Below are positions 1 through 64,000 of a stretch of 64,000 nucleotides of DNA, in pieces. The position numbers and the translations under genes are program-made. The stretch's first letter is position 1. Every line of letters begins with the position of its first letter. The notes beneath the pieces are model-generated. The model made no database searches. It had not been told where the DNA came from and saw nothing but the letters and a program-made list of their open reading frames with translations. Source of the DNA: Nitrospira sp. (lineage in GTDB: Bacteria > Nitrospirota > Nitrospiria > Nitrospirales > Nitrospiraceae); assembly GCA_024998595.1 (NCBI GenBank), contig JACOEK010000003.1, positions 186,001 through 250,000 of the forward strand, given 5' to 3'.

Positions 1-3000
1 TACAGCGTCGCCATTCGAATCCAGAGATCCCAGTCTTCGTGCGCAAACAGCGATTCGTCGAAATTCCCCACTTGATCGAGGAGACTTCTTTCGTGCATCA
101 CGCAGAGCACAGGAAAATAGTTGCCGAGCAGCAGATCGATGCAATTGAAGTCGTGCGAATACGGGATATCCCGTCCTGTGACAACATATCCTTCGCCCTG
201 CCGCACTTCATGGACGCGCCAGGCGTCCGTATAGGCGATCTTGTGCTCCCCACCCTGGAGGGCCTTGACCAAGGTCTCCAAATGATTCGGGAGGTAGGTG
301 TCGTCGTCGTCGAGATAGGCGATATAGGTACCTTTGGCCGCCCGGAGTCCTGTATTGCGCGCCGCTGCCAGTCCACGATTGTGATCGTGACGGATCGTGG
401 TGATACGCCCGGCCTTGTTCAGCGGCGCGACCACCTCGTTTACATCGGTCGCGCTATCATTGACGACGATGATCTCAAAATCCTGGTAGGTCTGGGTCAA
501 CACGCTGTTGAGAGCGACCTGTAGCCTGTCCGGCCGATTGTAGGTCGGCACAATGACGGAGACCATCGGCGGGCGCGTAAACGAGGGCACTGGAGCAGGA
601 CCTCGTCGCTGGCACGCCCAGATCTGATAGATGGGAACGAGCTTCAGTTTTGTGAAGTCAGCGGGGGTCGGTGCGGGGATATACCGCAGCGAGGGAAGTT
701 CGCAGTGCACCCGCTCCAGGCCGAGTTCACAGAATCCTTGCGACGTGAAGATGCCGCGCAGTTGTGCTTCTGTGACCCAATCTTCAACCGGCTGGCAGGG
801 AGGCGCGATCGTCTTCCACTGTTCCCACATCTCCCCGCGTGGCGTCGTCAGGATGACATAGCCATCCGGCTTCAACAGTGTGGCCAATTCCGCGACAAAG
901 CCTTCCTTCCGGCCGTGCGGGATATGTTCGATGACTTCCGAACAGAGGATGACATCGTAGGGAGCAAAATCGGGTCGACTGAGCACGCTCTGGGCGGTGC
1001 CCGCTTCGAATCGCAGGTGCGGAAACAACCGTCGTGCGTGCTCGATGACGCCAGCCACCGGTTCGATGCCTTCGCATGTGCCATAGGTTGTCGCCAAATT
1101 CGTCAGCCAACCTCGTCCGCATCCAACATCCAGGATGCGCAGTTGCCGCTCCGGGTCCGCCTGACGTACACGGCGGAGCAGATATTCCAGAAACGAAGCG
1201 ATCTTGCTCCAACGGGCGGCTTCATCCTGATTGGGGGCAGCTGACGACCAGCCTCGACTGTTGACGAACATGTCGACGTAAAACTGATCCTGCTGCTTCT
1301 GCTCTTGAGGCGTCGGCGCGGAATTCGGTAACGCCTGGCGGCCTGCCGAGCCCAACGGTGCTTGATTGAACCCGTCCATCACGACCCCTTTCGTTTCGAC
1401 CTGTCGCCTTGAAGCGGGCGATGCTTCGGAAGTTCCTGCTTGCGCAAAGAGGCAGCGGAATTGTTCACGGAGTGCGTCCCGCCGCTGAGCGATAGAGACT
1501 GGTGTGGCAAAGGAATGAGAACTCGGCCGCCCTTCGATCAATGCGTCCCAGGCCGTCAATACGTTCGTCCAGTCATGTGACTGCGCCCAATGCTCTCGGC
1601 CGAGCCGGCCGAGCTCAGCGCAGAACTCCGGATGCGACCTCAGCGTCTGTACGGCCGAGGCGAATTGCGACAACGGCAGGACTAATCCACCCGCATGCTC
1701 AGCCGCCGTTCCACAATCCGGCGTGGCGAGCCAGGGCCGGCCGAGGCTCATCGCTTCCAACAAACACAGAGGAGAAACCTCCGCATGCGACGCAAGCACC
1801 ACGAGATCTGCCGCTGCCAGCGCCGAAGCCACATCGGTGGGATCCAGGCCTGCAAGCAGCCGGACATCGGGTCTTCTCACCAGGTGGGCCTTCACGGCTT
1901 GGACATACTCGGTTTCATGCGTGTCATTGCCGATCAGAACCAACTGCATCCCTTCCGGCAGATGGTCGAGGGCATCGAGCAATCCCGGATGATTTTTCAC
2001 CTTGTAGAGGTTGGCGAGATGGACCACCAGAAACGTGTCGCGGGCAATCCCGTAGCGCTGCCTGAAATCGTCCTTGGTTGCGAGTGCCGCCGTGCCGTTC
2101 GGAATGACGCAGGTTGGAATCCGGCGTTCCTGAAAGAACCGCTCGTCGTATCCATCGCCGCCGAAGGTGACGACCGCGTGTACCCGTTGCCCCAGTTGCG
2201 ACAACATGGTTCGACCCTGCTCGCTCCCCTGCAACGCCTCATCGATTTCTTTGTTGATGGTGGGTTGCAGAATGAATCGAGTGGGACAGTCTTTGGGAAT
2301 CGCAAGCGCCGCATAAAACATCAGGTGCAGCGGGGCGCCCAGGAGGATGCAGGCGCCGTACTGCCCCGATTCAAGCAACCGCTTCACTTCCAGCATGGAA
2401 TAGGGGCTGGTAGTTTCAAAGTCGCTGGGAAAGGTGAGGTCGATGATGGGAATGCCACGATAAGATTTCGTCTTGCGCTCAGGGAGCGCATAGGTCGCCA
2501 CCTCGACCGCATGTCCTCGCGACTGCAGGCCGAGGGCCAAGCTTTCTGCCACCTTCTCCACCCCGCCGACGGAAGGCCAAAAATACGGCGTGACGATGAG
2601 GATTCGGGAGGCAATATTTCTCCGGGGCGGCGGCGCCGGGGCTGCGCTCTGAACTGTCCGGGGCTCCGGCGTTTTCCCGACCGTTGTTTCCGCTGCCCAA
2701 CAGACCTCCGAAGGAGTCAGGGGTGTATTCGCCACCGGAGTTGTGCGGCGGGTCGAATCATAGGGCTGGCTCACCGGTGGATTGTCACGGAACAGCCGGG
2801 AGAAGACGTCCAGCTCTTTCAGGACATAGGCTCGCGCATCCTTTTCGCGATCGACCGATCGAGGGCCTTCGATGATTCCATGTGCGGCGCCAAGCAACGC
2901 AAACAGCGAAAGAAGATCTCCGGTTGCTCGAAACTGCTCGGCCTTGCTGCGAATGTCGGAAGTCAGGGTGTTCCACTCCCGGATGTCTTTTTCATACATC

Positions 3001-4727
3001 GTCTTATACCGACGATAGATGGTCTCCGGGGTATACAGAGTCCCATGCCGGCCCAGGACATCCGGATGCAGCACCCAACGCACGCCACGTTCACCCATCT
3101 GTTCGAGCAAGTTCATCTCACTCGCCTTCACATTCTGAAAAGCGAAGGGCTTCATGGCCGCCGTACGATAAATCTTGATGCCTTGTATGGGACAGGCGCG
3201 ATCCTCGTCGTAGAGATGAAAACAGATCATGCCCACCTCGGCGGGCGCCCGCCGCATCATGCCGGCCATTCTGGCCGCCGCGTCGGGATTGAGAATCATG
3301 TCTTCATCCACCTGGATAAAGAACTCGGTGCAACAGTCCGTGATCATGCGTTGCGCCGCCGCGCTGAATGGCGCGACATTGCGGATGATCTCGACATGGA
3401 ATGGACCGCCTTGCTGAGCATCCACGGCCGCCTTACAGGCAGGATACGCCGGATCGTCGACCGTGAGGATATAGATGGTCGTGTCGATGTGGTCTGAGGG
3501 TTCTCTACGATGCTGGTCGATAGCTGGAACGATCTGGCCGGCCTGTTCCGCGCCTGGTTTCGAAGAAGAAAGCGCGTAGGCAGCACCGGTCTCCTGGACT
3601 CCGTATACAGGCTTGGTGCCCGACCTGATCCACGCGAGCGTGTCAGCCAAACGTCGTTCGCTGGTGTGATAGGCTCGCAATTTCTGCTGGGCCTTGTGGG
3701 CCAGTCGCATTGCCAATGAGTCATCAGTCAGCAGGCGATCCAAAACTTCTGCCAACGACTCCGGCCGACTTGGGGAAAAATAAAGGATCTCCTCCCCTTC
3801 GACAAACAGACCGTTATTCATCGGATGTTCCGGCACGGCATAGGACACCATCGGTCGGCCGGCGGCGATTCCTTCAAATACCCGACCACCAAAGAATCTC
3901 GCCAGGCTCGGCAGGTTGACGATCGCCGCCCATTGCGGCAATTGGTTCATCCACTCCCGAAACTCTCCTTCGCGCACCTCCTGCAACATCTTCGTATAGT
4001 GCGCCAGTTCTTCGGCAGGCATGCCCGCAGGTGTGGCCAACCGTTGGATGGCCGACGACTGTAGCCGATCGAACAGTTGCTGAAACATCGTCGGCGCCGA
4101 CGGCCGGGCAAAGGTGAGACAAGACTTCAGCGCGGGATGATGGAGCCACTGCTCACGGGGACCATAGGGGACGCCGTGGAAGACGCCGACCCGATGGACG
4201 GCCGGATTGGACGTGGTGCTGATAAAACGTTCGGGCACCATCGGCGGCCACCACAGCGCCGGAACGCCTGTGTGCGCAGTGGTTGGCTCCACGTCGCATT
4301 CGTCCGGAACGAGCACGTGGGTCAATGCACGAACCTGTTGTTCAACCAACCCCTGCCGCGCTCGAAGATGATGGGCCCAGGCGTAATCCTCTTCGCTATA
4401 CTGCAACGATTCCATGATGATACCGACCCGGATCGGCGCCAACTCACTCAGCCACTGTAAAATCGCGTCATCGAGAGGCGCGTGGACCAGCCACACCCAC
4501 ACCTGGTCGAACCGTTGGCCGGCGACCATCCGCTTCATGTGTGCCAGCCAGCTCTTGCTCGAATAGGGCGCATCGGCAATCAACGGAAGCGTGACACATT
4601 CCACACCACTCGCCCGCAACCCTTCAGCGACGCCGAAACAGGCCGGATAGGTCCAGGCGCGAGCTTGCTTCCACGTTGGAAACTCCAACTGCAAGAGAAG
4701 GATTCTCGTGGGTGGACGTGGTGTCAT
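1..4727 (-). CDS. Giant multidomain glycosyltransferase/methyltransferase (3' end outside window)
   Basis: One uninterrupted reading frame of about 1,575 codons starts at the ATG at 4727 and leaves the window without a stop. Visible domains in order: an N-terminal GT-B-like half (about 8-380; EGIAAGRPMVSYAVPEHP near 280); a GT-A-like segment (about 417-600; IYILTVDDPAYP, then FIQVDEDMI with a DxD-type motif); a proline-rich linker (about 670-700); a GT4 domain (about 708-1060; ILIVTPYFWPSVGGVEKVAE); a class I SAM methyltransferase (about 1170-1330; ILDVGCGRGW); and a GT2 domain (from about 1387; VSVIVPTYNRP, IAYLDDDDTY). It probably assembles and methylates several residues of one glycan in the cytoplasm. 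It is the most distal visible gene of the glycan operon, 30 bp after the radical SAM gene. The domain calls are solid; acceptor and sugars are unknown. Confidence 0.88.
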   Translation of the reverse strand, partial: MTPRPPTRILLLQLEFPTWKQARAWTYPACFGVAEGLRASGVECVTLPLIADAPYSSKSWLAHMKRMVAGQRFDQVWVWLVHAPLDDAILQWLSELAPIRVGIIMESLQYSEEDYAWAHHLRARQGLVEQQVRALTHVLVPDECDVEPTTAHTGVPALWWPPMVPERFISTTSNPAVHRVGVFHGVPYGPREQWLHHPALKSCLTFARPSAPTMFQQLFDRLQSSAIQRLATPAGMPAEELAHYTKMLQEVREGEFREWMNQLPQWAAIVNLPSLARFFGGRVFEGIAAGRPMVSYAVPEHPMNNGLFVEGEEILYFSPSRPESLAEVLDRLLTDDSLAMRLAHKAQQKLRAYHTSERRLADTLAWIRSGTKPVYGVQETGAAYALSSSKPGAEQAGQIVPAIDQHRREPSDHIDTTIYILTVDDPAYPACKAAVDAQQGGPFHVEIIRNVAPFSAAAQRMITDCCTEFFIQVDEDMILNPDAAARMAGMMRRAPAEVGMICFHLYDEDRACPIQGIKIYRTAAMKPFAFQNVKASEMNLLEQMGERGVRWVLHPDVLGRHGTLYTPETIYRRYKTMYEKDIREWNTLTSDIRSKAEQFRATGDLLSLFALLGAAHGIIEGPRSVDREKDARAYVLKELDVFSRLFRDNPPVSQPYDSTRRTTPVANTPLTPSEVCWAAETTVGKTPEPRTVQSAAPAPPPRRNIASRILIVTPYFWPSVGGVEKVAESLALGLQSRGHAVEVATYALPERKTKSYRGIPIIDLTFPSDFETTSPYSMLEVKRLLESGQYGACILLGAPLHLMFYAALAIPKDCPTRFILQPTINKEIDEALQGSEQGRTMLSQLGQRVHAVVTFGGDGYDERFFQERRIPTCVIPNGTAALATKDDFRQRYGIARDTFLVVHLANLYKVKNHPGLLDALDHLPEGMQLVLIGNDTHETEYVQAVKAHLVRRPDVRLLAGLDPTDVASALAAADLVVLASHAEVSPLCLLEAMSLGRPWLATPDCGTAAEHAGGLVLPLSQFASAVQTLRSHPEFCAELGRLGREHWAQSHDWTNVLTAWDALIEGRPSSHSFATPVSIAQRRDALREQFRCLFAQAGTSEASPASRRQVETKGVVMDGFNQAPLGSAGRQALPNSAPTPQEQKQQDQFYVDMFVNSRGWSSAAPNQDEAARWSKIASFLEYLLRRVRQADPERQLRILDVGCGRGWLTNLATTYGTCEGIEPVAGVIEHARRLFPHLRFEAGTAQSVLSRPDFAPYDVILCSEVIEHIPHGRKEGFVAELATLLKPDGYVILTTPRGEMWEQWKTIAPPCQPVEDWVTEAQLRGIFTSQGFCELGLERVHCELPSLRYIPAPTPADFTKLKLVPIYQIWACQRRGPAPVPSFTRPPMVSVIVPTYNRPDRLQVALNSVLTQTYQDFEIIVVNDSATDVNEVVAPLNKAGRITTIRHDHNRGLAAARNTGLRAAKGTYIAYLDDDDTYLPNHLETLVKALQGGEHKIAYTDAWRVHEVRQGEGYVVTGRDIPYSHDFNCIDLLLGNYFPVLCVMHERSLLDQVGNFDESLFAHEDWDLWIRMATL

Positions 4728-4757
4728 GATGCGTCGGGTGCCTTTCTGCTCCGGTAA

Positions 4758-6383
4758 CTAGCCGTTGGGGTTGCTGGGATGGCCGAAATGTCCAGCCGGT
4801 GCCGCTGCCGTTCTCGTGGTGGAAGCGATGGTCAACAGCGGCGCCGCGCTGCTCGAGGCGGTCGGGCCGACTCCCACGGGCTGCGCGCTCATGGCCGGTT
4901 CCTGAATGCGACCGAAGGCCCCGTCTCCCAGACTGATAAGCTGCTCCTGCGATGCCCGCCCCGAAGCAGCGAAGAGCTTTTTAGAAAGGAGGCGCGCCAC
5001 ACGGACCAGCATGAGGGAGCCGCCGATGACGCCGTGTTTCTGCAGCATGGGAATCCAGCGCCAGGGGGCGGAGTAGATACTCACAAAGCCTTCGTTCTGG
5101 AGGTCGATCAGGTCATTAGGCGTCAACTCCCCCACTGTCGTGACGGCCGATCCATAGCGCCGGTATTCGGAGAAATCCTGCGTCATCAACCGGACGCCCT
5201 TCTCGCCGTTGACCGCCAGTTTGTGAAACTCGGTCCCGGGATAGGGCACCGCGATGGCAAAGTTCGCCTGTTTGACTTCCCTGGCCTGCCGCAGGAACTT
5301 CAACGTCGCCCGGACCGTTTCTCTGGTTTCCCCCGGCAATCCGATCATTACGGAATTCAAGGCTTCGACTGCGTACTTGTTGCAGATCCCGTTCGCCTTC
5401 ACGTAGTGCTCCAGCGGAACCTGTTTTTTCATCGTTCTTCGAATTTCTGGATCGACCGTTTCGAGTCCGAAGGACAGGCGGATGAGGCCACTCTTGACCA
5501 AGCGGGCAATCACCTCTTCCTCAACGAGGTTCGCTCTGGTGCTACCTTCGAATGTAATCTGCAACCCTTCCTGATCGATGAGGTCGCAGATTTCTAGAAT
5601 ATGATCTTTCCAGAGCGTCATCACATCGTCGACGATATAAAAGTGGCGGGTGCCGAAGATCTCCACCACCTGCTTCATTTCATTCACGACCGATCGCGGA
5701 GAGCGCACGCGCATCTCGGTGGTCTTGAGGGCTTCCGAGGCGCAGAAGATACATTTCCAGGGACAGCCGCGCATGGTTTGAATCGACGTGAACGGCAGAC
5801 GACCGCGTAATGTCCCGAGCTTGTACTGGGACATCGGCAGGCGGTGCCGCGCAGGAATCGGCAGGGCATCGAGATTCGTGATGTCGGCCGGCTGACCGGT
5901 TGAGACCACCTCGCCGTTCCGGCGATAGATGATCCCGGCGACCGCAGACAGATCTCTCTGCTGTTCATAGGCGTTCAGGAATTGCGGCCAGGACTCTTCC
6001 GCCTCACCGATGAAGGCATAGTCGAAGCAGCTCAGCAGCGCCTGCTCCTTCATGATGGTGATATGAGGACCGCCGACAACGATGGGGATATCCGGCGCCA
6101 GCCGTTTGATGCCTTCCGCGACGGTTTTACTGAGATGGAAAAAGGGGCTCGTCGCCGTAAAACCGATGAGGTCCGGTTTCATCGCGACTGCTCGCTGGAC
6201 CATCTCGTCCAACGGAACCTGCTCGGATTCACCGTCGAGGATCGTCACGTTGTGTCCGTGGCGTTCGGCAATGGCGGCCAGCAGCGCGAGGTTCAACGGC
6301 GGCCAGGTCGAATTCCGGCGGGCGAAGTGGCCGAAAAGTCCATAGGCCCCGGTCCATGTGGGATACAGCAACAAGACGTTCAT
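4758..6383 (-). CDS. B12-binding-domain radical SAM protein
   Basis: 541 residues. The N-terminal Rossmann-like half (MNVLLLYPTW, then LLAAIAERHGHNVTILDGE) matches the cobalamin-binding domain of class B radical SAM enzymes. The radical SAM core follows with the CxxxCxxC cluster motif at C207, C211 and C214 (RGCPWKCIFCASE), and a later GLETVDPEIRRTM strand typical of the barrel. Known members methylate unactivated carbons or rearrange substrates. Within this operon the substrate is likely a sugar nucleotide or glycan, which is inference. The ATG at 6383 has an AGGTGAT ribosome site. The C-terminus (about residues 480-541) is Ala/Pro-rich and of unclear role. Confidence 0.82.
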   Translation of the reverse strand: MNVLLLYPTWTGAYGLFGHFARRNSTWPPLNLALLAAIAERHGHNVTILDGESEQVPLDEMVQRAVAMKPDLIGFTATSPFFHLSKTVAEGIKRLAPDIPIVVGGPHITIMKEQALLSCFDYAFIGEAEESWPQFLNAYEQQRDLSAVAGIIYRRNGEVVSTGQPADITNLDALPIPARHRLPMSQYKLGTLRGRLPFTSIQTMRGCPWKCIFCASEALKTTEMRVRSPRSVVNEMKQVVEIFGTRHFYIVDDVMTLWKDHILEICDLIDQEGLQITFEGSTRANLVEEEVIARLVKSGLIRLSFGLETVDPEIRRTMKKQVPLEHYVKANGICNKYAVEALNSVMIGLPGETRETVRATLKFLRQAREVKQANFAIAVPYPGTEFHKLAVNGEKGVRLMTQDFSEYRRYGSAVTTVGELTPNDLIDLQNEGFVSIYSAPWRWIPMLQKHGVIGGSLMLVRVARLLSKKLFAASGRASQEQLISLGDGAFGRIQEPAMSAQPVGVGPTASSSAAPLLTIASTTRTAAAPAGHFGHPSNPNG

Positions 6384-6456
6384 AGATCACCTCATGTGAG
6401 CGACTACAGACCCTTCCTCAACCAACCCGATGCGGTACATCGTGACGATCCACCCA

Positions 6457-8295
6457 TTACGGCTGTGACTGATCCGTCCGGCGAACGACATCGGGGTATT
6501 CCGGGTTCATCCATCCTTCAGCCGGCTCGATCACCATGTTGGCGCGGAATTCTTCACGAGGCAGATAGGGATACATATCCTCGATGGGCGTCTTCCACCC
6601 GAAAATCCTCGGCTCGTACGTGTGGAATTCATGCATGTCCACATCGCAGACGACCGGCCCGTCAAACCGCAGTACGTCGTCGATCTTCGCATCCATTTCG
6701 GCATGATTCGCGATCGCCACGGTCTTGATGCCGTAGGCCTGGACGATCTTCAGAAAGTCCGGCGGGTTGTACCCTTTCGGCCCGCAAGCTTCTGCGCGGC
6801 CCTGAAAGTTCGTTTCCTGATAGGCTTTGGTGATGCCGTAAATGTGATTGTTGAGGATGAACGTTTTGACTTTGACGCCATAGTTCACGAAGGTCTGCAA
6901 CTCCTGGGGGTTCATATTGAACCCCCCGTCGCCGATCGTGCAGACCACTCGACGCGAAGGATCGGCAAACCAGGCTCCCATCGCACCCGCAAACGAGAAT
7001 CCCATGGGTGAGTTGCCGTTGTTCGTGAGGTTTCTCTGGCCGTATTTGGTTTCGAAGGCGTGGTTGCTGACAACGATATTGCCGCCGCAGTCCCCGACCA
7101 AAATGTCCGTGGCTCCCATTTTTTCTGAAAGACGGCGCATGAACGCATAAGGATGTACCCGCTCGCGTTGGGCGAAGAACTCCGGGCGAACCGGATCGTA
7201 CCGGCGCTTCCACTCCATGACTCTTGCCGTCCAGGCAGAGAAATCCGGCAACGGCTTACTGCGGCGATCCAAGGCGATTAACAGTCGTTGGGTAAACACT
7301 TTCGCGTCGCAGAGAATGTTCACATCGAACGGCACCTGTTGAAACTTTCGCTGCACCATCGCCGGGTCGATTTCGATCAGATACTTCCTGGCGTGGCGGG
7401 CGAAACTCTGCACGTTACCACCGGTGATGCGTCCTGAAATGCGGCTCCCGATGGACAACAGGAGATCGCTGTTCTGAATGCCGAAGTTACGTCCGGCGCC
7501 GCCATAGGTCCCGACCCGGCCGCCATAGTTCTCGTAGTCCGAGCTGATGACATCCAGCGCATTCCAGGTCGGAAAGCAGGGGATATTCAACCGCCGTCCC
7601 AGTGCCCGCACGTCGTCCTGGGCATCGGCCAGGCGCACGCCTCCTCCGACAAGAATCACGGGACGTTCCGCCTGTTGGAGGTCACTGATGAAACGGGCGA
7701 TCTGCCGATCAACGACCGTGAGGTCGAAGCTCATGGCGGCGGGTGACTCGAAGCCGGTCAGTTGCTTCGGATCGATCAGGGCTTTCTGCACATTGAGCGG
7801 AATATCCAGCAGCACCGGTCCAGGGCGTCCCTCTTGAGACATCCACAAGGCCTTTTCCAGTTCGAATCGGACGTCTTCGGGATTCACGATCATTTTGGCG
7901 TATTTGGTCACCGGCGCCGCCATCGCGACAATGTCCGTTTCCTGAAACCCGATTTGTCGAATCGAAGGGTCCGGTCGGAGGAACCGGGAGTTGATCTGGC
8001 CCGTGAGGAAGACGCAGGGAATCGAATCGTAGAAACAATTGCCCATGGCCGTCAGCAGGTTCATGCCGCCGGGGCCGCTGGTCGCGATGGCCACACCGGG
8101 AATCCCTTTCACTTTGGCATAGGCTTCCGCGGCAAACCCGCCGGCCTGTTCATGCATGACCGCGACATAGTCCGTGGCGGCGGTGCGCGTAAACGCATCG
8201 ATCAAATCGCCATTGGCGGCCCCATACACCACGAACATCTTATCGATGCCGCATTCCGCCAATGTATTGATGATGTAGTCCGCAACCTTGATCAT
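6457..8295 (-). CDS. ThDP-dependent acetolactate-synthase-like enzyme (YerE-like candidate)
   Basis: 612 residues from the ATG at 8295, which has a strong AAAGGAG site; the longer frame would overlap the preceding gene. The three-domain fold of the acetohydroxyacid synthase/pyruvate decarboxylase family is visible. The catalytic Glu is in HEQAGG near residue 49, the central domain is DHS-like, and the ThDP motif GDGG...NN starts near residue 453 (IGDGGFNMNPQELQ to ILNNHIYG). It is not in an ilv context: neighbours are sugar-nucleotide genes. YerE of yersiniose synthesis belongs to this family and adds a two-carbon unit from pyruvate to a 3,6-dideoxy-4-keto sugar. A similar role here is inference, supported by the ColD-like dehydratase in the same operon. 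Confidence 0.85.
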   Translation of the reverse strand: MIKVADYIINTLAECGIDKMFVVYGAANGDLIDAFTRTAATDYVAVMHEQAGGFAAEAYAKVKGIPGVAIATSGPGGMNLLTAMGNCFYDSIPCVFLTGQINSRFLRPDPSIRQIGFQETDIVAMAAPVTKYAKMIVNPEDVRFELEKALWMSQEGRPGPVLLDIPLNVQKALIDPKQLTGFESPAAMSFDLTVVDRQIARFISDLQQAERPVILVGGGVRLADAQDDVRALGRRLNIPCFPTWNALDVISSDYENYGGRVGTYGGAGRNFGIQNSDLLLSIGSRISGRITGGNVQSFARHARKYLIEIDPAMVQRKFQQVPFDVNILCDAKVFTQRLLIALDRRSKPLPDFSAWTARVMEWKRRYDPVRPEFFAQRERVHPYAFMRRLSEKMGATDILVGDCGGNIVVSNHAFETKYGQRNLTNNGNSPMGFSFAGAMGAWFADPSRRVVCTIGDGGFNMNPQELQTFVNYGVKVKTFILNNHIYGITKAYQETNFQGRAEACGPKGYNPPDFLKIVQAYGIKTVAIANHAEMDAKIDDVLRFDGPVVCDVDMHEFHTYEPRIFGWKTPIEDMYPYLPREEFRANMVIEPAEGWMNPEYPDVVRRTDQSQP

Positions 8296-8320
8296 GGAGG
8301 CTCCTTTCCCTACGTTCATG

Positions 8321-9829
8321 CTATGCCGCCCGGGTTCCCGTCTGATCATGATGGCGCCGGGGCACCTGGTGCCCGCACATCTCCGTCACATGAGCGACGA
8401 CGCGCGGCCCGAACGTTTTCTCCAACAGAGTCAGATAACTGGGATGGCCGAAGTACTCCAGGAATGCGCGATCGCGAAAATCCAGGACTTGGGTTGCGGT
8501 GAGGCTGTCGGTCGGCAACGGCATGCATTCGTAGGCATGTTGCGAGTATCCGATCCACCCTGGTCCGCCCTGGTCATCCGGCAGAGCCCATTGCTTCTGT
8601 TTCGCCAGCCCGTACAACGCGGAACCGGGATAGGCCATGGCGCAGTAAAAATTCGCCCACTCGGTATTGAGCGTCAGGGCCAAGTCTAAGGTGGCGCGCA
8701 TGCTGTCGACTGTGTCGTCCGGAAGGCCGAAGATATAATTGGCCGCCACATGGATCCCGTAGGAGCGGATGCGGTCCACGGTGGCCACGATCTCACGTTC
8801 ACCGAACCGCCCCTTTTCGACCCCGTCACGGACATGCTGGCTGCCGGATTCGATGCCGAGTCCCAGCCACGTAAATCCGGCGCGCGCCAATTTCTCCAAC
8901 ACCTCATCCTGCACCGTATCGACTCGCGCGTAAGCCCAGATGTTCAGGCGATAACCCCGTTCGATGATCCGGTCGCAAATGCCAATGACATGGCGGCGGT
9001 TCAAGACGAACATCTCATCCGGAATTTTGATATTCGTGACGCCGTACTCACGAACTAGACGGTCGATCTGCCCGATGACATTGTCGGGGCTCCAGACACG
9101 CAACATGGGCGTGCCGAACGGCGCGTTGATGCAGCAAAAAGAGCAGGTAAACGGACATCCCAGGCTCGTTTGAAGGGACGCGTAGGGCGATCGTGCCTCG
9201 GGATTTCCAAAACAATGCCAATTGTGGGCGCGATACCGGCTCATATCGAGCAGATCCCACGCTTGACCAGGCAGGTCACGATCCAGATTGGTCAACAGCG
9301 GCGCGGGCGCATTCCCGACCGGATTCCCCGCTTCCATGTGCCACAGTCCCGGAACGTCTCGCAGCGAATGTTGCGGTGTCCGCAAGGCGACGACCAGGCC
9401 GAAAATGGTGGCCGGTCCCTCTCCCTGACACACATAGGTGTAGGGCTCCTCCAGCAAGGTACGTTTCGGCAACGCTGAGGGGTGGGTGCCCATCACTAAT
9501 GTGGGAATGTCGGCCAACGTGTTGAGGATTTCGCAGACCTTCCGGCCGGCTGGCATACATTGCGTGGACGCCGATGGCTGTTGCCCATAAATGACGAAGA
9601 CCGCCAGCCTGGGCCCAATTGCCGCGATCTGTTCTGCCGTCTGCTGATGATTGAGGCCCTGGGCCTCTGCGTCCAAAATGGCGACAGAGCAACTGTGGTT
9701 GCGGACATAGGTAGCGATTAAACCCGACCAGACTGGAGGTTCAATGGCCGCCAGGTCCCGGCTCAGGCCTTGATACACCTGTACCCGACTGGGCGGGGTG
9801 ACCAGCAACACGTCAAGCGGCTTGGACAC
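8321..9829 (-). CDS. B12-binding-domain radical SAM protein
   Basis: 502 residues from the GTG at 9829, chosen for its GGGAGG site 5 bases upstream; it overlaps the aminotransferase stop by 17 bp. The N-terminal part (LDVLLVTPPSRVQVYQG, LDAEAQGL) resembles a cobalamin-binding domain. The radical SAM motif CPFTCSFC gives C225, C229 and C232, followed by the barrel segment LGLGIESGSQHVRDGVEKG. The paralogue at 4758-6383 has the same architecture, and two such enzymes in one sugar operon suggest two separate radical steps such as C-methylation, deoxygenation or epimerisation. The exact reaction cannot be read from sequence. Confidence 0.82.
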   Translation of the reverse strand: MSKPLDVLLVTPPSRVQVYQGLSRDLAAIEPPVWSGLIATYVRNHSCSVAILDAEAQGLNHQQTAEQIAAIGPRLAVFVIYGQQPSASTQCMPAGRKVCEILNTLADIPTLVMGTHPSALPKRTLLEEPYTYVCQGEGPATIFGLVVALRTPQHSLRDVPGLWHMEAGNPVGNAPAPLLTNLDRDLPGQAWDLLDMSRYRAHNWHCFGNPEARSPYASLQTSLGCPFTCSFCCINAPFGTPMLRVWSPDNVIGQIDRLVREYGVTNIKIPDEMFVLNRRHVIGICDRIIERGYRLNIWAYARVDTVQDEVLEKLARAGFTWLGLGIESGSQHVRDGVEKGRFGEREIVATVDRIRSYGIHVAANYIFGLPDDTVDSMRATLDLALTLNTEWANFYCAMAYPGSALYGLAKQKQWALPDDQGGPGWIGYSQHAYECMPLPTDSLTATQVLDFRDRAFLEYFGHPSYLTLLEKTFGPRVVAHVTEMCGHQVPRRHHDQTGTRAA

Positions 9830-11033
9830 GGCAACCTCCCAGTTTCTGCGTAAAGGCAATGGTGCGCGACACCCCTTCCCGAACGTCCTCATCGTCTCCG
9901 CACGTGGCCAGGCGGATAAATGAGGCGTAGTCTTGGCCGAAGCAGCGACCCGGAGTGACTGCGGTGTGGTGCTCTTCCAGGAGTCTGCGGCAAAAGCTCA
10001 TATCGTCGAGACCGGTCCCGGCGATATCGACAAATAGATAAAACCCTGATTGCGGATGGGTACAGTACAGCAGCCCGGACTTATTGATGCGGTGATGACA
10101 GGAGTCGATCAAACGGCTCCCATGCGCCCGTACTGTTTCGGCATACCGGTCAAGGACAGACAACCCTGCGAGACAGCCCCTCTGGGTAAAAGCGGGAAGA
10201 CATGAATAGAGCGTGGAATTGGAAAGCGCGATCTTCGTGATGACTGACTCATGGGCGACAGCGTAGCCGGTTCGAAATCCGGGAACCGACAACACCTTGG
10301 AAAACGAAGACATGACCACGACATGTCCGGTCTGGGGGGAGGCCAGAGTAGAAAACGCATGGTCAAAGCACAGATCGGCGTAGGTCTCATCACTCAAGAG
10401 CCAGATCCCCGCCTTCTCGCAACGCGCGACCAGTTCGCGAAGGATCGCCGCGTTATATACCGCCCCGGTCGGATTGTTCGCATTGTTGACGATAATCGCA
10501 CGCGGCCTGGCCGCTAGAGCCAAATCGATCGCAGCGCGCGACAGGTGGAAGCCGTCGTGCTCCGGCAACGGGACGGGTACGACTTCAAGCCCGAGATGCG
10601 CTGCGGCAGCCCAGTAGGAAGGAAACGCAGGCGTGAAGAGCGCGACCCGTTCCCCCGGGTTGCAGGTGATGTCGAGAAATTGATGAATGAGCAGATTGGC
10701 CGGACTGATCACGACCTGAGCCGAGGTGACTCCCTGTCCCGTTAACGAGGTGTACCGATCGGCCAGCGCCGCACGCAACTCCATGACACCTGCCATCGGC
10801 GCATACCCGAGTTGCCCGCTCTGGAGCGCCTGCGTCGTGGCGTTGAGAATTTCCTTGGGCGGGGCCATGCGCGGATTGCCGAGTTCGAGGTGATAAATGC
10901 GATGTCCCTGCCGCTCCAGGAGCTGCGCCAGATCCATCACGCGGAACATTTCCTGACCGATCAGACGTTCCCCACGTGATGAAAAGGCTGGTCGCTGTGG
11001 AGGCTGAGAAGTTGGTGCAGCCTTGGACGTCAT
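9813..11033 (-). CDS. Class I/II PLP-dependent aminotransferase
   Basis: 406 residues. The fold-type I signature is complete: LELGNPRMAPP near residue 50, the NNANNPTGAVYN motif, and the Schiff-base lysine K246 in SSFSKVLSVPGFRTGY. This is the aspartate/histidinol-phosphate aminotransferase superfamily rather than the DegT sugar aminotransferase family, so the substrate could be an amino acid or a keto-sugar-derived acid. The ATG overlaps the nucleotidyltransferase stop (ATGA), indicating translational coupling inside the glycan operon. Confidence 0.85.
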   Translation of the reverse strand: MTSKAAPTSQPPQRPAFSSRGERLIGQEMFRVMDLAQLLERQGHRIYHLELGNPRMAPPKEILNATTQALQSGQLGYAPMAGVMELRAALADRYTSLTGQGVTSAQVVISPANLLIHQFLDITCNPGERVALFTPAFPSYWAAAAHLGLEVVPVPLPEHDGFHLSRAAIDLALAARPRAIIVNNANNPTGAVYNAAILRELVARCEKAGIWLLSDETYADLCFDHAFSTLASPQTGHVVVMSSFSKVLSVPGFRTGYAVAHESVITKIALSNSTLYSCLPAFTQRGCLAGLSVLDRYAETVRAHGSRLIDSCHHRINKSGLLYCTHPQSGFYLFVDIAGTGLDDMSFCRRLLEEHHTAVTPGRCFGQDYASFIRLATCGDDEDVREGVSRTIAFTQKLGGCRVQAA

Positions 11034-11794
11034 CGCGACATGGATCCTTGTTTATGATGGATGAGCGAGGTCTGGAAATACGCCGGTGCGTCCGCCCACG
11101 TAGCACGGAAATGTGCGAGGCGCTCAGGAGTGCCGATGTCGTAAAGCGGGCTGGCTGTGACAAATCCGTAAGAAGGATGGGTCACGAGTTGCGGGAGCAA
11201 TTCGCGTTCAATGGACCAGACGCTCTGCTTAGGGAACAGTGCGACGACGCTTCGATCGAACAGGTAGATGCCGGCATTGTGGTATCGCGTGGTTCGCGTG
11301 CGTGGTTTTTCAACCATCGAAAGCAGGCGATCATCTTCTCCCAGCGCCACCGCTCCGGTGTCATCGCGGGAATCGGCCTGGGTAACGGTGATCGTCGCCC
11401 GCGCCCGTTTGCGATTGTGAAAACGCAGCAGTCGTTCCGGATCGATCTCGCAAAAGGAATCGCCATTGAGCACAAGAAAAGGGTTACTGCGCACCAGCGG
11501 CATGGCATGCGCCAGCGCCCCACCGGTGCCGAGTGGAACCGGATCGCGAACGAACACCGTTTCGTAGGCACCGCGGTGGCGCAGAAACCAGTCCTCGATC
11601 ATCTCTCCGAAATGTCCCGTACTGAAAATGAAACGGCGTGCGCCATGGCGCAGGAAATGTTCGACCAGCAACGAGACGAACGGACGGCCTTGAATCTCCG
11701 CCATCGGCTTCGGACGATCCGATACAACAGATTGCAAGCGAGTGCCGAACCCCCCACAGAGAATGACCACATCGCAATCGGCGAACTGTCTCAT
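11030..11794 (-). CDS. Sugar-phosphate nucleotidyltransferase (HddC-like)
   Basis: 254 residues with the nucleotidyltransferase signature VILCGGFGTRLQSVVSDRPKPM at the N-terminus and the metal-binding LVLNGDSFCEID strand. Length and motif match D-glycero-alpha-D-manno-heptose-1-phosphate guanylyltransferase (HddC) and related hexose-1-phosphate nucleotidyltransferases. The adjoining heptose-7-phosphate-kinase-like gene supports a GDP-heptose type activation. TAATG overlap with the upstream kinase stop shows tight coupling. The nucleotide (GTP or another) is not certain from sequence. Confidence 0.8.
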   Translation of the reverse strand: MRQFADCDVVILCGGFGTRLQSVVSDRPKPMAEIQGRPFVSLLVEHFLRHGARRFIFSTGHFGEMIEDWFLRHRGAYETVFVRDPVPLGTGGALAHAMPLVRSNPFLVLNGDSFCEIDPERLLRFHNRKRARATITVTQADSRDDTGAVALGEDDRLLSMVEKPRTRTTRYHNAGIYLFDRSVVALFPKQSVWSIERELLPQLVTHPSYGFVTASPLYDIGTPERLAHFRATWADAPAYFQTSLIHHKQGSMSR

Positions 11795-12864
11795 TAGGCG
11801 GCCCTTCCGATGAGCGTGGCCTTCAGTCTCGCCGCGGTCTGAGCGGAGCTCTGGGCCCAGACGTCATCCAGCATCAGTTGATCCTCCTGGTAAAACACGA
11901 TTTGCGTCCCCAGTCCTTCAAACTTAAACGGCACCTGGAGTAATCCCGGAAGGGCGAGACGAATCCGTTCATGATCTTCCGGTTTCGCGAAGAGCAACAT
12001 GAATCCGCCGCCGCCGGCACCCAGCAGTTTTCCACCGAGCGCACCCGCCTCCCTGGCTGCGGAGTAAATCGCATCGATGGCCGGCGTGGTGATGCGCGAC
12101 GTCAATCGTCGCTTGAGCATCCAGGCCTCATGCAGCATGGTGCCGAAGTCTGCCAGGTCGCGCTCTCCGGTGAGTATCGACACGCCTTCATCCACCATCT
12201 GCAACATCGTGGACAGTTCTGCCCGGCGTTGTTTGGTACGGTCGATCTGCTCGCGGGCGACTTCCGATGCGATGCGGGAGAATCCGGTGAAGTAGAGTTG
12301 GAGATGGCTTTGAAACGCCGTGAGACGGTCCGGCCGCATGATGATCGGCGCATGGCCGATATCACCGTTCTGGAAAAATGTCGCCTTGCACAGACCGCCA
12401 TGCGCGGCCAGTACTTGGTCCTGGCATCCCACGGCCTCGCCGAGCACATCCTGCTCGACATGAATAGCGGCCTGAGCCAACTGCGCTTTGCTGGGCATGA
12501 TGTGCTGCAAGGCATAGAGGGTATGGAGCAAGCCAACGGTGAAGGAAGAACTGGATCCCAACCCCGTGCGTGCAGGCAGGTCCCCGTCGTGATGAATCTC
12601 CAGCCCGTCGTCGATATTGAGGTATTTCAAGACGCCGCGAACCGCGGGATGCTCGATCTCTTGATTGCTGTTTACGAGCTCGATACGCGAATAGGCAATC
12701 CTGGTGCGGTGCTCGAAAAACGGAGGCAGCTGCCGGCAGCTGATGTAGCAATATTTATCGATAGTCGTGGCAAGCACCGCCCCGCCATGTTCGCGGAACC
12801 AGACGGGATAATCGGTGCCGCCACCGAAGAAGGAAATACGGAACGGCGTTCGGCTGATGATCAT
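11794..12864 (-). CDS. GHMP kinase, D-glycero-D-manno-heptose 7-phosphate kinase-like (HddA-like)
   Basis: 356 residues of the GHMP kinase family: the N-terminal ISRTPFRISFFGGGTDYP motif typical of HddA and related sugar kinases, the ATP-binding PARTGLGSSSSFTVG loop near residue 100, and the C-terminal GGKLLGAGGGGFMLLF motif. HddA phosphorylates C1 of heptose 7-phosphate; some homologues act on other sugars. The downstream HddC-like gene fits kinase plus nucleotidyltransferase action. No gmhA or gmhB homologue lies in the window, so either those genes are elsewhere or the substrate differs. Confidence 0.82.
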   Translation of the reverse strand: MIISRTPFRISFFGGGTDYPVWFREHGGAVLATTIDKYCYISCRQLPPFFEHRTRIAYSRIELVNSNQEIEHPAVRGVLKYLNIDDGLEIHHDGDLPARTGLGSSSSFTVGLLHTLYALQHIMPSKAQLAQAAIHVEQDVLGEAVGCQDQVLAAHGGLCKATFFQNGDIGHAPIIMRPDRLTAFQSHLQLYFTGFSRIASEVAREQIDRTKQRRAELSTMLQMVDEGVSILTGERDLADFGTMLHEAWMLKRRLTSRITTPAIDAIYSAAREAGALGGKLLGAGGGGFMLLFAKPEDHERIRLALPGLLQVPFKFEGLGTQIVFYQEDQLMLDDVWAQSSAQTAARLKATLIGRAA

Positions 12865-12894
12865 CGTCGCCCTCCATGCCGGCTCGCGGTGGAA

Positions 12895-13842
12895 TCAGAC
12901 ATTGGCATATTGACCGGCTTTGACGACCGTGTAGCACTTGATCAGTTCGCGGATGCCTCGCTCCAGCGACCATTCCGGCTTAAACCCGCTGTCCAGCAGT
13001 CGTTGGTTCGAGACGATATAATCGCGCTTGTCGGGGTCCTCGCCGATCGGCGCCTCGAACGAGACGAAATGCGGGAGCACCCGCTGGATTTCACGGCAGA
13101 GTTCGAGCTTCGAAAGATTGGCGTCGTCCAGACCGACGTTGTACGGCCGATTCTTCATGTCATCGAAGTGGTCGATCGCATGGAGAAATGTGCGCACGAC
13201 ATCGCGGATATGGATATAGTTCCGCTTGCAGTGGCCTTCAAACACCACCACCGCTCGATCCTGCACCGCCCGCCAGACGAAATCGTTCACCAGCAAGTCC
13301 ATGCGCATCCTCGGCGACACCCCAAACACGGTCGCCAGGCGCAGCGTGATCGCATTGCCCCGGTCCAAGACGACGCGCTCCGCCTTGACCTTGGTTTCGC
13401 CATACAGGCTGATGGGGCGAAGCGGCGAATCTTCAGTGCACGCCACACCAGGTTGGCCGATCCCATACCCGCTGTTGGTGACGGGGAAAATAATCTGCTG
13501 GCGAGGCGACGACAGTTTGCAGAGGAGTTGGACGGCTTCGAAATTCACCGTGTAGGCCCCTACCCGGTCTCTGTCGCAAAGAGGCGCTCCGACCAAGGCG
13601 GCGAGTGGAATGATGATGTCGGCCTTGCGCAGCAAGTCTGTCAGCAGCCGTTCATCGCGACAATCGCCCCGCACCACCTGAAACTTCTCTTCCGCGCAAC
13701 AATCCATCAGGCTGTTTTGCCGGTATAGAAAATTGTCGAGTACGGTCACCGCATACCCGCGGTCGAGCAGTCGTCTGGTCAGTACGGACCCAAGGTATCC
13801 AGCGCCACCGGTGATGAGGACATGAGTTGACCCTGTCGTCAT
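12895..13842 (-). CDS. NAD(P)-dependent sugar epimerase/dehydratase (extended SDR)
   Basis: 315 residues from the ATG at 13842, preceded by AAAGGAG. The Rossmann glycine motif (LITGGAGYLGS, about 9-19) and the catalytic YGETK (YxxxK) are present. The usual third-strand motif reads TNSGYG where sugar 4,6-dehydratases have TDE, so an epimerase or reductase is more likely than a 4,6-dehydratase. Placed between the dehydratase-like DegT gene and the GHMP kinase, it probably acts on the activated keto-sugar. The exact substrate is unknown. Confidence 0.82.
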   Translation of the reverse strand: MTTGSTHVLITGGAGYLGSVLTRRLLDRGYAVTVLDNFLYRQNSLMDCCAEEKFQVVRGDCRDERLLTDLLRKADIIIPLAALVGAPLCDRDRVGAYTVNFEAVQLLCKLSSPRQQIIFPVTNSGYGIGQPGVACTEDSPLRPISLYGETKVKAERVVLDRGNAITLRLATVFGVSPRMRMDLLVNDFVWRAVQDRAVVVFEGHCKRNYIHIRDVVRTFLHAIDHFDDMKNRPYNVGLDDANLSKLELCREIQRVLPHFVSFEAPIGEDPDKRDYIVSNQRLLDSGFKPEWSLERGIRELIKCYTVVKAGQYANV

Positions 13843-13894
13843 GATCGAACGAGCTCCTTTTGGCTGTGCCAATAACGATGGACCATGCCCCTGC

Positions 13895-15088
13895 TCACGC
13901 GGCCTCCAGGACGATGCGGGAAATATGGAGGACATCCTGGTCGGTCATAGAGGCATGGTTCGGCAGAAAAAATCCGCAGTGATGGACCCGATCCGCCACG
14001 GGAAAACTGGCCTTCCCGTATCGATTCATCCAGAACGGATGCAGGCCCAGATTGCCGGCTGAGAAGATTCGCGTTTCGACTCCCTCGGCTACCAACGCCC
14101 GGACAATACGTTTCCGTTGTTCAGGACCATCGGCCAACAGCCCGAAGGAAATGCTCGCGACCTTGCTGCCTTGGGGCGGCCGCTGCGTGTAAAACCTTCC
14201 CCCCAGTTGTGCGAGGTAGCGATCGTGATTCGCCTGCCGTCGACCGGTCATCCAATCGAGCTTGCGCAATTGATCGATGCCGATGAAGGCATTGAGATCG
14301 GTTGAACGCAGGTTGAACCCGGGTTCATAAAAGACGAACGGTGAATGAAAGTCGTCCACCTGATACTCCTCGACCAGCTCTTGGTGCCGCGCCTGATCCA
14401 AATCTTTGCTCCATCCGTGGCTGCGCAGCATGAGCAGAAGATCAGTGAGCTGCTTGTCGCTGGAGGAGACCATACCGCCTTCGATCGTGGACATCTGATG
14501 CCCGAAGTAAAACGAGAAGCTGGCCATGTCGCCGAAGGTGCCGACTTTCCGGCCTTCGTACTCGGCCCCGATGGCGGCGCAGGCATCTTCAAGGAGATAA
14601 AACCCATACCGATCTTTCAACGTCTGCAACTCGCGCATACGATGCGGCACGCCAAGTACTTGGACCAACAGGACCGTGTGCGCCTCATGACGCTTCAGGA
14701 GGTCCTCCAGATGATTCAGGTCGAGTCCGAATGTGTCCGGATCCGCCTCACACATGATGGGGGTAAAGCCAAACTGAATGGCGGGAGCGATGGACGTGAC
14801 CCATCCGACACTCGGGACGATGACGTTGGTGTTGCGCAACTTGCCCGATCGCAGCAAGGCGTAATACATGAGGAGATTGGCTGACGACCCCGAATTGCAA
14901 TGCACCGAGTAGGGCCTCCCCAGCCACTCGGACCATTGCCGCTCGAAGTCGAGCGTCACCGCGCCCTTAGTGAGCCGCGGATAGGTTCGCAGCCATTCGA
15001 TCAGATGATCAATGTCCTGCCGGTCGATCGTATCCTGAGCCAGACACCAACGTGGGTTGAGCTTGGCATTGTGTGCGTGAAGCGTCAT
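13895..15088 (-). CDS. DegT/DnrJ/EryC1-fold enzyme with His in place of PLP Lys (ColD-like 3-dehydratase candidate)
   Basis: 397 residues from the ATG at 15088 (GAGAGGGAC site). The fold-type I family features are clear: HCNSGSSANLLM, LLEDACAAIGAEYEGRKVG, and the active-site loop FYFGHQMSTIEGGM. In aminotransferases of this family that loop carries the Schiff-base lysine (KxITTGEGG); here the position is H197. Histidine at this site is the hallmark of the PLP/PMP-dependent sugar 3-dehydratases ColD and E1, which remove the C3 hydroxyl from GDP- or CDP-4-keto-6-deoxyhexoses. It is the first gene of the glycan operon. An intrinsic terminator-like hairpin sits in its leader. Confidence 0.85.
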   Translation of the reverse strand: MTLHAHNAKLNPRWCLAQDTIDRQDIDHLIEWLRTYPRLTKGAVTLDFERQWSEWLGRPYSVHCNSGSSANLLMYYALLRSGKLRNTNVIVPSVGWVTSIAPAIQFGFTPIMCEADPDTFGLDLNHLEDLLKRHEAHTVLLVQVLGVPHRMRELQTLKDRYGFYLLEDACAAIGAEYEGRKVGTFGDMASFSFYFGHQMSTIEGGMVSSSDKQLTDLLLMLRSHGWSKDLDQARHQELVEEYQVDDFHSPFVFYEPGFNLRSTDLNAFIGIDQLRKLDWMTGRRQANHDRYLAQLGGRFYTQRPPQGSKVASISFGLLADGPEQRKRIVRALVAEGVETRIFSAGNLGLHPFWMNRYGKASFPVADRVHHCGFFLPNHASMTDQDVLHISRIVLEAA

Positions 15089-15108
15089 GGTTGTCGTCCC
15101 TCTCGCGC

Positions 15109-15143
15109 CAAAAAAGAGGCCTGCGTCTGTCAACAGACCAGGC
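15109..15143 (-). terminator. Intrinsic terminator or attenuator in the leader of the glycan operon
   Basis: On the minus strand GCCTGGTCTG pairs with CAGACGCAGGC (10 bp with one bulged G, TTGA loop), followed within 3 bases by six T. It lies only about 20 nt before the DegT-like start at 15088, so it is either the terminator of the PilZ gene upstream or a transcription attenuator for the nine-gene operon. Confidence 0.6.
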
Positions 15144-15160
15144 GTGGCACCAGGATACTA

Positions 15161-15176
15161 ATCAAGATGTATGCCA
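15161..15176 (-). promoter_or_regulatory. Weak sigma-54-like element before the glycan operon
   Basis: TGGCATACATCTTGAT keeps the -24 TGGCA and the TTG of the -12 box with correct spacing but has A where the -12 C is expected. If used, transcription would begin near 15150, just before the hairpin. Weaker than the flagellar sigma-54 sites in this window. Confidence 0.25.
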
Positions 15177-15285
15177 ATGAGGATTTTACGAAGGAGAGAC
15201 GAAACAGTAGGATTTCTTAGCCGTATGACTGATACGTGGCTGCTGACCGGGCAAAAAATTCCCAGTCATCGGCAGCCGCTGTAGT

Positions 15286-15999
15286 CTAGGCGGACTCGAA
15301 GGAATGTTTCTGAAGGACGAACGATTCCAGGGCTTTTTTGACCGATCCTCCCCATCCCCGGTACTCGATGGTCTCTTTTCCGTCGAACCGGAACTCCAAG
15401 CCGAGATGCGTCCCGTCTGCCTGCATTGACACGTTTCGGACGACCCCTGTCAGATTGTTGACGTGCCCCGTCCCCACGATTTCGAACTCCGCACGCAGGA
15501 CCATGCCGGGGAAAAAGTCCTGCATCGGGCGCTGCAAGAGCACGGCGCATCCGGATGCGCTCAGGTCCGTTAACAGGCCGCCGATGCGTGGAGCATTACC
15601 AGATGGTTGGGTGCGCCCATGCTGCTCCACCTGCAATAGGACGATGGGTTCTTGCGACGTGACGCGTCCATGTTTGCGGAGCGGCACCTCCTCCACCGTT
15701 GCGGGAAACGCCAGTAGCAGAAATGGAAACGGCTGCAATTGAGCATGGAGCACGTCGGTGCGGTATCCGATCATTTTCCCGTTGTAGATGTATCGCAGCA
15801 GACAAGGAGTACCCGCAGCGCAGGTAACCGGTTGCCCGAAGTGAAAGGGCCATTCACACACAATCCAACTGCGCTGTTTCCATCCCAGGACGGAGGCGCC
15901 GTACTGCGCTCCCGTACCCTCGTTGGGGAGACTCAGTTGCAGCGAGAGGCCTACCTCGAGGAATGAAGCAGGATGGCGATGCACGATGAGATCACTCAT
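15286..15999 (-). CDS. YcgR-like PilZ domain protein (c-di-GMP receptor)
   Basis: 237 residues from the ATG at 15999 (GGGAGAAG site). An N-terminal YcgR-N-like beta domain (about 1-100) is followed by a PilZ domain with both c-di-GMP contacts: RKHGR (RxxxR, 108-112) and DLSASG (DxSxxG, 145-150). YcgR proteins bind c-di-GMP and slow the flagellar motor. Divergent from the HD-GYP gene; a sigma-28-like promoter lies 50 bp upstream, which fits a role in motility. Confidence 0.82.
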   Translation of the reverse strand: MSDLIVHRHPASFLEVGLSLQLSLPNEGTGAQYGASVLGWKQRSWIVCEWPFHFGQPVTCAAGTPCLLRYIYNGKMIGYRTDVLHAQLQPFPFLLLAFPATVEEVPLRKHGRVTSQEPIVLLQVEQHGRTQPSGNAPRIGGLLTDLSASGCAVLLQRPMQDFFPGMVLRAEFEIVGTGHVNNLTGVVRNVSMQADGTHLGLEFRFDGKETIEYRGWGGSVKKALESFVLQKHSFESA

Positions 16000-16049
16000 G
16001 ATGTCTTCTCCCGCCGGCAATGCAAAGCATAGACGCACCCCCGTCAGCG

Positions 16050-16077
16050 GTATCGGCAGATCGCTTCAGAATCTGAA
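16050..16077 (-). promoter_or_regulatory. Sigma-28-like promoter of the PilZ gene
   Basis: Minus-strand TTCAGATT-N12-GCCGATAC. The -10 octamer matches the FliA consensus in seven of eight positions; the -35 octamer is 5/8. Spacing equals that of the other sigma-28-like sites here. Confidence 0.5.
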
Positions 16078-16109
16078 GGCTCCGCCGATCTCCATTACTT
16101 ATCCGACGG

Positions 16110-16137
16110 TAAAGCCCGGCCTCACATCGACCGATAG
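16110..16137 (+). promoter_or_regulatory. Sigma-28-like promoter of the HD-GYP gene
   Basis: Plus-strand TAAAGCCC-N12-ACCGATAG, about 78 bp before the HD-GYP start. The -35 TAAA and the CCGATA core match FliA consensus. It is arranged back to back with the PilZ promoter. Confidence 0.55.
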
Positions 16138-16215
16138 GTATGGGACAGGAACCACACCCTGTCGGCCTGTCCGCCACCAGCATAGGCCATCTTGAGGATT
16201 AGGCATAACTTCTAC

Positions 16216-17466
16216 ATGGCTTCGACAAAACACATTCCCATCGATCAGCTCACCGTCGGCATGTTTATCGCGGGACTAGACCAGCCCTGGTACAGGACGC
16301 CGTTTCTACTCCATAAGTGGCTGGTATCCAATCCCGATGACATCGTTCAACTCAAACGGCACGGCATTCAGATCGTGACGATTGATACCGATCGCGGATT
16401 AGATGTTGGGGCGGCGCCCGTCGCGGCCCCGGAAGCGCCTTCTCCGTTGCCGGAACCTCCGCCCGCGTCCAGCGAAATCCTAGAGGCAGCCACGAACGGC
16501 CATGCTTCGCATGCCGCAGCAGCGGCGGCGACCTATCGAGAGGCCATGGAGGCGGTAGAACGTGTGTTCACCGACCTTGAAGCGGGCCAGCCTCCGAAGA
16601 TCACCGCACTCAAACCGGTGGTAAGCAGACTATTGAAGCAGATCGTCGAGCATCCCGAAGCGATGATGATCCAGTTCTGTCTGGATAAAATGCGCCGCTT
16701 CGATGGCACGCTTGCCAATCATGGCATGGACGTGTGCGTGCTGACGCTCATCCTGGCTGTGGAGAATAGCTGCACGGAAGACGAAATGGAGGCGCTCGGG
16801 CTGGGGGCGCTGCTCCACGATATCGGGTTTGTTCGGCTCCCCCGGAACTTGTACCGGAAAACCTCGCCGTTGACCGAGCAGGAGCAGGTTCTCATGCGAC
16901 AACACCCGCAGCTGGCAGCCACGGTGTTGTCAAAAATCGATCTGCTCCCGGAAGCGGTCTCCCACATCATTGCGCAGCACCATGAATTCCAGGACGGAAG
17001 CGGATATCCCAAGCTGGTTAAACCGGGCGGACTCTCGCCCCTGGCTCAGCTGATGGCCCTGGCGGATACCTATGACGATCTGGTCACATCTCGATACGGT
17101 CGGGCGCCGCTCTTGCCCCACGATGCCATCAGGCAACTGTTTGTACTAGGCGCCAAGGGCCGGTACGACAAAAACCTGGTCGAAGTCGCCATCAAGATGT
17201 TGGGCGTCTACCCCCTCGGCAGTCTTATTAAACTGAATACCAATGAATGTGCAGTCGTGATCGGCCTCAATCATGAAGACCGGTTGCGTCCGCGTATCCG
17301 GATCATCAGAGGACCTGATGGGGAAATCCAGAATCCTCCCGTCGAAAGCGACCTCCAAAATCAGGCAACCGACCAACCGGCGCGCACGATTCTACGCGCC
17401 TTGGATCCGCGACAGGAACAGATTGATCTCCCGCAATATCTCGATGTCGCCGTAGGTGGTGCATAA
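16216..17466 (+). CDS. HD-GYP domain c-di-GMP phosphodiesterase
   Basis: 416 residues from the ATG at 16216. The N-terminal DUF3391-like region ([24 protein letters not shown], 1-70) is followed by a Pro/Ala linker and an HD-GYP domain: HD in LLHDIGFV near 200 and [11 protein letters not shown] near 255. Members hydrolyse c-di-GMP to pGpG or GMP. The metal-ligand and GYP motifs look intact, so activity is expected. It is 2 bp from the hybrid kinase gene, forming an operon, and is preceded by a sigma-28-like promoter. Confidence 0.88.
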
Positions 17467-17468
17467 GC

Positions 17469-20309
17469 ATGAACAGTCCGTCACAGTCGCGCGCTCATCA
17501 GTCCCAACCACCTACCGGGCTCACGCCCACTCCTGACGCGATGGGCCTCTTATGGGATGCCGTACCGCTGGGGATTTGTCTGCTCGCCTCGGATCAAACC
17601 GTCGTGTTCGTCAACCGGATGGCGGCCCGCCTACTCCGGCGGTCAGCAGCCGACTGTGCCGGAAAAATGTTTTCGAATCTCATTGGTCAGTCTTTCGAAA
17701 TGAATAACGCCTTGCACTCGACGGGGGTGCTGAAATTCCAAGCCGAGGCCGACTCCGCAGCCAATGAGGCCACAGACCACGATGCGGGAGAGGCGCCGGC
17801 TCTCACGGTGATCGAGTGGGAGCAACTGCTCCTTTCAGGAATTCCATCCGTCTCCACGCTCCTGACGCTCCGGGATATCACCAGGGAATGCGAACTGGAA
17901 CAGGATCGTGACCGGCTGGCCACCGTGGCCGAAGAAAGCCCCTACCCGATTGTGGAAATCGATCGGAATGGCAACATCCTCTACGTGAACCCCGCGATGG
18001 TGGAGGTCCTGTGCCGTTTTGGGTACGACCCGAACGGCAAACCGGATATTCTTCCCGACAATCTTCCTGCGCTTGTGGCCACCTGTCTCCTGGAAGGGCG
18101 GACGGTGAGTTCACAGGAGGTTGTGAGAGGCGAGGCCTGTTACAGCTGGACGCTGTGCCCGGTTCCCAGCAATCAACTTGTACGCGCCTATGGTATCGAC
18201 CTGGGGGAGGTACATGCGACACATCGCGCGCTGAACGCCACCGCCGATCATCTTCGCGAAAGCAACCGCCAACTGGATCAGGCGCTGCAGCAGGCGCAGG
18301 CGGCCGCACGAGCAAAGTCGTCGTTCCTCGCCATGATCACGCATGAGTTGCGCACGCCCATGAACGGGGTGATCGGCATGGCCAGCCTGTTGCTGGATAC
18401 ATCGCTGACTGAAGAGCAACGCTCCTTTACGCAAACCATTCAGCAATGCGGCGAAGCCCAGCTCTCCCTGATCAACGACGTGCTGGAATGCAGCAAAATC
18501 GAAGCCGGCAAACTGGAACTCGAGACGCTTGATTTTCAGCTCCGCACGACGGTGGAAGATGTGCTCTCTCAGTTTGCGGAGCGGGCGCAACGCAAAGGGC
18601 TGGAAATTACCGGCCTGGTTCACGCCGCCGTGCCCAATGCGTTACGCGGTGACCCCGGCCGGCTGCGCCAGGTATTAACAAACTTTGTGGGAAATGCGGT
18701 CAAATTTACCGAACAGGGAGAGGTCACGCTGCAGGCGTTCTTGGAGAGTGACACCCCGGCAGGAGTGATGATCAGGTTTGAAGTGACGGACTCCGGCATC
18801 GGCATCAGCGAAGAAATCCAGGGACGGCTGTTCCAGGCCTTTACCCAGGCTGACAGTTCCACGACACGCAAGTACGGCGGAACAGGACTCGGGCTGGCCA
18901 TCTCGAAACAACTCGTGGAGTTGATGGGCGGCACCGTCGGTCTCCGGAGCCGGCCCGGGGAAGGTACCACCTTCTGGTGTACGGCCCTGTTCCAGAAACA
19001 AGCCGTCTGTGCACCCGCGATCGTTCCCTCGGCAGAGCTGAGCGGTCGCCGCATCCTCATCGTGGACGACAATGAGTCGAATCGCACGATTCTCCATCAT
19101 TTGGTCTCGGGATGGGGTATGTACGACGGCCAGGCACGTAATGCCGCAGAGGCGATGGACATGCTGGAGCAGGCGGCGGCAAAGGGGGAACCCTACGATG
19201 CGGCCGTGCTGGATATGCTGATGCCCGGTAAGGATGGACTCCAATTGGCGCAGGACATCCGGGCTCACCAACAAGGGGCCGGCATTCGATTGGTGGTCCT
19301 GACATCGCTGATTCAGCCGGGTCATGCTGAACGAGCCCGCCGAGCGGGATTCACAGCCTACCTGACCAAACCGGTGCGCCATGATCAACTGCAAGGGTGT
19401 CTCCGCGTGGTGTTCGGGCTGCAGCAGAAGTCGCCGACCGCAACGATCGGGACGGGTAAGGGACAACCGATTGCACCGACCCTCATCACGCGGCACACGT
19501 TAGCCGAACAATCCCCACGACCGCGCATCCTGGTGGCCGAGGACAATGTGGTCAATCAGAAGCTGGCCGTTCGTATGTTGGACCGTCTCGGCTATCAACC
19601 TGACGTGGTATCCAATGGGCAGGAAGCCGTGACGGCCTTTGAACGGGAATCCTATGCGGCGATCGTCATGGATTGCCAGATGCCCACGATGGACGGCTAC
19701 GAAGCGACGAGGCTCATTCGTGCACACGAAGAGCGACCGGACGCGTCCCGGACTCGCGCGCACATTCCGATCATCGCCCTGACTGCGAATGCGTTGCCCG
19801 GCGATCGTGAACGATGCAAGGCCGCCGGGATGGACGACTATCTGACCAAGCCGGTGAAGACTGATGACCTCGGGCTCATCTTGCAACGATGGGCTCCCGT
19901 GAAAGCTGTGGTCGACGTGTCGCCCCCTCCCCCTCCTCGCGACATGAGCAAGACGGACTCGCATGTCTTCGACGCCAATGCCATGCTGGCGAATATCGGC
20001 GGAGATGCGGAACTATTCGATCAACTGATCCGACTGTTCCTGGATCGACACGGCATCATGATGAAGGAGATTGAGTCGGCCATCGGGCAGGCTGATGCCG
20101 CAGCGCTCGAGCGCGCCGCTCATAGTCTAAAAGGCACGGCTGGGAATCTCTGTGCACCCGATGTCGTATTGTTGGCCAGTCAGCTTGAAGCATCCGGACG
20201 GCTCGGAACGCTTACGGAAGCCCCCAGCCTGCTCGTCCGGTTGGATCGGACGGTACAGGAATTGGTGGCCGTCTTAACTCGTCAGATCAACCCAGCCGAT
20301 TCGCAGTAA
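17469..20309 (+). CDS. Cytoplasmic hybrid sensor histidine kinase (PAS-PAS-HisKA-HATPase-REC-REC-Hpt)
   Basis: 946 residues with no transmembrane segment. Two PAS-like regions (about 25-130 and 150-250) lead into the HisKA box [19 protein letters not shown] (His near 293) and an HATPase domain ([16 protein letters not shown]). Two receiver domains follow ([10 protein letters not shown] near 528 with [18 protein letters not shown] near 685 with VMDCQMP), then a C-terminal Hpt domain ([11 protein letters not shown] near 883). This is a BarA/ArcB-like phosphorelay protein. It starts 2 bp after the HD-GYP stop, so its output may be linked to c-di-GMP turnover. Confidence 0.9.
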
Positions 20310-20426
20310 CTCTTTTCGCGTAACCCACAGAGACAGACGAACGTAGATTCCGCCCTCGCGCATTCCGTACGTGGCACAATGCATCCTGGGCCGATGCGAA
20401 GGCTGAGGAAGACTTGGACTTGCGTG

Positions 20427-20906
20427 TTAGCGGGCCGAGGCGTGCAGGGACTGAGAAGGCGACTGACTGGGCATTGCAGGAGCAGCAGCAAACAGCGGAT
20501 AGCGGGTCGGCAGATCCTCCGCCAACACCAATTGCTTGCACAGTCTGGTGCGGTGATTCATCACCAGCGGGCCACGCAGATTGGCCGTCACTCCGGTCGG
20601 ATCATCGGACGGGATCGTCAGTATCGTGACGACGGATAATTCGTCGTTGTCCTGTTTCTGAATCTCAATCAATGCGTCCGTGGTGATTGTGATCTGGTAA
20701 TCGGGTTTGAAAATTGCCGGATCGAGAATGACGAACGCGAGTTGCGGTTCCTCGACGCATTGTAACCACTTAAACGGCGCATCCGTGTCATGGTCGAGCA
20801 TGACGTATTTGGTCCAGTCGGGAAATCCCAGGATACCGGATGGAAACACCAACAGCGTGTCGTCATTCACCTCGAAGGTCCCGAATCTGGTCGACTGACA
20901 CTTCAT
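20427..20906 (-). CDS. fliW: Flagellar assembly factor FliW
   Basis: 159 residues with the FliW pattern: RFGTFEVNDDTLLVFPSGILGFPDWTKYV at the N-terminus and FVILDPAIFKPDY in the middle. FliW binds flagellin and antagonises CsrA, coupling flagellin levels to translation. It follows csrA by 9 bp, the usual csrA-fliW partnership. Convergent with the hybrid kinase gene. Confidence 0.92.
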   Translation of the reverse strand: MKCQSTRFGTFEVNDDTLLVFPSGILGFPDWTKYVMLDHDTDAPFKWLQCVEEPQLAFVILDPAIFKPDYQITITTDALIEIQKQDNDELSVVTILTIPSDDPTGVTANLRGPLVMNHRTRLCKQLVLAEDLPTRYPLFAAAPAMPSQSPSQSLHASAR

Positions 20907-20915
20907 GAATGGTTC

Positions 20916-21161
20916 TCAGCCCCCTCGGCGCCCGGTTTTATTGGATAGTTGCCGAAACGCTTCCAGAGGAATGACTCCGGGCCCCGCGGCAATGCGATTC
21001 TCGTCTTGAATCCGCGCATGCACTTCATCGCGATGTACTTGCACGTTGGGAGGCGCTTCGATCCCCAGTCTGACCTGCCCGCCTTTGATGCCGAGCACCA
21101 CGATGCGGACATCGGGACCGATGGTGACGCCCTCTCCCCGGCGTCGTGTTAAGACCAGCAT
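20916..21161 (-). CDS. csrA: Carbon storage regulator CsrA
   Basis: 81 residues beginning MLVLTRRRGEGVTIGPDV and continuing VVLGIKGGQVRLGIEAP, the invariant CsrA core with an RNA-binding VHRDEV segment. It is a small RNA-binding translational repressor. The tail after residue 60 is slightly longer than in the E. coli protein (61 residues), as in other FliW-partnered CsrA proteins. A sigma-28-like site precedes it. Confidence 0.95.
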   Translation of the reverse strand: MLVLTRRRGEGVTIGPDVRIVVLGIKGGQVRLGIEAPPNVQVHRDEVHARIQDENRIAAGPGVIPLEAFRQLSNKTGRRGG

Positions 21162-21200
21162 ACAAGCCTTCCTTGGCGTGTGAATACGGGTACATTGGGT

Positions 21201-21228
21201 ATATCGGTTGCGGTGAGAGTGAACTTGA
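21201..21228 (-). promoter_or_regulatory. Sigma-28-like promoter of csrA-fliW
   Basis: TCAAGTTC-N12-ACCGATAT on the minus strand in the 74-bp gap between flgL and csrA. The -35 octamer matches TAAAGTTT at six positions and the -10 keeps CCGATA. Confidence 0.45.
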
Positions 21229-21235
21229 GTGTTGG

Positions 21236-22126
21236 TTACGGGAGATAGTTGAGTAACGAGGAATCAAAAATCTTGCTGAACGTCTGGCTGGCAGCCTGCA
21301 CCGCGACTTGCTGAAGGCTCAGCTGGCTGATGGCCGTTGCGAGGTCGGCATCCTGATTGTCGGAGATGGCCTTCGAGATGGTCAGCGTCGCCGTATCCAG
21401 CGCATCGTGGGTGACTTGCAGGCGGTTTGCCAACGCCCCGACCGTTCCCTGCGCATCGCTGATCTGTGCCGTGGCCAGATCGAGGTTGCCGATTCCGGCT
21501 TGAATGCCCGAGCGATTGTTGCTTTCGAGCGCCGTGAGCAGGTCCCTGAGCGAATCGAACATGTTCGTGGTCGCGCCGGTGAAAATGCTACTTCCGGGAA
21601 CGAGGATTTGTACGGTCTGATTTTCGCCGACGGCGATGGATTGGGTTTCGGTATTACCCTGATAGGTCACCGTATCGCCTGTGGTAATGACGTAGGGCGT
21701 GACATTGGTTTTCGTCCCGCCGAAGACCGCCTGCCCCGCCACTTCCGTATTGCCAAGCTGGACCAACTGCCGTTGGAGTTGGCGGACCTCCTTGGCGATA
21801 GATTGGCGTCCTTCTGCGGAGGTCGTATCGCTGCTGGCTTGAATGGTCAGCTCGCGTACCCGTGTAATAAGATTCTGGACCTGCCCCAGCGCCTGGTCGG
21901 CAGCGTTGACCCGGGAGGTCCCGAAATCGATATTACGAATCCATTGCTTGGTCTGGGAAAGCGCGGATTTGTCGAGCACGATCTGGCCATACGAACTCGG
22001 ATCGTCTTCGGGAGTGGAGACCCGCCTCTGGCTGGAGACCTGCTCCTGCGAGGTCAGCATTTGCAGGCGGGAGCGTTGGAGATTGCCAAGCAGGGTGTTA
22101 TACATCTGTTGGTCGGCGACTCTCAT
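21236..22126 (-). CDS. flgL: Flagellar hook-filament junction protein FlgL (HAP3)
   Basis: 296 residues. The start MRVADQQMYNTLLGNLQRSRLQMLTSQEQVSSQRRVSTPEDDP is the conserved FlgL N-terminal coiled coil, and the C-terminal helix (AISQLSLQQVAVQAASQTFSKI) is flagellin-like. It forms the junction between FlgK and the filament. It follows flgK by 31 bp. Confidence 0.95.
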   Translation of the reverse strand: MRVADQQMYNTLLGNLQRSRLQMLTSQEQVSSQRRVSTPEDDPSSYGQIVLDKSALSQTKQWIRNIDFGTSRVNAADQALGQVQNLITRVRELTIQASSDTTSAEGRQSIAKEVRQLQRQLVQLGNTEVAGQAVFGGTKTNVTPYVITTGDTVTYQGNTETQSIAVGENQTVQILVPGSSIFTGATTNMFDSLRDLLTALESNNRSGIQAGIGNLDLATAQISDAQGTVGALANRLQVTHDALDTATLTISKAISDNQDADLATAISQLSLQQVAVQAASQTFSKIFDSSLLNYLP

Positions 22127-22157
22127 AGTCCCTGCTCCCGGTGAAATGACAAGACGG

Positions 22158-23552
22158 TTACCGCTTCAACGACAAGATCGTCTGCAGCATCTCGTCGCTG
22201 GTGGTGATCAGCTTCGAAGCGGCCTGGAACGCACGCTGATACTTCAACAAATTGATGAGCTCTTCGTCCATCGAGACGCCGGAGACTTCCGCCCGGTGAG
22301 CCAGCAATTGATCGTGGAGAATCTCCTGCCCTTGCAGGTCACGGGTGGCCCCTTGAAGGGTGGCGCCGAAGCTGCCGGACATGGCGCTGTAGTAGCCTTG
22401 AAAGGTCGTATTCCCCAAGCCCGCGACTGAGGCCGTTTGTAGGTTGGCCAGGGCGAGAGCATTGACGTTGTTACCGGGCACGCCGGCGGCTGTTGAGGAG
22501 GCGGCGATTTTTTGCCGATCCGTCAACGCCATGCTGATCGTGCCGGCCGTGGTCCCTGTGGCCGTGAAGAAATCCTGTGTGGTGGATCCATCCAATCCAT
22601 AACCGGCTCGGTGCTGAGTATTCACTTGCGAGACGAGTTGCGACGCAATGGTATCCAGAGAGGTTTGCAGGCCCGCTGCAGTGGTATCCCGCGCATCGAG
22701 CAGACCCTTGAGACGGCCGCCGCTGATCGACGAGGTGAGATCCGTGTTGGGGCCGGTCCCGCCGTCGTACATCACGTCGAGCAATCCGCCATTGGTCGTA
22801 TCGGGAACGCCGGTCAGTTTGTAGGCCCTCTGCTCTGTCACGAGAGTTTGTCCGACCCCGACAAACACGGTGACCTGCCCAGTTGCATCTTCTATCGAAG
22901 AAATATCCACCAGTCCGGCGAGGTCATTCAGGAAGCGGCCGCGTTGGTCCCGCAGATCATTGGCCTGCTGTCCACTCACTTCGGTCAGTTTGATCTGGGC
23001 ATTCAGGTCAGCGATTTTGCTCGCCAGCGCATTGATGTCATTGATCCCGCTCCCGATTTGTCCATCCAGGGAGATCCGTTGCGCCGAGAGTTGTGATGAG
23101 GCCTGGTTTAACTGTTTTGTCAGCCCGTCGGCCTTCGTTAGGAGCACCGTGCGCGCAGTCAGATCGGCCGGATTGGTCGCCACGTCCTGCCAGGCCTTGA
23201 AGAATTCGTTGAGCCCCGCCGCAATACCTTGGTCATTCGCATCGTTAAAGAGGATTTGAATTTGCGACAGGGCCTTCTGTGACGCGCCGAACTGCCCGAC
23301 CCGCTCATTTGAATTCATGAGTTGTTGTTCAACAAAACTGTCGACGGAGCGCCGGATTTCCGATACCTGGACGCCGGTTCCGATCTGACCAGGGCGTCCG
23401 TTTTCCGGGAGGGATTCGGTCAGGATCGCCTCCTGGCGTGAATAGCCAGGGGTACTGACATTGGCGATGTTCTGCCCGGTGACGGACATCGCGCGCTGAA
23501 AACTGGCCAGCGCGTTGGAGCCCATACCGAATAATCCGTTCAGTCCCGACAT
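22158..23552 (-). CDS. flgK: Flagellar hook-associated protein FlgK (HAP1)
   Basis: 464 residues. The N-terminal rod/hook motif (ALASFQRAMSVTGQNIANVSTPGYSRQEA) and the C-terminal FlgG-like helix (INLLKYQRAFQAASKLITTSDEMLQTIL) mark FlgK. Length is near the lower end for the family. Joins the hook to the FlgL ring, outside the cell. Lies in the flgM-flgN-flgK-flgL operon. Confidence 0.95.
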   Translation of the reverse strand: MSGLNGLFGMGSNALASFQRAMSVTGQNIANVSTPGYSRQEAILTESLPENGRPGQIGTGVQVSEIRRSVDSFVEQQLMNSNERVGQFGASQKALSQIQILFNDANDQGIAAGLNEFFKAWQDVATNPADLTARTVLLTKADGLTKQLNQASSQLSAQRISLDGQIGSGINDINALASKIADLNAQIKLTEVSGQQANDLRDQRGRFLNDLAGLVDISSIEDATGQVTVFVGVGQTLVTEQRAYKLTGVPDTTNGGLLDVMYDGGTGPNTDLTSSISGGRLKGLLDARDTTAAGLQTSLDTIASQLVSQVNTQHRAGYGLDGSTTQDFFTATGTTAGTISMALTDRQKIAASSTAAGVPGNNVNALALANLQTASVAGLGNTTFQGYYSAMSGSFGATLQGATRDLQGQEILHDQLLAHRAEVSGVSMDEELINLLKYQRAFQAASKLITTSDEMLQTILSLKR

Positions 23553-23563
23553 ATCACCACACG

Positions 23564-24013
23564 TTATCCTTTGGCTCTCACCAGGCCGGCTCCGGACGCC
23601 ACCGCTGTGCCGGACGACGAATAGAGTGCAGCAGACTCCGGGGACCGTTGCCAGCGTTTGAGGGCACCGTGCAAGAATTCAAGCGACTGTCCGATGAGTG
23701 CTGCATTGAATCGATTCAATCGATCAGTCTCGCCAATAGCCACAATCAACTTGGCCTCCAGCGTCGTACGGCCGGCGGTAGAACGCTCCGACTGTTCTGC
23801 CGCGGATCGATCACGCCGTTGTTGTTCCAGATCTCGAATCTCATCGAGAAGTTGAGCTTTCCGCATGGTGACGGAAGTGAACTGACCGAAGGACAGGGAA
23901 CGAATGGCGTCCTGTTCCTCCAGCAGCAAGGATTGGAACGCGAGCATCTTGTCGAGCATGCCCTGGATAAGCAGGTCTGACTCAGTCTGAGTGGATTGCG
24001 AGAGGGTCGACAC
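23564..24013 (-). CDS. flgN: FlgN-type export chaperone
   Basis: 149 residues, GTG start at 24013 with GAGGAAG upstream. Predominantly helical with the FlgN pattern (LLEEQDAIRSLSFGQFTSVTMRKAQLLDEIRDLEQQRR). Chaperone for FlgK and FlgL; its position between flgM and flgK is the classic one. Sequence conservation is weak, so the call leans on context. Confidence 0.82.
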   Translation of the reverse strand: MSTLSQSTQTESDLLIQGMLDKMLAFQSLLLEEQDAIRSLSFGQFTSVTMRKAQLLDEIRDLEQQRRDRSAAEQSERSTAGRTTLEAKLIVAIGETDRLNRFNAALIGQSLEFLHGALKRWQRSPESAALYSSSGTAVASGAGLVRAKG

Positions 24014-24088
24014 CGTGCTTCCTCCTCGACAGTGAAATGGCAGCCTACGAGGACAGCGAGCGAAGGGTCGAGCCGGTGAAGCGACTCG

Positions 24089-24394
24089 TTACAGGACCGC
24101 GTCCGTCAAGACGTTACGAATGATGGCATCCGCAACCTTTTTGCCGTCGACGTTATACGTGCCCCCTTCGACTGACTGCTGGATCTGTCCAACTCTGGCA
24201 TCACGCTCGTGATCCGGCTGTTCTGCCGCGGCTCTAAGGCGCTGGAGTTCCTTCGCCCGCTCTGAAATCTGCACGCGATCTTGCGACTGCGTGGCCTGAG
24301 AAGCGTTTTTCTTGTTGTGTGTCCGATCAGTCTCTTGAACGCCTAAGAGAATCTTCGCGAGATCTGCGGCCCGGCCATTATTTGAGATCTCCAT
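24089..24394 (-). CDS. flgM: Anti-sigma-28 factor FlgM
   Basis: 101 residues with the FlgM pattern: DRVQISERAKELQRL in the middle and VEGGTYNVDGKKVADAIIRNVL at the C-terminus, which binds FliA. It holds FliA inactive until exported through the finished hook-basal body. The N-terminus is disordered and Asn/Gln-rich. Preceded by the best sigma-28-like promoter of the window, giving feedback control. Confidence 0.93.
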   Translation of the reverse strand: MEISNNGRAADLAKILLGVQETDRTHNKKNASQATQSQDRVQISERAKELQRLRAAAEQPDHERDARVGQIQQSVEGGTYNVDGKKVADAIIRNVLTDAVL

Positions 24395-24451
24395 GACTGC
24401 TTCTCCTCCCCTTTGCAGGGTGTTCCGTAGGCTTTTCCCTAGTCGAGTACT

Positions 24452-24479
24452 CTATCGGCGAGGTCAGCCGGGAACTTTA
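24452..24479 (-). promoter_or_regulatory. Sigma-28 promoter of flgM-flgN-flgK-flgL
   Basis: TAAAGTTC-N12-GCCGATAG on the minus strand: seven of eight in both octamers of the FliA consensus. Start of transcription is expected about 50 bp before flgM. The spacer is one base longer than the E. coli 11-bp spacer. Confidence 0.7.
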
Positions 24480-24494
24480 GGAGAAACGGTCGTT

Positions 24495-24815
24495 TTATTT
24501 GTTTTTTTCCACGTACGCATCCACAAAGGCCGTGAGGCCGATTCCTCCCGCCTGGGTCGCCAGTTTGGCAATCTCCTGGTCGTAAAAGGAGTACCAGACC
24601 TGCTCCGACTTCCTGTCCAAAAGGCCTTTCGGAACAGTTTCTCTCATTTTTCCAATGAGATGCGAAATAAAGTAGGCTTCGAACTCTTGTCCGGCTTTAT
24701 GCATGGCGTCAGCGGACTTTTGCCCCTGCCCTTGCACACGGTCGAGGCCTGCAGGCTGGGTGGCATTCATTTGGGCTAGATCAAGCTGGCCGCTCAGCAG
24801 ATTCTTAATATCCAT
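24495..24815 (-). CDS. flgJ: Rod-binding protein FlgJ (N-terminal domain only)
   Basis: 106 residues matching the rod-capping domain of FlgJ (AGQEFEAYFISHLIGKMRETVPKG, WYSFYDQEIAKLATQAGGIGL). The C-terminal peptidoglycan hydrolase domain of enterobacterial FlgJ is absent, as is normal for single-domain FlgJ proteins outside gamma-proteobacteria. A separate muramidase must open the cell wall. Last gene of the flgF operon. Confidence 0.92.
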   Translation of the reverse strand: MDIKNLLSGQLDLAQMNATQPAGLDRVQGQGQKSADAMHKAGQEFEAYFISHLIGKMRETVPKGLLDRKSEQVWYSFYDQEIAKLATQAGGIGLTAFVDAYVEKNK

Positions 24816-24832
24816 AATGGGTCAGGCCTCTC

Positions 24833-26143
24833 TTACACAATCTCAAGATTCGCTTGAAGTGCTCCGGCTGAACGCAGTGCCGAGAGAATGGCGACCAAGT
24901 CGCGCGGTGTCACGCCGACCGCGTTGAGTGCGCGGACAACCTCTCCGAGCGTCACCGTTTGATCGACCACGATCAAGCGCGATTGCTCCTCGGCCACATC
25001 GGTTTGCACATCGGGAGTCACCGTTGTTTGGCCTTGGGTGGAACCGATCAAGGGCGCGGGTGGCTGTGACACGTTCAATGTATTCTTCACGGAGATGGTG
25101 AGGTTGCCATGCGAGATGGCGCAGGTGGAGAGGCGCACATGTTCTCCCAGCACCACCGTGCCGGTGCGTTCATTCACCACCACCTTGGCCGCAACATCCA
25201 CACTCACATCCAACCCTTCCATTGTGGCAATGTACTCCACGACCCGCCCCTGGAAGGTCGAAGGCAACGTGGTCTTGACGAGGCCGGCATTGACCGGAAC
25301 GGCCGTGCCCTTTCCAAAGGTCCCGTCGATGGCCTCGGCGGTGCGAATGGCGGTGGTGAAATCAGGATGCCGCAAGAGGACCGACACGGTATCCCACGTA
25401 TCGATATCGACCACCAATTCTTTTTCGACGATGGCGCCCGCCGGTACGACCCCGGCGGCCTGGTGATTCTTCGTGACTGTGGCGCCGCCAGCGCCGCCGG
25501 TTCCGCCTAAAAACCCGCCGATGGAGACCGGCCCTTGAGCCACGGCAAAGACTTGCTGGTTCGGCGCCTTCAGCGGCGTCAGGAGCAAGGTACCGCCTTG
25601 GAGACTCTTCGCATTCGCCATGGAAGACACTACCGCGTCCAACGTCATGCCCGGTTTGACAAACGGCGGAAGTTTGGCGGTGACCATTACCGACGCGATA
25701 TTTCTCGTGAGCAACTGAATCGGATCGATCACCAGATTGATGCCCATCTTGTTCAACATGGACATCATGGCCTGAATGGTGAACTGACCGCCGATGACCT
25801 GGTCACCCGTGCGATCCAGACCAACCACCAGTCCGTATCCGATCAACTGGTTTTCCCGCACGCCTTCGATGGTCGCGACATCCTTGACGCGTACGGCATG
25901 GGCCAACGAGGCACTGAACAACGAGATCGTCAGAAATGCCAGCATGCCCACAGCGGTGCGGCGAAACCAGGGGCTCATCTGCTGGCGGGGCTCCGCTGCC
26001 GACGCTGGTTTCGGAGGAGGCGGCGTCCATGGACGGACCATGAGTTCCGGATCCATCGACGGCGTCCGAAGGACCCCGCTCGACAGCATGAGACGAAAAC
26101 ACTGAATGATCATCGCTCGTTGTTGCTTCCGCGGCCTCGTCAT
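24833..26143 (-). CDS. flgI: Flagellar P-ring protein FlgI
   Basis: 436 residues with the ATG at 26143, which has a GGAG site 7 bases upstream. The mature FlgI begins after LFSASLAHA (VRVKDVATIEGVRENQLIGYGLVVGLDRTGD) and ends DLVAILSALRSAGALQANLEIV. FlgI forms the periplasmic P ring. The signal peptide starts at the internal Met at 25978 (MSPWFRRTAVGMLAFL), which would give the family's usual 381 residues but has a poor ribosome site. Another start at 26188 overlaps the flgH stop (TAATG). The 55-residue Pro-rich extension is therefore uncertain. Confidence 0.9.
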   Translation of the reverse strand: MTRPRKQQRAMIIQCFRLMLSSGVLRTPSMDPELMVRPWTPPPPKPASAAEPRQQMSPWFRRTAVGMLAFLTISLFSASLAHAVRVKDVATIEGVRENQLIGYGLVVGLDRTGDQVIGGQFTIQAMMSMLNKMGINLVIDPIQLLTRNIASVMVTAKLPPFVKPGMTLDAVVSSMANAKSLQGGTLLLTPLKAPNQQVFAVAQGPVSIGGFLGGTGGAGGATVTKNHQAAGVVPAGAIVEKELVVDIDTWDTVSVLLRHPDFTTAIRTAEAIDGTFGKGTAVPVNAGLVKTTLPSTFQGRVVEYIATMEGLDVSVDVAAKVVVNERTGTVVLGEHVRLSTCAISHGNLTISVKNTLNVSQPPAPLIGSTQGQTTVTPDVQTDVAEEQSRLIVVDQTVTLGEVVRALNAVGVTPRDLVAILSALRSAGALQANLEIV

Positions 26144-26187
26144 GGTGACTCCTGTCTCGCTCTTGTTCGCCGTGACTATTTGCGTCA

Positions 26188-26904
26188 TTAAAAGGGATAG
26201 ACCCAGTCCAGAATCCTGACGAACCAGCCCGGACGCTGCACGTCGTCCACCACTCCCAGGCCGGAGTATTCGATTTTGGCATCGGCAATGGCGCTCGATT
26301 GCACGGTGTTCTTGGTGTTGACGTCGACCCGTCGGACGATGCCGGCGATCGTCATGATCTGCCGCTCCGAATTGACGGTGACTTCGCGCCGTCCTTCGAT
26401 CCGCAAATCGCCGTTGGGTAGCACCTCGGTCACAATGGCTGAGATGGTGCCGGTCAAGGTGTCTTCGCGATTGGTGGCGCCTTTTCCACCGAACTTGTTT
26501 TTGGCGCTGGCGTCGATACCGAATCCTCGCTTGGCTTCTCCCCCGAGCCGGATACCCGGAAGCCCGAGGTAGCCCATGCCTGTGCCGCCGATCCCATTCG
26601 ACACCGTGGAATCTTTTTCCGCGCTGGTGTCCGCGCTCTTCGAACCCTTGTGTTTTTCGGAGATCAGAATCGTGATGATGTCGCCGGCGCGCATGGCGCG
26701 CAGGTCTTCATAGAGATAGGCCCGCCCGTTTTCCTCCTGCCACAGCGAACCGGTCGTCTTGGGAGGCGGCATTTTGGCCAGCTCCGCCTTCGCAGGCTTC
26801 GCAGCAGACGAACTCGAACAGCCGGACAGCAGGCAGAGAGCGAGCCCACAGAGGAGGAATCCGAACTTCTGGTACTGAGCGAATGACTGGTTAGAAGCTA
26901 ACAC
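26188..26904 (-). CDS. flgH: Flagellar L-ring lipoprotein FlgH
   Basis: 238 residues from the GTG at 26904, chosen for the GGGAG site and because it places a lipoprotein signal peptide at the N-terminus (LLCGLALCLLSGC, acylated Cys29). The FlgH core is clear: SLWQEENGRAYLYEDLRAMRAGDIITILI and the C-terminal GIVRRVDVNTKNTVQSSAIADAKIEYSG. It forms the outer-membrane L ring. Overlaps flgA by 14 bp. Confidence 0.93.
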   Translation of the reverse strand: MLASNQSFAQYQKFGFLLCGLALCLLSGCSSSSAAKPAKAELAKMPPPKTTGSLWQEENGRAYLYEDLRAMRAGDIITILISEKHKGSKSADTSAEKDSTVSNGIGGTGMGYLGLPGIRLGGEAKRGFGIDASAKNKFGGKGATNREDTLTGTISAIVTEVLPNGDLRIEGRREVTVNSERQIMTIAGIVRRVDVNTKNTVQSSAIADAKIEYSGLGVVDDVQRPGWFVRILDWVYPF

Positions 26905-27688
26905 GGACCACTCCCGGACCCACGACGGTTGCCCGCAGATCCTTGCCGGAATCGACATTAGATACGGTAATGGTTTGACCCATCTCACCATGCGATTTGG
27001 TCACACCCACGGTTTGAATCGAGAGTCCCCCCTGTCGGGCCTCGATCGTCACTCGATCGCCTTTGTGCACCGCAAACGGTCGCCGCACGGAGGTCAGCCG
27101 GATTGCGTTTTGAGGAGGCAGCGGACGGCTCGCGGCTTTCCCTACGACATCTGCGGGATTCGTCGCAAAGGGTTGTTTGAGATCGTACAGCACGAGGCGT
27201 TCAGTCGTGACGTCGTCGGCAGCGATCTCCTCATCGACTTTAATCGAACGGACCGGCACTACCACCTCGACAACCGCAGCGACATCCGCCGTAGCCTCGA
27301 TGGTCTTGATAAACCGGCCGTTGACAGCCAGATGAATCTGAAACACCCGGCGACCGAGCGGTTCGTCGGAATGAGGGGCGCTGACTTGCAGATCCATCGT
27401 TCCGGAAGGCACGACGATCGGCTGTTGGGGGTCGCCGAGCGCCACCTGGCAATCGACGGCTCGTCCGGCGAGTTCACGCTTGACGAAGTCGCGGATGACC
27501 CCGCGGATCTGTTCCGGATAAATGGTGCGTTTCCCGCGGGCCAGCGGAAGGCTGTGGGCATTCTGCACCAGGGCTTCGTGCACTCTGAATAGAGGTCGAA
27601 TGGGAGCCCGCTCCCCTGCCGTTGCCGGAAGGACCGCGTTTGCGAACAGGCTGATGGTCGCCACACAGAGAAGACCGGCTCGTTTCAC
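26891..27688 (-). CDS. flgA: P-ring assembly chaperone FlgA
   Basis: 265 residues from the GTG at 27688 (AGGGGTG site); a GTG three codons earlier is possible. The signal peptide (LLCVATISLFANAVLPATAG) directs it to the periplasm. The C-terminal SAF-like domain is typical: VPVRSIKVDEEIAADDVTTERLVLYDL and VHKGDRVTIEARQGGLSI. It assists FlgI polymerisation around the rod. Lies between flgG and flgH. Confidence 0.92.
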   Translation of the reverse strand: MKRAGLLCVATISLFANAVLPATAGERAPIRPLFRVHEALVQNAHSLPLARGKRTIYPEQIRGVIRDFVKRELAGRAVDCQVALGDPQQPIVVPSGTMDLQVSAPHSDEPLGRRVFQIHLAVNGRFIKTIEATADVAAVVEVVVPVRSIKVDEEIAADDVTTERLVLYDLKQPFATNPADVVGKAASRPLPPQNAIRLTSVRRPFAVHKGDRVTIEARQGGLSIQTVGVTKSHGEMGQTITVSNVDSGKDLRATVVGPGVVRVSF

Positions 27689-27720
27689 AGGTGTCACCCC
27701 TGGTTCAAGTACGGCGCCGA

Positions 27721-28512
27721 TTACCGGCGCAGGTTGTTGGCGATCTGCATCATTTCGTCGGACGCCTGGATCGTCTTCGAATTAATTTCGTAACTCCGTT
27801 GGGCGATGATCATGTTGACCATCTCTTCCGCCAGATTGACGTTGGAACTTTCCAGAAATCCCTGCTGCAATGTGCCGAAACCGGTGGAAAATCCGCCGGT
27901 CCCCTGTTGCGCCGGTCCCGAGGCGAAACTGTCAAGGAACAGATTGCCGCCCATCGCAACCAGACCGGAAGGATTGTCGAAGCGCACCAACTGAATCTGC
28001 CCCACCTGCGACGCCTGGGTCACACCGGGGAGCAGCACCGAGACGGTGCCGTCCTGGCCGATGTCGATTTTGAGCGCACCGGAGGGAATGGTGATGACCG
28101 GGGTCAACTGATCGCCGTCTCCGGTGACCAGATTGCCGACGTTATCGCGCTTGAAGGAGCCGTTGCGGGTATACATGATCGTGCCGTCCGGCCGGGCGAC
28201 CTGAAAGAATCCCGCGCCGTCGATCGCCAGATCGAGATCGTTGCTCGTCTGTCGCATGTTGCCCTGCATCCACTCCTTGGCCACCGTAATGGGACGGACG
28301 CCGCCGCCGACCTGTACGCCCACGGGAAAGACGCCGACGTTCGATGCGTTTGTGCCGGGCAGGCGTTGAATCTGGTAGAGCAGGTCGCCGAATTCCGCCC
28401 GGCTGCGCTTGAACGCATTCGTGTTCACGTTCGCCAGATTGTTGGCGATCGTGTCCACGTTGAGTTGCTGGGCTGTCATACCGGTCGCGGCCGTCCACAT
28501 TGCGCGAATCAT
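27721..28512 (-). CDS. flgG: Distal rod protein FlgG
   Basis: 263 residues, the standard FlgG length. N-terminal MIRAMWTAATGMTAQQLNVDTIANNLANVNTNAFKRSRAEF and C-terminal VNLAEEMVNMIIAQRSYEINSKTIQASDEMMQIANNLRR are characteristic. The start has an AGGAGGAG ribosome site. FlgG builds the distal rod that passes through the P and L rings. Confidence 0.96.
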   Translation of the reverse strand: MIRAMWTAATGMTAQQLNVDTIANNLANVNTNAFKRSRAEFGDLLYQIQRLPGTNASNVGVFPVGVQVGGGVRPITVAKEWMQGNMRQTSNDLDLAIDGAGFFQVARPDGTIMYTRNGSFKRDNVGNLVTGDGDQLTPVITIPSGALKIDIGQDGTVSVLLPGVTQASQVGQIQLVRFDNPSGLVAMGGNLFLDSFASGPAQQGTGGFSTGFGTLQQGFLESSNVNLAEEMVNMIIAQRSYEINSKTIQASDEMMQIANNLRR

Positions 28513-28522
28513 AGAACTCCTC

Positions 28523-29290
28523 CTATTGCACTCGGCCCAGATCTTGGATGGCCGTGTCCGTCATGTGGTCCAACGTCTGGATGAGCTTCTGGGCCGATTC
28601 GTAGCTCCGCATGCCCTGAATCATTTTCACCATCTCGCTCAACGAATTGACGTTCGATTCTTCGATGTGACCCGATTGGAGCTGCGGTTTCGTCGAAACG
28701 GTCGGCTTCGCGCCGTTAAACAAGCCTTCGGCGAATTTCTGCGGCATCTCGTTGGGAGGGAATTCGACCACCTTGATCGTACCGATTGAATTCCCGTCGA
28801 CTTGGATTCCGCCCTCAGCATTGATCTGAATGTTTCCAGCCGGCACTTTGATCTCACCCTTCGTGCCCATGACCGGATGGCCCAAATTGGTGACTAACCG
28901 CCGTTGGCTATCGAGAGAGAAAATGCCGTTACGGGTGTACCGCACCCCATCGGGAGTCTTCACTTCAAAGAATCCGTCGGTTTGGATGGCCACGTCGAGC
29001 GGATTGCCCGTGATGCGGATCCGCCCCGGCTCGAAGGTCGTTCGCACTGCGTGCGCTTCAGCAAAGACACGTTCGCTCGGACCGGCCGGTCTGGTTGAGA
29101 TGGTGGACGTGATGCCGCTGGTGGAGGCGCTCATCCCTACCGAGCTGGCACGGGCGAAGAGCCCGCGAAACCCCTGCTGATCCTGTTTGAACCCGGCCGT
29201 ATTGACGTTCGCCAAATTGTTGGCGAAGACTTGCAGTTGTTTTTCCTGAGCGACGGCGCCTGAAAGTATGGGGTAGATGGCTCGATTCAT
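28523..29290 (-). CDS. flgF: Proximal rod protein FlgF
   Basis: 255 residues. N-terminal LSGAVAQEKQLQVFANNLANVNTAGFKQDQQGFRGLF and the C-terminal SLSEMVKMIQGMRSYESAQKLIQTLDHMTDTAIQDLGRV identify a FlgF/FlgG family rod protein; placement immediately before flgG supports FlgF. First gene of the flgFGAHIJ operon, with a sigma-54 promoter 45 bp upstream. Confidence 0.92.
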   Translation of the reverse strand: MNRAIYPILSGAVAQEKQLQVFANNLANVNTAGFKQDQQGFRGLFARASSVGMSASTSGITSTISTRPAGPSERVFAEAHAVRTTFEPGRIRITGNPLDVAIQTDGFFEVKTPDGVRYTRNGIFSLDSQRRLVTNLGHPVMGTKGEIKVPAGNIQINAEGGIQVDGNSIGTIKVVEFPPNEMPQKFAEGLFNGAKPTVSTKPQLQSGHIEESNVNSLSEMVKMIQGMRSYESAQKLIQTLDHMTDTAIQDLGRVQ

Positions 29291-29334
29291 GTGGTGTAGG
29301 TTCCAGCCGTTCTGTCTGTGTCACAGGGAGAGTT

Positions 29335-29350
29335 AGCAATCGACATGCCA
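29335..29350 (-). promoter_or_regulatory. Sigma-54 promoter of the flgF operon
   Basis: TGGCATGTCGATTGCT on the minus strand: -24 TGGCA and -12 TTGCT with the exact GG-N10-GC spacing. Predicted transcription start about 29324, 34 nt before the flgF ATG. Confidence 0.75.
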
Positions 29351-29570
29351 TTGCGAAGCGACCGGTGGCGTATTGCGGTCTGCAACCTCCGGTGGAAGAA
29401 ATCGCTTATGATTGCCGATAGATGGCCGTGAAACCGAATTTCAATGCGCGCGCGCGCAGGCCGGTGCAGCCGAGAAGCACTGTCAAAGATGCTGACGGGT
29501 GGAAGTCTTTACCTGAGAACTGGGAAAGTCCTGCCTACCTGGACAGGTGCAAAGGATGGAAAACGGACGA

Positions 29571-30440
29571 TCAGGCTGCGATCGTGGAGGTGGCATCTAC
29601 GGATACGTTCGCCCGAACGGTCTCCGGGCCGGAAATCCCAGAGGCGTCGGTCCAGGCCGCATCCAGGGCACGCGTGGCTGCTTCGAGCAGGAGGACCGGG
29701 TCAAGGTCGTTTTGGTTGGAGAGGCCGACACCGATCCGGCTGGTCAGAAAGACTTCGTGCTGATCAAGGGTGATCGGCAGGGCAATGGCTGCCTGCATTT
29801 TCCTGGCGAGAACAGACACCTCATTCGAATCCGTGACATGGTCCAACAACACCGCAAATGTCCGTTCGGCGAGCCTCGCGACCGTGTCGGTCGTACGCAA
29901 CGCGCTCTTCACGCGGGCCGCTTCGATTCGATACATGAGATGGCTGTTGAGTTCGCCAGGGGTTTCAGCGGCAGGCGTGAAGTAATCCAGCTCTACCATG
30001 AGTACCGCCACCTGACGGCCATGTTTCTGCGCGCGGATCAGGGCTTGATTGAGCAGTGAGAGGAACAGGCGATTCAACGGCAAACCGGTGACCGGATCGT
30101 ACGTGCTCGTTCCGACCTGTTCTGACTCACTCCAGAGCCTGTGCACGGTGGAAGCACGACTGCGCGGGGTCCAGAAGGTTGCTCCGAATATCATCAGCGT
30201 GAATGCCACCCCGATCGAGACCATCACGGGATAGGCCGTTAAGGCGGAGATCGTCAAAAGGCCGATGGCCGCCGTCCAGTACAAGCCGCCGGCCATAAAC
30301 AGGAGACAGGCCAGCACGCCGAATCGGGCGGCCTCATATGACCGGGTGAGCGTCTCCCCGTCCGGCAACGCATGCTGATGCACGGGCTCTGATCGGCTGG
30401 GCGTCTTCGAATCGGTCGATGCTGGTTGAGGAAGGCTCAT
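29571..30440 (-). CDS. Membrane protein with degenerate GGDEF domain
   Basis: 289 residues. Two membrane segments (about 38-62 and 66-90) precede a GGDEF-fold domain (about 110-270) with DPVTGLPLNR near 115 and DTVARLAERTFAVLLDHV near 185. The catalytic signature reads AERTF (191-195) instead of GGDEF, so diguanylate cyclase activity is unlikely; a regulatory or binding role is inferred. A sigma-28-like promoter lies 49-76 bp upstream, which puts it in the late flagellar regulon. Confidence 0.85.
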   Translation of the reverse strand: MSLPQPASTDSKTPSRSEPVHQHALPDGETLTRSYEAARFGVLACLLFMAGGLYWTAAIGLLTISALTAYPVMVSIGVAFTLMIFGATFWTPRSRASTVHRLWSESEQVGTSTYDPVTGLPLNRLFLSLLNQALIRAQKHGRQVAVLMVELDYFTPAAETPGELNSHLMYRIEAARVKSALRTTDTVARLAERTFAVLLDHVTDSNEVSVLARKMQAAIALPITLDQHEVFLTSRIGVGLSNQNDLDPVLLLEAATRALDAAWTDASGISGPETVRANVSVDATSTIAA

Positions 30441-30488
30441 GTGTCCGAAGAGACAGATGGTTGCCCAATGGATATTGGGGTCTAGAAG

Positions 30489-30516
30489 GTATCGGACGGA
30501 GCGAGGAGAAACTGAA
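30489..30516 (-). promoter_or_regulatory. Sigma-28-like promoter of the GGDEF-like gene
   Basis: TTCAGTTT-N12-TCCGATAC on the minus strand: six of eight at -35 and six of eight at -10 relative to the FliA consensus, in the gap between fliA and the GGDEF-like gene. Confidence 0.55.
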
Positions 30517-30591
30517 GGCGGCTGGCGGGCCTCAACGGCGGCCGGTCATAGAACCGACAGCAAGGAGGATGAGCTGGTTCTAACCTGGGGT

Positions 30592-31353
30592 TTAGACATC
30601 GACCGGTTCGAGTCGAGCTTTGAGGTGAAGGATGGCTTTCGAATGGATCTGGCACACCCGCGACTCCGTCACTTTCAACGCCTGACCGATCTCTTTCATC
30701 GTCAGCTCCTCGAAATAGTACAGTGACAGCACCAGGCGCTCTTTTTCAGGCAGGTCCTGGATTGCCGATTCCAGCACGTGACGGGCTCGCTCGTTGACAA
30801 GGACCGAGAGCGGATCCGGCTGATTGGAATCGGTCAACATGCTGATGATCTTGTGTCCGTCCGCGTCCTGCACGCCGAGGTCATCCAGGCTGATGACAAC
30901 AGCGCCGCGCGAGCGAGTCAGGAAGTCGTCCAACTCATCCGCAGACATTTTCAATTCTTTACCGACCTCCTGGTCCGTGGGCGGACGACCGAGTCGATGC
31001 AGCAGTTCGGAATAGGTCTTTTGGAGGAGTGAAATGCGCTCGTGGACGGAACGCGGAATCCAATCCATCGATCGGATTTCATCAAGCATGGCACCGCGAA
31101 TGCGGAATTCCGCATAGGTTTTAAACTTGGCCTCGCGGGTCGGGTCGTATTTGTCCATCGCATCCATGAGCCCCATGATGCCTACGGACATCAGGTCTTC
31201 CGCGTCCATGTAGGCCGGCAGCCGTAAGGCCAGCCGATGGGCCATGGCTTTCACCACATGGGTGAATTCCTGAATGACCCGTTCACGATCCGATTCCGCA
31301 ATCACCCGGCGTGAGGCATTCCCGGTCGCAGACATTTTGCGTGCTTCCATCAT
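30592..31353 (-). CDS. fliA: RNA polymerase sigma-28 factor FliA
   Basis: 253 residues. Sigma region 2 (LMSVGIMGLMDAMDKYDPTREAKFKTYAEFRIRGAMLDEIRSMDWIPRSV), region 3 and region 4 (LPEKERLVLSLYYFEELTMKEIGQALKVTESRVCQIHSKAILHLK) match the FliA/WhiG family. It transcribes late flagellar genes from promoters like those upstream of flgM and the PilZ/HD-GYP pair. Last gene of the long fliL operon, directly after flhG. Confidence 0.96.
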   Translation of the reverse strand: MMEARKMSATGNASRRVIAESDRERVIQEFTHVVKAMAHRLALRLPAYMDAEDLMSVGIMGLMDAMDKYDPTREAKFKTYAEFRIRGAMLDEIRSMDWIPRSVHERISLLQKTYSELLHRLGRPPTDQEVGKELKMSADELDDFLTRSRGAVVISLDDLGVQDADGHKIISMLTDSNQPDPLSVLVNERARHVLESAIQDLPEKERLVLSLYYFEELTMKEIGQALKVTESRVCQIHSKAILHLKARLEPVDV

Positions 31354-31372
31354 TCGCGTAGAGTCCTTTCAG

Positions 31373-32239
31373 TCAGTGCGTCCGCAAGAGTTGTTGCCAG
31401 AGGAACTGCACTGTGCCCTTCGGAAGCGCCGGAGGCGTCAACTGGGCCACCGCTTCAGTCAGCTCTCGAAATGCGCGGCTGGCCGGCGCGTGCGGAAACA
31501 GATCGATGACGGCCCGCTGCTGGGAGACCGCCATCGGCACATAGTCGTCCTGGGGGATGGCGCCAAGGTAATCGAGCGAAATATGGAGAAACCGGCTGAC
31601 GGCGACTTCCAGCTTCCGGTAGATGCGGGCCGCATCGCGCGGTGACTTCACCATATTGACGAGGACATAAAAACGCCGTTCCCGGTATTGGCGCAGCAGC
31701 ACCTTCATTAAGGCATAGGCGTCGGTGAGCGAGGTGGGCTCCGGAGACACGACGACGATGATGGATTGGGCGGCCGCTGCGAAATACGTCACGGTTGAAG
31801 AAATCCCCGCGCCGGTATCGATCAACAGCACGTCCATGGTGGAGGCCAGGCGCTCCAACTCTTCCTGGAGGATGAGCTGTTGGGCTTCGGTCAACACGGT
31901 CAGCTGCGAAATTCCCGTGCTGGCAGGCAGCACCACGATTCCCTCGGGACCCGTCAAGGCAATGTCCTCGAGCCGGCAGGTTTTGGCAAGGACGTGTTCC
32001 AGCGTGTATTTGGGCGTGAGGCCCAGCAGAATATCCACATTTCCCAAGCCCAGATCCGCATCCAATACCAGGACGCGCTTGCCCGTCTTGGCCAGGGCGA
32101 TTGCCGTGTTCGCCACCACATTGGTCTTCCCCACCCCGCCTTTTCCGCTGGTGACGGTGATGACCTGGGTGCGGGAGGGACCGACGCTGCCGTCAAACGT
32201 ATTCAGTTGCGGATCCAAAATTTCCGGTTCGATCGCCAT
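31373..32239 (-). CDS. flhG: Flagellar number regulator FlhG (FleN), MinD-like ATPase
   Basis: 288 residues from the ATG at 32239 (GGGGAGAG site). The deviant Walker A motif VTSGKGGVGKTNVV near residue 28 and VLVLDADLGLGNVDILLG mark the MinD/ParA family member FlhG, which limits flagellar number and antagonises FlhF and the flagellar master activator. Placed between flhF and fliA as in polar-flagellated bacteria. Confidence 0.94.
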   Translation of the reverse strand: MAIEPEILDPQLNTFDGSVGPSRTQVITVTSGKGGVGKTNVVANTAIALAKTGKRVLVLDADLGLGNVDILLGLTPKYTLEHVLAKTCRLEDIALTGPEGIVVLPASTGISQLTVLTEAQQLILQEELERLASTMDVLLIDTGAGISSTVTYFAAAAQSIIVVVSPEPTSLTDAYALMKVLLRQYRERRFYVLVNMVKSPRDAARIYRKLEVAVSRFLHISLDYLGAIPQDDYVPMAVSQQRAVIDLFPHAPASRAFRELTEAVAQLTPPALPKGTVQFLWQQLLRTH

Positions 32240-32266
32240 CGTCTCTCCCCTTTTGTTCACTTCCGT

Positions 32267-33550
32267 CTATCGCGAGTACGTCTTGACTGCGGGCACCACT
32301 GCCGGTGAGGCCTGCCGGATCCATGAGTCACCATGGCTTTCCCCCGGCGTGCGAACCTGGCCTCCTAGAAGGAGATCGCCCAAGCGATTGACCTGCGCCT
32401 GGACCAAATCATCGGGCACACGCTGACCGGTACCCCAGTAAGACAGCGGGATCCCGGTACGATGCGTGGCTTCAAAAATCCCACCATAGCCGGTCGTTTC
32501 GTCCAGCTTGGTAAACAGGAGCCGTAACGACGGCACGTCCACACATTGGCTGGTGCTGACGACGATATCCGGCACTCGCGTGCCGGCGGCCAGCACGAGA
32601 TGGACTTCCATGGGAAGGGTTCCGTTGACCAATCCTCTCCAACGCTGCGCCGCGATTGGTTCATAGGGGTTGAATCCCGCCGTATCGATCAGGATCAATT
32701 CAGCCTCGCGAGCCTGTTCGATCGCCGCGCGAGCCTCCTCGCATGAACGCGCCACCGCCAGTTCAATTCCCAACACATCCGCGTACAGTCGAAGGTGTTC
32801 TACGGCTGCCGGACGATAGGTGTCCATGGTAATCAGCGCGACACTTCGTTGTTCGACAATCCCGTAGTGAGTCGCCAGTTTCGCAATGGTGGATGTTTTG
32901 CCGACACCGCTCGGTCCGACAAACAGAGCAATCTTCTGTTCGCCGGCGGTGTTCAGCAGCGGACCGGCGGTGGTCACGCGGTCCAACAACACCGTCCGCA
33001 ATAACTGCAGGGATGAGTTACGCTGGGATGCGCCTTGCTCAACCAAGGTCTCGCGCAATTCCCGCAAACAGGCTTCGGCGGTGGTATGCTCCACGCCTTG
33101 TGCCAGCAGATCCTCATACACCCGTTGGAATGACTGGAACGTTGTGGTCTGGCTGTCCCTGCCGCCATCGGAAGTCTTTACCGGTCGGGGAAGCTCTTGG
33201 GGTGCAATGGAAGTCTGACGGCCGGATGGGCGCGGCAGTTCCTCTCTCTTCTCCATCGCGCCCTGCAGCGTCCTCTGAAACCGTGACTCCTCTGCCGACA
33301 AGGCGGGAGCCTGCGTGGCTGAAGGGGCAGTACGATCATCTTCGCCCAGTATGGGGGCGGATTCCGGCACTGCGGCATCGTCTTCAATCGCCGCCATCAC
33401 TTCGAGCATGGATCCCCCCAGGAGGCCAAACCCGTTATCCCAGGATCGCACGCGCTTCGTTGACAGAATCACGGCATCCGGACCCAGCGTTTCCTTGATC
33501 GATCGAATGGCCTCATGCATCGAGGCCACGTGAAAGGTCCGTACCTTCAT
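32267..33550 (-). CDS. flhF: SRP-like GTPase FlhF
   Basis: 427 residues. The N-terminal B domain begins MKVRTFHVASMHEAIRSIKETLGPDAVILSTKRV. The NG domain has the P-loop GPSGVGKTSTIAKLATHYG near residue 212, followed by ALITMDTYRPAAVEHLRLYADVLG and LIDTAGFNPYE. FlhF sets the polar site of flagellum assembly. Its ATG overlaps the flhA stop (ATGA). Confidence 0.95.
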   Translation of the reverse strand: MKVRTFHVASMHEAIRSIKETLGPDAVILSTKRVRSWDNGFGLLGGSMLEVMAAIEDDAAVPESAPILGEDDRTAPSATQAPALSAEESRFQRTLQGAMEKREELPRPSGRQTSIAPQELPRPVKTSDGGRDSQTTTFQSFQRVYEDLLAQGVEHTTAEACLRELRETLVEQGASQRNSSLQLLRTVLLDRVTTAGPLLNTAGEQKIALFVGPSGVGKTSTIAKLATHYGIVEQRSVALITMDTYRPAAVEHLRLYADVLGIELAVARSCEEARAAIEQAREAELILIDTAGFNPYEPIAAQRWRGLVNGTLPMEVHLVLAAGTRVPDIVVSTSQCVDVPSLRLLFTKLDETTGYGGIFEATHRTGIPLSYWGTGQRVPDDLVQAQVNRLGDLLLGGQVRTPGESHGDSWIRQASPAVVPAVKTYSR

Positions 33551-35655
33551 GCCAAGCTCCTGGTGTCACCGCCATCGAGATCGAGACGAACCGTTTCCAT
33601 GGCCTGTAGTCGCGTCACGCTGTCCACTTCGTTCAATCCCAGAATCGGTACCGAGTGCAAAATGCGCTCCGTCAATTTGCGGAGATGCCGCCGTAATGAG
33701 GGGGAACACAGAATCACCGGTTGATGTCCCCGCCCGACCATTCGCTCCGCGGCCTGCTTCAATGCAGTGAGCAGTTTCTGTGCCACTAACGGATCGGGAA
33801 CCCATTGGTTACCCTGCCCCGCCGCGTTGGCCTGATCGGCAAGCGTACGATCCAGTCGCGGGTCCAGTCCGATGATCGGTAATGAACCATCCGGTGCGAG
33901 ATATTGTTTCGTAATCGTCCGTCCCAAGGCCTGGCGTGCGACTTCCGTGAGAATATCGGCATCTTTCGTACTCGCCGCGTGGTCGGCAATGGTTTCCAAG
34001 ATGGTTCGCAGGTCGCGAATCGGTACCCCCTCGCGCAAGAGATGCGACAAGACTCGCACCAGTGTGCCGAGTGGAATGAGGTTGGGAATGACTTCCTCGA
34101 CCAGCTTGGGGTGATTCTTGCCTAGCTGATCCAATAATCCCTGCACTTCCTGCCTCCCCAGGAGTTCATGGGCATGCCGCTTGATCAACTCCGACAGATG
34201 TGTCGCGATGGCCGATCCCGGATCCACCACGGTGTATCCGGCCATCTGTGCCTGTTCACGCTGTTGCTCAGGAACCCACATGGCCGGCAGTCCGAAGGCA
34301 GGCTCCTTGGTCGGCAAGCCATGAATGATTCCCCGTTGCGCCGTGCCCGGATCGATGGCCAAGACGTGGGCCGGCATCACTTCTGACTTCGCCAACTCGA
34401 CACCTTTGAGGAGCGCCGCGTACTCGTTGGGCCGGAGCTGCAGATTGTCTCGAATATGGATGGGCGGCAGCACGAATCCCATTTGTTCGGCAAATTGGCG
34501 TCGTAGGCCTTTGATCCGATCGAGCAAGGCGCCGCCCTGCCCTCCATCAACCAGACCGATGAGTCCGTATCCAACCTGCACTTCCATGAGGTCCAACGGC
34601 ACGACCTGGGTGGCGGCTTCCTCGGCTTTGACCTGCGGTGATTCCTGCTCGGGAACGGCAGCTGCCACTTTTTGGTTTTCGTTGAGTTGAAAGGCCATCC
34701 AGCCGGTGAGACTACCGAGCGCCAGAAATGCCAGATGAGGCAATCCGGGAACGAGCCCCATGGCGAGCAGAATACCGGAGGCGGTGCCGATGGCTTTGGG
34801 AGAAATGAGCACCTGGCGAGTGATTTCAAGGCCCAGGTTCACCTCGGAGGCCGCGCGGGTAATCACGATACCGGCCGCAGTGGAGACGATGAGCGCCGGG
34901 ACCTGCGCCACCAGGCCTTCACCCACCGTCAGTAAGGTGTAGGTTTGCGCGGCGGCGGCTAACGTCATCCCCTGCTGGAGGACACCGATGGTCAATCCAC
35001 CCAAGATATTAACTAGGGTGATAACCACGGCCGCGATGGCATCGCCGCGGACGAATTTGCTCGAACCATCCATGGCTCCATAAAAGTCCGCCTCCTGGGC
35101 AATCTCTTTTCGCCGGTGGCGGGCTTCTTTGTCATTGATCAGACCGGCATTCAAATCAGCATCAATAGCCATCTGTTTGCCGGGCATCGCGTCCAAGGTA
35201 AAGCGGGCGGCGACTTCGGCCACACGCCCGGCACCTTTCGTGATGACGACAAAATTGATGATCACCAGAATCGTGAAGACGACCAGACCGACGGTATAGT
35301 TTCCGCCGACGACGAAATTGCCGAATGCGCGGATGACTTCGCCGGCTGCCGCTGCGCCTTCGTTTCCGTGCAACAGAATCAATCGGGTGGACGCGATGTT
35401 GAGGGCCAGACGCAGCAGGGTCACCATCAGAAGAATCGAGGGGAAGACGGAGAACTCCAGCGGACGCCGGACCTGCATGCCGACAAGCAGAATAATGATC
35501 GACAGGGTAATGTTGAAACTCAGCAACAGGTCCAGGAAGAAACGCGGAAGCGGGACCAGCATCACCATCAGAATGCCGACCACGCCCACGGACATCAGAA
35601 TGTCCGGATGTTTCACCAGGGATGTGCTGGGTACCGAGATATTGTCCTTCGCCAT
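33547..35655 (-). CDS. flhA: Flagellar type III export gate protein FlhA
   Basis: 702 residues, the usual FlhA length. Eight membrane segments fill the first 330 residues, with the conserved AGRVAEVAARFTLDAMPGKQMAIDADLNAGLI loop (FHIPEP-type signature region). The cytosolic C-terminal half follows with LPPIHIRDNLQLRPNEYAALLKG. It forms the nonameric export gate ring beneath the MS ring. Confidence 0.96.
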   Translation of the reverse strand: MAKDNISVPSTSLVKHPDILMSVGVVGILMVMLVPLPRFFLDLLLSFNITLSIIILLVGMQVRRPLEFSVFPSILLMVTLLRLALNIASTRLILLHGNEGAAAAGEVIRAFGNFVVGGNYTVGLVVFTILVIINFVVITKGAGRVAEVAARFTLDAMPGKQMAIDADLNAGLINDKEARHRRKEIAQEADFYGAMDGSSKFVRGDAIAAVVITLVNILGGLTIGVLQQGMTLAAAAQTYTLLTVGEGLVAQVPALIVSTAAGIVITRAASEVNLGLEITRQVLISPKAIGTASGILLAMGLVPGLPHLAFLALGSLTGWMAFQLNENQKVAAAVPEQESPQVKAEEAATQVVPLDLMEVQVGYGLIGLVDGGQGGALLDRIKGLRRQFAEQMGFVLPPIHIRDNLQLRPNEYAALLKGVELAKSEVMPAHVLAIDPGTAQRGIIHGLPTKEPAFGLPAMWVPEQQREQAQMAGYTVVDPGSAIATHLSELIKRHAHELLGRQEVQGLLDQLGKNHPKLVEEVIPNLIPLGTLVRVLSHLLREGVPIRDLRTILETIADHAASTKDADILTEVARQALGRTITKQYLAPDGSLPIIGLDPRLDRTLADQANAAGQGNQWVPDPLVAQKLLTALKQAAERMVGRGHQPVILCSPSLRRHLRKLTERILHSVPILGLNEVDSVTRLQAMETVRLDLDGGDTRSLA

Positions 35656-35677
35656 CTCCGCTCCCTACCGACCGGGC

Positions 35678-36760
35678 TTAAGCCGGCGGCAATTTGCCAC
35701 GCACGCGATACACAAAAGCCAGAATCTCTGCGACGGCGCGATAGAGGTCTTCCGGAACCTCCCGCCCTACTTCGACCAACTTGTATAACGTCCGGGCCAC
35801 CAATTTGTTTTCCACGATCATGACGCCGTGCTGACGCCCGATTTCCCGGATCTTTTCGGCGACGAAGCCCGCGCCTTTTGCCACTACGATCGGCGCCCCC
35901 ATGGCTTTCGAATCGTATTTCAATGCCACCGCCAGGTGAGTCGGGTTCGTGATGATGACATCCGCCTTAGGCACGGCGGCCATCATGCGCTTGCGCGACA
36001 TCTCACGCTGGGTACTACGGACCTTCGCTTTCAGTCCGGGGTCTCCTTCTGCTGCGCGACTCTCTTCCTTAATTTCGTCGCGCGACATCCGCAGACCTCG
36101 TTCCCATTCAAAACGCTGATAGCCGTAGTCAAGGGCGCCGATGACCAGCGCCGCCCCGCTCATCATGAGTGCGGCCTTGAAGGTGGCCCAGCCCACCGTC
36201 GGCAAGAGCGTTTCCATTCCGAATTGAGTCAGCGGTGAGAATTGGAGCATGTCCTGCTTGATGGTGAGGTACCCGACCCCTCCGATCGCCAGGATCTTGA
36301 GCCAGGATTTCACCAACTCGCTGAAGGCCCGAACAGAAAAGAGCCGGGAGAATCCGCCCATCGGGCTGATGCGCGACCAATCAATACTGAGGCCTTCCTT
36401 TCGCCAGAGGAAGCCGGTTTGCATCAGGTTGGCTCCCACACCCACGACGGCGATGCCTGCCACGACCGGCCCGAGCATCACAAACACGTCGATCCCGATC
36501 TGGCGCAAAATCAGATGTAAGTGATCGAGACTGAGCGCCCTGAGCGATGAATCCTCCATGGATTGGCTGAGCCAACGCTGCAAGGTCGTTCGCAGTCGTT
36601 CCATAATGCCGGGAGTCATCCAGTAGAGCGCAGCAAAACTTCCCAGCAAGGCGACGGCCATCGCGGCATCGCGGCTGAGCGCGATCTGGCCTTTGGCTCT
36701 CGCATCTGCTTTGCGTTTCGGTGTTGCCTGTTCTGTGCGATTTTGCGCGCTGTCAGCCAT
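35678..36760 (-). CDS. flhB: Flagellar export switch protein FlhB
   Basis: 360 residues. N-terminal QNRTEQATPKRKADARAKGQIALSRD, four membrane segments, then the self-cleaving NPTH motif near residue 270 (ADVIITNPTHLAVALKY). Autocleavage here switches export from rod/hook to filament substrates together with FliK. Starts 8 bp before the fliR stop ends. Confidence 0.96.
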   Translation of the reverse strand: MADSAQNRTEQATPKRKADARAKGQIALSRDAAMAVALLGSFAALYWMTPGIMERLRTTLQRWLSQSMEDSSLRALSLDHLHLILRQIGIDVFVMLGPVVAGIAVVGVGANLMQTGFLWRKEGLSIDWSRISPMGGFSRLFSVRAFSELVKSWLKILAIGGVGYLTIKQDMLQFSPLTQFGMETLLPTVGWATFKAALMMSGAALVIGALDYGYQRFEWERGLRMSRDEIKEESRAAEGDPGLKAKVRSTQREMSRKRMMAAVPKADVIITNPTHLAVALKYDSKAMGAPIVVAKGAGFVAEKIREIGRQHGVMIVENKLVARTLYKLVEVGREVPEDLYRAVAEILAFVYRVRGKLPPA

Positions 36761-37541
36761 GGCCCAACCCCTTCAGGAGGCTCAACATCGTCTCCACGAG
36801 GTTCTCGAATTCTTTCTCGAACAGCGACAGCGTAAACGGCATCGCCAGGCTCATGGCGAACAGGCCTGCACCGATCGTGATCGGGAAGCTCAAGACAAAC
36901 ACGTTCATCTGAGGGACGGCTCGTCCAAGGATGGCGAGCACGGTATTGACGATCAGCAGGGTCGCAAAAACCGGAGCCGCCAGCTTGAGCGCGACGCCCA
37001 GCATGTTCTGCGCCAGATGGATAATATCGGTGGCGATGCCGTCGGACAGCTTGGCGCCGAAGGGCGGCACAAATTCGTAACTCATCCCGATGGCATGTAC
37101 CACGAGCAGGTGCGCGTTGAGGGAGAGAAACACCAACGACCCGAGCGTAAGCTGGAATTGCGCGATGATCGGGGCGTTTTGATGGCTCATCGGATCGAAC
37201 ATCTGAATGGCGCTGAACCCCATCTGCGTCCCGACCAATTCCCCGGCCATTTGAAAACCGGCAAACAAGAGACGGACCGCCAGGCCGATGGTCAAGCCGA
37301 TCAGGAACTCGCTGCCGATGCCCGCAATCACCAGAACCGGATCAGCGGGAAAACTCGGCAAGTGAATGATGGGCGCCAGAACCAGCCCCAGCATCGTCAC
37401 AAGTCCGGCCTTGACCGGCATCGGAATGGTCAGCGTGTTCAAGATCGGGAAGACGCTGATAATGCCCGCAATCCTGACCAGTAGAACTGAAAAGGATTGA
37501 AACTGAGGTAAGGCGAGGTGCAGGGTTTGTGTGGCGTTCAT
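36753..37541 (-). CDS. fliR: Flagellar export gate protein FliR
   Basis: 262 residues from the ATG at 37541, chosen because the longer frame runs into fliQ. Membrane protein with the FliR pattern (FSVLLVRIAGIISVFPILN, AAPVFATLLIVNTVLAILGRAVPQMNVFVLSFPITIGAGL). Part of the FliPQR export core. 14 bp after fliQ. Confidence 0.95.
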   Translation of the reverse strand: MNATQTLHLALPQFQSFSVLLVRIAGIISVFPILNTLTIPMPVKAGLVTMLGLVLAPIIHLPSFPADPVLVIAGIGSEFLIGLTIGLAVRLLFAGFQMAGELVGTQMGFSAIQMFDPMSHQNAPIIAQFQLTLGSLVFLSLNAHLLVVHAIGMSYEFVPPFGAKLSDGIATDIIHLAQNMLGVALKLAAPVFATLLIVNTVLAILGRAVPQMNVFVLSFPITIGAGLFAMSLAMPFTLSLFEKEFENLVETMLSLLKGLGHG

Positions 37542-37555
37542 GCTGTCGGCACCTA

Positions 37556-37828
37556 TCAGTGGATCAACGTCGGAATACTGGTGATGATATGAGTCATGAA
37601 CGCAATGAGGACCCCCATCATCCAAGGGAGAAACAACAGTGTCGCGGCAAATACTGCTAGGACTTTCGGCACGAACGTCAGCGTCGCCTCGTTGATCTGC
37701 GTCATGGCCTGAAAGGTGCTGACCATCAGGCCGACAATCAGGCTCAACCCTAAGATCGGCGCCGAAACCAACATGGCGGTTTCAATCGCCTGGCGTCCTA
37801 TTTCCGTGACCGTTTCAATCGTCATCAT
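37556..37828 (-). CDS. fliQ: Flagellar export gate protein FliQ
   Basis: 90 residues, two membrane hairpins with the FliQ pattern (LGLSLIVGLMVSTFQAMTQINEATLTFVPK). Four copies join FliP and FliR in the export gate. It is 8 bp after fliP. Confidence 0.95.
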   Translation of the reverse strand: MMTIETVTEIGRQAIETAMLVSAPILGLSLIVGLMVSTFQAMTQINEATLTFVPKVLAVFAATLLFLPWMMGVLIAFMTHIITSIPTLIH

Positions 37829-37836
37829 GGGTAGGC

Positions 37837-38637
37837 CTATTGAAAGCTCTTCACCATGGAACCGACCACGAGATACCAGCCGTCCGCCAAAACAAAGAGG
37901 ATCAGCTTAAACGGCAATGAGATCATGACGGGCGGCAGCAGCATCATGCCCATGGACATCAAGACGCTGGCCACGACCATGTCCACGATGAGAAACGGAA
38001 TGTAGAGGAGAAATCCGATCTGAAACGAAATGCGTAATTCGCTGAGGACGAATGCGGGAATGATCACGTGCGTCGGCACCTGGTCCATTTTCGTCGGTTT
38101 GGGCGATTGAGACAATTCCAGAAACAGTTCGAGATCCTTATCCCGCATTTGCTTCAACATAAAGCCACGAATCGGTTGAATTCCCCGGTTCCAGGCATCT
38201 TCGTAACCGATTTGTTCGGCGAGCAACGGCTGGAGCGCATCTTTGTAAACGGCCTGCCCTACCGGCGCCATCACGAACATGGTGAGAAAGAGAGCCAAAC
38301 TGATCAGTACCTGGTTGGGTGGCACCTGCTGCGTTCCGAGGGCCTGGCGAAGAAATGACAGGACGATCACCATGCGCGTAAACGACGTCACCATGATGAA
38401 CAACGCCGGCGCCAGGGACAGGACGGTCAACAATGCGAGAATCTGCAGAACAACGGCGGTCTGCTTGGTACCGGTTTGGCCCAGATCGAGCGTCAGCGAG
38501 GGGCCTTCCGCGTGCACGACCGAGGCGCTGCCAAGAATCACGAGGAGGGCGAGCATCAACAATCCTATGGTTCGACAGCCGGAACCGACGCACGTCCTCG
38601 CTTTATGGTGAAGAAGCGTGAGATTACCTTCCGGCAT
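37837..38637 (-). CDS. fliP: Flagellar export gate protein FliP
   Basis: 266 residues with a cleavable signal peptide ([18 protein letters not shown]) and the conserved FliP segments [49 protein letters not shown] and [46 protein letters not shown]-like C-terminus. Five copies form the gate core. Overlaps fliO by 14 bp. Confidence 0.96.
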   Translation of the reverse strand: [266 protein letters not shown]

Positions 38638-38992
38638 CTAAGGTCTCCTCGCGATTCTCAGACCGGACCGGATTGGGAGGCGGAGTGGAGGAAGTCGATG
38701 ACACATCGACCAGGAGCCGTTTCACTTGTTCTGGATCGGTCACTTTCCCGAGTGGAACCACATCGGTCGCCGTGGTCCCGAGAATCAGGACCTCGCCGGC
38801 GACGGCGACCACCATGACATGCTTGCGAGATCCCAGCGAACCGCTGCCGAGGATTTTGACCAGCGGGGCGCCGGCGACCGGGAGAAAACGCTGGCCCACC
38901 CTGGATTTCACGACGGCCAGCAGGCCTAGAATCAACGCCAGCACGACCCCCAGCGCCGAGACCATGCGGACCACGCTTTCCCAAATCTCCAT
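38624..38992 (-). CDS. fliO: Flagellar biosynthesis protein FliO
   Basis: 122 residues from the ATG at 38992; a GTG at 39031 would add 13 residues. One N-terminal membrane helix (VVRMVSALGVVLALILGLLAVVKS) then a small beta domain (LPVAGAPLVKILGSGSLGSRKHVMVVAVAGEVLILGTT) typical of FliO, a scaffold for FliP assembly. Confidence 0.9.
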   Translation of the reverse strand: MEIWESVVRMVSALGVVLALILGLLAVVKSRVGQRFLPVAGAPLVKILGSGSLGSRKHVMVVAVAGEVLILGTTATDVVPLGKVTDPEQVKRLLVDVSSTSSTPPPNPVRSENREETLDAGR

Positions 38993-39048
38993 GGAACGGT
39001 CGACCTTCTCCGTACGCGCACCGGCGACCACGCCGGATCACGTTGTGG

Positions 39049-39417
39049 TTATCCGAGTTGCTGAATGCGCTGATTGGGACTCACGACATCGGTCAAACGA
39101 ATGCCGAATTTCTCGTTCACCACCACGACCTCGCCGCGCGCCACTAACTTGTTGTTGACCAGCACTTCCATCGGCTCTCCAGCCAGTTTATTCAGCTCGA
39201 TGACAGAACCCTGTCCAAGCTGCAATAACTCGCGGATCAACATGCGCGTCGAGCCGATCTGAACGGTCACCTGCAGCGGAATGTCGAGCACGAAATCAAT
39301 ATTCTTGTTGGCCGGCACTGCTCCCTGATTATCGACCGGCGGAAATGACGTCGCCTGCGGGCTCATCTCCGCGGCATTGGACGCATCCGCCTGCGTGGTT
39401 GTATCGCCGTTGCCCAT
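39049..39417 (-). CDS. fliN: Flagellar motor switch protein FliN
   Basis: 122 residues from the ATG at 39417 with an AAAGGAG site. A disordered Ala/Gln-rich N-terminus is followed by the SpoA domain (LDIPLQVTVQIGSTRMLIRELLQLGQGSVIELNKLAGEPMEVLVNNKLVARGEVVVVNEKFGIRLTDVV). C-ring component below FliM; also docks the FliH-FliI complex, relevant to the FliH fusion in this cluster. Confidence 0.95.
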   Translation of the reverse strand: MGNGDTTTQADASNAAEMSPQATSFPPVDNQGAVPANKNIDFVLDIPLQVTVQIGSTRMLIRELLQLGQGSVIELNKLAGEPMEVLVNNKLVARGEVVVVNEKFGIRLTDVVSPNQRIQQLG

Positions 39418-39446
39418 GCGCAAATCTCCTTTGATTCCGGCTCGAC

Positions 39447-40418
39447 CTAACTCAAGACCCTGGTCACGCGGCAGGCATGATTGCCTTTAAATACGCCGGG
39501 CTGCCCGTGGAATTTCGGATCGCCCTCTACCAGACACAGCATCGGATCACCGGGATGTTGGTCCAGCATCAACACATCGCCGGGACTAAAGTTCATCAAG
39601 TCCTGCACGTTGATTTTTGCCGTCCCGAGTTGAACCGCCACGGCGACGTCGCATTCTTGCAACGAATCCTTAAACCGGCTGCCCCAGCTGCTGTCCTGCT
39701 CCACGTTGTCGGCAAACAGGCCGGAATACAGTTTTTCTTTGATCGGCTCGAGCATGGAATAGGGATACGCGATGAACATTTCACGCGTGATGTCTCCGAG
39801 ATGCACCTGTAACGTGACGACCACGACGATTTCCGACGTGGTGACCACCATGGCAAACTGCGGGTTACTCTCCGAGCGCAGATAGTTAAGCTTGACCGGC
39901 ATGACCGCGTGCCAGGCTTTTTCCAGATCGACCAGTGCTTGCTGAACGAGTTTTTTGATCAGCCGAAGTTGGATGGTCGTGAACTCTCTGCCTTCCGGCT
40001 TCACATGGGTCTGCACTTTTCCGCCGAAAAAGAAATCCACGATCAGGTACACCAACATGGCGTCCATGACGAAGAGTCCGTTTCCGCGCAACGGTTCCAT
40101 GGCGAACAAGTTGAATGAAGACGGCACGGGGACCTTCTGAATGAAGTCCCCGAACTTGATGATCTGGGTGCCGAGGACACTGAACTCAATCTTCTCGCGC
40201 AAAAGGCTCGTCCAAGAGACGGATTGTTGGCGGGTGAAGCGGTCATTGATCATTTCCATCGTGGGCATGCGCCCGCGAATGATCCGCTCCTGGCTGGTCA
40301 GACTGTAGGCTTTGACACCGCCGGGTGCTTCTTCCTCCTTCGGCTCCGTTTCGACGTCGCCGGACATGACACCGCCCATCAAGGCATCGATTTCTTCCTG
40401 GGAGAGTATCTTGTCCAT
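39447..40418 (-). CDS. fliM: Flagellar motor switch protein FliM
   Basis: 323 residues. The N-terminal CheY-binding motif LSQEEIDALMGG is intact, the middle CheC-like domain carries GNGLFVMDAMLVYLIVDFFFGG, and the C-terminal SpoA domain matches FliN. It switches rotation on binding CheY-P, so a chemotaxis system is expected elsewhere in the genome. Confidence 0.96.
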   Translation of the reverse strand: MDKILSQEEIDALMGGVMSGDVETEPKEEEAPGGVKAYSLTSQERIIRGRMPTMEMINDRFTRQQSVSWTSLLREKIEFSVLGTQIIKFGDFIQKVPVPSSFNLFAMEPLRGNGLFVMDAMLVYLIVDFFFGGKVQTHVKPEGREFTTIQLRLIKKLVQQALVDLEKAWHAVMPVKLNYLRSESNPQFAMVVTTSEIVVVVTLQVHLGDITREMFIAYPYSMLEPIKEKLYSGLFADNVEQDSSWGSRFKDSLQECDVAVAVQLGTAKINVQDLMNFSPGDVLMLDQHPGDPMLCLVEGDPKFHGQPGVFKGNHACRVTRVLS

Positions 40419-40441
40419 GATGTCTTTGGAGCCGGCTCCGA

Positions 40442-40981
40442 TTACTGAATCACAAATTCCGTGAAGTACGTCGATTTGACCGATTTCTTGGGCAACAGGC
40501 CGTTGATGCGTTCAGTGATGTCGTCGCGCAACTTGTGCTTACCCTGCGGCGAGCGGGCAGTGGCGGAGTCCAAGCTGGTCAACAACACGAGAACGGCATC
40601 GCGAATTTGCGGCGTACGTGCCTTGATCTGCTCGACCGTTCCGGCATTGTCCGCTTCCACTTTCATGGTCACTTTGAGGTACCGAATTTCCGGGGAATCC
40701 GCGAGGTTGACGATGAAGGGATCCAGATCGGCGATAGCGCTCGCATCGGCGACGACGCCATGTTCCCCTCCGCCTTTTTCTTCGGCTGCTCCATGCCCGG
40801 AAGTTTTTTCTCCCCCGGCTTCGGCCTGCGCCTTCTCGGCGGAGGATCCGCCCATCATTTTCATCATCGCAAAGGCGCCCCCCAGCGCAAGGACCAATAC
40901 CCCTCCGACGATGATGATGACCATCTTCATGGGAATCCCAGCCGGTGCTGCGGGTGCCTTTTCCTCAACTGCTTCTGACAT
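40442..40981 (-). CDS. fliL: Flagellar basal body-associated protein FliL
   Basis: 179 residues from the ATG at 40981 with a near-perfect AGGAGG site. One membrane helix (MVIIIVGGVLVLALGGAFAMM), a charged Ala/Gly linker, and the periplasmic FliL domain (DPFIVNLADSPEIRYLKVTMKVE, ITERINGLLPKKSVKSTYFTEFVIQ). It surrounds the stator. First gene of the long fliL-to-fliA operon. Confidence 0.94.
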   Translation of the reverse strand: MSEAVEEKAPAAPAGIPMKMVIIIVGGVLVLALGGAFAMMKMMGGSSAEKAQAEAGGEKTSGHGAAEEKGGGEHGVVADASAIADLDPFIVNLADSPEIRYLKVTMKVEADNAGTVEQIKARTPQIRDAVLVLLTSLDSATARSPQGKHKLRDDITERINGLLPKKSVKSTYFTEFVIQ

Positions 40982-41023
40982 ACAAACCTCCTGCGAACAG
41001 TGTTTGCCGGTGCCGGTCAGTTG

Positions 41024-41039
41024 TGCAATGCATATGCCA
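41024..41039 (-). promoter_or_regulatory. Sigma-54 promoter of the fliL operon
   Basis: TGGCATATGCATTGCA on the minus strand, GG-N10-GC spacing exact. Predicted start about 41013, 32 nt before the fliL ATG. Drives fliLMNOPQR-flhBAFG-fliA. Confidence 0.75.
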
Positions 41040-41261
41040 TAGAGCTCGCCTGCCGCATATTGCGCACAACGTGTCAGATCGTGTGATAAGACAATGATTT
41101 GGAGCCGCTGTTTCTCTAGCGCGAAGGTTCGTCGCCGACGCAACGAATGTGTTGTCACGGTGGTGACGCGGAAGTAACAACCGTTGACAGAATGTTGACG
41201 AGGAGGGTAAACCGTCGTAGAGCGATGACGAGAAGATGACTAGGTAGAAATTGCCGACTTG

Positions 41262-41296
41262 GGCCCCGGCGCGGGTAAATACACCGCGCCGGGGTC
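41262..41296 (-). terminator. Terminator hairpin after flgE
   Basis: Perfect 11-bp inverted repeat CCCCGGCGCGG / CCGCGCCGGGG with a 9-nt loop, extendable by two pairs, starting 8 bp beyond the flgE stop. No strong T-run follows, so termination efficiency is uncertain. Confidence 0.6.
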
Positions 41297-41303
41297 TTCA
41301 TAG

Positions 41304-42527
41304 TTATCGCTTGAGATTCACGAGCTCCTGCAGCATTTCGTCGCTGGTCGTGATGGCCCGCGAATTGGCTTGAAACGCCCGCTGCGTAATGATCATGTCC
41401 ACAAACTCTTTACCCAGATCCACGTTCGACTGTTCCACCGTTCCGGACAATACTCTGCCCAATCCATTGATCGTCGGCGCTCCAGCCAGGGCCGCGCCGG
41501 ATTCGACGGTCTCCAGGAAGTGATTGTCGCCGACGTTGGCCAATCCATCCGGATTGGTAAAGCGACTCAAGACCACCTGCGCCAAGGCCCGGGTTTGGCC
41601 GTTTGTAAACTGCGCCATCACCTTGCCTTCCTTATCGACGCTGATACGTTCGAGCGTACCGGAGGAATAGCCGTTTTGGGTCTGGCTTTGCACGCCGGAG
41701 GCTGACCCGAATTGGGTGAGTGAGGCCACGTTCACCGTAATGGTTTGTGGCGTCGTGGCGCCATTCGTTAGCGCGGCGCTAATAGTCTGCGTGCCGCCTG
41801 CCGTGACGGCGCCGCTCGCGTTAAAGGTCATATTGGTTTGCGCGGTTGCGGCACCACCATCGATCTGGGAATAGACTCCCCAGGCATTCGCGGCGGTCTT
41901 CCGGAAATACAGCTGCATCTGGTGTGAATTGCCCAGCGAATCATAAAACGTCATACCCGTGGAGAAGTTGTACGACGTGGTGTCGGTCACGCTGAATGCA
42001 GCCGTCGGTGCCGTTGCGTTCGCATTGAGGTTCCCGAGAATACTCGCAGTGGTCGTGGACTGCGGTGCGACGGCACTCGACGTCAGGGTGACACCCCCGA
42101 TCGTGCTCGTAATATTGCCTGTGGTATCGGCCTGGTAGGCTTGCAGAAGGGCGCCGCTCGCATCGACGACCTGCCCTGCGCTGTCCACCTTGAATTGCCC
42201 GGCCCTGGTATAGAACACGGCTCCGGAGGGATTCCGCACCTGGTAAAATCCGTTCCCGTCGATCGCCAGATCGAAGGTATTCCCAGTGGTGGTCATTGAG
42301 CCCTGCGAAAAATTCGTTTGCACATCATTGAGGTACACGCCGAGTCCGATCTGATCGCTGCCGGCGCCACCTGCCATGCTCGACGAAATCAGATCTGAAA
42401 ATGTGGCTCGGCTCGATTTGAAACCCGCCGTGCCAACGTTGGCGATATTATTGCCGATCACGCCCATGGCGTTGCCGTAGGAACTCAATCCGGTGACCGC
42501 CGTGAACATCGACGTTAAAATGCCCAT
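41304..42527 (-). CDS. flgE: Flagellar hook protein FlgE
   Basis: 407 residues. N-terminal MGILTSMFTAVTGLSSYGNAMGVIGNNIANVGTAGFKSSRATF and C-terminal VDLGKEFVDMIITQRAFQANSRAITTSDEMLQELVNLKR are the hook-family terminal helices; the middle is Thr/Ala-rich beta domains. AGGAGGAG ribosome site. Last gene of the fliK-flgD-flgE operon. Confidence 0.95.
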   Translation of the reverse strand: MGILTSMFTAVTGLSSYGNAMGVIGNNIANVGTAGFKSSRATFSDLISSSMAGGAGSDQIGLGVYLNDVQTNFSQGSMTTTGNTFDLAIDGNGFYQVRNPSGAVFYTRAGQFKVDSAGQVVDASGALLQAYQADTTGNITSTIGGVTLTSSAVAPQSTTTASILGNLNANATAPTAAFSVTDTTSYNFSTGMTFYDSLGNSHQMQLYFRKTAANAWGVYSQIDGGAATAQTNMTFNASGAVTAGGTQTISAALTNGATTPQTITVNVASLTQFGSASGVQSQTQNGYSSGTLERISVDKEGKVMAQFTNGQTRALAQVVLSRFTNPDGLANVGDNHFLETVESGAALAGAPTINGLGRVLSGTVEQSNVDLGKEFVDMIITQRAFQANSRAITTSDEMLQELVNLKR

Positions 42528-42593
42528 GATCTCTCCTCCTTATTGCCGTGATCCATTACGTGGCTTTCGATGCTCCATACAACCAGTCGCCCA

Positions 42594-42884
42594 CTAAGCG
42601 ACCGGCGGGGTATCGGACTGCGCTGTTTTACCCTGGGCTGTCTCCTGGAGCGCCACGCTCTTTTCCATTAGTGCGACCATCTTCGTCATCTGGTCCAACT
42701 GCGAAAACTGAGCAGTCTGAGCGATGAACGCCTCGTTTTCCATCGGCTTCAGGGGGTCCTGATGTTGAAGCTGCGTCACCAGCAACTTGAGAAAGTCATC
42801 CTTGCCCAGCGGTTTGGGTCCATCAGTCGTCGGTGTCGATGTATCCGTCGAGGTCTTTTGTGTAATCATCTGGCTGATATCCAT
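42594..42884 (-). CDS. flgD: Short hook-capping protein FlgD
   Basis: 96 residues containing the conserved FlgD N-terminal region ([44 protein letters not shown]). The C-terminal Ig/Tudor-like domains of typical FlgD proteins (total over 200 residues) are missing, and only 66 bp separate the stop from flgE. No frame restoring them is seen. Short FlgD forms exist in other lineages, so it is probably functional as a hook scaffold. Confidence 0.88.
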
Positions 42885-42895
42885 ACATCCTCCAA

Positions 42896-44473
42896 TCAGG
42901 CAAAAAAACTCACGCGTTCGTTCGAGACGACACCACGCTCCCCGCTTGCTACACGTGTATCCTCTGGCACCGCCGCCTGAGACATGTTCGGTGTCGGTGG
43001 ACGGCCCTGTTGCTGCTGCTGTTGAAACATCCAGGCGTTATCTCCCCGGCCCTGTTGCTGATCGACCGTGACCCGCAACATGCCCATTTCCAGGCCGGTC
43101 GTGCGCAGCGAGGATTCCAACGATTGTCCCTGTTGCAACAACCCCTGACCCAACTCACCATGTTCCGTGCGGATATGCGCGTGAACGGTCTGGTCGCTCA
43201 TCATGACCCGCACGCGCAACGGTCCCATATCGAGCGGATCGAGATCCAACGTCACGCTCTGTGAAACTGGGGCAGCTCCTCGAAGGTCGTTCATCCGTTC
43301 GGATTCAGAGGCACGCAGCACCGAGGCTGTCTGGCCGGACTCACTTCGACCCGGTGAACCTTCGTTCACCGAAGGGGCCGGCTGATTCAGTCCATTCATC
43401 CGGTCGAGAAATCCTGATCGAGTATTCGGTTCGAGCGATGAGGTCTGATTCGGGAGAGAACGATCCGTTCCACTTGAAGAATCGGAAAAACTCTGGCCGT
43501 CCTGACCCGTAAACCGGCCTGCACCGGACCCTGCTTGGCCCTCGCTCACTGACGTGGCCTGCGCAATTGCATCGAGAACCGTCGAACGATCCGCCTGATC
43601 GATCGGGGCTTGCTCCACAATTTTTGCATCCTGTTTTGTGGCGGTCATAACGGAAAGCGCTGGATTCTGGCGATGCGGATCAATACGAGCCCCGGCGCCG
43701 GTTTCGGCACGGGCTGCCGATTGTCCTTCTGAGCCGGGGATTTGGCCAGCGCTCGAACGCATGTTTGTCCCTTCCGTCTGCACCGGCTTCCCTGCCGTGT
43801 CCTTTGCTTGCGTCGCTTCTTTGCCTGGTTCTACCGCGGCAGCCGCTTGACGCGTAGGAAGTCCTTGCGCAGCCACATCACCTACGGCTCCGGAAGCGGC
43901 CATGGCGGTGGGCGGGCCCGATCCTTCTGCTCCACCGTCCGTGGGAATGGCCGCAAGCGCCGTCACGGCCTCCTCAGAATGAGTCGCTCCTGTCTCCGCT
44001 TGTGCGGGCTGCGCTTCGACCTGGTTCGTCTGTGCGCTCGGCACGATCATCGCGGCCAGCAGGATGTCCTGCGGCACGGCCTCCTGGTCTTTGCTCTTCT
44101 TCGATTCCTGAGCGGCATCCTTATCTGTTGATTCACCCGTAGACTGTTGCGTTTTTTCTCCGGTGCATTCCCTGCGGTCCATGTTTTTGTCATGGGTTTC
44201 AGCGACGGGGGATCGTTCTGATGGATGGCGAGAGGATTCCTGCGCGGGGTGAGCCGCCGGCCGTACATGGTTCCCAATCTTGTCACCGTTTCGCACCGTG
44301 GATGACTCATGTTTAGGCGGCATCTGGCGAGCCTCCGCACGCCCGAGCATCGACTCGAAGTTCCGGGATGGCTCGACAGCCTGGAACGCCGGCTGACGAT
44401 CCCGGGCATCCTGGATCCCGGGCGCTTGCTGACTGGGAAACCCGATGGAGAGACGCTGCATATCAGTGGCCAT
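42896..44473 (-). CDS. fliK: Hook-length control protein FliK
   Basis: 525 residues from the ATG at 44473 (CAGGA site). An ATG at 44509 would lie on the predicted transcription start of the sigma-54 promoter, so it is disfavoured. A long low-complexity Gln/Ala/Ser ruler region is followed by the FliK C-terminal domain ([42 protein letters not shown]) and a Gln-rich tail. It measures the hook and switches FlhB specificity. Confidence 0.9.
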
Positions 44474-44519
44474 ATAGTTCCTGTCTGTTGCGGGTGCGTG
44501 AATAGACATGGAACACTAT

Positions 44520-44535
44520 TACAAAGCCCGTGCCA
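44520..44535 (-). promoter_or_regulatory. Sigma-54 promoter of fliK-flgD-flgE
   Basis: TGGCACGGGCTTTGTA on the minus strand: perfect -24 TGGCACG, -12 TTGTA with T for C. Predicted start about 44509, 36 nt before the chosen fliK ATG. Confidence 0.7.
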
Positions 44536-44668
44536 TGCGGCCTCCGCAGTAAAACGCCGTCTGACGCGAGATTTTGAGATGATCTGGTGAGCAGAGAGTC
44601 GTGGGACGGAAATTTCTGCAGTTGGGGACGGCAAAAGCTGCCCTAAGACAGACGCGTAAAATGAGCGG

Positions 44669-45301
44669 CTAGGGTATGGTGAGCAACTGCTCGGTCAGCC
44701 GAGCTGCGCGCTCCGGCTTGACCTCCGCGAGAATGGCTCCCGCGGATTTACCTTTGAGCAGGCGGAGCACTTCGAGTGCCTTCCGTTCAGGCATGCGTTC
44801 CAAGCGGGCTGCGGCTTCTTCAGCCGGCATGGCTTCGTAAATCTTCGCAAGTTGGGCTTGATTGACGTTAACGGTGGGACCGGTCTTGGAGGACGCTTTT
44901 AACTTGTCAGCTTCACCCGCCCCCTTGGCCTGAGCGGCCTGGCGACGTTTCTTTTCGGCCTCCACCGCTTGTTCGTGGCGTGTGACGATCTGCTCCAGCT
45001 CTGCCTTCAGCTCCAAGAGATGCGTCTCCGATCCGCGCACGGCCGTCTCACGTTTGTCCAAAAGACGTTTGCGTTGCTCCAACATCTCGTAGATTTCCCG
45101 TGGGGCGCTCGTGGCCGGTCCTTGCACCTCTTTTTTCGCGTTCTCTGGTTTCGGCTCATCCTTCTGTGCAACAGGAGCCGGCTTCGCTTCTTCAGCCGCA
45201 TACGCCGTTGCGACGACCGCAATCAAGAGCGCACCCACAAGCAATCGCGCCGCCGCACCGGCACCCACTCTGTGATGAGTACGGCTTCCGGTCTGTGTCA
45301 T
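44669..45301 (-). CDS. MotE-like / MgtE-N domain flagellar protein
   Basis: 210 residues. A signal anchor (LLVGALLIAVVATAYA), a Lys/Glu-rich coiled coil (about 70-125), and a C-terminal MgtE-N-like helical domain (QAQLAKIYEAMPAEEAAARLERMPERKALEVLRLLKGKSAGAILAEV) also found in FliG N-domains and MotE. MotE family proteins are periplasmic chaperones for motor proteins. ATG overlaps the fliJ stop; last gene of the flgB operon. Confidence 0.82.
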   Translation of the reverse strand: MTQTGSRTHHRVGAGAAARLLVGALLIAVVATAYAAEEAKPAPVAQKDEPKPENAKKEVQGPATSAPREIYEMLEQRKRLLDKRETAVRGSETHLLELKAELEQIVTRHEQAVEAEKKRRQAAQAKGAGEADKLKASSKTGPTVNVNQAQLAKIYEAMPAEEAAARLERMPERKALEVLRLLKGKSAGAILAEVKPERAARLTEQLLTIP

Positions 45302-45738
45302 GCCCGTTCTCCCTTTTGCAGTGGGCTTCGTCTCCAGGCGCGTTCATCCAGCAATTGTTGATCCTGGCGTTCACGACGGCGGCGTAGGTCCAGCGCGGCG
45401 CGGGCCTCGAGGAGATCCAGTTTCTTTCGATACTGCATCGCTTCGAGGAGTTCTGCACGCTTCTGTTCCATCTTGGTCTGTTCGGCCGCCAACACCTGCT
45501 CGAGGCCCTTCCGTGTGGCGATCGCCTGGTCCATGGCATCAAGGTGGCCATAGACTTGCTCAACGGTGCTTCCTGCCCGGACCTGAAGAAGATACCGGTC
45601 GGCATCTTCTTTGGCTCGTGCTTCCAACATGGCCATCCGATTCGCGGTCTGCTGCAGGGCATGGCTGAGTTCCGCCAGTTCCAGTTTGGCGACTTCTTCC
45701 AGTTGCACCGCATAAGTCCTGAGGACGGTCACGTTCAT
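45298..45738 (-). CDS. fliJ: Flagellar export chaperone-escort FliJ
   Basis: 146 residues, almost entirely coiled coil (VQLEEVAKLELAELSHALQQTANRMAMLEARAKEDADRY). FliJ sits in the FliI hexamer like the gamma subunit of F1-ATPase. Context after fliI and ATGA overlap support the call, as FliJ sequence is poorly conserved. Confidence 0.88.
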   Translation of the reverse strand: MNVTVLRTYAVQLEEVAKLELAELSHALQQTANRMAMLEARAKEDADRYLLQVRAGSTVEQVYGHLDAMDQAIATRKGLEQVLAAEQTKMEQKRAELLEAMQYRKKLDLLEARAALDLRRRRERQDQQLLDERAWRRSPLQKGERA

Positions 45739-47042
45739 TGGATCGCTCCTGCGAGAGACAGGAGGGCGTCGATCGATTGCGGCAAGCCGACCGCCTGTTT
45801 GGTTTCTTGTCGCAGAAATGCCGTGATGCCGTCATGGGCGGACACGGCTTTGTCGAGGTCTTTACTCGTACCCGGCTTGTAGGCACCCAGGGTAATGAGA
45901 TCTTCCGAACGCCGATAGAGCGCCGTGCGTTCAAGGACCAACCGTGCAGCCGCATAGTGTGCCGGCGTCACGATGTCCCGCATTACCCGGCTCGTGCTTT
46001 GAAGAATATCGATGGCGGGAAAATGATTGCGAGCGGCGAGTTCCCGCGACAGGACAATATGGCCGTCAAGAATAGAGCGCACCGCGTCCGCGACTGGATC
46101 ATTGAGATCGTCGCCGTCGACCAGTACGGTGTACAGTCCGGTTATGCTGCCACCGCTCTGCGCCGGGCCCACCCGCTCCAGAAGCTTGGGCAAGACGGCA
46201 AACACAGACGGCGTGTAGCCTTTTGTCGTCGGCGGCTCCCCGATGGCCAACCCAACCTCACGCTGGCTGTAGGCCAATCGTGAAAGCGAATCCATCATGA
46301 GCAGGACATGTTTGCCGCAATCACGGAAATATTCCGCAATGGCGGTGGCGACCAGCGCGCCCCGAATTCGAACCAGCGGTGGTTGATCGGATGTCGCCAC
46401 GATGACAATGGAACGGGCCCTCGCTTCAGGAGTGAGATCGCGCTCCAGGAATTCTTTCACCTCGCGGCCCCGCTCGCCGACCAGGGCGATGACCCGCACA
46501 TCGGCTTGGGTATAGCGGCTGATCATGCCTAAGAGCACACTTTTCCCCACGCCAGACCCGGCAAACACACCGATCTTCTGGCCCTGACCGCACGTCAATA
46601 ACGCGTTGATGGCACGAATACCCAGATCGACAGGCTGTGTGATTCTGGCACGATGCAGGGGATTCAACGGTGCTGCGTACAAAGGAACACGCACGTCGCT
46701 ACGGATAGGCGGCTGCCCGTCCAATGGATGTCCGAGGCCATCAAAGATGCGACCCAACATCTGAGGACCGACGGGTACAGAGGCGACATGCCCCTTCATC
46801 ACGACGCGACTGCCTGGTCCGATACCCTGCATCTCGCCTAATGGCATCAGCAACACACGATCTTCGCGAAATCCCACGACCTCCGCCATGACGGCTCCAT
46901 GGCCTCCCTCGCGGGTGATCTCACACACTTCCCCGACAGAGGTGAACGGGCCTGAGGCTTCAATGACGATACCGACGGCCTGGGCCACCCTGCCCGTGAC
47001 CGACAGCGGCTCGACATGTTCCAAGCGTTCGCTAAGCTTCAC
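45735..47042 (-). CDS. fliI: Flagellar export ATPase FliI
   Basis: 435 residues from the GTG at 47042 (GGGATACC site), giving the usual FliI length; it overlaps the rec-fliH stop by 11 bp. Walker A GVFAGSGVGKSVLLG near 158, RVIALVGERGREVKEFLERDL, and the DSLSRLAYSQREVGLAIGEPPTTKGYTPSVF segment are family signatures. Hydrolyses ATP to release export substrates. Confidence 0.95.
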   Translation of the reverse strand: MKLSERLEHVEPLSVTGRVAQAVGIVIEASGPFTSVGEVCEITREGGHGAVMAEVVGFREDRVLLMPLGEMQGIGPGSRVVMKGHVASVPVGPQMLGRIFDGLGHPLDGQPPIRSDVRVPLYAAPLNPLHRARITQPVDLGIRAINALLTCGQGQKIGVFAGSGVGKSVLLGMISRYTQADVRVIALVGERGREVKEFLERDLTPEARARSIVIVATSDQPPLVRIRGALVATAIAEYFRDCGKHVLLMMDSLSRLAYSQREVGLAIGEPPTTKGYTPSVFAVLPKLLERVGPAQSGGSITGLYTVLVDGDDLNDPVADAVRSILDGHIVLSRELAARNHFPAIDILQSTSRVMRDIVTPAHYAAARLVLERTALYRRSEDLITLGAYKPGTSKDLDKAVSAHDGITAFLRQETKQAVGLPQSIDALLSLAGAIQ

Positions 47043-48081
47043 CGGTATCCCGCTTTCGCAAGGCTTCGCCCAGTCGTAACAATTGCGTGTCCAGCGTCGC
47101 GTCAATCAATAGGCTCTGCGCCTGGACGAGGCATCCGCCGGGACTGATGGCAGGGTCGGTCTCCAATTTTAAGGTCAACAGTCCGTGGGGTGTTTGGCTT
47201 AGTGCGGTACGCGCCGATTCGACCACCGCAAGATCCGACGGATGCACGCGGACACGGACGAGACCGCTCTCATGCAGATGGGCGAGCGCGCTACGGACTT
47301 GCGTCACGATCATGTCGCGTTTTTCTGTGACGGCGTCCCGCACCACCTTATGGGCAATCATGAAAGAGAGGGCGGCGATTTCCTCTTCGACCGTCTCATG
47401 CAGGCTCTGCCAGGTATCCTCCAAGCGCGTCATCAGCGACGCCAGGAGGTTCTGTTCCCGTTGTCGAGCGGCTGCCACCCTTTCAGTCGAGCGTTTTTCG
47501 CCTTCCGCCACTCCCCGCTCAAACTCGGTGAGATCCTCGGTTCCAAAGGGACGATTGCCCCGGCTGAAATCGGCCAGCGGCACGGGACGTAATTGAATAT
47601 TGCCTGAGCGAATCAACGTGCGGGTGAGCACGGTATTTTCCTGTCGCAGGCGATAGAGCTCCAGCAGTCTGGAGACCGCCAGCCTGACTAGCTCGACTTG
47701 AAATGGTTTGGTAAGAAAATCCGCCGCCCCGGACTTCATGGCCCGCACGGCCAGCTCAATATTGCCGTGGCCCGTCATCACGATCCCAAGAAGGCGATTG
47801 TCGATGTCGAGGGCCTGTTGCAGAAAGGCAATGCCATCGACACCGCCGAGCTGCACATCCACGATCACCACGGCAACGGAACGTGTTCGGAGATGACTCA
47901 GCGCTTCCTGGACGGAACCGGCGGTGAGCACCGGATGTCCTGTGGGCTCCAGCATCTCGGCCAGCAACAGACAAATGGACGGCTCGTCATCGACGATCAA
48001 CACGGCCCGAGGCGCCAACTCCTTCTCGGACTCTGCCGACGTCGCTATCGAAACTCTCGTGCCCACGGCAGCGCTCCCCAT
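47032..48081 (-). CDS. fliH: Response-regulator receiver domain fused to FliH
   Basis: 349 residues in a single frame. Residues 25-140 form an apparently complete receiver domain: acidic pair D31/D32 (AVLIVDDEPS), phosphoacceptor D75 (VVIVDVQLGGVDG), T103 (VMTGHG), K125 (FLTKPF). A helical linker (LYRLRQENTVLTRTL, about 142-156) resembles the helix after the receiver of the NtrC-type regulator at 57137-58552. Residues about 168-349 match FliH (FERGVAEGEKRSTERVAA coiled coil; AHKVVRDAVTEKRDMIVTQVRSALAHL; DLAVVESAR; GGCLVQ). It is the only fliH in the window and sits between fliG and fliI, so it must serve as the FliH of the export ATPase complex. Confidence 0.88.
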   Translation of the reverse strand: MGSAAVGTRVSIATSAESEKELAPRAVLIVDDEPSICLLLAEMLEPTGHPVLTAGSVQEALSHLRTRSVAVVIVDVQLGGVDGIAFLQQALDIDNRLLGIVMTGHGNIELAVRAMKSGAADFLTKPFQVELVRLAVSRLLELYRLRQENTVLTRTLIRSGNIQLRPVPLADFSRGNRPFGTEDLTEFERGVAEGEKRSTERVAAARQREQNLLASLMTRLEDTWQSLHETVEEEIAALSFMIAHKVVRDAVTEKRDMIVTQVRSALAHLHESGLVRVRVHPSDLAVVESARTALSQTPHGLLTLKLETDPAISPGGCLVQAQSLLIDATLDTQLLRLGEALRKRDTGEA

Positions 48082-49083
48082 TTACAATAGCTCCTCGCCG
48101 CCGCCGCCTCCGATGACGATGCGCCCTTCCTCCTCGAGTTTGCGGCAGACTTTGAGAATATTCTGTTGGGACTTTTCGACATCCGATACCTTGACCGGGC
48201 CGCGAGTCTCCATGTCTTCCTTCAGCATTTCTGCCGCACGGCTGGACATGTTCTTGAGGAACTTCTCTTTGATTTCCGGCGTCGCGCCCCGCAAGGCGAT
48301 GGGAAGGTCCTCTTTGCTGATTTCCTTCATGAGCTCTTGCATGCCGCGAGAATCCAGATCTACAAGGTCATCGAAGACAAACATCAAGGCACGGATACTT
48401 TCCGCCAGGGCCTGATCGCGCTCGGTGATCTTGGCCATGATGGCGCCTTCAGTATTCTTATCGACACGGGTCAGGATCTCGGCCATCAGCTCGGCTCCGC
48501 CGACGGACATGCTCGACATCCCCATCGAAGCCGACAGAATTTCCTGCAGACTGTCGCTCAGCTCAGCCAACACTTCTGGCTGCACCTCTTGCATGGTCGC
48601 CAGACGTAGGGAGACATCAGCGTGTAAATGCACCGGCAAGAGGGCCAGGACGGCGCTGGCCTGTTCGGCTTCCATTTGTCCCAAACAGACGGCAATGGTC
48701 TGCGGATGTTCGATCTTGAGGATCTGGGCCACCGTGCGCGCATCGACCCATTTCAATGCGTCGATGCCTGGATAGGTTTTTGTGTTCAGGGATTCCATCA
48801 TGCGCGCCGCTTTTTCAGGGCCCAGCGCTTTCTTGAGGATGGCTTCCATGAATTCCCGCCCTTCGAATTGGACCTCGCCGGAGGAACTGGCCTGTTCAAA
48901 TTCCGCGATGACGCTGTCTTCTTCCTGCTTGGTGATATTCGCGGTCTCCTTCATGAAGGCGCCGAGCTTGCGAATATCCTTCGGGTCGAGGGTTTTCATG
49001 ACCGCGGCTGCGGCCTCTTCGCCGATCGCTCTGAGCAGAATGGCGGCTTTTTGTGCGCCGGTGAGCTCTTTGTTCATGGCCAT
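48082..49083 (-). CDS. fliG: Flagellar motor switch protein FliG
   Basis: 333 residues. N-terminal LTGAQKAAILLRAIGEEAAAAVMKTLDPKDIRKL, middle EHPQTIAVCLGQMEAEQASAVLALLP, and the C-terminal torque helix region (MFVFDDLVDLDSRGMQELMKEISKEDLPIALRGATPEIKEKFLKNMSSRAAEMLKEDM). The conserved charged residues facing the stator are present. Links the MS ring to the C ring. Confidence 0.96.
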   Translation of the reverse strand: MAMNKELTGAQKAAILLRAIGEEAAAAVMKTLDPKDIRKLGAFMKETANITKQEEDSVIAEFEQASSSGEVQFEGREFMEAILKKALGPEKAARMMESLNTKTYPGIDALKWVDARTVAQILKIEHPQTIAVCLGQMEAEQASAVLALLPVHLHADVSLRLATMQEVQPEVLAELSDSLQEILSASMGMSSMSVGGAELMAEILTRVDKNTEGAIMAKITERDQALAESIRALMFVFDDLVDLDSRGMQELMKEISKEDLPIALRGATPEIKEKFLKNMSSRAAEMLKEDMETRGPVKVSDVEKSQQNILKVCRKLEEEGRIVIGGGGGEELL

Positions 49084-49088
49084 GACCG

Positions 49089-50645
49089 TTAGGCGTTACT
49101 TTTCAGCCACTGCTTGACCACGACGGCGGTGTTCGCAGGATTGTTTTTCGCCATGTCGAGAATCTGGCCTGGCTGTTTCCCGGAGATGGCCGCCTCAACC
49201 TGTCCAACCGATGCCGGCAGGGTCGGCGTCTCCCCGACCGCTGCGGCCGGCGCCGACTGTACGAGCATGACCATCAGCGGACGAACCACCATGAACAAAA
49301 TCAGGAAAAACAAGAGTCCTCCCACGGCATACCGAATGTAAGGCATCCAGGCCTTGCTGCTATCCGCCGCGGCTTCCACGCCCGTGCCGACCGGTTCTTC
49401 CGCGCCGAGCCCGAATTGGATACTCACCACTTCCACCTGATCCTGACGTTCAGTGGAATAGCCCATGGCTTTCTTGACGATCTCTTCGATGCGCTTCATT
49501 TCTTCCTCTGAACGAGGGACATATTTCTTCGGCTGGTCGGCGGCCGCCTCCCCTGCCTTGCCCCCTTCATACGTGCCGTCGACCAGCACCGCGACAGAGA
49601 GCTTCTTGATGGTCCCGGTCGGCTCGACGATACGAGAGACGGTCCGGCTGATCTCGTAGTTCACCGTCTCATTTTTGGTCTGATTGTTGTTCGAGCTGGT
49701 CTGACCACCTTCGGCTTCGGTGCCGCCGGGCACATTCGATTCCACGCCGGGCACGCCGCCTGAGGTCCCGTTCACGCCGCTGGACTTTTCCTGTCCACGC
49801 TGCTCGCTTCGCACGACCTGGCCGTTCGGGTCGTAGCGTTCTTCGGTGGTCTCGATTTTTCGGAAATCGAGCACACTCGACACTCGAACGACGGCCTTAT
49901 TCACGCCGACGATGCGTTCCAACATGCTTTGAATGCGCGTCTCGATGTCCTTCTCCAGAGTGCGCTGGTACTCCATTTGAGTCCCGGACAGGCCGGCCGC
50001 TTCGTCGCTGGAAGTGTTCGACAGGAGGTTCCCGTGACCATCGACAACGGTGACGTCGCGAGCCTGGAGACCTTCCACACTGCTGGACACGAGATGCACG
50101 ATGCCTTGAATTTGGGCTTTCGAGAGGTTTTGGTTGGACCGGAGCGATACGACCACGGAGGCGCGGGCACGATCCTGCTCAGTGGCGAAGAGCCGCCGTT
50201 CCGGAATGGCCAAATGAACACGCGCCCGCTCGACTTCCGGCATCTGCGTGATCGTTCGAGCCAATTCTCCTTGGAGGGCCCGCCGGTAATTCAGCTTCTG
50301 CACAAAATCAGACATGCCCATCGTGGTGCGATCGAAAATTTCGTACCCGACCCCGCCGCCGTGGGGGAGACCCTGGCCGGCCATTTCCAGCCGCAAGTCA
50401 TGCACCTGCGCATTGGGGACCAGGATCGTCGTTCCGCCGTTGGTCGTCTCATAAGGCACTTTGGCGTCTTTCAGCTTGTCGATAATGCCTGAGGCATCAT
50501 CGACAGCCAAATTGGCAAACAGTACCTGCATGTCCGGCTGTTGTGTCCAGAGCGTGACGGCCACCAGACCGGCAATGGATCCGGCCAGCGCGAGCAGAAT
50601 GATGAAGCGTTGATTGATCGTGAACTGGCTGAATTTTGAGAACAT
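49089..50645 (-). CDS. fliF: MS-ring protein FliF
   Basis: 518 residues. Two membrane helices (about 13-31 and 430-450) flank the periplasmic ring-building domains (DDASGIIDKLKDAKVPYETTNGGTTILVP; GVGYEIFDRTTMGMSDFVQKLNYRRALQGELARTI; VERARVHLAIPERRLF). A Gly/Asn/Glu-rich loop lies near 290-325. The C-terminus (ILDMAKNNPANTAVVVKQWLKS) binds FliG. Confidence 0.96.
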   Translation of the reverse strand: MFSKFSQFTINQRFIILLALAGSIAGLVAVTLWTQQPDMQVLFANLAVDDASGIIDKLKDAKVPYETTNGGTTILVPNAQVHDLRLEMAGQGLPHGGGVGYEIFDRTTMGMSDFVQKLNYRRALQGELARTITQMPEVERARVHLAIPERRLFATEQDRARASVVVSLRSNQNLSKAQIQGIVHLVSSSVEGLQARDVTVVDGHGNLLSNTSSDEAAGLSGTQMEYQRTLEKDIETRIQSMLERIVGVNKAVVRVSSVLDFRKIETTEERYDPNGQVVRSEQRGQEKSSGVNGTSGGVPGVESNVPGGTEAEGGQTSSNNNQTKNETVNYEISRTVSRIVEPTGTIKKLSVAVLVDGTYEGGKAGEAAADQPKKYVPRSEEEMKRIEEIVKKAMGYSTERQDQVEVVSIQFGLGAEEPVGTGVEAAADSSKAWMPYIRYAVGGLLFFLILFMVVRPLMVMLVQSAPAAAVGETPTLPASVGQVEAAISGKQPGQILDMAKNNPANTAVVVKQWLKSNA

Positions 50646-50691
50646 GGGCGGTGAAATCCTTTATGCGTGAGATCCGCGCGCAGACCGATCG

Positions 50692-51003
50692 CTAAATCTG
50701 CATCCGCTGGATTTCCTCGTAGGCCGTCACGAGCTTGTTTCGTACTTGCATCATCAGCTGAAAGGATGCATCAGCCTGTTGCATCGCCACCATGGTTTGA
50801 TGAATGTTGGTACTCTGACCTGTCACCAACGACTCGACGGCCTGGCTGGCCCCTGCTTGCGCATCGTTGATATGCCCGATGGCTTCTTTCAACGACCCTA
50901 AAAAGTTTGCGCCGCCCGCCTCGCCGGTCTGCCCGGCTTGCTGGAGATCGGGCGCCTCGATCGGCCGGATCAGATTGGCTCCTGCAATGCGCAGATCGGA
51001 CAT
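50692..51003 (-). CDS. fliE: Hook-basal body protein FliE
   Basis: 103 residues from the ATG at 51003 (GGGAGG site). C-terminal FliE pattern: NFLGSLKEAIGHINDAQAGASQAVESLVTG and HQTMVAMQQADASFQLMMQVRNKLVTAYEEIQRMQI. Joins the MS ring to the rod. Starts 2 bp after the flgC stop. Confidence 0.95.
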   Translation of the reverse strand: MSDLRIAGANLIRPIEAPDLQQAGQTGEAGGANFLGSLKEAIGHINDAQAGASQAVESLVTGQSTNIHQTMVAMQQADASFQLMMQVRNKLVTAYEEIQRMQI

Positions 51004-51005
51004 GG

Positions 51006-51455
51006 CTACCTCCCGATTTCCAGGGCGCGATTCCACATGGTGCGGGTCGCGTTGACGGCCTGCACATTGGCCTCATAGGCTCTGGACGCGCCGATCATAT
51101 TGACCATTTCTTCCATGACGTTCACATTGGGCATCGTGACGAATCCCTTCTTGTCGGCATCGGGATGGCGAGGATCGTACACCGTCTGCCCCGGTTTCTG
51201 GTCTTCGATGACCCGGGCGACTTTCACGCCATCCAATGCATGCCGGCCGGCCCCTTTGGACACTTGTGTGAATGCCTTCTGAAACGCTGAGGACACGGGC
51301 GCTGCTTGAAACACCACGTCGCGGCGCCGATAGGGTCCCCCGGTGCTGGTTTTGGTGGATTGCGCGTTCGCCAGGTTGCTGGCGATCACATTCAGGCGGT
51401 GCCGTTGCGCATCCAGCGCAGATACCGAGACTGCGAGACTATCTGTTAAATCCAT
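51006..51455 (-). CDS. flgC: Proximal rod protein FlgC
   Basis: 149 residues from the ATG at 51455. N-terminal SLAVSVSALDAQRHRLNVIASNLANAQSTKTSTGGPYRRRDVVF and C-terminal MPNVNVMEEMVNMIGASRAYEANVQAVNATRTMWNRALEI identify FlgC. Confidence 0.95.
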   Translation of the reverse strand: MDLTDSLAVSVSALDAQRHRLNVIASNLANAQSTKTSTGGPYRRRDVVFQAAPVSSAFQKAFTQVSKGAGRHALDGVKVARVIEDQKPGQTVYDPRHPDADKKGFVTMPNVNVMEEMVNMIGASRAYEANVQAVNATRTMWNRALEIGR

Positions 51456-51517
51456 CACACACCTCTTGCTGGTTTGCCCGTGACCCGAGGATTTGCATCA
51501 GTCTGCTGGTGGAACGC

Positions 51518-51925
51518 CTACCGTCCCTCGCGAATGGCGTTGAGGAGCCCTTTGAATTTCATGCTGATCATAGTGGCCGCCGTGTTGTACTGCTGCGCGT
51601 TATCCGACATTTTGGCCATTTCCAGTTCGATGTTGACCGAATTGGCATCCAACGGCAGATCGCCGGCAGGAACTTCTTCGATGCGCCCCTGCACTCGTTG
51701 AAGACCGCTGCCCTTCGGGCCAATGTGGTTGTGATGGGTCGAAACCAAAGTGATGGGCAGTTTGCCCTGCTGCGCATTTGCCAGCGCCTGGCCGAAGTTC
51801 AGGTCCGTGGCGCGATACTTGGGCGTTTCCTCGTTGGCGATATTGGCAGCGATCACCTGCTGGCGAGCCCCGCGCAAGTCCAATGAACGTTCGAGCAGCT
51901 GCATGGTCCTGTCAAAAATGGTCAT
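51518..51925 (-). CDS. flgB: Proximal rod protein FlgB
   Basis: 135 residues from the ATG at 51925 (CGGAG site). Contains LDLRGARQQVIAANIANEETPKYRATDLNFGQAL, the FlgB N-terminal rod motif, and a C-terminal ELEMAKMSDNAQQYNTAATMISMKFKGLLNAI helix. First gene of the flgB-flgC-fliE-fliF-fliG-fliH-fliI-fliJ-motE operon. Confidence 0.95.
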   Translation of the reverse strand: MTIFDRTMQLLERSLDLRGARQQVIAANIANEETPKYRATDLNFGQALANAQQGKLPITLVSTHHNHIGPKGSGLQRVQGRIEEVPAGDLPLDANSVNIELEMAKMSDNAQQYNTAATMISMKFKGLLNAIREGR

Positions 51926-51960
51926 GGTCCACACTCCGTAGAGAGTTCTGCCGTAAACGG

Positions 51961-51976
51961 TGCAATCTGTGTACCC
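51961..51976 (-). promoter_or_regulatory. Sigma-54 promoter of the flgB operon
   Basis: GGGTACACAGATTGCA on the minus strand: perfect -12 TTGCA and correct GG-N10-GC spacing, -24 box weaker. Predicted start about 51950, 25 nt before flgB. Confidence 0.6.
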
Positions 51977-52062
51977 CGTTCGCTTCGGACTTCCCCCTGG
52001 GCTCTCCCGATGTAGTTTGGCGGCGCAGCTTCGACGACACCCGGCAAAAGCGACCTTCGGGG

Positions 52063-52092
52063 AAAAAATTGCCTAGCACCGATCAAATAGGC
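52063..52092 (-). terminator. Terminator after the FlrC-like gene
   Basis: Immediately after the stop, GCCTA pairs with TAGGC across a 12-nt loop and is followed by AATTTTTT on the minus strand. It separates the regulator operon from flgB. Confidence 0.5.
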
Positions 52093-53511
52093 TCAGGGTT
52101 TTTCCGCTTCGACCTGATATCCTAAGTCGCGATATTCCCGTAATTTATTTCGCAACGTACGAATACTGATGCCTAACTCCTTGGCGGCATGGGTACGATT
52201 ATCTTTTACTCGAGCCAGGGTCTTGAAGATCAGGTCGCGTTCCATTTCCCACAACGACCCGTGAGCGGACGGCGCAACGAGCGCCTCCACGGTTTCGATC
52301 GGCTGCATGGGAACCGTTCCATCCCCCGGCAGTAAGTGATCGACGTCAACCGCGTTTCCGGTTGTCACTAAAATGGCGCGTTCCATGACATTTTCTAATT
52401 CGCGCACATTGCCCTTCCATGCACGCTGTTGAAGATCGGCGATGGCCCGTTCGGACAACGTCGGCACGGTCAGGCCGTTGCGTTGCGCCGACGAACGGAG
52501 AAAATGTCTGGCGAGGAGCGGAATATCGCCCGGTCGTTCGCGAAGCGGAGGCACGGTGACGGGAAACACATTCAAGCGATAGAACAGATCCTCGCGAAAG
52601 CGCCCTTGTGTCACCTCGTGGTAGAGCGAGCGATTCGTCGTGGCGATTACGCGGATGTTGACCGGAACCGGCTCACGCCCTCCGATGCGATCGACTTCCC
52701 TCTCCTGCAAAACCCGCAACAGCTTCGACTGTAGGCCCAGATTCATTTCGCTGATTTCATCGAGAAACAGCGTTCCGGTATGGGCCATTTCAAACTTGCC
52801 CAGTTTTTTCTGAATCGCACCGGTAAAGGCTCCGCGCTCATGACCGAACAACTCGCTCTCCAGCAGGTTGTCCGGAAGTGCGGCGCAATTCAGGGCGACA
52901 AACGGACGATGGGCGCGGGGGCTTCTCGCGTGGATGTAGCGCGCCAGCAACTCTTTTCCCGTCCCGCTTTCACCGCTGATCAACACGGTGGCTTGGCTGG
53001 CCGCAACGCCTTCGAGGGTCGTGAGCAGACGAATCATGCCGGGATCCTGCGTCAAGATCGCGCGCGCTTCGAGCGTCGCAGGGGCATCGTGCTCATCCGG
53101 TTCTGTACTGGCTTGCAGATTGAGGATGACCCGTTCGAGCAGGTCGGTGGAGAACGGTTTTAGAATATAATCGTTCGCGCCAAATTTCATGGCTTCCACC
53201 GCCGTCTCGACGGTTCCATACGCAGTCATGAGAATGATGAACGTATTGGGAGCTTTTTGTTTCAACGCTTTGACGAGTTCGAGCCCATTCAAACGAGGCA
53301 TTTTCAAGTCGGTGACCACCAGCCAGGGCTTCAACCGTTCCACCTGCTCGATGGCATCCGCCCCGTCGATGGCACCACGCACTTGATACCCCATTCGACG
53401 CACGGTCTCCGACAAGGCCGTTCGCATCGACGGTTCATCATCGACGATCAATACGATTCGGGCCTCTTCGGCAGCAGCTGAAGGTCCCTGCAAAGCTGGT
53501 TGCGCGCTCAT
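52093..53511 (-). CDS. FlrC/FleR-like sigma-54-dependent response regulator
   Basis: 472 residues: receiver domain (about 17-130; VLIVDDEPSMRTALSE, LVVTDLKMP, ILKPF), AAA+ domain (GESGTGKELLARYIHA, GAFTGA near residue 226, FLDEISEM), and a Fis-type HTH (HAAKELGISIRTLRNKLREYRDLGY). The partner kinase overlaps by ATGA. Adjacency to flgB and five sigma-54 elements nearby make it the likely activator of the structural flagellar operons. This is inferred from the FlrBC paradigm. Confidence 0.9.
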   Translation of the reverse strand: MSAQPALQGPSAAAEEARIVLIVDDEPSMRTALSETVRRMGYQVRGAIDGADAIEQVERLKPWLVVTDLKMPRLNGLELVKALKQKAPNTFIILMTAYGTVETAVEAMKFGANDYILKPFSTDLLERVILNLQASTEPDEHDAPATLEARAILTQDPGMIRLLTTLEGVAASQATVLISGESGTGKELLARYIHARSPRAHRPFVALNCAALPDNLLESELFGHERGAFTGAIQKKLGKFEMAHTGTLFLDEISEMNLGLQSKLLRVLQEREVDRIGGREPVPVNIRVIATTNRSLYHEVTQGRFREDLFYRLNVFPVTVPPLRERPGDIPLLARHFLRSSAQRNGLTVPTLSERAIADLQQRAWKGNVRELENVMERAILVTTGNAVDVDHLLPGDGTVPMQPIETVEALVAPSAHGSLWEMERDLIFKTLARVKDNRTHAAKELGISIRTLRNKLREYRDLGYQVEAEKP

Positions 53512-54797
53512 TCGTACCTCTTTTCTTCTGTTATGCTCACAATCTGACGGGAAGCCTCTGAAGAACCGGACAAGCTCACGCGTGGAGCAGGCGTCGAGGG
53601 AGTCTGCCCGGGCCCTCGCGGCAGAGTGATTAGAAACGAAGTGCCATGTCCCGGACTACTCTCCACATCGATACGTCCATGATGGGCTTCGACCAATGCG
53701 TGCACGATGGCGAGTCCCAAACCGGTTCCGTGATCTTTCGTGGTAAAAAACGGATCAAAGACCCGCGATTGCAGTTCGGCCGGAATACCCGTGCCGGTGT
53801 CGCTCACCGTGAGTTGGATGGCCGGCGATTCCTGAGGTTGAGGAGGGGCCGGACAGGCAGCCAGGGTGAGCGTTCCACCCTCCGGCATGGCCTGAACGGC
53901 ATTCAACACCAGATTCAAGAGCACCTGCTTCATTTTCGCGCCATCGCACCAGAGCTGAGGGACGAGCGGGTGCACCTGACACCGTACCTCGACAGTGCCA
54001 GGCGGGATGGCGTGAGTCGCCAGTGTCAGAACTTCTCGGATAAGGATTTCGGTCTCATGCCATCCAAGCCGAGAACAGTCAGGCCTCGTATAGACGAGCA
54101 AGTTGGACAGGAGCCGATCCATGGATTGAACGGCCATGGAAATATGCTCGGCATAACTTCGGAGTTGAGGCTGCTCACGGAGATCTTTTCGCAACATCGA
54201 CGCGAACAGTTCCACACTGCCCAAGGGATTCCGAATCTCGTGCGCGATGCTGCCCACCATCTGCCCCATGGCTTCCAGGCGGTTGCGCCGCTGCAAACGA
54301 TCTTCAAGCTGGCGTACCCGAGTGACGTCATGAATCAGCACGAGCTTTCCGGTCAGATTCCCTGTCTCGTCGGTCAGATCGGTTTCTGACAGGGCGATGG
54401 TGACGCCGCTGGGAAGGACGAGCGGGTATTCACCATGGTCCTTGCGGATCTCTTCCAACACGGCGCTGGCTCGACGTCCTCGCAGTCCAGCCTGGGGCAC
54501 GCCCAATAGCTGCTCCGTAGAGTGATTGCACCGCACCACTACATCTTGCGAATCCGCCACGATGACGCCGGTATCCAATGATTCTAATACCGCGGTCACA
54601 TGGGCACGCATGTCTTCGGTTTCACGAAGATGTTCGCGCAGACTGGCATTGGTTTGTGCAAGTTCCAGATCCATCTGCTGCAGGCGCGTCGTTAACGCGT
54701 CATACGACTGCTGCAACACGGTTGCGGCTTGATCGAAATCTCGAAACGCGCGCGTCAGCAACTCATTATTAGTCGTCTCTCCCGCCTGACTGGTCAC
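53508..54797 (-). CDS. FlrB/FleS-like cytoplasmic sensor histidine kinase
   Basis: 429 residues, GTG start overlapping the TPR gene stop (GTGA). An N-terminal coiled coil (about 25-70), a PAS domain (VTAVLESLDTGVIVADSQDVVVRCNHSTEQLLG), the HisKA box GSIAHEIRNPLGSVELFASML, and an HATPase ([34 protein letters not shown]). No membrane segment, as in FlrB/FleS, which sense the state of the export apparatus. Confidence 0.9.
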   Translation of the reverse strand: MTSQAGETTNNELLTRAFRDFDQAATVLQQSYDALTTRLQQMDLELAQTNASLREHLRETEDMRAHVTAVLESLDTGVIVADSQDVVVRCNHSTEQLLGVPQAGLRGRRASAVLEEIRKDHGEYPLVLPSGVTIALSETDLTDETGNLTGKLVLIHDVTRVRQLEDRLQRRNRLEAMGQMVGSIAHEIRNPLGSVELFASMLRKDLREQPQLRSYAEHISMAVQSMDRLLSNLLVYTRPDCSRLGWHETEILIREVLTLATHAIPPGTVEVRCQVHPLVPQLWCDGAKMKQVLLNLVLNAVQAMPEGGTLTLAACPAPPQPQESPAIQLTVSDTGTGIPAELQSRVFDPFFTTKDHGTGLGLAIVHALVEAHHGRIDVESSPGHGTSFLITLPRGPGQTPSTPAPRVSLSGSSEASRQIVSITEEKRYE

Positions 54798-56965
54798 GGT
54801 TTTTTCCCTCGTTTGTCGGCCGGAGGTTCCGGCAATTCAGTTTCCAGCATCGCCGCCATGCGGCGAACGAGACTGTCGGGGTTGACACTGAGGGCGCGTA
54901 GCCCGCTCCGGGCAAAATCTTCACGTTTTGATCCGCGTGCCAGCTGAACCATCTGCAGCTGCGCCCAGGCTTCCTGTTCCGGCTCGAGCCCTGCGACAAC
55001 CGCTTCTTTATACATGGCCAGCGCCGGCGCCTGGCGATTCAAGCGAGCCAGCACATCGGCATGCCGCAGCAGGTCTGCGGCGGGGAGTTCATGACCTGCT
55101 TTGATCAGGCTGTCGTAGATGGCTGCCGCCTCGGCGTCTTGTTTGGCCTGAGCCAACACGCCAGCGAGTTTCAGCTGCACCATCGTGCGGTCATGGTGCC
55201 GCGGATTGTGGGCCAGCCATTGCTTACCGAGCTTCAACAGGGCGGTGAGATTGCCTTCGCCCTCAAACGAGGTCAGGATTCCACGCAAGGCGTCTCCGGA
55301 AAACCGGCCGGTCGGAAATTCCAGGCGGTATCGCTCAAACACCGCCCTGGCTGCCCGCATATCCTTTTGTTCCATGTAGCTGTAAGCCAGTCCCATCAAC
55401 GCCGTTTCATGGAACTGCTCTGCTTTCTGGTCGCGAACCAGGGATTGAAACAACCGGGCAGACTCCACGGGAAACCCCAGGCGACGATGCGCTTCTGCGA
55501 TCTTCAGCAGCAGATCTGTGCCGGCATACCACCGGTCGGCAAACGGTCCATGCCGATGGAATATGTTGATCAGCTCAAAATCATCCTCTGCCTTCAGGGC
55601 TGCTTCAAGTTTTGGACGAAGGAAGCGGACCAACTGCGCGCCGCTTTTTTCCGGCCACGGATCGTTTTCAAACTTCCCTGTGCGCAGCACCGCCTGTTCG
55701 TAGGCCCGTAAGGCATCCTCTGGTTTGCCCGCCCTATCCAGGGTTTCTCCGAGATGAAACAGGGCCTCGCTGCCGACCATGGAACCTTCATAATCCTTGG
55801 CGCTCTGTTCAAACACCCGGCGAGGACTGAGCATTTCCCCCGGCTTTAGCGGAACATTCGCCAGATGTGCTGCGATGGTGTGTCGGAGATTGATCTCTTC
55901 TCCTTCGGGATCCAGATGTTCCTGTACATCGGCATACCGAAGACGGGCTTTGGCAGCATCCGGCGCATCAGGATATTGGGTGAGGAGCGCTGCGTAGAAG
56001 ATGCTCGACTCAGCCCAACGCCCCGCCTCCTTGTAACTATCGGCGAGGTAGGTCAGCACGAACGGCGTTTCAGGCCGGGTTGGATACAGATTGTAAAAAT
56101 GTAGCAACTGCTCTCGCATGACCGGCCCTCGCTTGGCTTCCCCGGCAGTATCGGCATAGCGCAGCAGCGCCACGGCATCGCTCCGAAGCGCGGCAGGCCA
56201 GCGGCTGGAGATACTTTCGTAGAGCGCATCGGCATCCTTCAGCCGACCCAGCCGATAGAGGCTGTGGGCTTCGCCCAGCGAGGCAGAGACCAGCAGCGTG
56301 GGATCCACGGTGCGTTTCAACACATGATCGAAGGTCTGCGTGCTCTCTTTCCAACTCTTAAATCCGCGCTGGACATAGCCCAAACCGAGCATGGCCCGGT
56401 TGGCATCAAAAGAGTCGCGTTCCGAGAGGGAAAGCGCATGCTGATAGGCAATCTGCGCTTCCTGGAACCACCCTTCGACGCGATACACATCGCCGATACG
56501 CCAGGCTGCCCGCTTGGCATTCGTCGACTGGGGGTGCTCGCGCATCACCGTTTTGTATTGATCGATGATGTTCAGCGGCCGGACTTCAGGGTCGTGACTC
56601 TGGAGGGTGCTTTCCGCCAGAAACGCCTGGATCGATGATTTGAGCGGCGATTCGGGATGATCCCGAAGCATATTGCTGAAATGCAGGCGTGCCTCAAGGA
56701 ATTGCCCGTGGTTGTACAGGCGCAATCCTTGTTCAAACGGCTTCCACTCCGCGCTCTCCGTCAGGCGCTCGAACCGAGGGCCAGGATCGGGCAAAGCTCC
56801 ACGCACGAGTTCCGACGGTTCCTGCATCATGGCCGGTAGCTCTTGCCGCATCGCAGACAAGCCGTCCGCAGCCACGGCAGGGCCGATGCCCAAGAACAGG
56901 AGGCAACTCAAACAGTAGCTTGCGCAGATGAGGGTGTAGCGTGATGTGATGGGTAAAATTCGCAC
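54794..56965 (-). CDS. Exported TPR-repeat protein of the FlrBC-like operon
   Basis: 723 residues from a GTG. A signal peptide (YCLSCLLFLGIGPAVAADG) is followed by many tetratricopeptide-like helix pairs from about residue 70 to 690 (GLRLYNHGQFLEARLHFSNMLRDHPESP; LGETLDRAGKPEDALRAYEQAV). Likely periplasmic scaffold; a role in flagellum assembly or signalling is inferred from translational coupling to the kinase. No enzyme motif seen. The start codon lies almost at the predicted transcription start. Confidence 0.8.
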   Translation of the reverse strand: MRILPITSRYTLICASYCLSCLLFLGIGPAVAADGLSAMRQELPAMMQEPSELVRGALPDPGPRFERLTESAEWKPFEQGLRLYNHGQFLEARLHFSNMLRDHPESPLKSSIQAFLAESTLQSHDPEVRPLNIIDQYKTVMREHPQSTNAKRAAWRIGDVYRVEGWFQEAQIAYQHALSLSERDSFDANRAMLGLGYVQRGFKSWKESTQTFDHVLKRTVDPTLLVSASLGEAHSLYRLGRLKDADALYESISSRWPAALRSDAVALLRYADTAGEAKRGPVMREQLLHFYNLYPTRPETPFVLTYLADSYKEAGRWAESSIFYAALLTQYPDAPDAAKARLRYADVQEHLDPEGEEINLRHTIAAHLANVPLKPGEMLSPRRVFEQSAKDYEGSMVGSEALFHLGETLDRAGKPEDALRAYEQAVLRTGKFENDPWPEKSGAQLVRFLRPKLEAALKAEDDFELINIFHRHGPFADRWYAGTDLLLKIAEAHRRLGFPVESARLFQSLVRDQKAEQFHETALMGLAYSYMEQKDMRAARAVFERYRLEFPTGRFSGDALRGILTSFEGEGNLTALLKLGKQWLAHNPRHHDRTMVQLKLAGVLAQAKQDAEAAAIYDSLIKAGHELPAADLLRHADVLARLNRQAPALAMYKEAVVAGLEPEQEAWAQLQMVQLARGSKREDFARSGLRALSVNPDSLVRRMAAMLETELPEPPADKRGKKP

Positions 56966-56977
56966 AGAAGGCGAATC

Positions 56978-56993
56978 AGCAAGTCCTGTGCCC
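56978..56993 (-). promoter_or_regulatory. Sigma-54-like promoter of the TPR-kinase-regulator operon
   Basis: GGGCACAGGACTTGCT on the minus strand, with correct GG-N10-GC spacing. The predicted start, about 56967, is only 2 nt before the GTG, so either translation is leaderless or one of the two calls is wrong. Confidence 0.5.
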
Positions 56994-57136
56994 CTATGGG
57001 AAATCAGTAACTCAGTGCATCGCTTGATGATTTAGGCAAACTGACGGGGAAAACTGAGCCGGGTGTCAGAAATACCAACGTCCACGAACAGGAAGAGGTC
57101 AAGAAATTGACATGATGCGGGACGAGTGGAGATCAG

Positions 57137-58552
57137 TTAATTTTGAATGGAGTATCCATGACTTTTCGGATCAAAACCTTTTCGTTTTAATTTTTCTACA
57201 AGTGTCGTGCGATTGACCTGAAGCAACTGCGCTGCCCGGCTTGTTATGCCGTTGGCTTTACGCAAGGCTTCTCCGATAAGACGGTTTTCGTAATGTTCGA
57301 GTTCCTTCGTCAAATTGATGCCATCCTCAGAGAAGCGAATAAACTGCTCGGGCGCCTCGGCCGTCTTCCCTGCGGCCATTTTCAAAGAACGTTCGGGGAG
57401 GTCGGCCACAGTGATCATGCCCCTCTTCTTCAACACGCACAGACGCTCGAGCATGTTCTCAAGTTCCCGGATATTTCCCGGCCATTCCTCTTCGGTCATG
57501 CGAACCAATGCGTCGGGCTCCATGCCGAGAATCTCCGTTCGGCGCAATTGATTGAATTGAGCGATAAAATGGTTAACCAGGAGCGGAATATCGCTACGGC
57601 GTTCCCGTAATGGAGGAATGTGAATGGGAATGACGTGCAATCGATAATACAGATCCTGCCGGAATCGGCGCTCCTGAACAGCCTGCGCCAAATCCTGATT
57701 GGTGGCGGCAATAATACGCACATCCACGTTAATCGTCCTGGTTCCGCCGACTCGTTCGAAGCATCGCTCCTGTAACACGCGCAACAGCTTCACCTGCAAT
57801 GGCAAGCTCATTTCGCCGACTTCGTCTAAAAAGATGGTTCCACCATGAGCCAGTTCAAATCGGCCAAGCCTTGTGTGCGCGGCTCCTGTAAACGCCCCTT
57901 TTTCATGCCCGAACAGCTCCGACTCTAAGAGCGTTTCCGGAATCGCCCCGCAATTGACAGGTACCAGTGGACGGTCGCGGCGCATACTATTGAAATGCAA
58001 CATGCGCGCGATCAGTTCCTTGCCCGTTCCGCTCTCCCCTTCAATCAAGACCGTACTGTCGCTATCAGCGACCTTCTCGACGAAATCGAGCACCATCCGC
58101 ATCGGGGCACTGGTGCCCACCAAATGCTCAAGACGGTATTGGTCCCGCACCGCTTTTCGTAGCAGGTGGTTTTCCTGTTTAAGTTTGTAGACGTCCAACG
58201 CTTTTCGCACCACCACCGCAACGGTGTCGGGCTCAAAGGGTTTGGTGATGAAGTCGAAGGCCCCGGCCTTCATCGCTCGCACGGCATAATCAACGGTCCC
58301 ATATCCGGTCATGACAATCGCAATAACTTTGGAGTCGATCTTGGAGATTCTGTCGATCGTCTCCAGTCCATCGATCCCCGGCATTTGAAGATCAGTCAAT
58401 ACGACGTGTACCGGTTGGTCCTTCACCGCTTCCACTCCGTCGAGTCCGCTCGACATGACCGTCACCTGATGACCTTCACTCGTGAGCGTTTCCGCCAGAA
58501 GCTGGCGGACAGCCGGATCATCGTCGATCACGAGAATGTGTGACTGGCTCAT
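57137..58552 (-). CDS. NtrC-family sigma-54-dependent response regulator
   Basis: 471 residues: receiver (HILVIDDDPAVRQLLAETL, VVLTDLQMPGIDG, FITKPFEPD), linker helix (VYKLKQENHLLRKAV), AAA+ domain with GESGTGKELIARMLHF and GAFTGA near residue 218, and a Fis-type HTH (ITSRAAQLLQVNRTTLVEKLKRKGF). The HTH resembles that of flagellar master regulators such as FleQ/FlrA. No partner kinase is adjacent. Monocistronic, upstream of the FlrBC-like operon. Confidence 0.88.
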   Translation of the reverse strand: MSQSHILVIDDDPAVRQLLAETLTSEGHQVTVMSSGLDGVEAVKDQPVHVVLTDLQMPGIDGLETIDRISKIDSKVIAIVMTGYGTVDYAVRAMKAGAFDFITKPFEPDTVAVVVRKALDVYKLKQENHLLRKAVRDQYRLEHLVGTSAPMRMVLDFVEKVADSDSTVLIEGESGTGKELIARMLHFNSMRRDRPLVPVNCGAIPETLLESELFGHEKGAFTGAAHTRLGRFELAHGGTIFLDEVGEMSLPLQVKLLRVLQERCFERVGGTRTINVDVRIIAATNQDLAQAVQERRFRQDLYYRLHVIPIHIPPLRERRSDIPLLVNHFIAQFNQLRRTEILGMEPDALVRMTEEEWPGNIRELENMLERLCVLKKRGMITVADLPERSLKMAAGKTAEAPEQFIRFSEDGINLTKELEHYENRLIGEALRKANGITSRAAQLLQVNRTTLVEKLKRKGFDPKSHGYSIQN

Positions 58553-58859
58553 ATGGGAGCACTCCTCTCTGGAAGACTGCGACCTGGGGGATAGTGTGCT
58601 AGAAGACGTCTATGAATTGAAACGAAATATGTGGCTCTTGGAATAGACATATGCTGAATCAGCTTATTGGGAATTGAGACTTTATTCAAGTAAAAGTAAG
58701 GACTTTCGGGAAAATTGCTCAGGACATCTCAAGAGTTATGGTGCAGAAAATGAGCAACGGACTCACCCCGTCCATTCGCAGCTTGACAGGCATGAAGAAG
58801 AATTGTAGGGTTCCCGCTCTGCTCGAGATCCACGACTCTATCGATAACGAATCTTGCGA
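58553..58859. other. Intergenic region upstream of the NtrC-type regulator and tRNA-Thr
   Basis: 307 bp, AT-richer than the surroundings. It holds a possible housekeeping promoter for the tRNA (see 58783-58811). No credible gene seen. Confidence 0.5.
58783..58811 (+). promoter_or_regulatory. Possible sigma-70 promoter of tRNA-Thr
   Basis: Perfect TTGACA, 17-bp spacer, weak -10 TAGGGT, about 48 bp before the tRNA. Confidence 0.35.
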
Positions 58860-58935
58860 GCTGGCGTAGCTCAATTGGCAGAGCAGCGGTTTTGTAAACC
58901 GCCGGTTGGGGGTTCGATTCCTCTCGCCAGCTCCA
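58860..58935 (+). tRNA. tRNA-Thr (anticodon UGU)
   Basis: 76 nt with encoded CCA. Acceptor GCTGGCG pairs with CGCCAGC; D arm GCTC/GAGC; anticodon stem GCGGT/ACCGC closes the loop TTTGTAA, giving anticodon TGT (Thr, codon ACA); T arm contains GGTTCGATTCC. All arms fold without mismatch. Confidence 0.95.
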
Positions 58936-59329
58936 TAAATTCCTCTGACGAATCAACCGGTTGGCGCCGCACGAAGCCGGTTCTTCCACTCACAACTGGT
59001 GAGCGTACCCTTCAACGTTTGAAGTACGTTGCGTATGACTGTCGTCTGGTCGGGTCTCATCCATCCAGAATAAAATAGACCGCTTTTATACAAATCGCAT
59101 GACCTACGACGAGAGGCGTTCAGTCAGGGCTCTTTCAGACAACCGAAGCATTTCGTGTTGGAACCTTCTACGGTTGGCTTCCGAAGTGTCCTGGAATCGC
59201 TTGTTCATCTGGCCCCTTCTCCCCTCTATGGGGTTACCAATTCTGAGGACTAGGCGACGGAGTGTTCTTGGAATACAGTTGAATTCGTAAGCGAGAGTAT
59301 TCGGGTTCAAGGAACTACGAGGAGGCACC
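58936..59329. other. Intergenic region between tRNA-Thr and the first small PilZ gene
   Basis: 394 bp without a credible gene. A weak inverted repeat AACCGG/CCGGTT about 20 bp after the tRNA may end its transcript. Confidence 0.45.
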
Positions 59330-59695
59330 ATGCAGAATCGATACAGTCAACGAGTACCTATGGACTGTTCGGTGATGTTTGCGGGAGACGATTTCGTGGG
59401 GGAAGGGAGAGTTCTAGATCTTTCTCTACCAGGATGTCTCCTCGAAAGCCCAAAAAAGATGACTGCAGGCGAGTATCTGCAACTCAGAGTGTTTTTACCT
59501 GATCACCAAGCTCCGCTGCATGTTTCCCTGGCGGCAGTCCGATGGGCAGAAGGTACTAAACTTGGCATCGAGTTTATCCGAACGTCAGAAGACGAACAGC
59601 GGCGCCTTGAACAATTCGTGCGGCGGAAGCCCTCTTACAGCGGCCCATCGACGTGGAGCGAAGGCATAGTGCTTATCGGAGCGACAGGAAAATGA
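59330..59695 (+). CDS. Small PilZ domain protein
   Basis: 121 residues, GAGGAGG ribosome site. The PilZ c-di-GMP motifs are visible: RYSQR (RxxxR, residues 4-8) and DLSLPG (DxSxxG, near 30), followed by the beta-barrel strands (LRVFLPDHQAPLHVSLAAVRWAEGTKLGIEFI). The protein is little more than the PilZ domain plus a short Ser-rich tail, so it probably acts as a c-di-GMP-responsive adaptor. Followed after 41 bp by a second PilZ gene. Confidence 0.85.
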   Translation: MQNRYSQRVPMDCSVMFAGDDFVGEGRVLDLSLPGCLLESPKKMTAGEYLQLRVFLPDHQAPLHVSLAAVRWAEGTKLGIEFIRTSEDEQRRLEQFVRRKPSYSGPSTWSEGIVLIGATGK

Positions 59696-59736
59696 ATGCA
59701 TCTGCAAGCTAATTGAACTTTCATAGGAGCCCTGTC

Positions 59737-60066
59737 ATGCCAAAGCGATTTAGGCTGCGCACTTACCGGAGGGTCATGCGTTGGAATACTGGCTACTACC
59801 TGGCCGAAGACTTTCTCGGTAAAGGGATCATCCGGGATATTTCGAGCGGAGGATGGCGCATGCAGGGGGACCATCAAGTTACGATAGGTATGAAGTTGAC
59901 ATTGCGAATGGAACTGCCTGACGAAAAAACACCGTTAGAAATTGAAGAGGCTTCGGTTCAGTGGGTCAGCGGGAACGACTTCGGCATTCGGATTACAAAT
60001 ATTCGTCATGTGACGGCGAAACGGCTTGAACGCATGATAGGACATCAGCTCTGCGCGCTTCCTTAA
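59737..60066 (+). CDS. Small PilZ domain protein
   Basis: 109 residues from the ATG at 59737 (AGGAGC site). Motifs RTYRR (RxxxR) and DISSGG (DxSxxG) plus the strand pattern LRMELPDEKTPLEIEEASVQWVSGNDFGIRI mark a single-domain PilZ protein. Tandem with the PilZ gene before it; convergent with the GlrR-like gene, 8 bp away. Confidence 0.82.
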   Translation: MPKRFRLRTYRRVMRWNTGYYLAEDFLGKGIIRDISSGGWRMQGDHQVTIGMKLTLRMELPDEKTPLEIEEASVQWVSGNDFGIRITNIRHVTAKRLERMIGHQLCALP

Positions 60067-60074
60067 ACTGAGCA

Positions 60075-61490
60075 CTAGGCGTCTTTGACCTCCTCCGTTG
60101 CGTCCTCAATCTCAGTGAGATCCAGATCATGACGCTCCTTCAACATAGAAGGATGCAACCCATACTTCTTTAACATTTTATAGAAATCGGCCCGATATCG
60201 GCCGGCAAACTGAGCTGCTCGCGAAATATTTCCACCCGTCATCTGCAGCACATTGCGCAAATACGACCGTTCGAATTCCTCTTTTGCTTCCGTCAAAGGT
60301 TTTAAACCAATATCGGTCGATGCCCCAGCCGATGGAAGGAGTTCCGGCAACACCATGTCTTGCCTGGACATGACCACGGCCTTTTCCACTGCGTTCTCAA
60401 GTTCCCTCACATTGCCGGGCCATGGATAACCCATAAGCCGATGCATAGCTGCCGGTGTAAATCCACGAACATCCTTATTCGAACGTCTCGCACTCTGCTT
60501 CAAAAAATGCTGGGCCAAGAGCGGAATGTCGTCCCTCCGTTCGCGCAGGGCTGGAATGCTAAGCGGCACAACGGAAATTCTATAGTAAAGATCGTGCCGA
60601 AATGCCCCGAGCTTTACACATTCCGCCAAATCCTTATTTGTAGCCGTAATGATGCGCACATCGACTTTTGTTGTGTAATCAGCCCCTACTTCACGCACTT
60701 CCCGCTCTTGTACAGCGCGTAGCAATTTCACCTGCATCGGCAGGGACATTTCGGCAATCTCGTCGAGGAAAAGAGTCCCCCCGTTCGCGCTTTGAAAAAG
60801 CCCTCGCTTTGCCGTCATCGCATTGGTAAATGCACCACGGATATGTCCAAATAATTCACTTTCAAAAAGACTTTCACTAATTGCGGCACAATTCAATGCC
60901 ACAAAGGGCCCCTTCGATCGACGGCTATTGGCATGGAGAACCCTGGCCAGCACTTCTTTCCCTGTTCCGGTTTCTCCGGTCAACAGTATGGTGGCGTCTG
61001 AATCAGCGATCTGAGCAACTTGCTGAAACAATCGTTGCATAGCTGGACTTCTAGCAATGACATTTTCCAAGCCATACAGTTCCTTGACCAATGATTTCAG
61101 CCGTTGGATCTCCCTGGTCATCCGCAACTGAATCAAGGCTTTATCGATAGTCGCTTTCAATTCTTTGTCATCAAATGGCTTGGTCAAATAACCGAAGGCG
61201 CCGCGTTGCATTGCTTCTACCGCATTGGGAATACTCCCGTGGGCGGTCAGGATGATGACCGGTAGCCCCGGCTGAATCTGTAAAAGCTCTTCGGTCAGCA
61301 CCAATCCATCTTCCGCTCGCAACCGCAAATCGGTAATCGCGATATCAAAAGTTTCCTGTCGAGCTGCAACCAGGGCATCGCGTCCTGTCGTACAGGGTGT
61401 CACCGAAAATCCGAGGGCAGACAGCCGCATCCGCAATAAATGCAACAGACCTTCGTCATCATCCACAACGAGAATTCGTTCTTGTTCCAT
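60075..61490 (-). CDS. GlrR-like sigma-54-dependent response regulator with GAFTNA motif
   Basis: 471 residues: receiver (ILVVDDDEGLLHLLRMRL, IAITDLRLRAEDG, LTKPFDDKE), AAA+ domain (TGETGTGKEVLARVLH; FLDEIAEM) and a C-terminal HTH (NISRAAQFAGRYRADFYKMLKKYGL). The sigma-54 contact loop near residue 218 reads GAFTNA instead of GAFTGA. Operon order kinase-lipoprotein-regulator and the HTH type match E. coli GlrK-QseG-GlrR. Confidence 0.87.
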   Translation of the reverse strand: MEQERILVVDDDEGLLHLLRMRLSALGFSVTPCTTGRDALVAARQETFDIAITDLRLRAEDGLVLTEELLQIQPGLPVIILTAHGSIPNAVEAMQRGAFGYLTKPFDDKELKATIDKALIQLRMTREIQRLKSLVKELYGLENVIARSPAMQRLFQQVAQIADSDATILLTGETGTGKEVLARVLHANSRRSKGPFVALNCAAISESLFESELFGHIRGAFTNAMTAKRGLFQSANGGTLFLDEIAEMSLPMQVKLLRAVQEREVREVGADYTTKVDVRIITATNKDLAECVKLGAFRHDLYYRISVVPLSIPALRERRDDIPLLAQHFLKQSARRSNKDVRGFTPAAMHRLMGYPWPGNVRELENAVEKAVVMSRQDMVLPELLPSAGASTDIGLKPLTEAKEEFERSYLRNVLQMTGGNISRAAQFAGRYRADFYKMLKKYGLHPSMLKERHDLDLTEIEDATEEVKDA

Positions 61491-61498
61491 GACGGTCC

Positions 61499-62266
61499 TT
61501 AGGGTTTGGGCGGCTCCGACTGTTGCGACGGAACAAAACTTGAGGGAGGCTTGATCGGACGGGTCTTCCCTCTCATTTCCTGATCGATGCGTTTGAGCGC
61601 TTCAAGCTGACTCGTGAGTTCCTCGATTTTCTTGTCCCGATCGCTGACTTGCCGTTGCAGGCTTTGCAGCGTGGCCGGCTCAACCGACATGCGATGCGAC
61701 TCACGCCTAGAGTTAAACAGCTCAGTCTTTCGCTCCTGATCTTGAAGCTCGCGCTGCATCGCCTCAAGCGATTGGGCCTCGCTGTCCTGTAAGGAACGTA
61801 ATTGTTGGATGGTAAGTTCGCGGTCGAGGAGATCGCGCACGGTGCGCTCAATTGTGTGGAAAAGCACCTCTTGGTTCTGGACGATTGCAGGCCCGCTCCA
61901 GACGGAGCGTATCCATGACGGATCAGACACTTCGCCGGCCTGAAGCAATTGCAGCCAGAGTCGGCTCGATACAGCCAACTGGCTTTTGGGGGCGACGGAA
62001 ATGACTTTCTCAAAGTTATGGATGGCCGACTCTCGACTTTCATACAGAGAGGTCAACGCGCGGGTGAAGAATACATGATCGCAGGTATTTTTACTAGCAC
62101 ATTTGGCCGTTAATGAGGCATCTTTACGTAAAATGGCTTGCAACATTTTGCCCTCCCCCCCATCATTTGAAAAATAGGGGGCCTGAGCCGGGGGCGGAGG
62201 GAGGGTGCCACAGGCAGACAAGAGTCCAAAAAATACCAACATACCTATGGAATGCCACCGGTGCAC
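61499..62266 (-). CDS. QseG/YfhG-like lipoprotein
   Basis: 255 residues from a GTG overlapping the kinase stop (TAGTG). Lipoprotein signal with lipobox LLSAC (Cys19) and a C-terminal coiled coil (about 160-230) ending Pro/Ser-rich. The position between a GlrK-like kinase and a GlrR-like regulator matches QseG of enterobacteria, which activates the kinase from the outer membrane. Sequence similarity is low, so the call is contextual. Confidence 0.7.
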   Translation of the reverse strand: MHRWHSIGMLVFFGLLSACGTLPPPPAQAPYFSNDGGEGKMLQAILRKDASLTAKCASKNTCDHVFFTRALTSLYESRESAIHNFEKVISVAPKSQLAVSSRLWLQLLQAGEVSDPSWIRSVWSGPAIVQNQEVLFHTIERTVRDLLDRELTIQQLRSLQDSEAQSLEAMQRELQDQERKTELFNSRRESHRMSVEPATLQSLQRQVSDRDKKIEELTSQLEALKRIDQEMRGKTRPIKPPSSFVPSQQSEPPKP

Positions 62267-63735
62267 TAGGCCAACATCCCTGGTTTCGTTAGATACAATA
62301 TGAATCGCACAGTCGTCCCTTTTCCCACTTCACTTTCCACCCAAATCCTCCCGCCATGTGCTTCTACGACTTTTTTTGCAAGGGCTAACCCGAGACCGCT
62401 TCCCACTGAAACCTGCCGGCTCTTGGCTCGTCCCTGGTAAAACCGCTCGAAAATATGTGGCAGTTCCTCCGTTGGTATGCCTGGGCCTGAGTCTGCGACG
62501 TCGACAAACAGCAACCCCTCGTCCCGCCTAGGTGTCATTTGCAACCTGACAATTGCACCCTCGGGGCTGTACTTCAACGCATTCGAGAGGAGATTGTCCA
62601 GTACTTGTTCGATGCGCGTACTATCTGCCCTGACCCAGTGCCGCTCCACTGGGGCCTCGATCAGAAGCTGCACGTGTTTGGCATCCGCTAACAGACGGAT
62701 TTTATTGACCGAAATATCGGCGACTCGACGAAGATCCGTCGGGACAAACCGATATTCCATCATGCCCGACTCCATCTTCGACAGATCCAGGATTGTCGAA
62801 ATGAGATACATTAGCCGCCGGCTACTATCCGACATGATGCGAAGCGTAGTGCGTTGGTCCTGTGTTAATGGACCGGGAATTTCATCTAATAAGAGATGGG
62901 TGCCTTCCTGGATCGAAGCCATCGGCGTGCGCAACTCATGGGATACATGGGCGAGGAACTCGCTTTTGATGTCATCCAACTGCTGCAACTTAGTTCCCAT
63001 CCATTTGACAGTTTCGCCCAATTCCCGCAATTCCCGGGGGGCCTGACCATCCAACGAAGCCTTGAAGTTGCCCTGCCCCATCTCCTGAATGGTGGCCTGG
63101 AGTCGACGCAAGGGGCGAAGAATATTGTAACTAGCCACCGCGGCCATGCCGAGACCAAAGAGGAGCGCGACCAAAACGAGATTGCGTGTGACGGCTTCCG
63201 CCTGCACAGAGCTGGCATGAGATTCATTCACTCCTACAGCAATCCGCCGCTCGTGTAGACCGATATACTGCTGAAGCGTAGCGGCTATTTTCGCCACCAC
63301 GGCCTCGCGCCGCGCATCATAGGCCGAGGTCGCCTCCGGGTGGCCGCTTGACTCAGCCAGCTGGGATTGAAACAGCGCCAGATGCGCTTGCTGAAGGCCC
63401 TCGACCTCCTTGAGCAACTTCGTCTCCGACTCCGATCCCTCACGGGCGAGCAACAACTGCAAGACCTGCTGAAACTCTTTACTCTCGGTATCGAAATGCT
63501 CCAGAAAAGTGGCGGCAGGCACGGCCACATACTTCTTCTCACCCTGAACCTGCTCATATATCGACGTTAGTAGGCGCTTGGCCGAATCAATCTCCGGATG
63601 GTGGTGAGAGCCGACCTCGGTATTGAGGCCGGCTAATGTCCGAATCTGCAACAACGCATAGATATTCACGGCGGTCATTACTGCAATAATGACCAGATAC
63701 GTCAGAACCAATCGCCAGAAAATCGAGAGGCGCAC
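62266..63735 (-). CDS. GlrK/QseE-like membrane sensor histidine kinase
   Basis: 489 residues, GTG start. First membrane helix 7-30, a periplasmic helical sensor (about 31-180), second helix (LVLVALLFGLGMAAVASYNIL, about 183-205), a HAMP domain (RPLRRLQATIQEMGQGNF), HisKA box FLAHVSHELRTPMASIQEGTHLLLDE and HATPase (DSGPGIPTEELPHIFERFYQG; SGLGLALAKKVVEAHGG). The HisKA sequence is close to that of GlrK. Predicted to phosphorylate the GlrR-like regulator. Confidence 0.9.
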   Translation of the reverse strand: MRLSIFWRLVLTYLVIIAVMTAVNIYALLQIRTLAGLNTEVGSHHHPEIDSAKRLLTSIYEQVQGEKKYVAVPAATFLEHFDTESKEFQQVLQLLLAREGSESETKLLKEVEGLQQAHLALFQSQLAESSGHPEATSAYDARREAVVAKIAATLQQYIGLHERRIAVGVNESHASSVQAEAVTRNLVLVALLFGLGMAAVASYNILRPLRRLQATIQEMGQGNFKASLDGQAPRELRELGETVKWMGTKLQQLDDIKSEFLAHVSHELRTPMASIQEGTHLLLDEIPGPLTQDQRTTLRIMSDSSRRLMYLISTILDLSKMESGMMEYRFVPTDLRRVADISVNKIRLLADAKHVQLLIEAPVERHWVRADSTRIEQVLDNLLSNALKYSPEGAIVRLQMTPRRDEGLLFVDVADSGPGIPTEELPHIFERFYQGRAKSRQVSVGSGLGLALAKKVVEAHGGRIWVESEVGKGTTVRFILYLTKPGMLA

Positions 63736-63885
63736 GACCAGGCACTCTCCCTGGTGATGAATGCACAGCCCTGCATCAGCGGCAGTGTAGGTTCAGCCAT
63801 ACACCACTTCTCTTATCCCCTCAACAAGTTATCTATATTGTGCAGAAACAGCGGCCGTGTCGTTGAATGTGTCGAATGGCGCCTC

Positions 63886-63999
63886 CTAGCGGGCGGAGTC
63901 GTGAAACTGCGACTGATAGGCGCGTTGGCGTCGGGACGTAGAAGAGAGGGCCGAGAAAAGATGGCCTCGAAAGAGGAGCATGCCGACCATGAGCGGTGG
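63886..63999 (-). CDS. Possible 3' end of a gene entering from the right edge
   Basis: An open frame of 37 codons runs from the window edge to a TAG at 63886-63888, ending FHDSAR. It contains a hydrophobic stretch (MVGMLLFRGHLFSAL). It could be a real gene end or chance; nothing identifies it. Confidence 0.3.
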   Translation of the reverse strand, partial: PPLMVGMLLFRGHLFSALSSTSRRQRAYQSQFHDSAR

Positions 64000-64000
64000 A

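Follow-up and report, generated by a model that had tools for sequence, protein, structure and literature searches.

The peripheral stalk of the flagellar export ATPase in Salmonella is a FliH dimer, which touches FliN and FlhA with its extreme N-terminal region (PMC9114704). The flagellar histidine kinases FlrB of V. cholerae, FleS of P. aeruginosa and FlgS of C. jejuni are active only with the MS ring, rotor and export gate in place, which links kinase activity to export-gate assembly; no direct contact of FlrB or FleS with the basal body was detected, and the authors left room for an unidentified factor (PMC7064773, accessible sections). How export-gate assembly is coupled to two-component signalling in polar flagellates is a standing question. 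The outputs described in the same paper are transcriptional, and its text makes no mention of FliH.

The DNA stretch analysed here (the window, 64,000 nucleotides) originates from a Nitrospira genome of 4.23 Mb that is 99.37% complete. Its FliH resembles that of Salmonella (PDB 5b0o) in the FliH domain (PF02108), the gene's place between fliG and fliI and its single copy, but a receiver domain (REC) and an NtrC-type linker replace the short N-terminal tip. The receiver is similar to linker-bearing receivers of NtrC, NtrX and DctD (PDB 4d6y, 1zy2, 1qkk) in fold, pocket and extended last helix; here, however, the output is FliH rather than an AAA+ sigma-54 or DNA-binding domain. As in FlrBC, FleSR and FlgSR, genes for an FlrB-like kinase and an FlrC-like regulator lie beside the basal-body genes. 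Both the protein and the domain are known, and their combination makes a part of type III export look like a response regulator. A control point of this kind is not known to have been described, according to the original prediction, and a literature search likewise found no title or abstract reporting a receiver on FliH, subscription literature being largely outside that search; a word search of the accessible text of PMC5706428 and PMC2674601 also gave nothing on a receiver-FliH fusion. What is new here is the kinship of the FliH receiver with a regulator of the same operon (57137-58552), the probable single gain of the fusion and the existence of unfused sisters.

The REC-FliH gene (47032-48081, minus strand) is one uninterrupted open reading frame with an ATG start, encoding 349 aa. 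The TAA codon of fliG (48084-48082) abuts the ATG (from 48081), and GAGGAG 9 nt upstream of the ATG forms a good ribosome-binding site. Two Pfam domains are found in the product, Response_reg at residues 27-134 (E 1.3e-22, 80.5 bits with a cut-off of 30.2) and FliH at residues 209-336 (E 1.3e-22, 80.6 bits with a cut-off of 24.1), so the predicted fusion is real; neither an AAA+ sigma-54 interaction domain nor a Fis-type HTH or other DNA-binding domain was detected by Pfam. The NCBIfam FliH models all score below their cut-offs (NF004270, 81.8 of 180 bits; NF005198, 59.8 of 200; TIGR03825, 45 of 148.9; NF004267, 44.3 of 293). Since these models accept only close relatives of their own lineages, the C-terminal part is still classified as FliH. 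The phosphorylation residues D31, D32, D75, T103 and K125 are all at the positions claimed for them. This fliH had also been called the only one in the cluster: no other protein of the genome exceeds the Pfam cut-off, three further matches being below it (E 0.08 to 0.42), and the possibility of a second complete fliH elsewhere, named in advance as a refutation, was thereby rejected.

The flagellar cluster occupies about 20.4 to 58.6 kb of the window on the minus strand, from fliW and flagellin to the NtrC-type regulator. Directly upstream of the fusion gene is fliG (48082-49083, minus strand) and directly downstream is fliI, encoding the export ATPase (45735-47105, minus strand), whose frame overlaps the end of fliH; both were assigned by Pfam and gene order. 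The order regulator-TPR-kinase-regulator-flgB-flgC-fliE-fliF-fliG-fliH-fliI was read in 19 of 20 loci, the twentieth ending at a contig edge. The first regulator, at the cluster head, is an NtrC-type sigma-54 response regulator (57137-58552, minus strand; Pfam, gene order). The kinase (53508-54797, minus strand) is a PAS histidine kinase, putatively named FlrB-like from Pfam, NCBIfam and gene order, and the second regulator (52093-53511, minus strand; Pfam) is FlrC-like and NtrC-type. In two genomes (G203 and G292; loci L246 and L248) a second kinase-like gene is situated directly upstream of the 57137-type regulator; in the same genomes the linker coil of this regulator lacks the usual letters and the linker of the FliH receiver is kept. 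A gene with an MgtE_N-type match follows fliJ (44669-45301, minus strand) and is present in 19 of 20 loci, the exception (L260) ending within fliI.

The proposed search of FliH homologues for an N-terminal receiver showed that the fusion is family-wide. In Nitrospiraceae, FliH exceeds the cut-off in 129 of 175 genomes, with 130 matches in total. All 130 frames were read and scored with a profile seeded from the window's own receiver; 125 carry REC and five do not (genomes G060, G325, G141, G320 and G321). In other Nitrospirota families, FliH was matched in 76 genomes at E <= 0.01, of which 66 were over the cut-off; REC is absent from all 24 frames examined, and the remaining matches, judged by frame length alone, do not exceed 294 aa among those over the cut-off. 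All 54 named loci have REC, including the Ca. Nitrospira defluvii chromosome FP929003.1, though they are not independent evidence: fused proteins supplied the query, and many of the loci represent the same genomes. The named relatives are labelled Nitrospira, Nitrospiraceae, Nitrospirae and Nitrospirota, with one Nitrosospira.

When FliF, FliG and FliI were combined in one tree with other families as the root, the unfused genomes of the family, five in number, formed one clade (support 100/99) and the 16 fused rows another that is not strongly supported (68/86); one change suffices to explain the fused and unfused states. The sequences strongly support a gain of the fusion, probably in a single event, in an ancestor of most flagellated Nitrospiraceae and its retention ever since. 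All five unfused genomes retain the same order of genes from the regulator to fliI, and these sisters are natural controls for the receiver domain. One genome, G214 (MAG_266; 84% complete, 3% contaminated), contains two REC-fliH copies on contigs C33 and C47 (L161, L171), with FliH parts 92% and 81% identical to that of the window; this is either a second cluster or a mixed bin.

When 34 receivers of the genome were listed at E <= 1e-8 (self-match aside), the nearest to the FliH receiver was the one from the regulator at the cluster head (111 bits), followed by a receiver with 79.7 bits; the receiver of the FlrC-like regulator scored 54.6 bits. The best match spans residues 25-155 and includes the linker, which reads RLRQENxLLRKAVR in the regulators as against RLRQENTVLKxxxxR in the fusion. 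The receiver tree (87 rows) places the FliH receivers and the 57137-58552 family on one branch with support 100/99. The likeness of the two linkers noted in the original prediction is thus borne out. The FliH receivers make up one side of a branch with support 94/89 and lie next to some of the regulator rows, as would be expected if the FliH receiver derives from the regulator, although the tree has only 120 columns and finer placing is unsure. Derivation of the FliH receiver and linker from the NtrC-type regulator at the cluster head is strongly supported by these comparisons. An origin from the FlrC-like regulator, four genes away, was considered and ruled out, given that the FliH receivers group with the 57137-58552 family instead.

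The protein was modelled with AlphaFold2 as a monomer from 41 aligned sequences, drawing on 40 of the 54 named loci (mean pLDDT 79.8; pTM 0.41, giving no dimer arrangement). The model consists of a receiver, its last helix (residues 129-159), a FliH helix (186-253) and a mixed alpha/beta domain (257-342). The NtrC-type receiver (residues 26-134; 47680-48006, minus strand) is delimited by Pfam, the fold model, conservation and the tree, and its best solved matches by Foldseek are the receivers of NtrX, NtrC1, Spo0F and DctD. Its extended last helix continues as the linker (residues 135-160; 47602-47679, minus strand), placed by the model and the linker comparison. Next is a strongly conserved segment of low model confidence (residues 161-188; 47518-47601, minus strand), with pLDDT under 50 at residues 161-182. 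It corresponds approximately to the N-terminal part of unfused FliH, whose tip aligns in the profile comparison to residues 145-175 with low local confidence. The FliH coiled coil and C-terminal domain (residues 189-342; 47056-47517, minus strand) were recognized by PF02108, by phmmer against the FliH of PDB 5b0o (E 5.8e-6) and by profile alignment to the unfused FliHs of the family (hhalign, E 1.9e-43).

The receiver pocket is well conserved among the fused FliHs of the family. D75 (codon 47857-47859, minus strand) and K125 are invariant in all 125 rows. At position 103, 121 rows have T and three have S (T or S in 124 of 125); at position 31, D occurs in 122 rows and E in two; at position 32, D occurs in 110 rows, A in ten, H in three and G in one. 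One row is cut before the pocket; among the 124 assessable rows the five-residue pocket is complete in 110. Among the 27 sequences of the window's genus, median omega is lowest in the linker (0.043), followed by residues 161-188 (0.059), the receiver (0.075) and the FliH part (0.091), and reaches 0.41 in the N-terminal tail; these are rough NG86 medians with synonymous sites near saturation, and only between 118 and 214 of the 351 pairs were left after filtering. The FliH part, linker and receiver thus appear to be under purifying selection in this genus. Residues 161-188 are among the most constrained, which suggests a putative binding segment.

Our preferred reading, held tentatively and at a little less than an even chance, is that REC-FliH is a phosphorylation switch coupling docking of the export ATPase to the flagellar phosphorelay. 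The starting point, strongly supported by sequence, is the joining of a regulator-derived receiver and its linker, probably once, to the FliH N terminus. Phosphorylation of D75 by a flagellar histidine kinase, with the operon's FlrB-like PAS kinase as a candidate, would rearrange the receiver-linker pair on the FliH dimer at the stalk end that meets FliN and FlhA in Salmonella; by analogy, the N-terminal receiver of the fusion would be placed close to this contact site. Docking or turnover of FliH2-FliI at the export gate could in this way be tied to the phosphorelay that drives sigma-54 flagellar transcription. The fusion, the receiver kinship and the pocket conservation are observed; the phosphorylation, the kinase and the effect on docking are what we infer. 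The FlrB-like kinase would be the simplest donor because it belongs to the same conserved gene run, which is an argument from position and not a proof; sequence does not separate it from other donors. The second donor candidate of the original prediction, a PAS-PAS hybrid kinase (17469-20309, plus strand), owes its candidacy to its place in the window. It has two receivers and an Hpt domain and is BarA-like by the best NCBIfam match, which is below the cut-off. A broader form of the proposal is possible but doubtful: a single phosphorelay would control sigma-54 transcription by way of the NtrC-type regulator and export-ATPase docking by way of the FliH receiver, so that expression and export are switched together.

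With a receiver of the type found in the operon's regulator covalently attached to the anchor of the export ATPase, a link between a phosphorelay and type III export becomes directly testable, and the unfused sisters with the same gene order aid the testing of such a post-translational link. Such a switch, if it exists, would add a structural component of a secretion machine to the outputs of receivers, and a cellular signal may then influence the building of flagella directly in Nitrospira, an environmental bacterium that oxidises nitrite.

The flow of information may also be the reverse. The FliH receiver would then serve as docking bait for the kinase or as a phosphate sink, and the kinase would read the arrival of FliH-FliI at the basal body and set the phosphorylation of the sigma-54 regulators accordingly, as an assembly checkpoint. 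Being of the same kind as the receiver of the operon's regulator, the FliH receiver could compete for the same kinase, and kinases of the FlgS/FlrB type do respond to the MS ring, rotor and export gate, with a factor left unidentified for FlrB and FleS (PMC7064773, accessible sections). However, sharing of the kinase is a supposition, and the FliH receivers keep residues that are absent from the regulator family: R96 (123 R and two K of 125; mostly K or Q in 20 regulator rows), L110 (116 of 125; varied in the regulator rows) and L139 (114 of 125; A in all 20 regulator rows). These residues suggest that the FliH receiver has an output or contact of its own, and we consider the reversed flow unlikely.

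Another explanation is that the receiver and linker are a structural module for dimerisation or docking that replaced the N-terminal tip of FliH, with phosphorylation incidental or lost in places. NtrC-type linkers dimerise. Many unfused FliHs contain a start motif similar to (K/R)I(I/L)K, which was not found as a separate element in REC-FliH; the letters VLK after the receiver were examined as a retained FliH start motif, but this idea was dropped because they are accounted for by continuation of the NtrC linker. Moreover, the acidic pair is not intact in 14 of the 124 assessable rows: all 14 lack D32, one of them also lacks T103, and thirteen belong to genus g2 and one to g5. Judging by the loss of this one acidic pocket residue, phosphorylation may be dispensable in some lineages. 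In one genome with a D32-less FliH (G281), for which a 20-kb stretch was read, the pocket of the 57137-type regulator itself is intact. The invariance of D75 and K125 and the completeness of the pocket in most rows stand against a purely structural role, which we regard as distinctly improbable.

A chemotaxis-type input, in which CheA would phosphorylate the receiver beside the C-ring in a CheY-like manner, is very unlikely. The genome does contain three CheA-like genes, two of them at 15-27 kb past the left end of the window, and FliH meets the C-ring in Salmonella (PMC9114704, available part). Nevertheless, the receiver is NtrC-type and stands closest, within the genome, to sigma-54 regulators, whereas a stand-alone receiver of 124 aa is the last of the 34 listed (39.5 bits); the receiver tree was built without an identified CheY. 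Finally, an assembly or frame artefact, feared in the original prediction as a sequencing error joining two frames, or a decayed passenger domain has a negligible probability and is already refuted by the low omega of the receiver and by the recurrence of the same architecture in 125 of 130 matches, including single-contig genomes such as G055 (FP929003.1).

A sigma-54 promoter scan meant to assign the operon to a regulator was uninformative (74 matches with 71.9 expected), and the scan for sigma-70 promoters and terminators was not above shuffled sequences. Inside the flagellar cluster, a GGDEF gene (29571-30440, minus strand) is located between the gene for a FliA-type sigma factor and a flgF-like gene. 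Beside the cluster (60075-63735, minus strand) lies a run made up of a second sigma-54 regulator, an uncharacterised gene and a histidine kinase. The best NCBIfam match of this regulator is GlrR, below the cut-off; 4 of the 20 loci read have the regulator upstream of the cluster as well.
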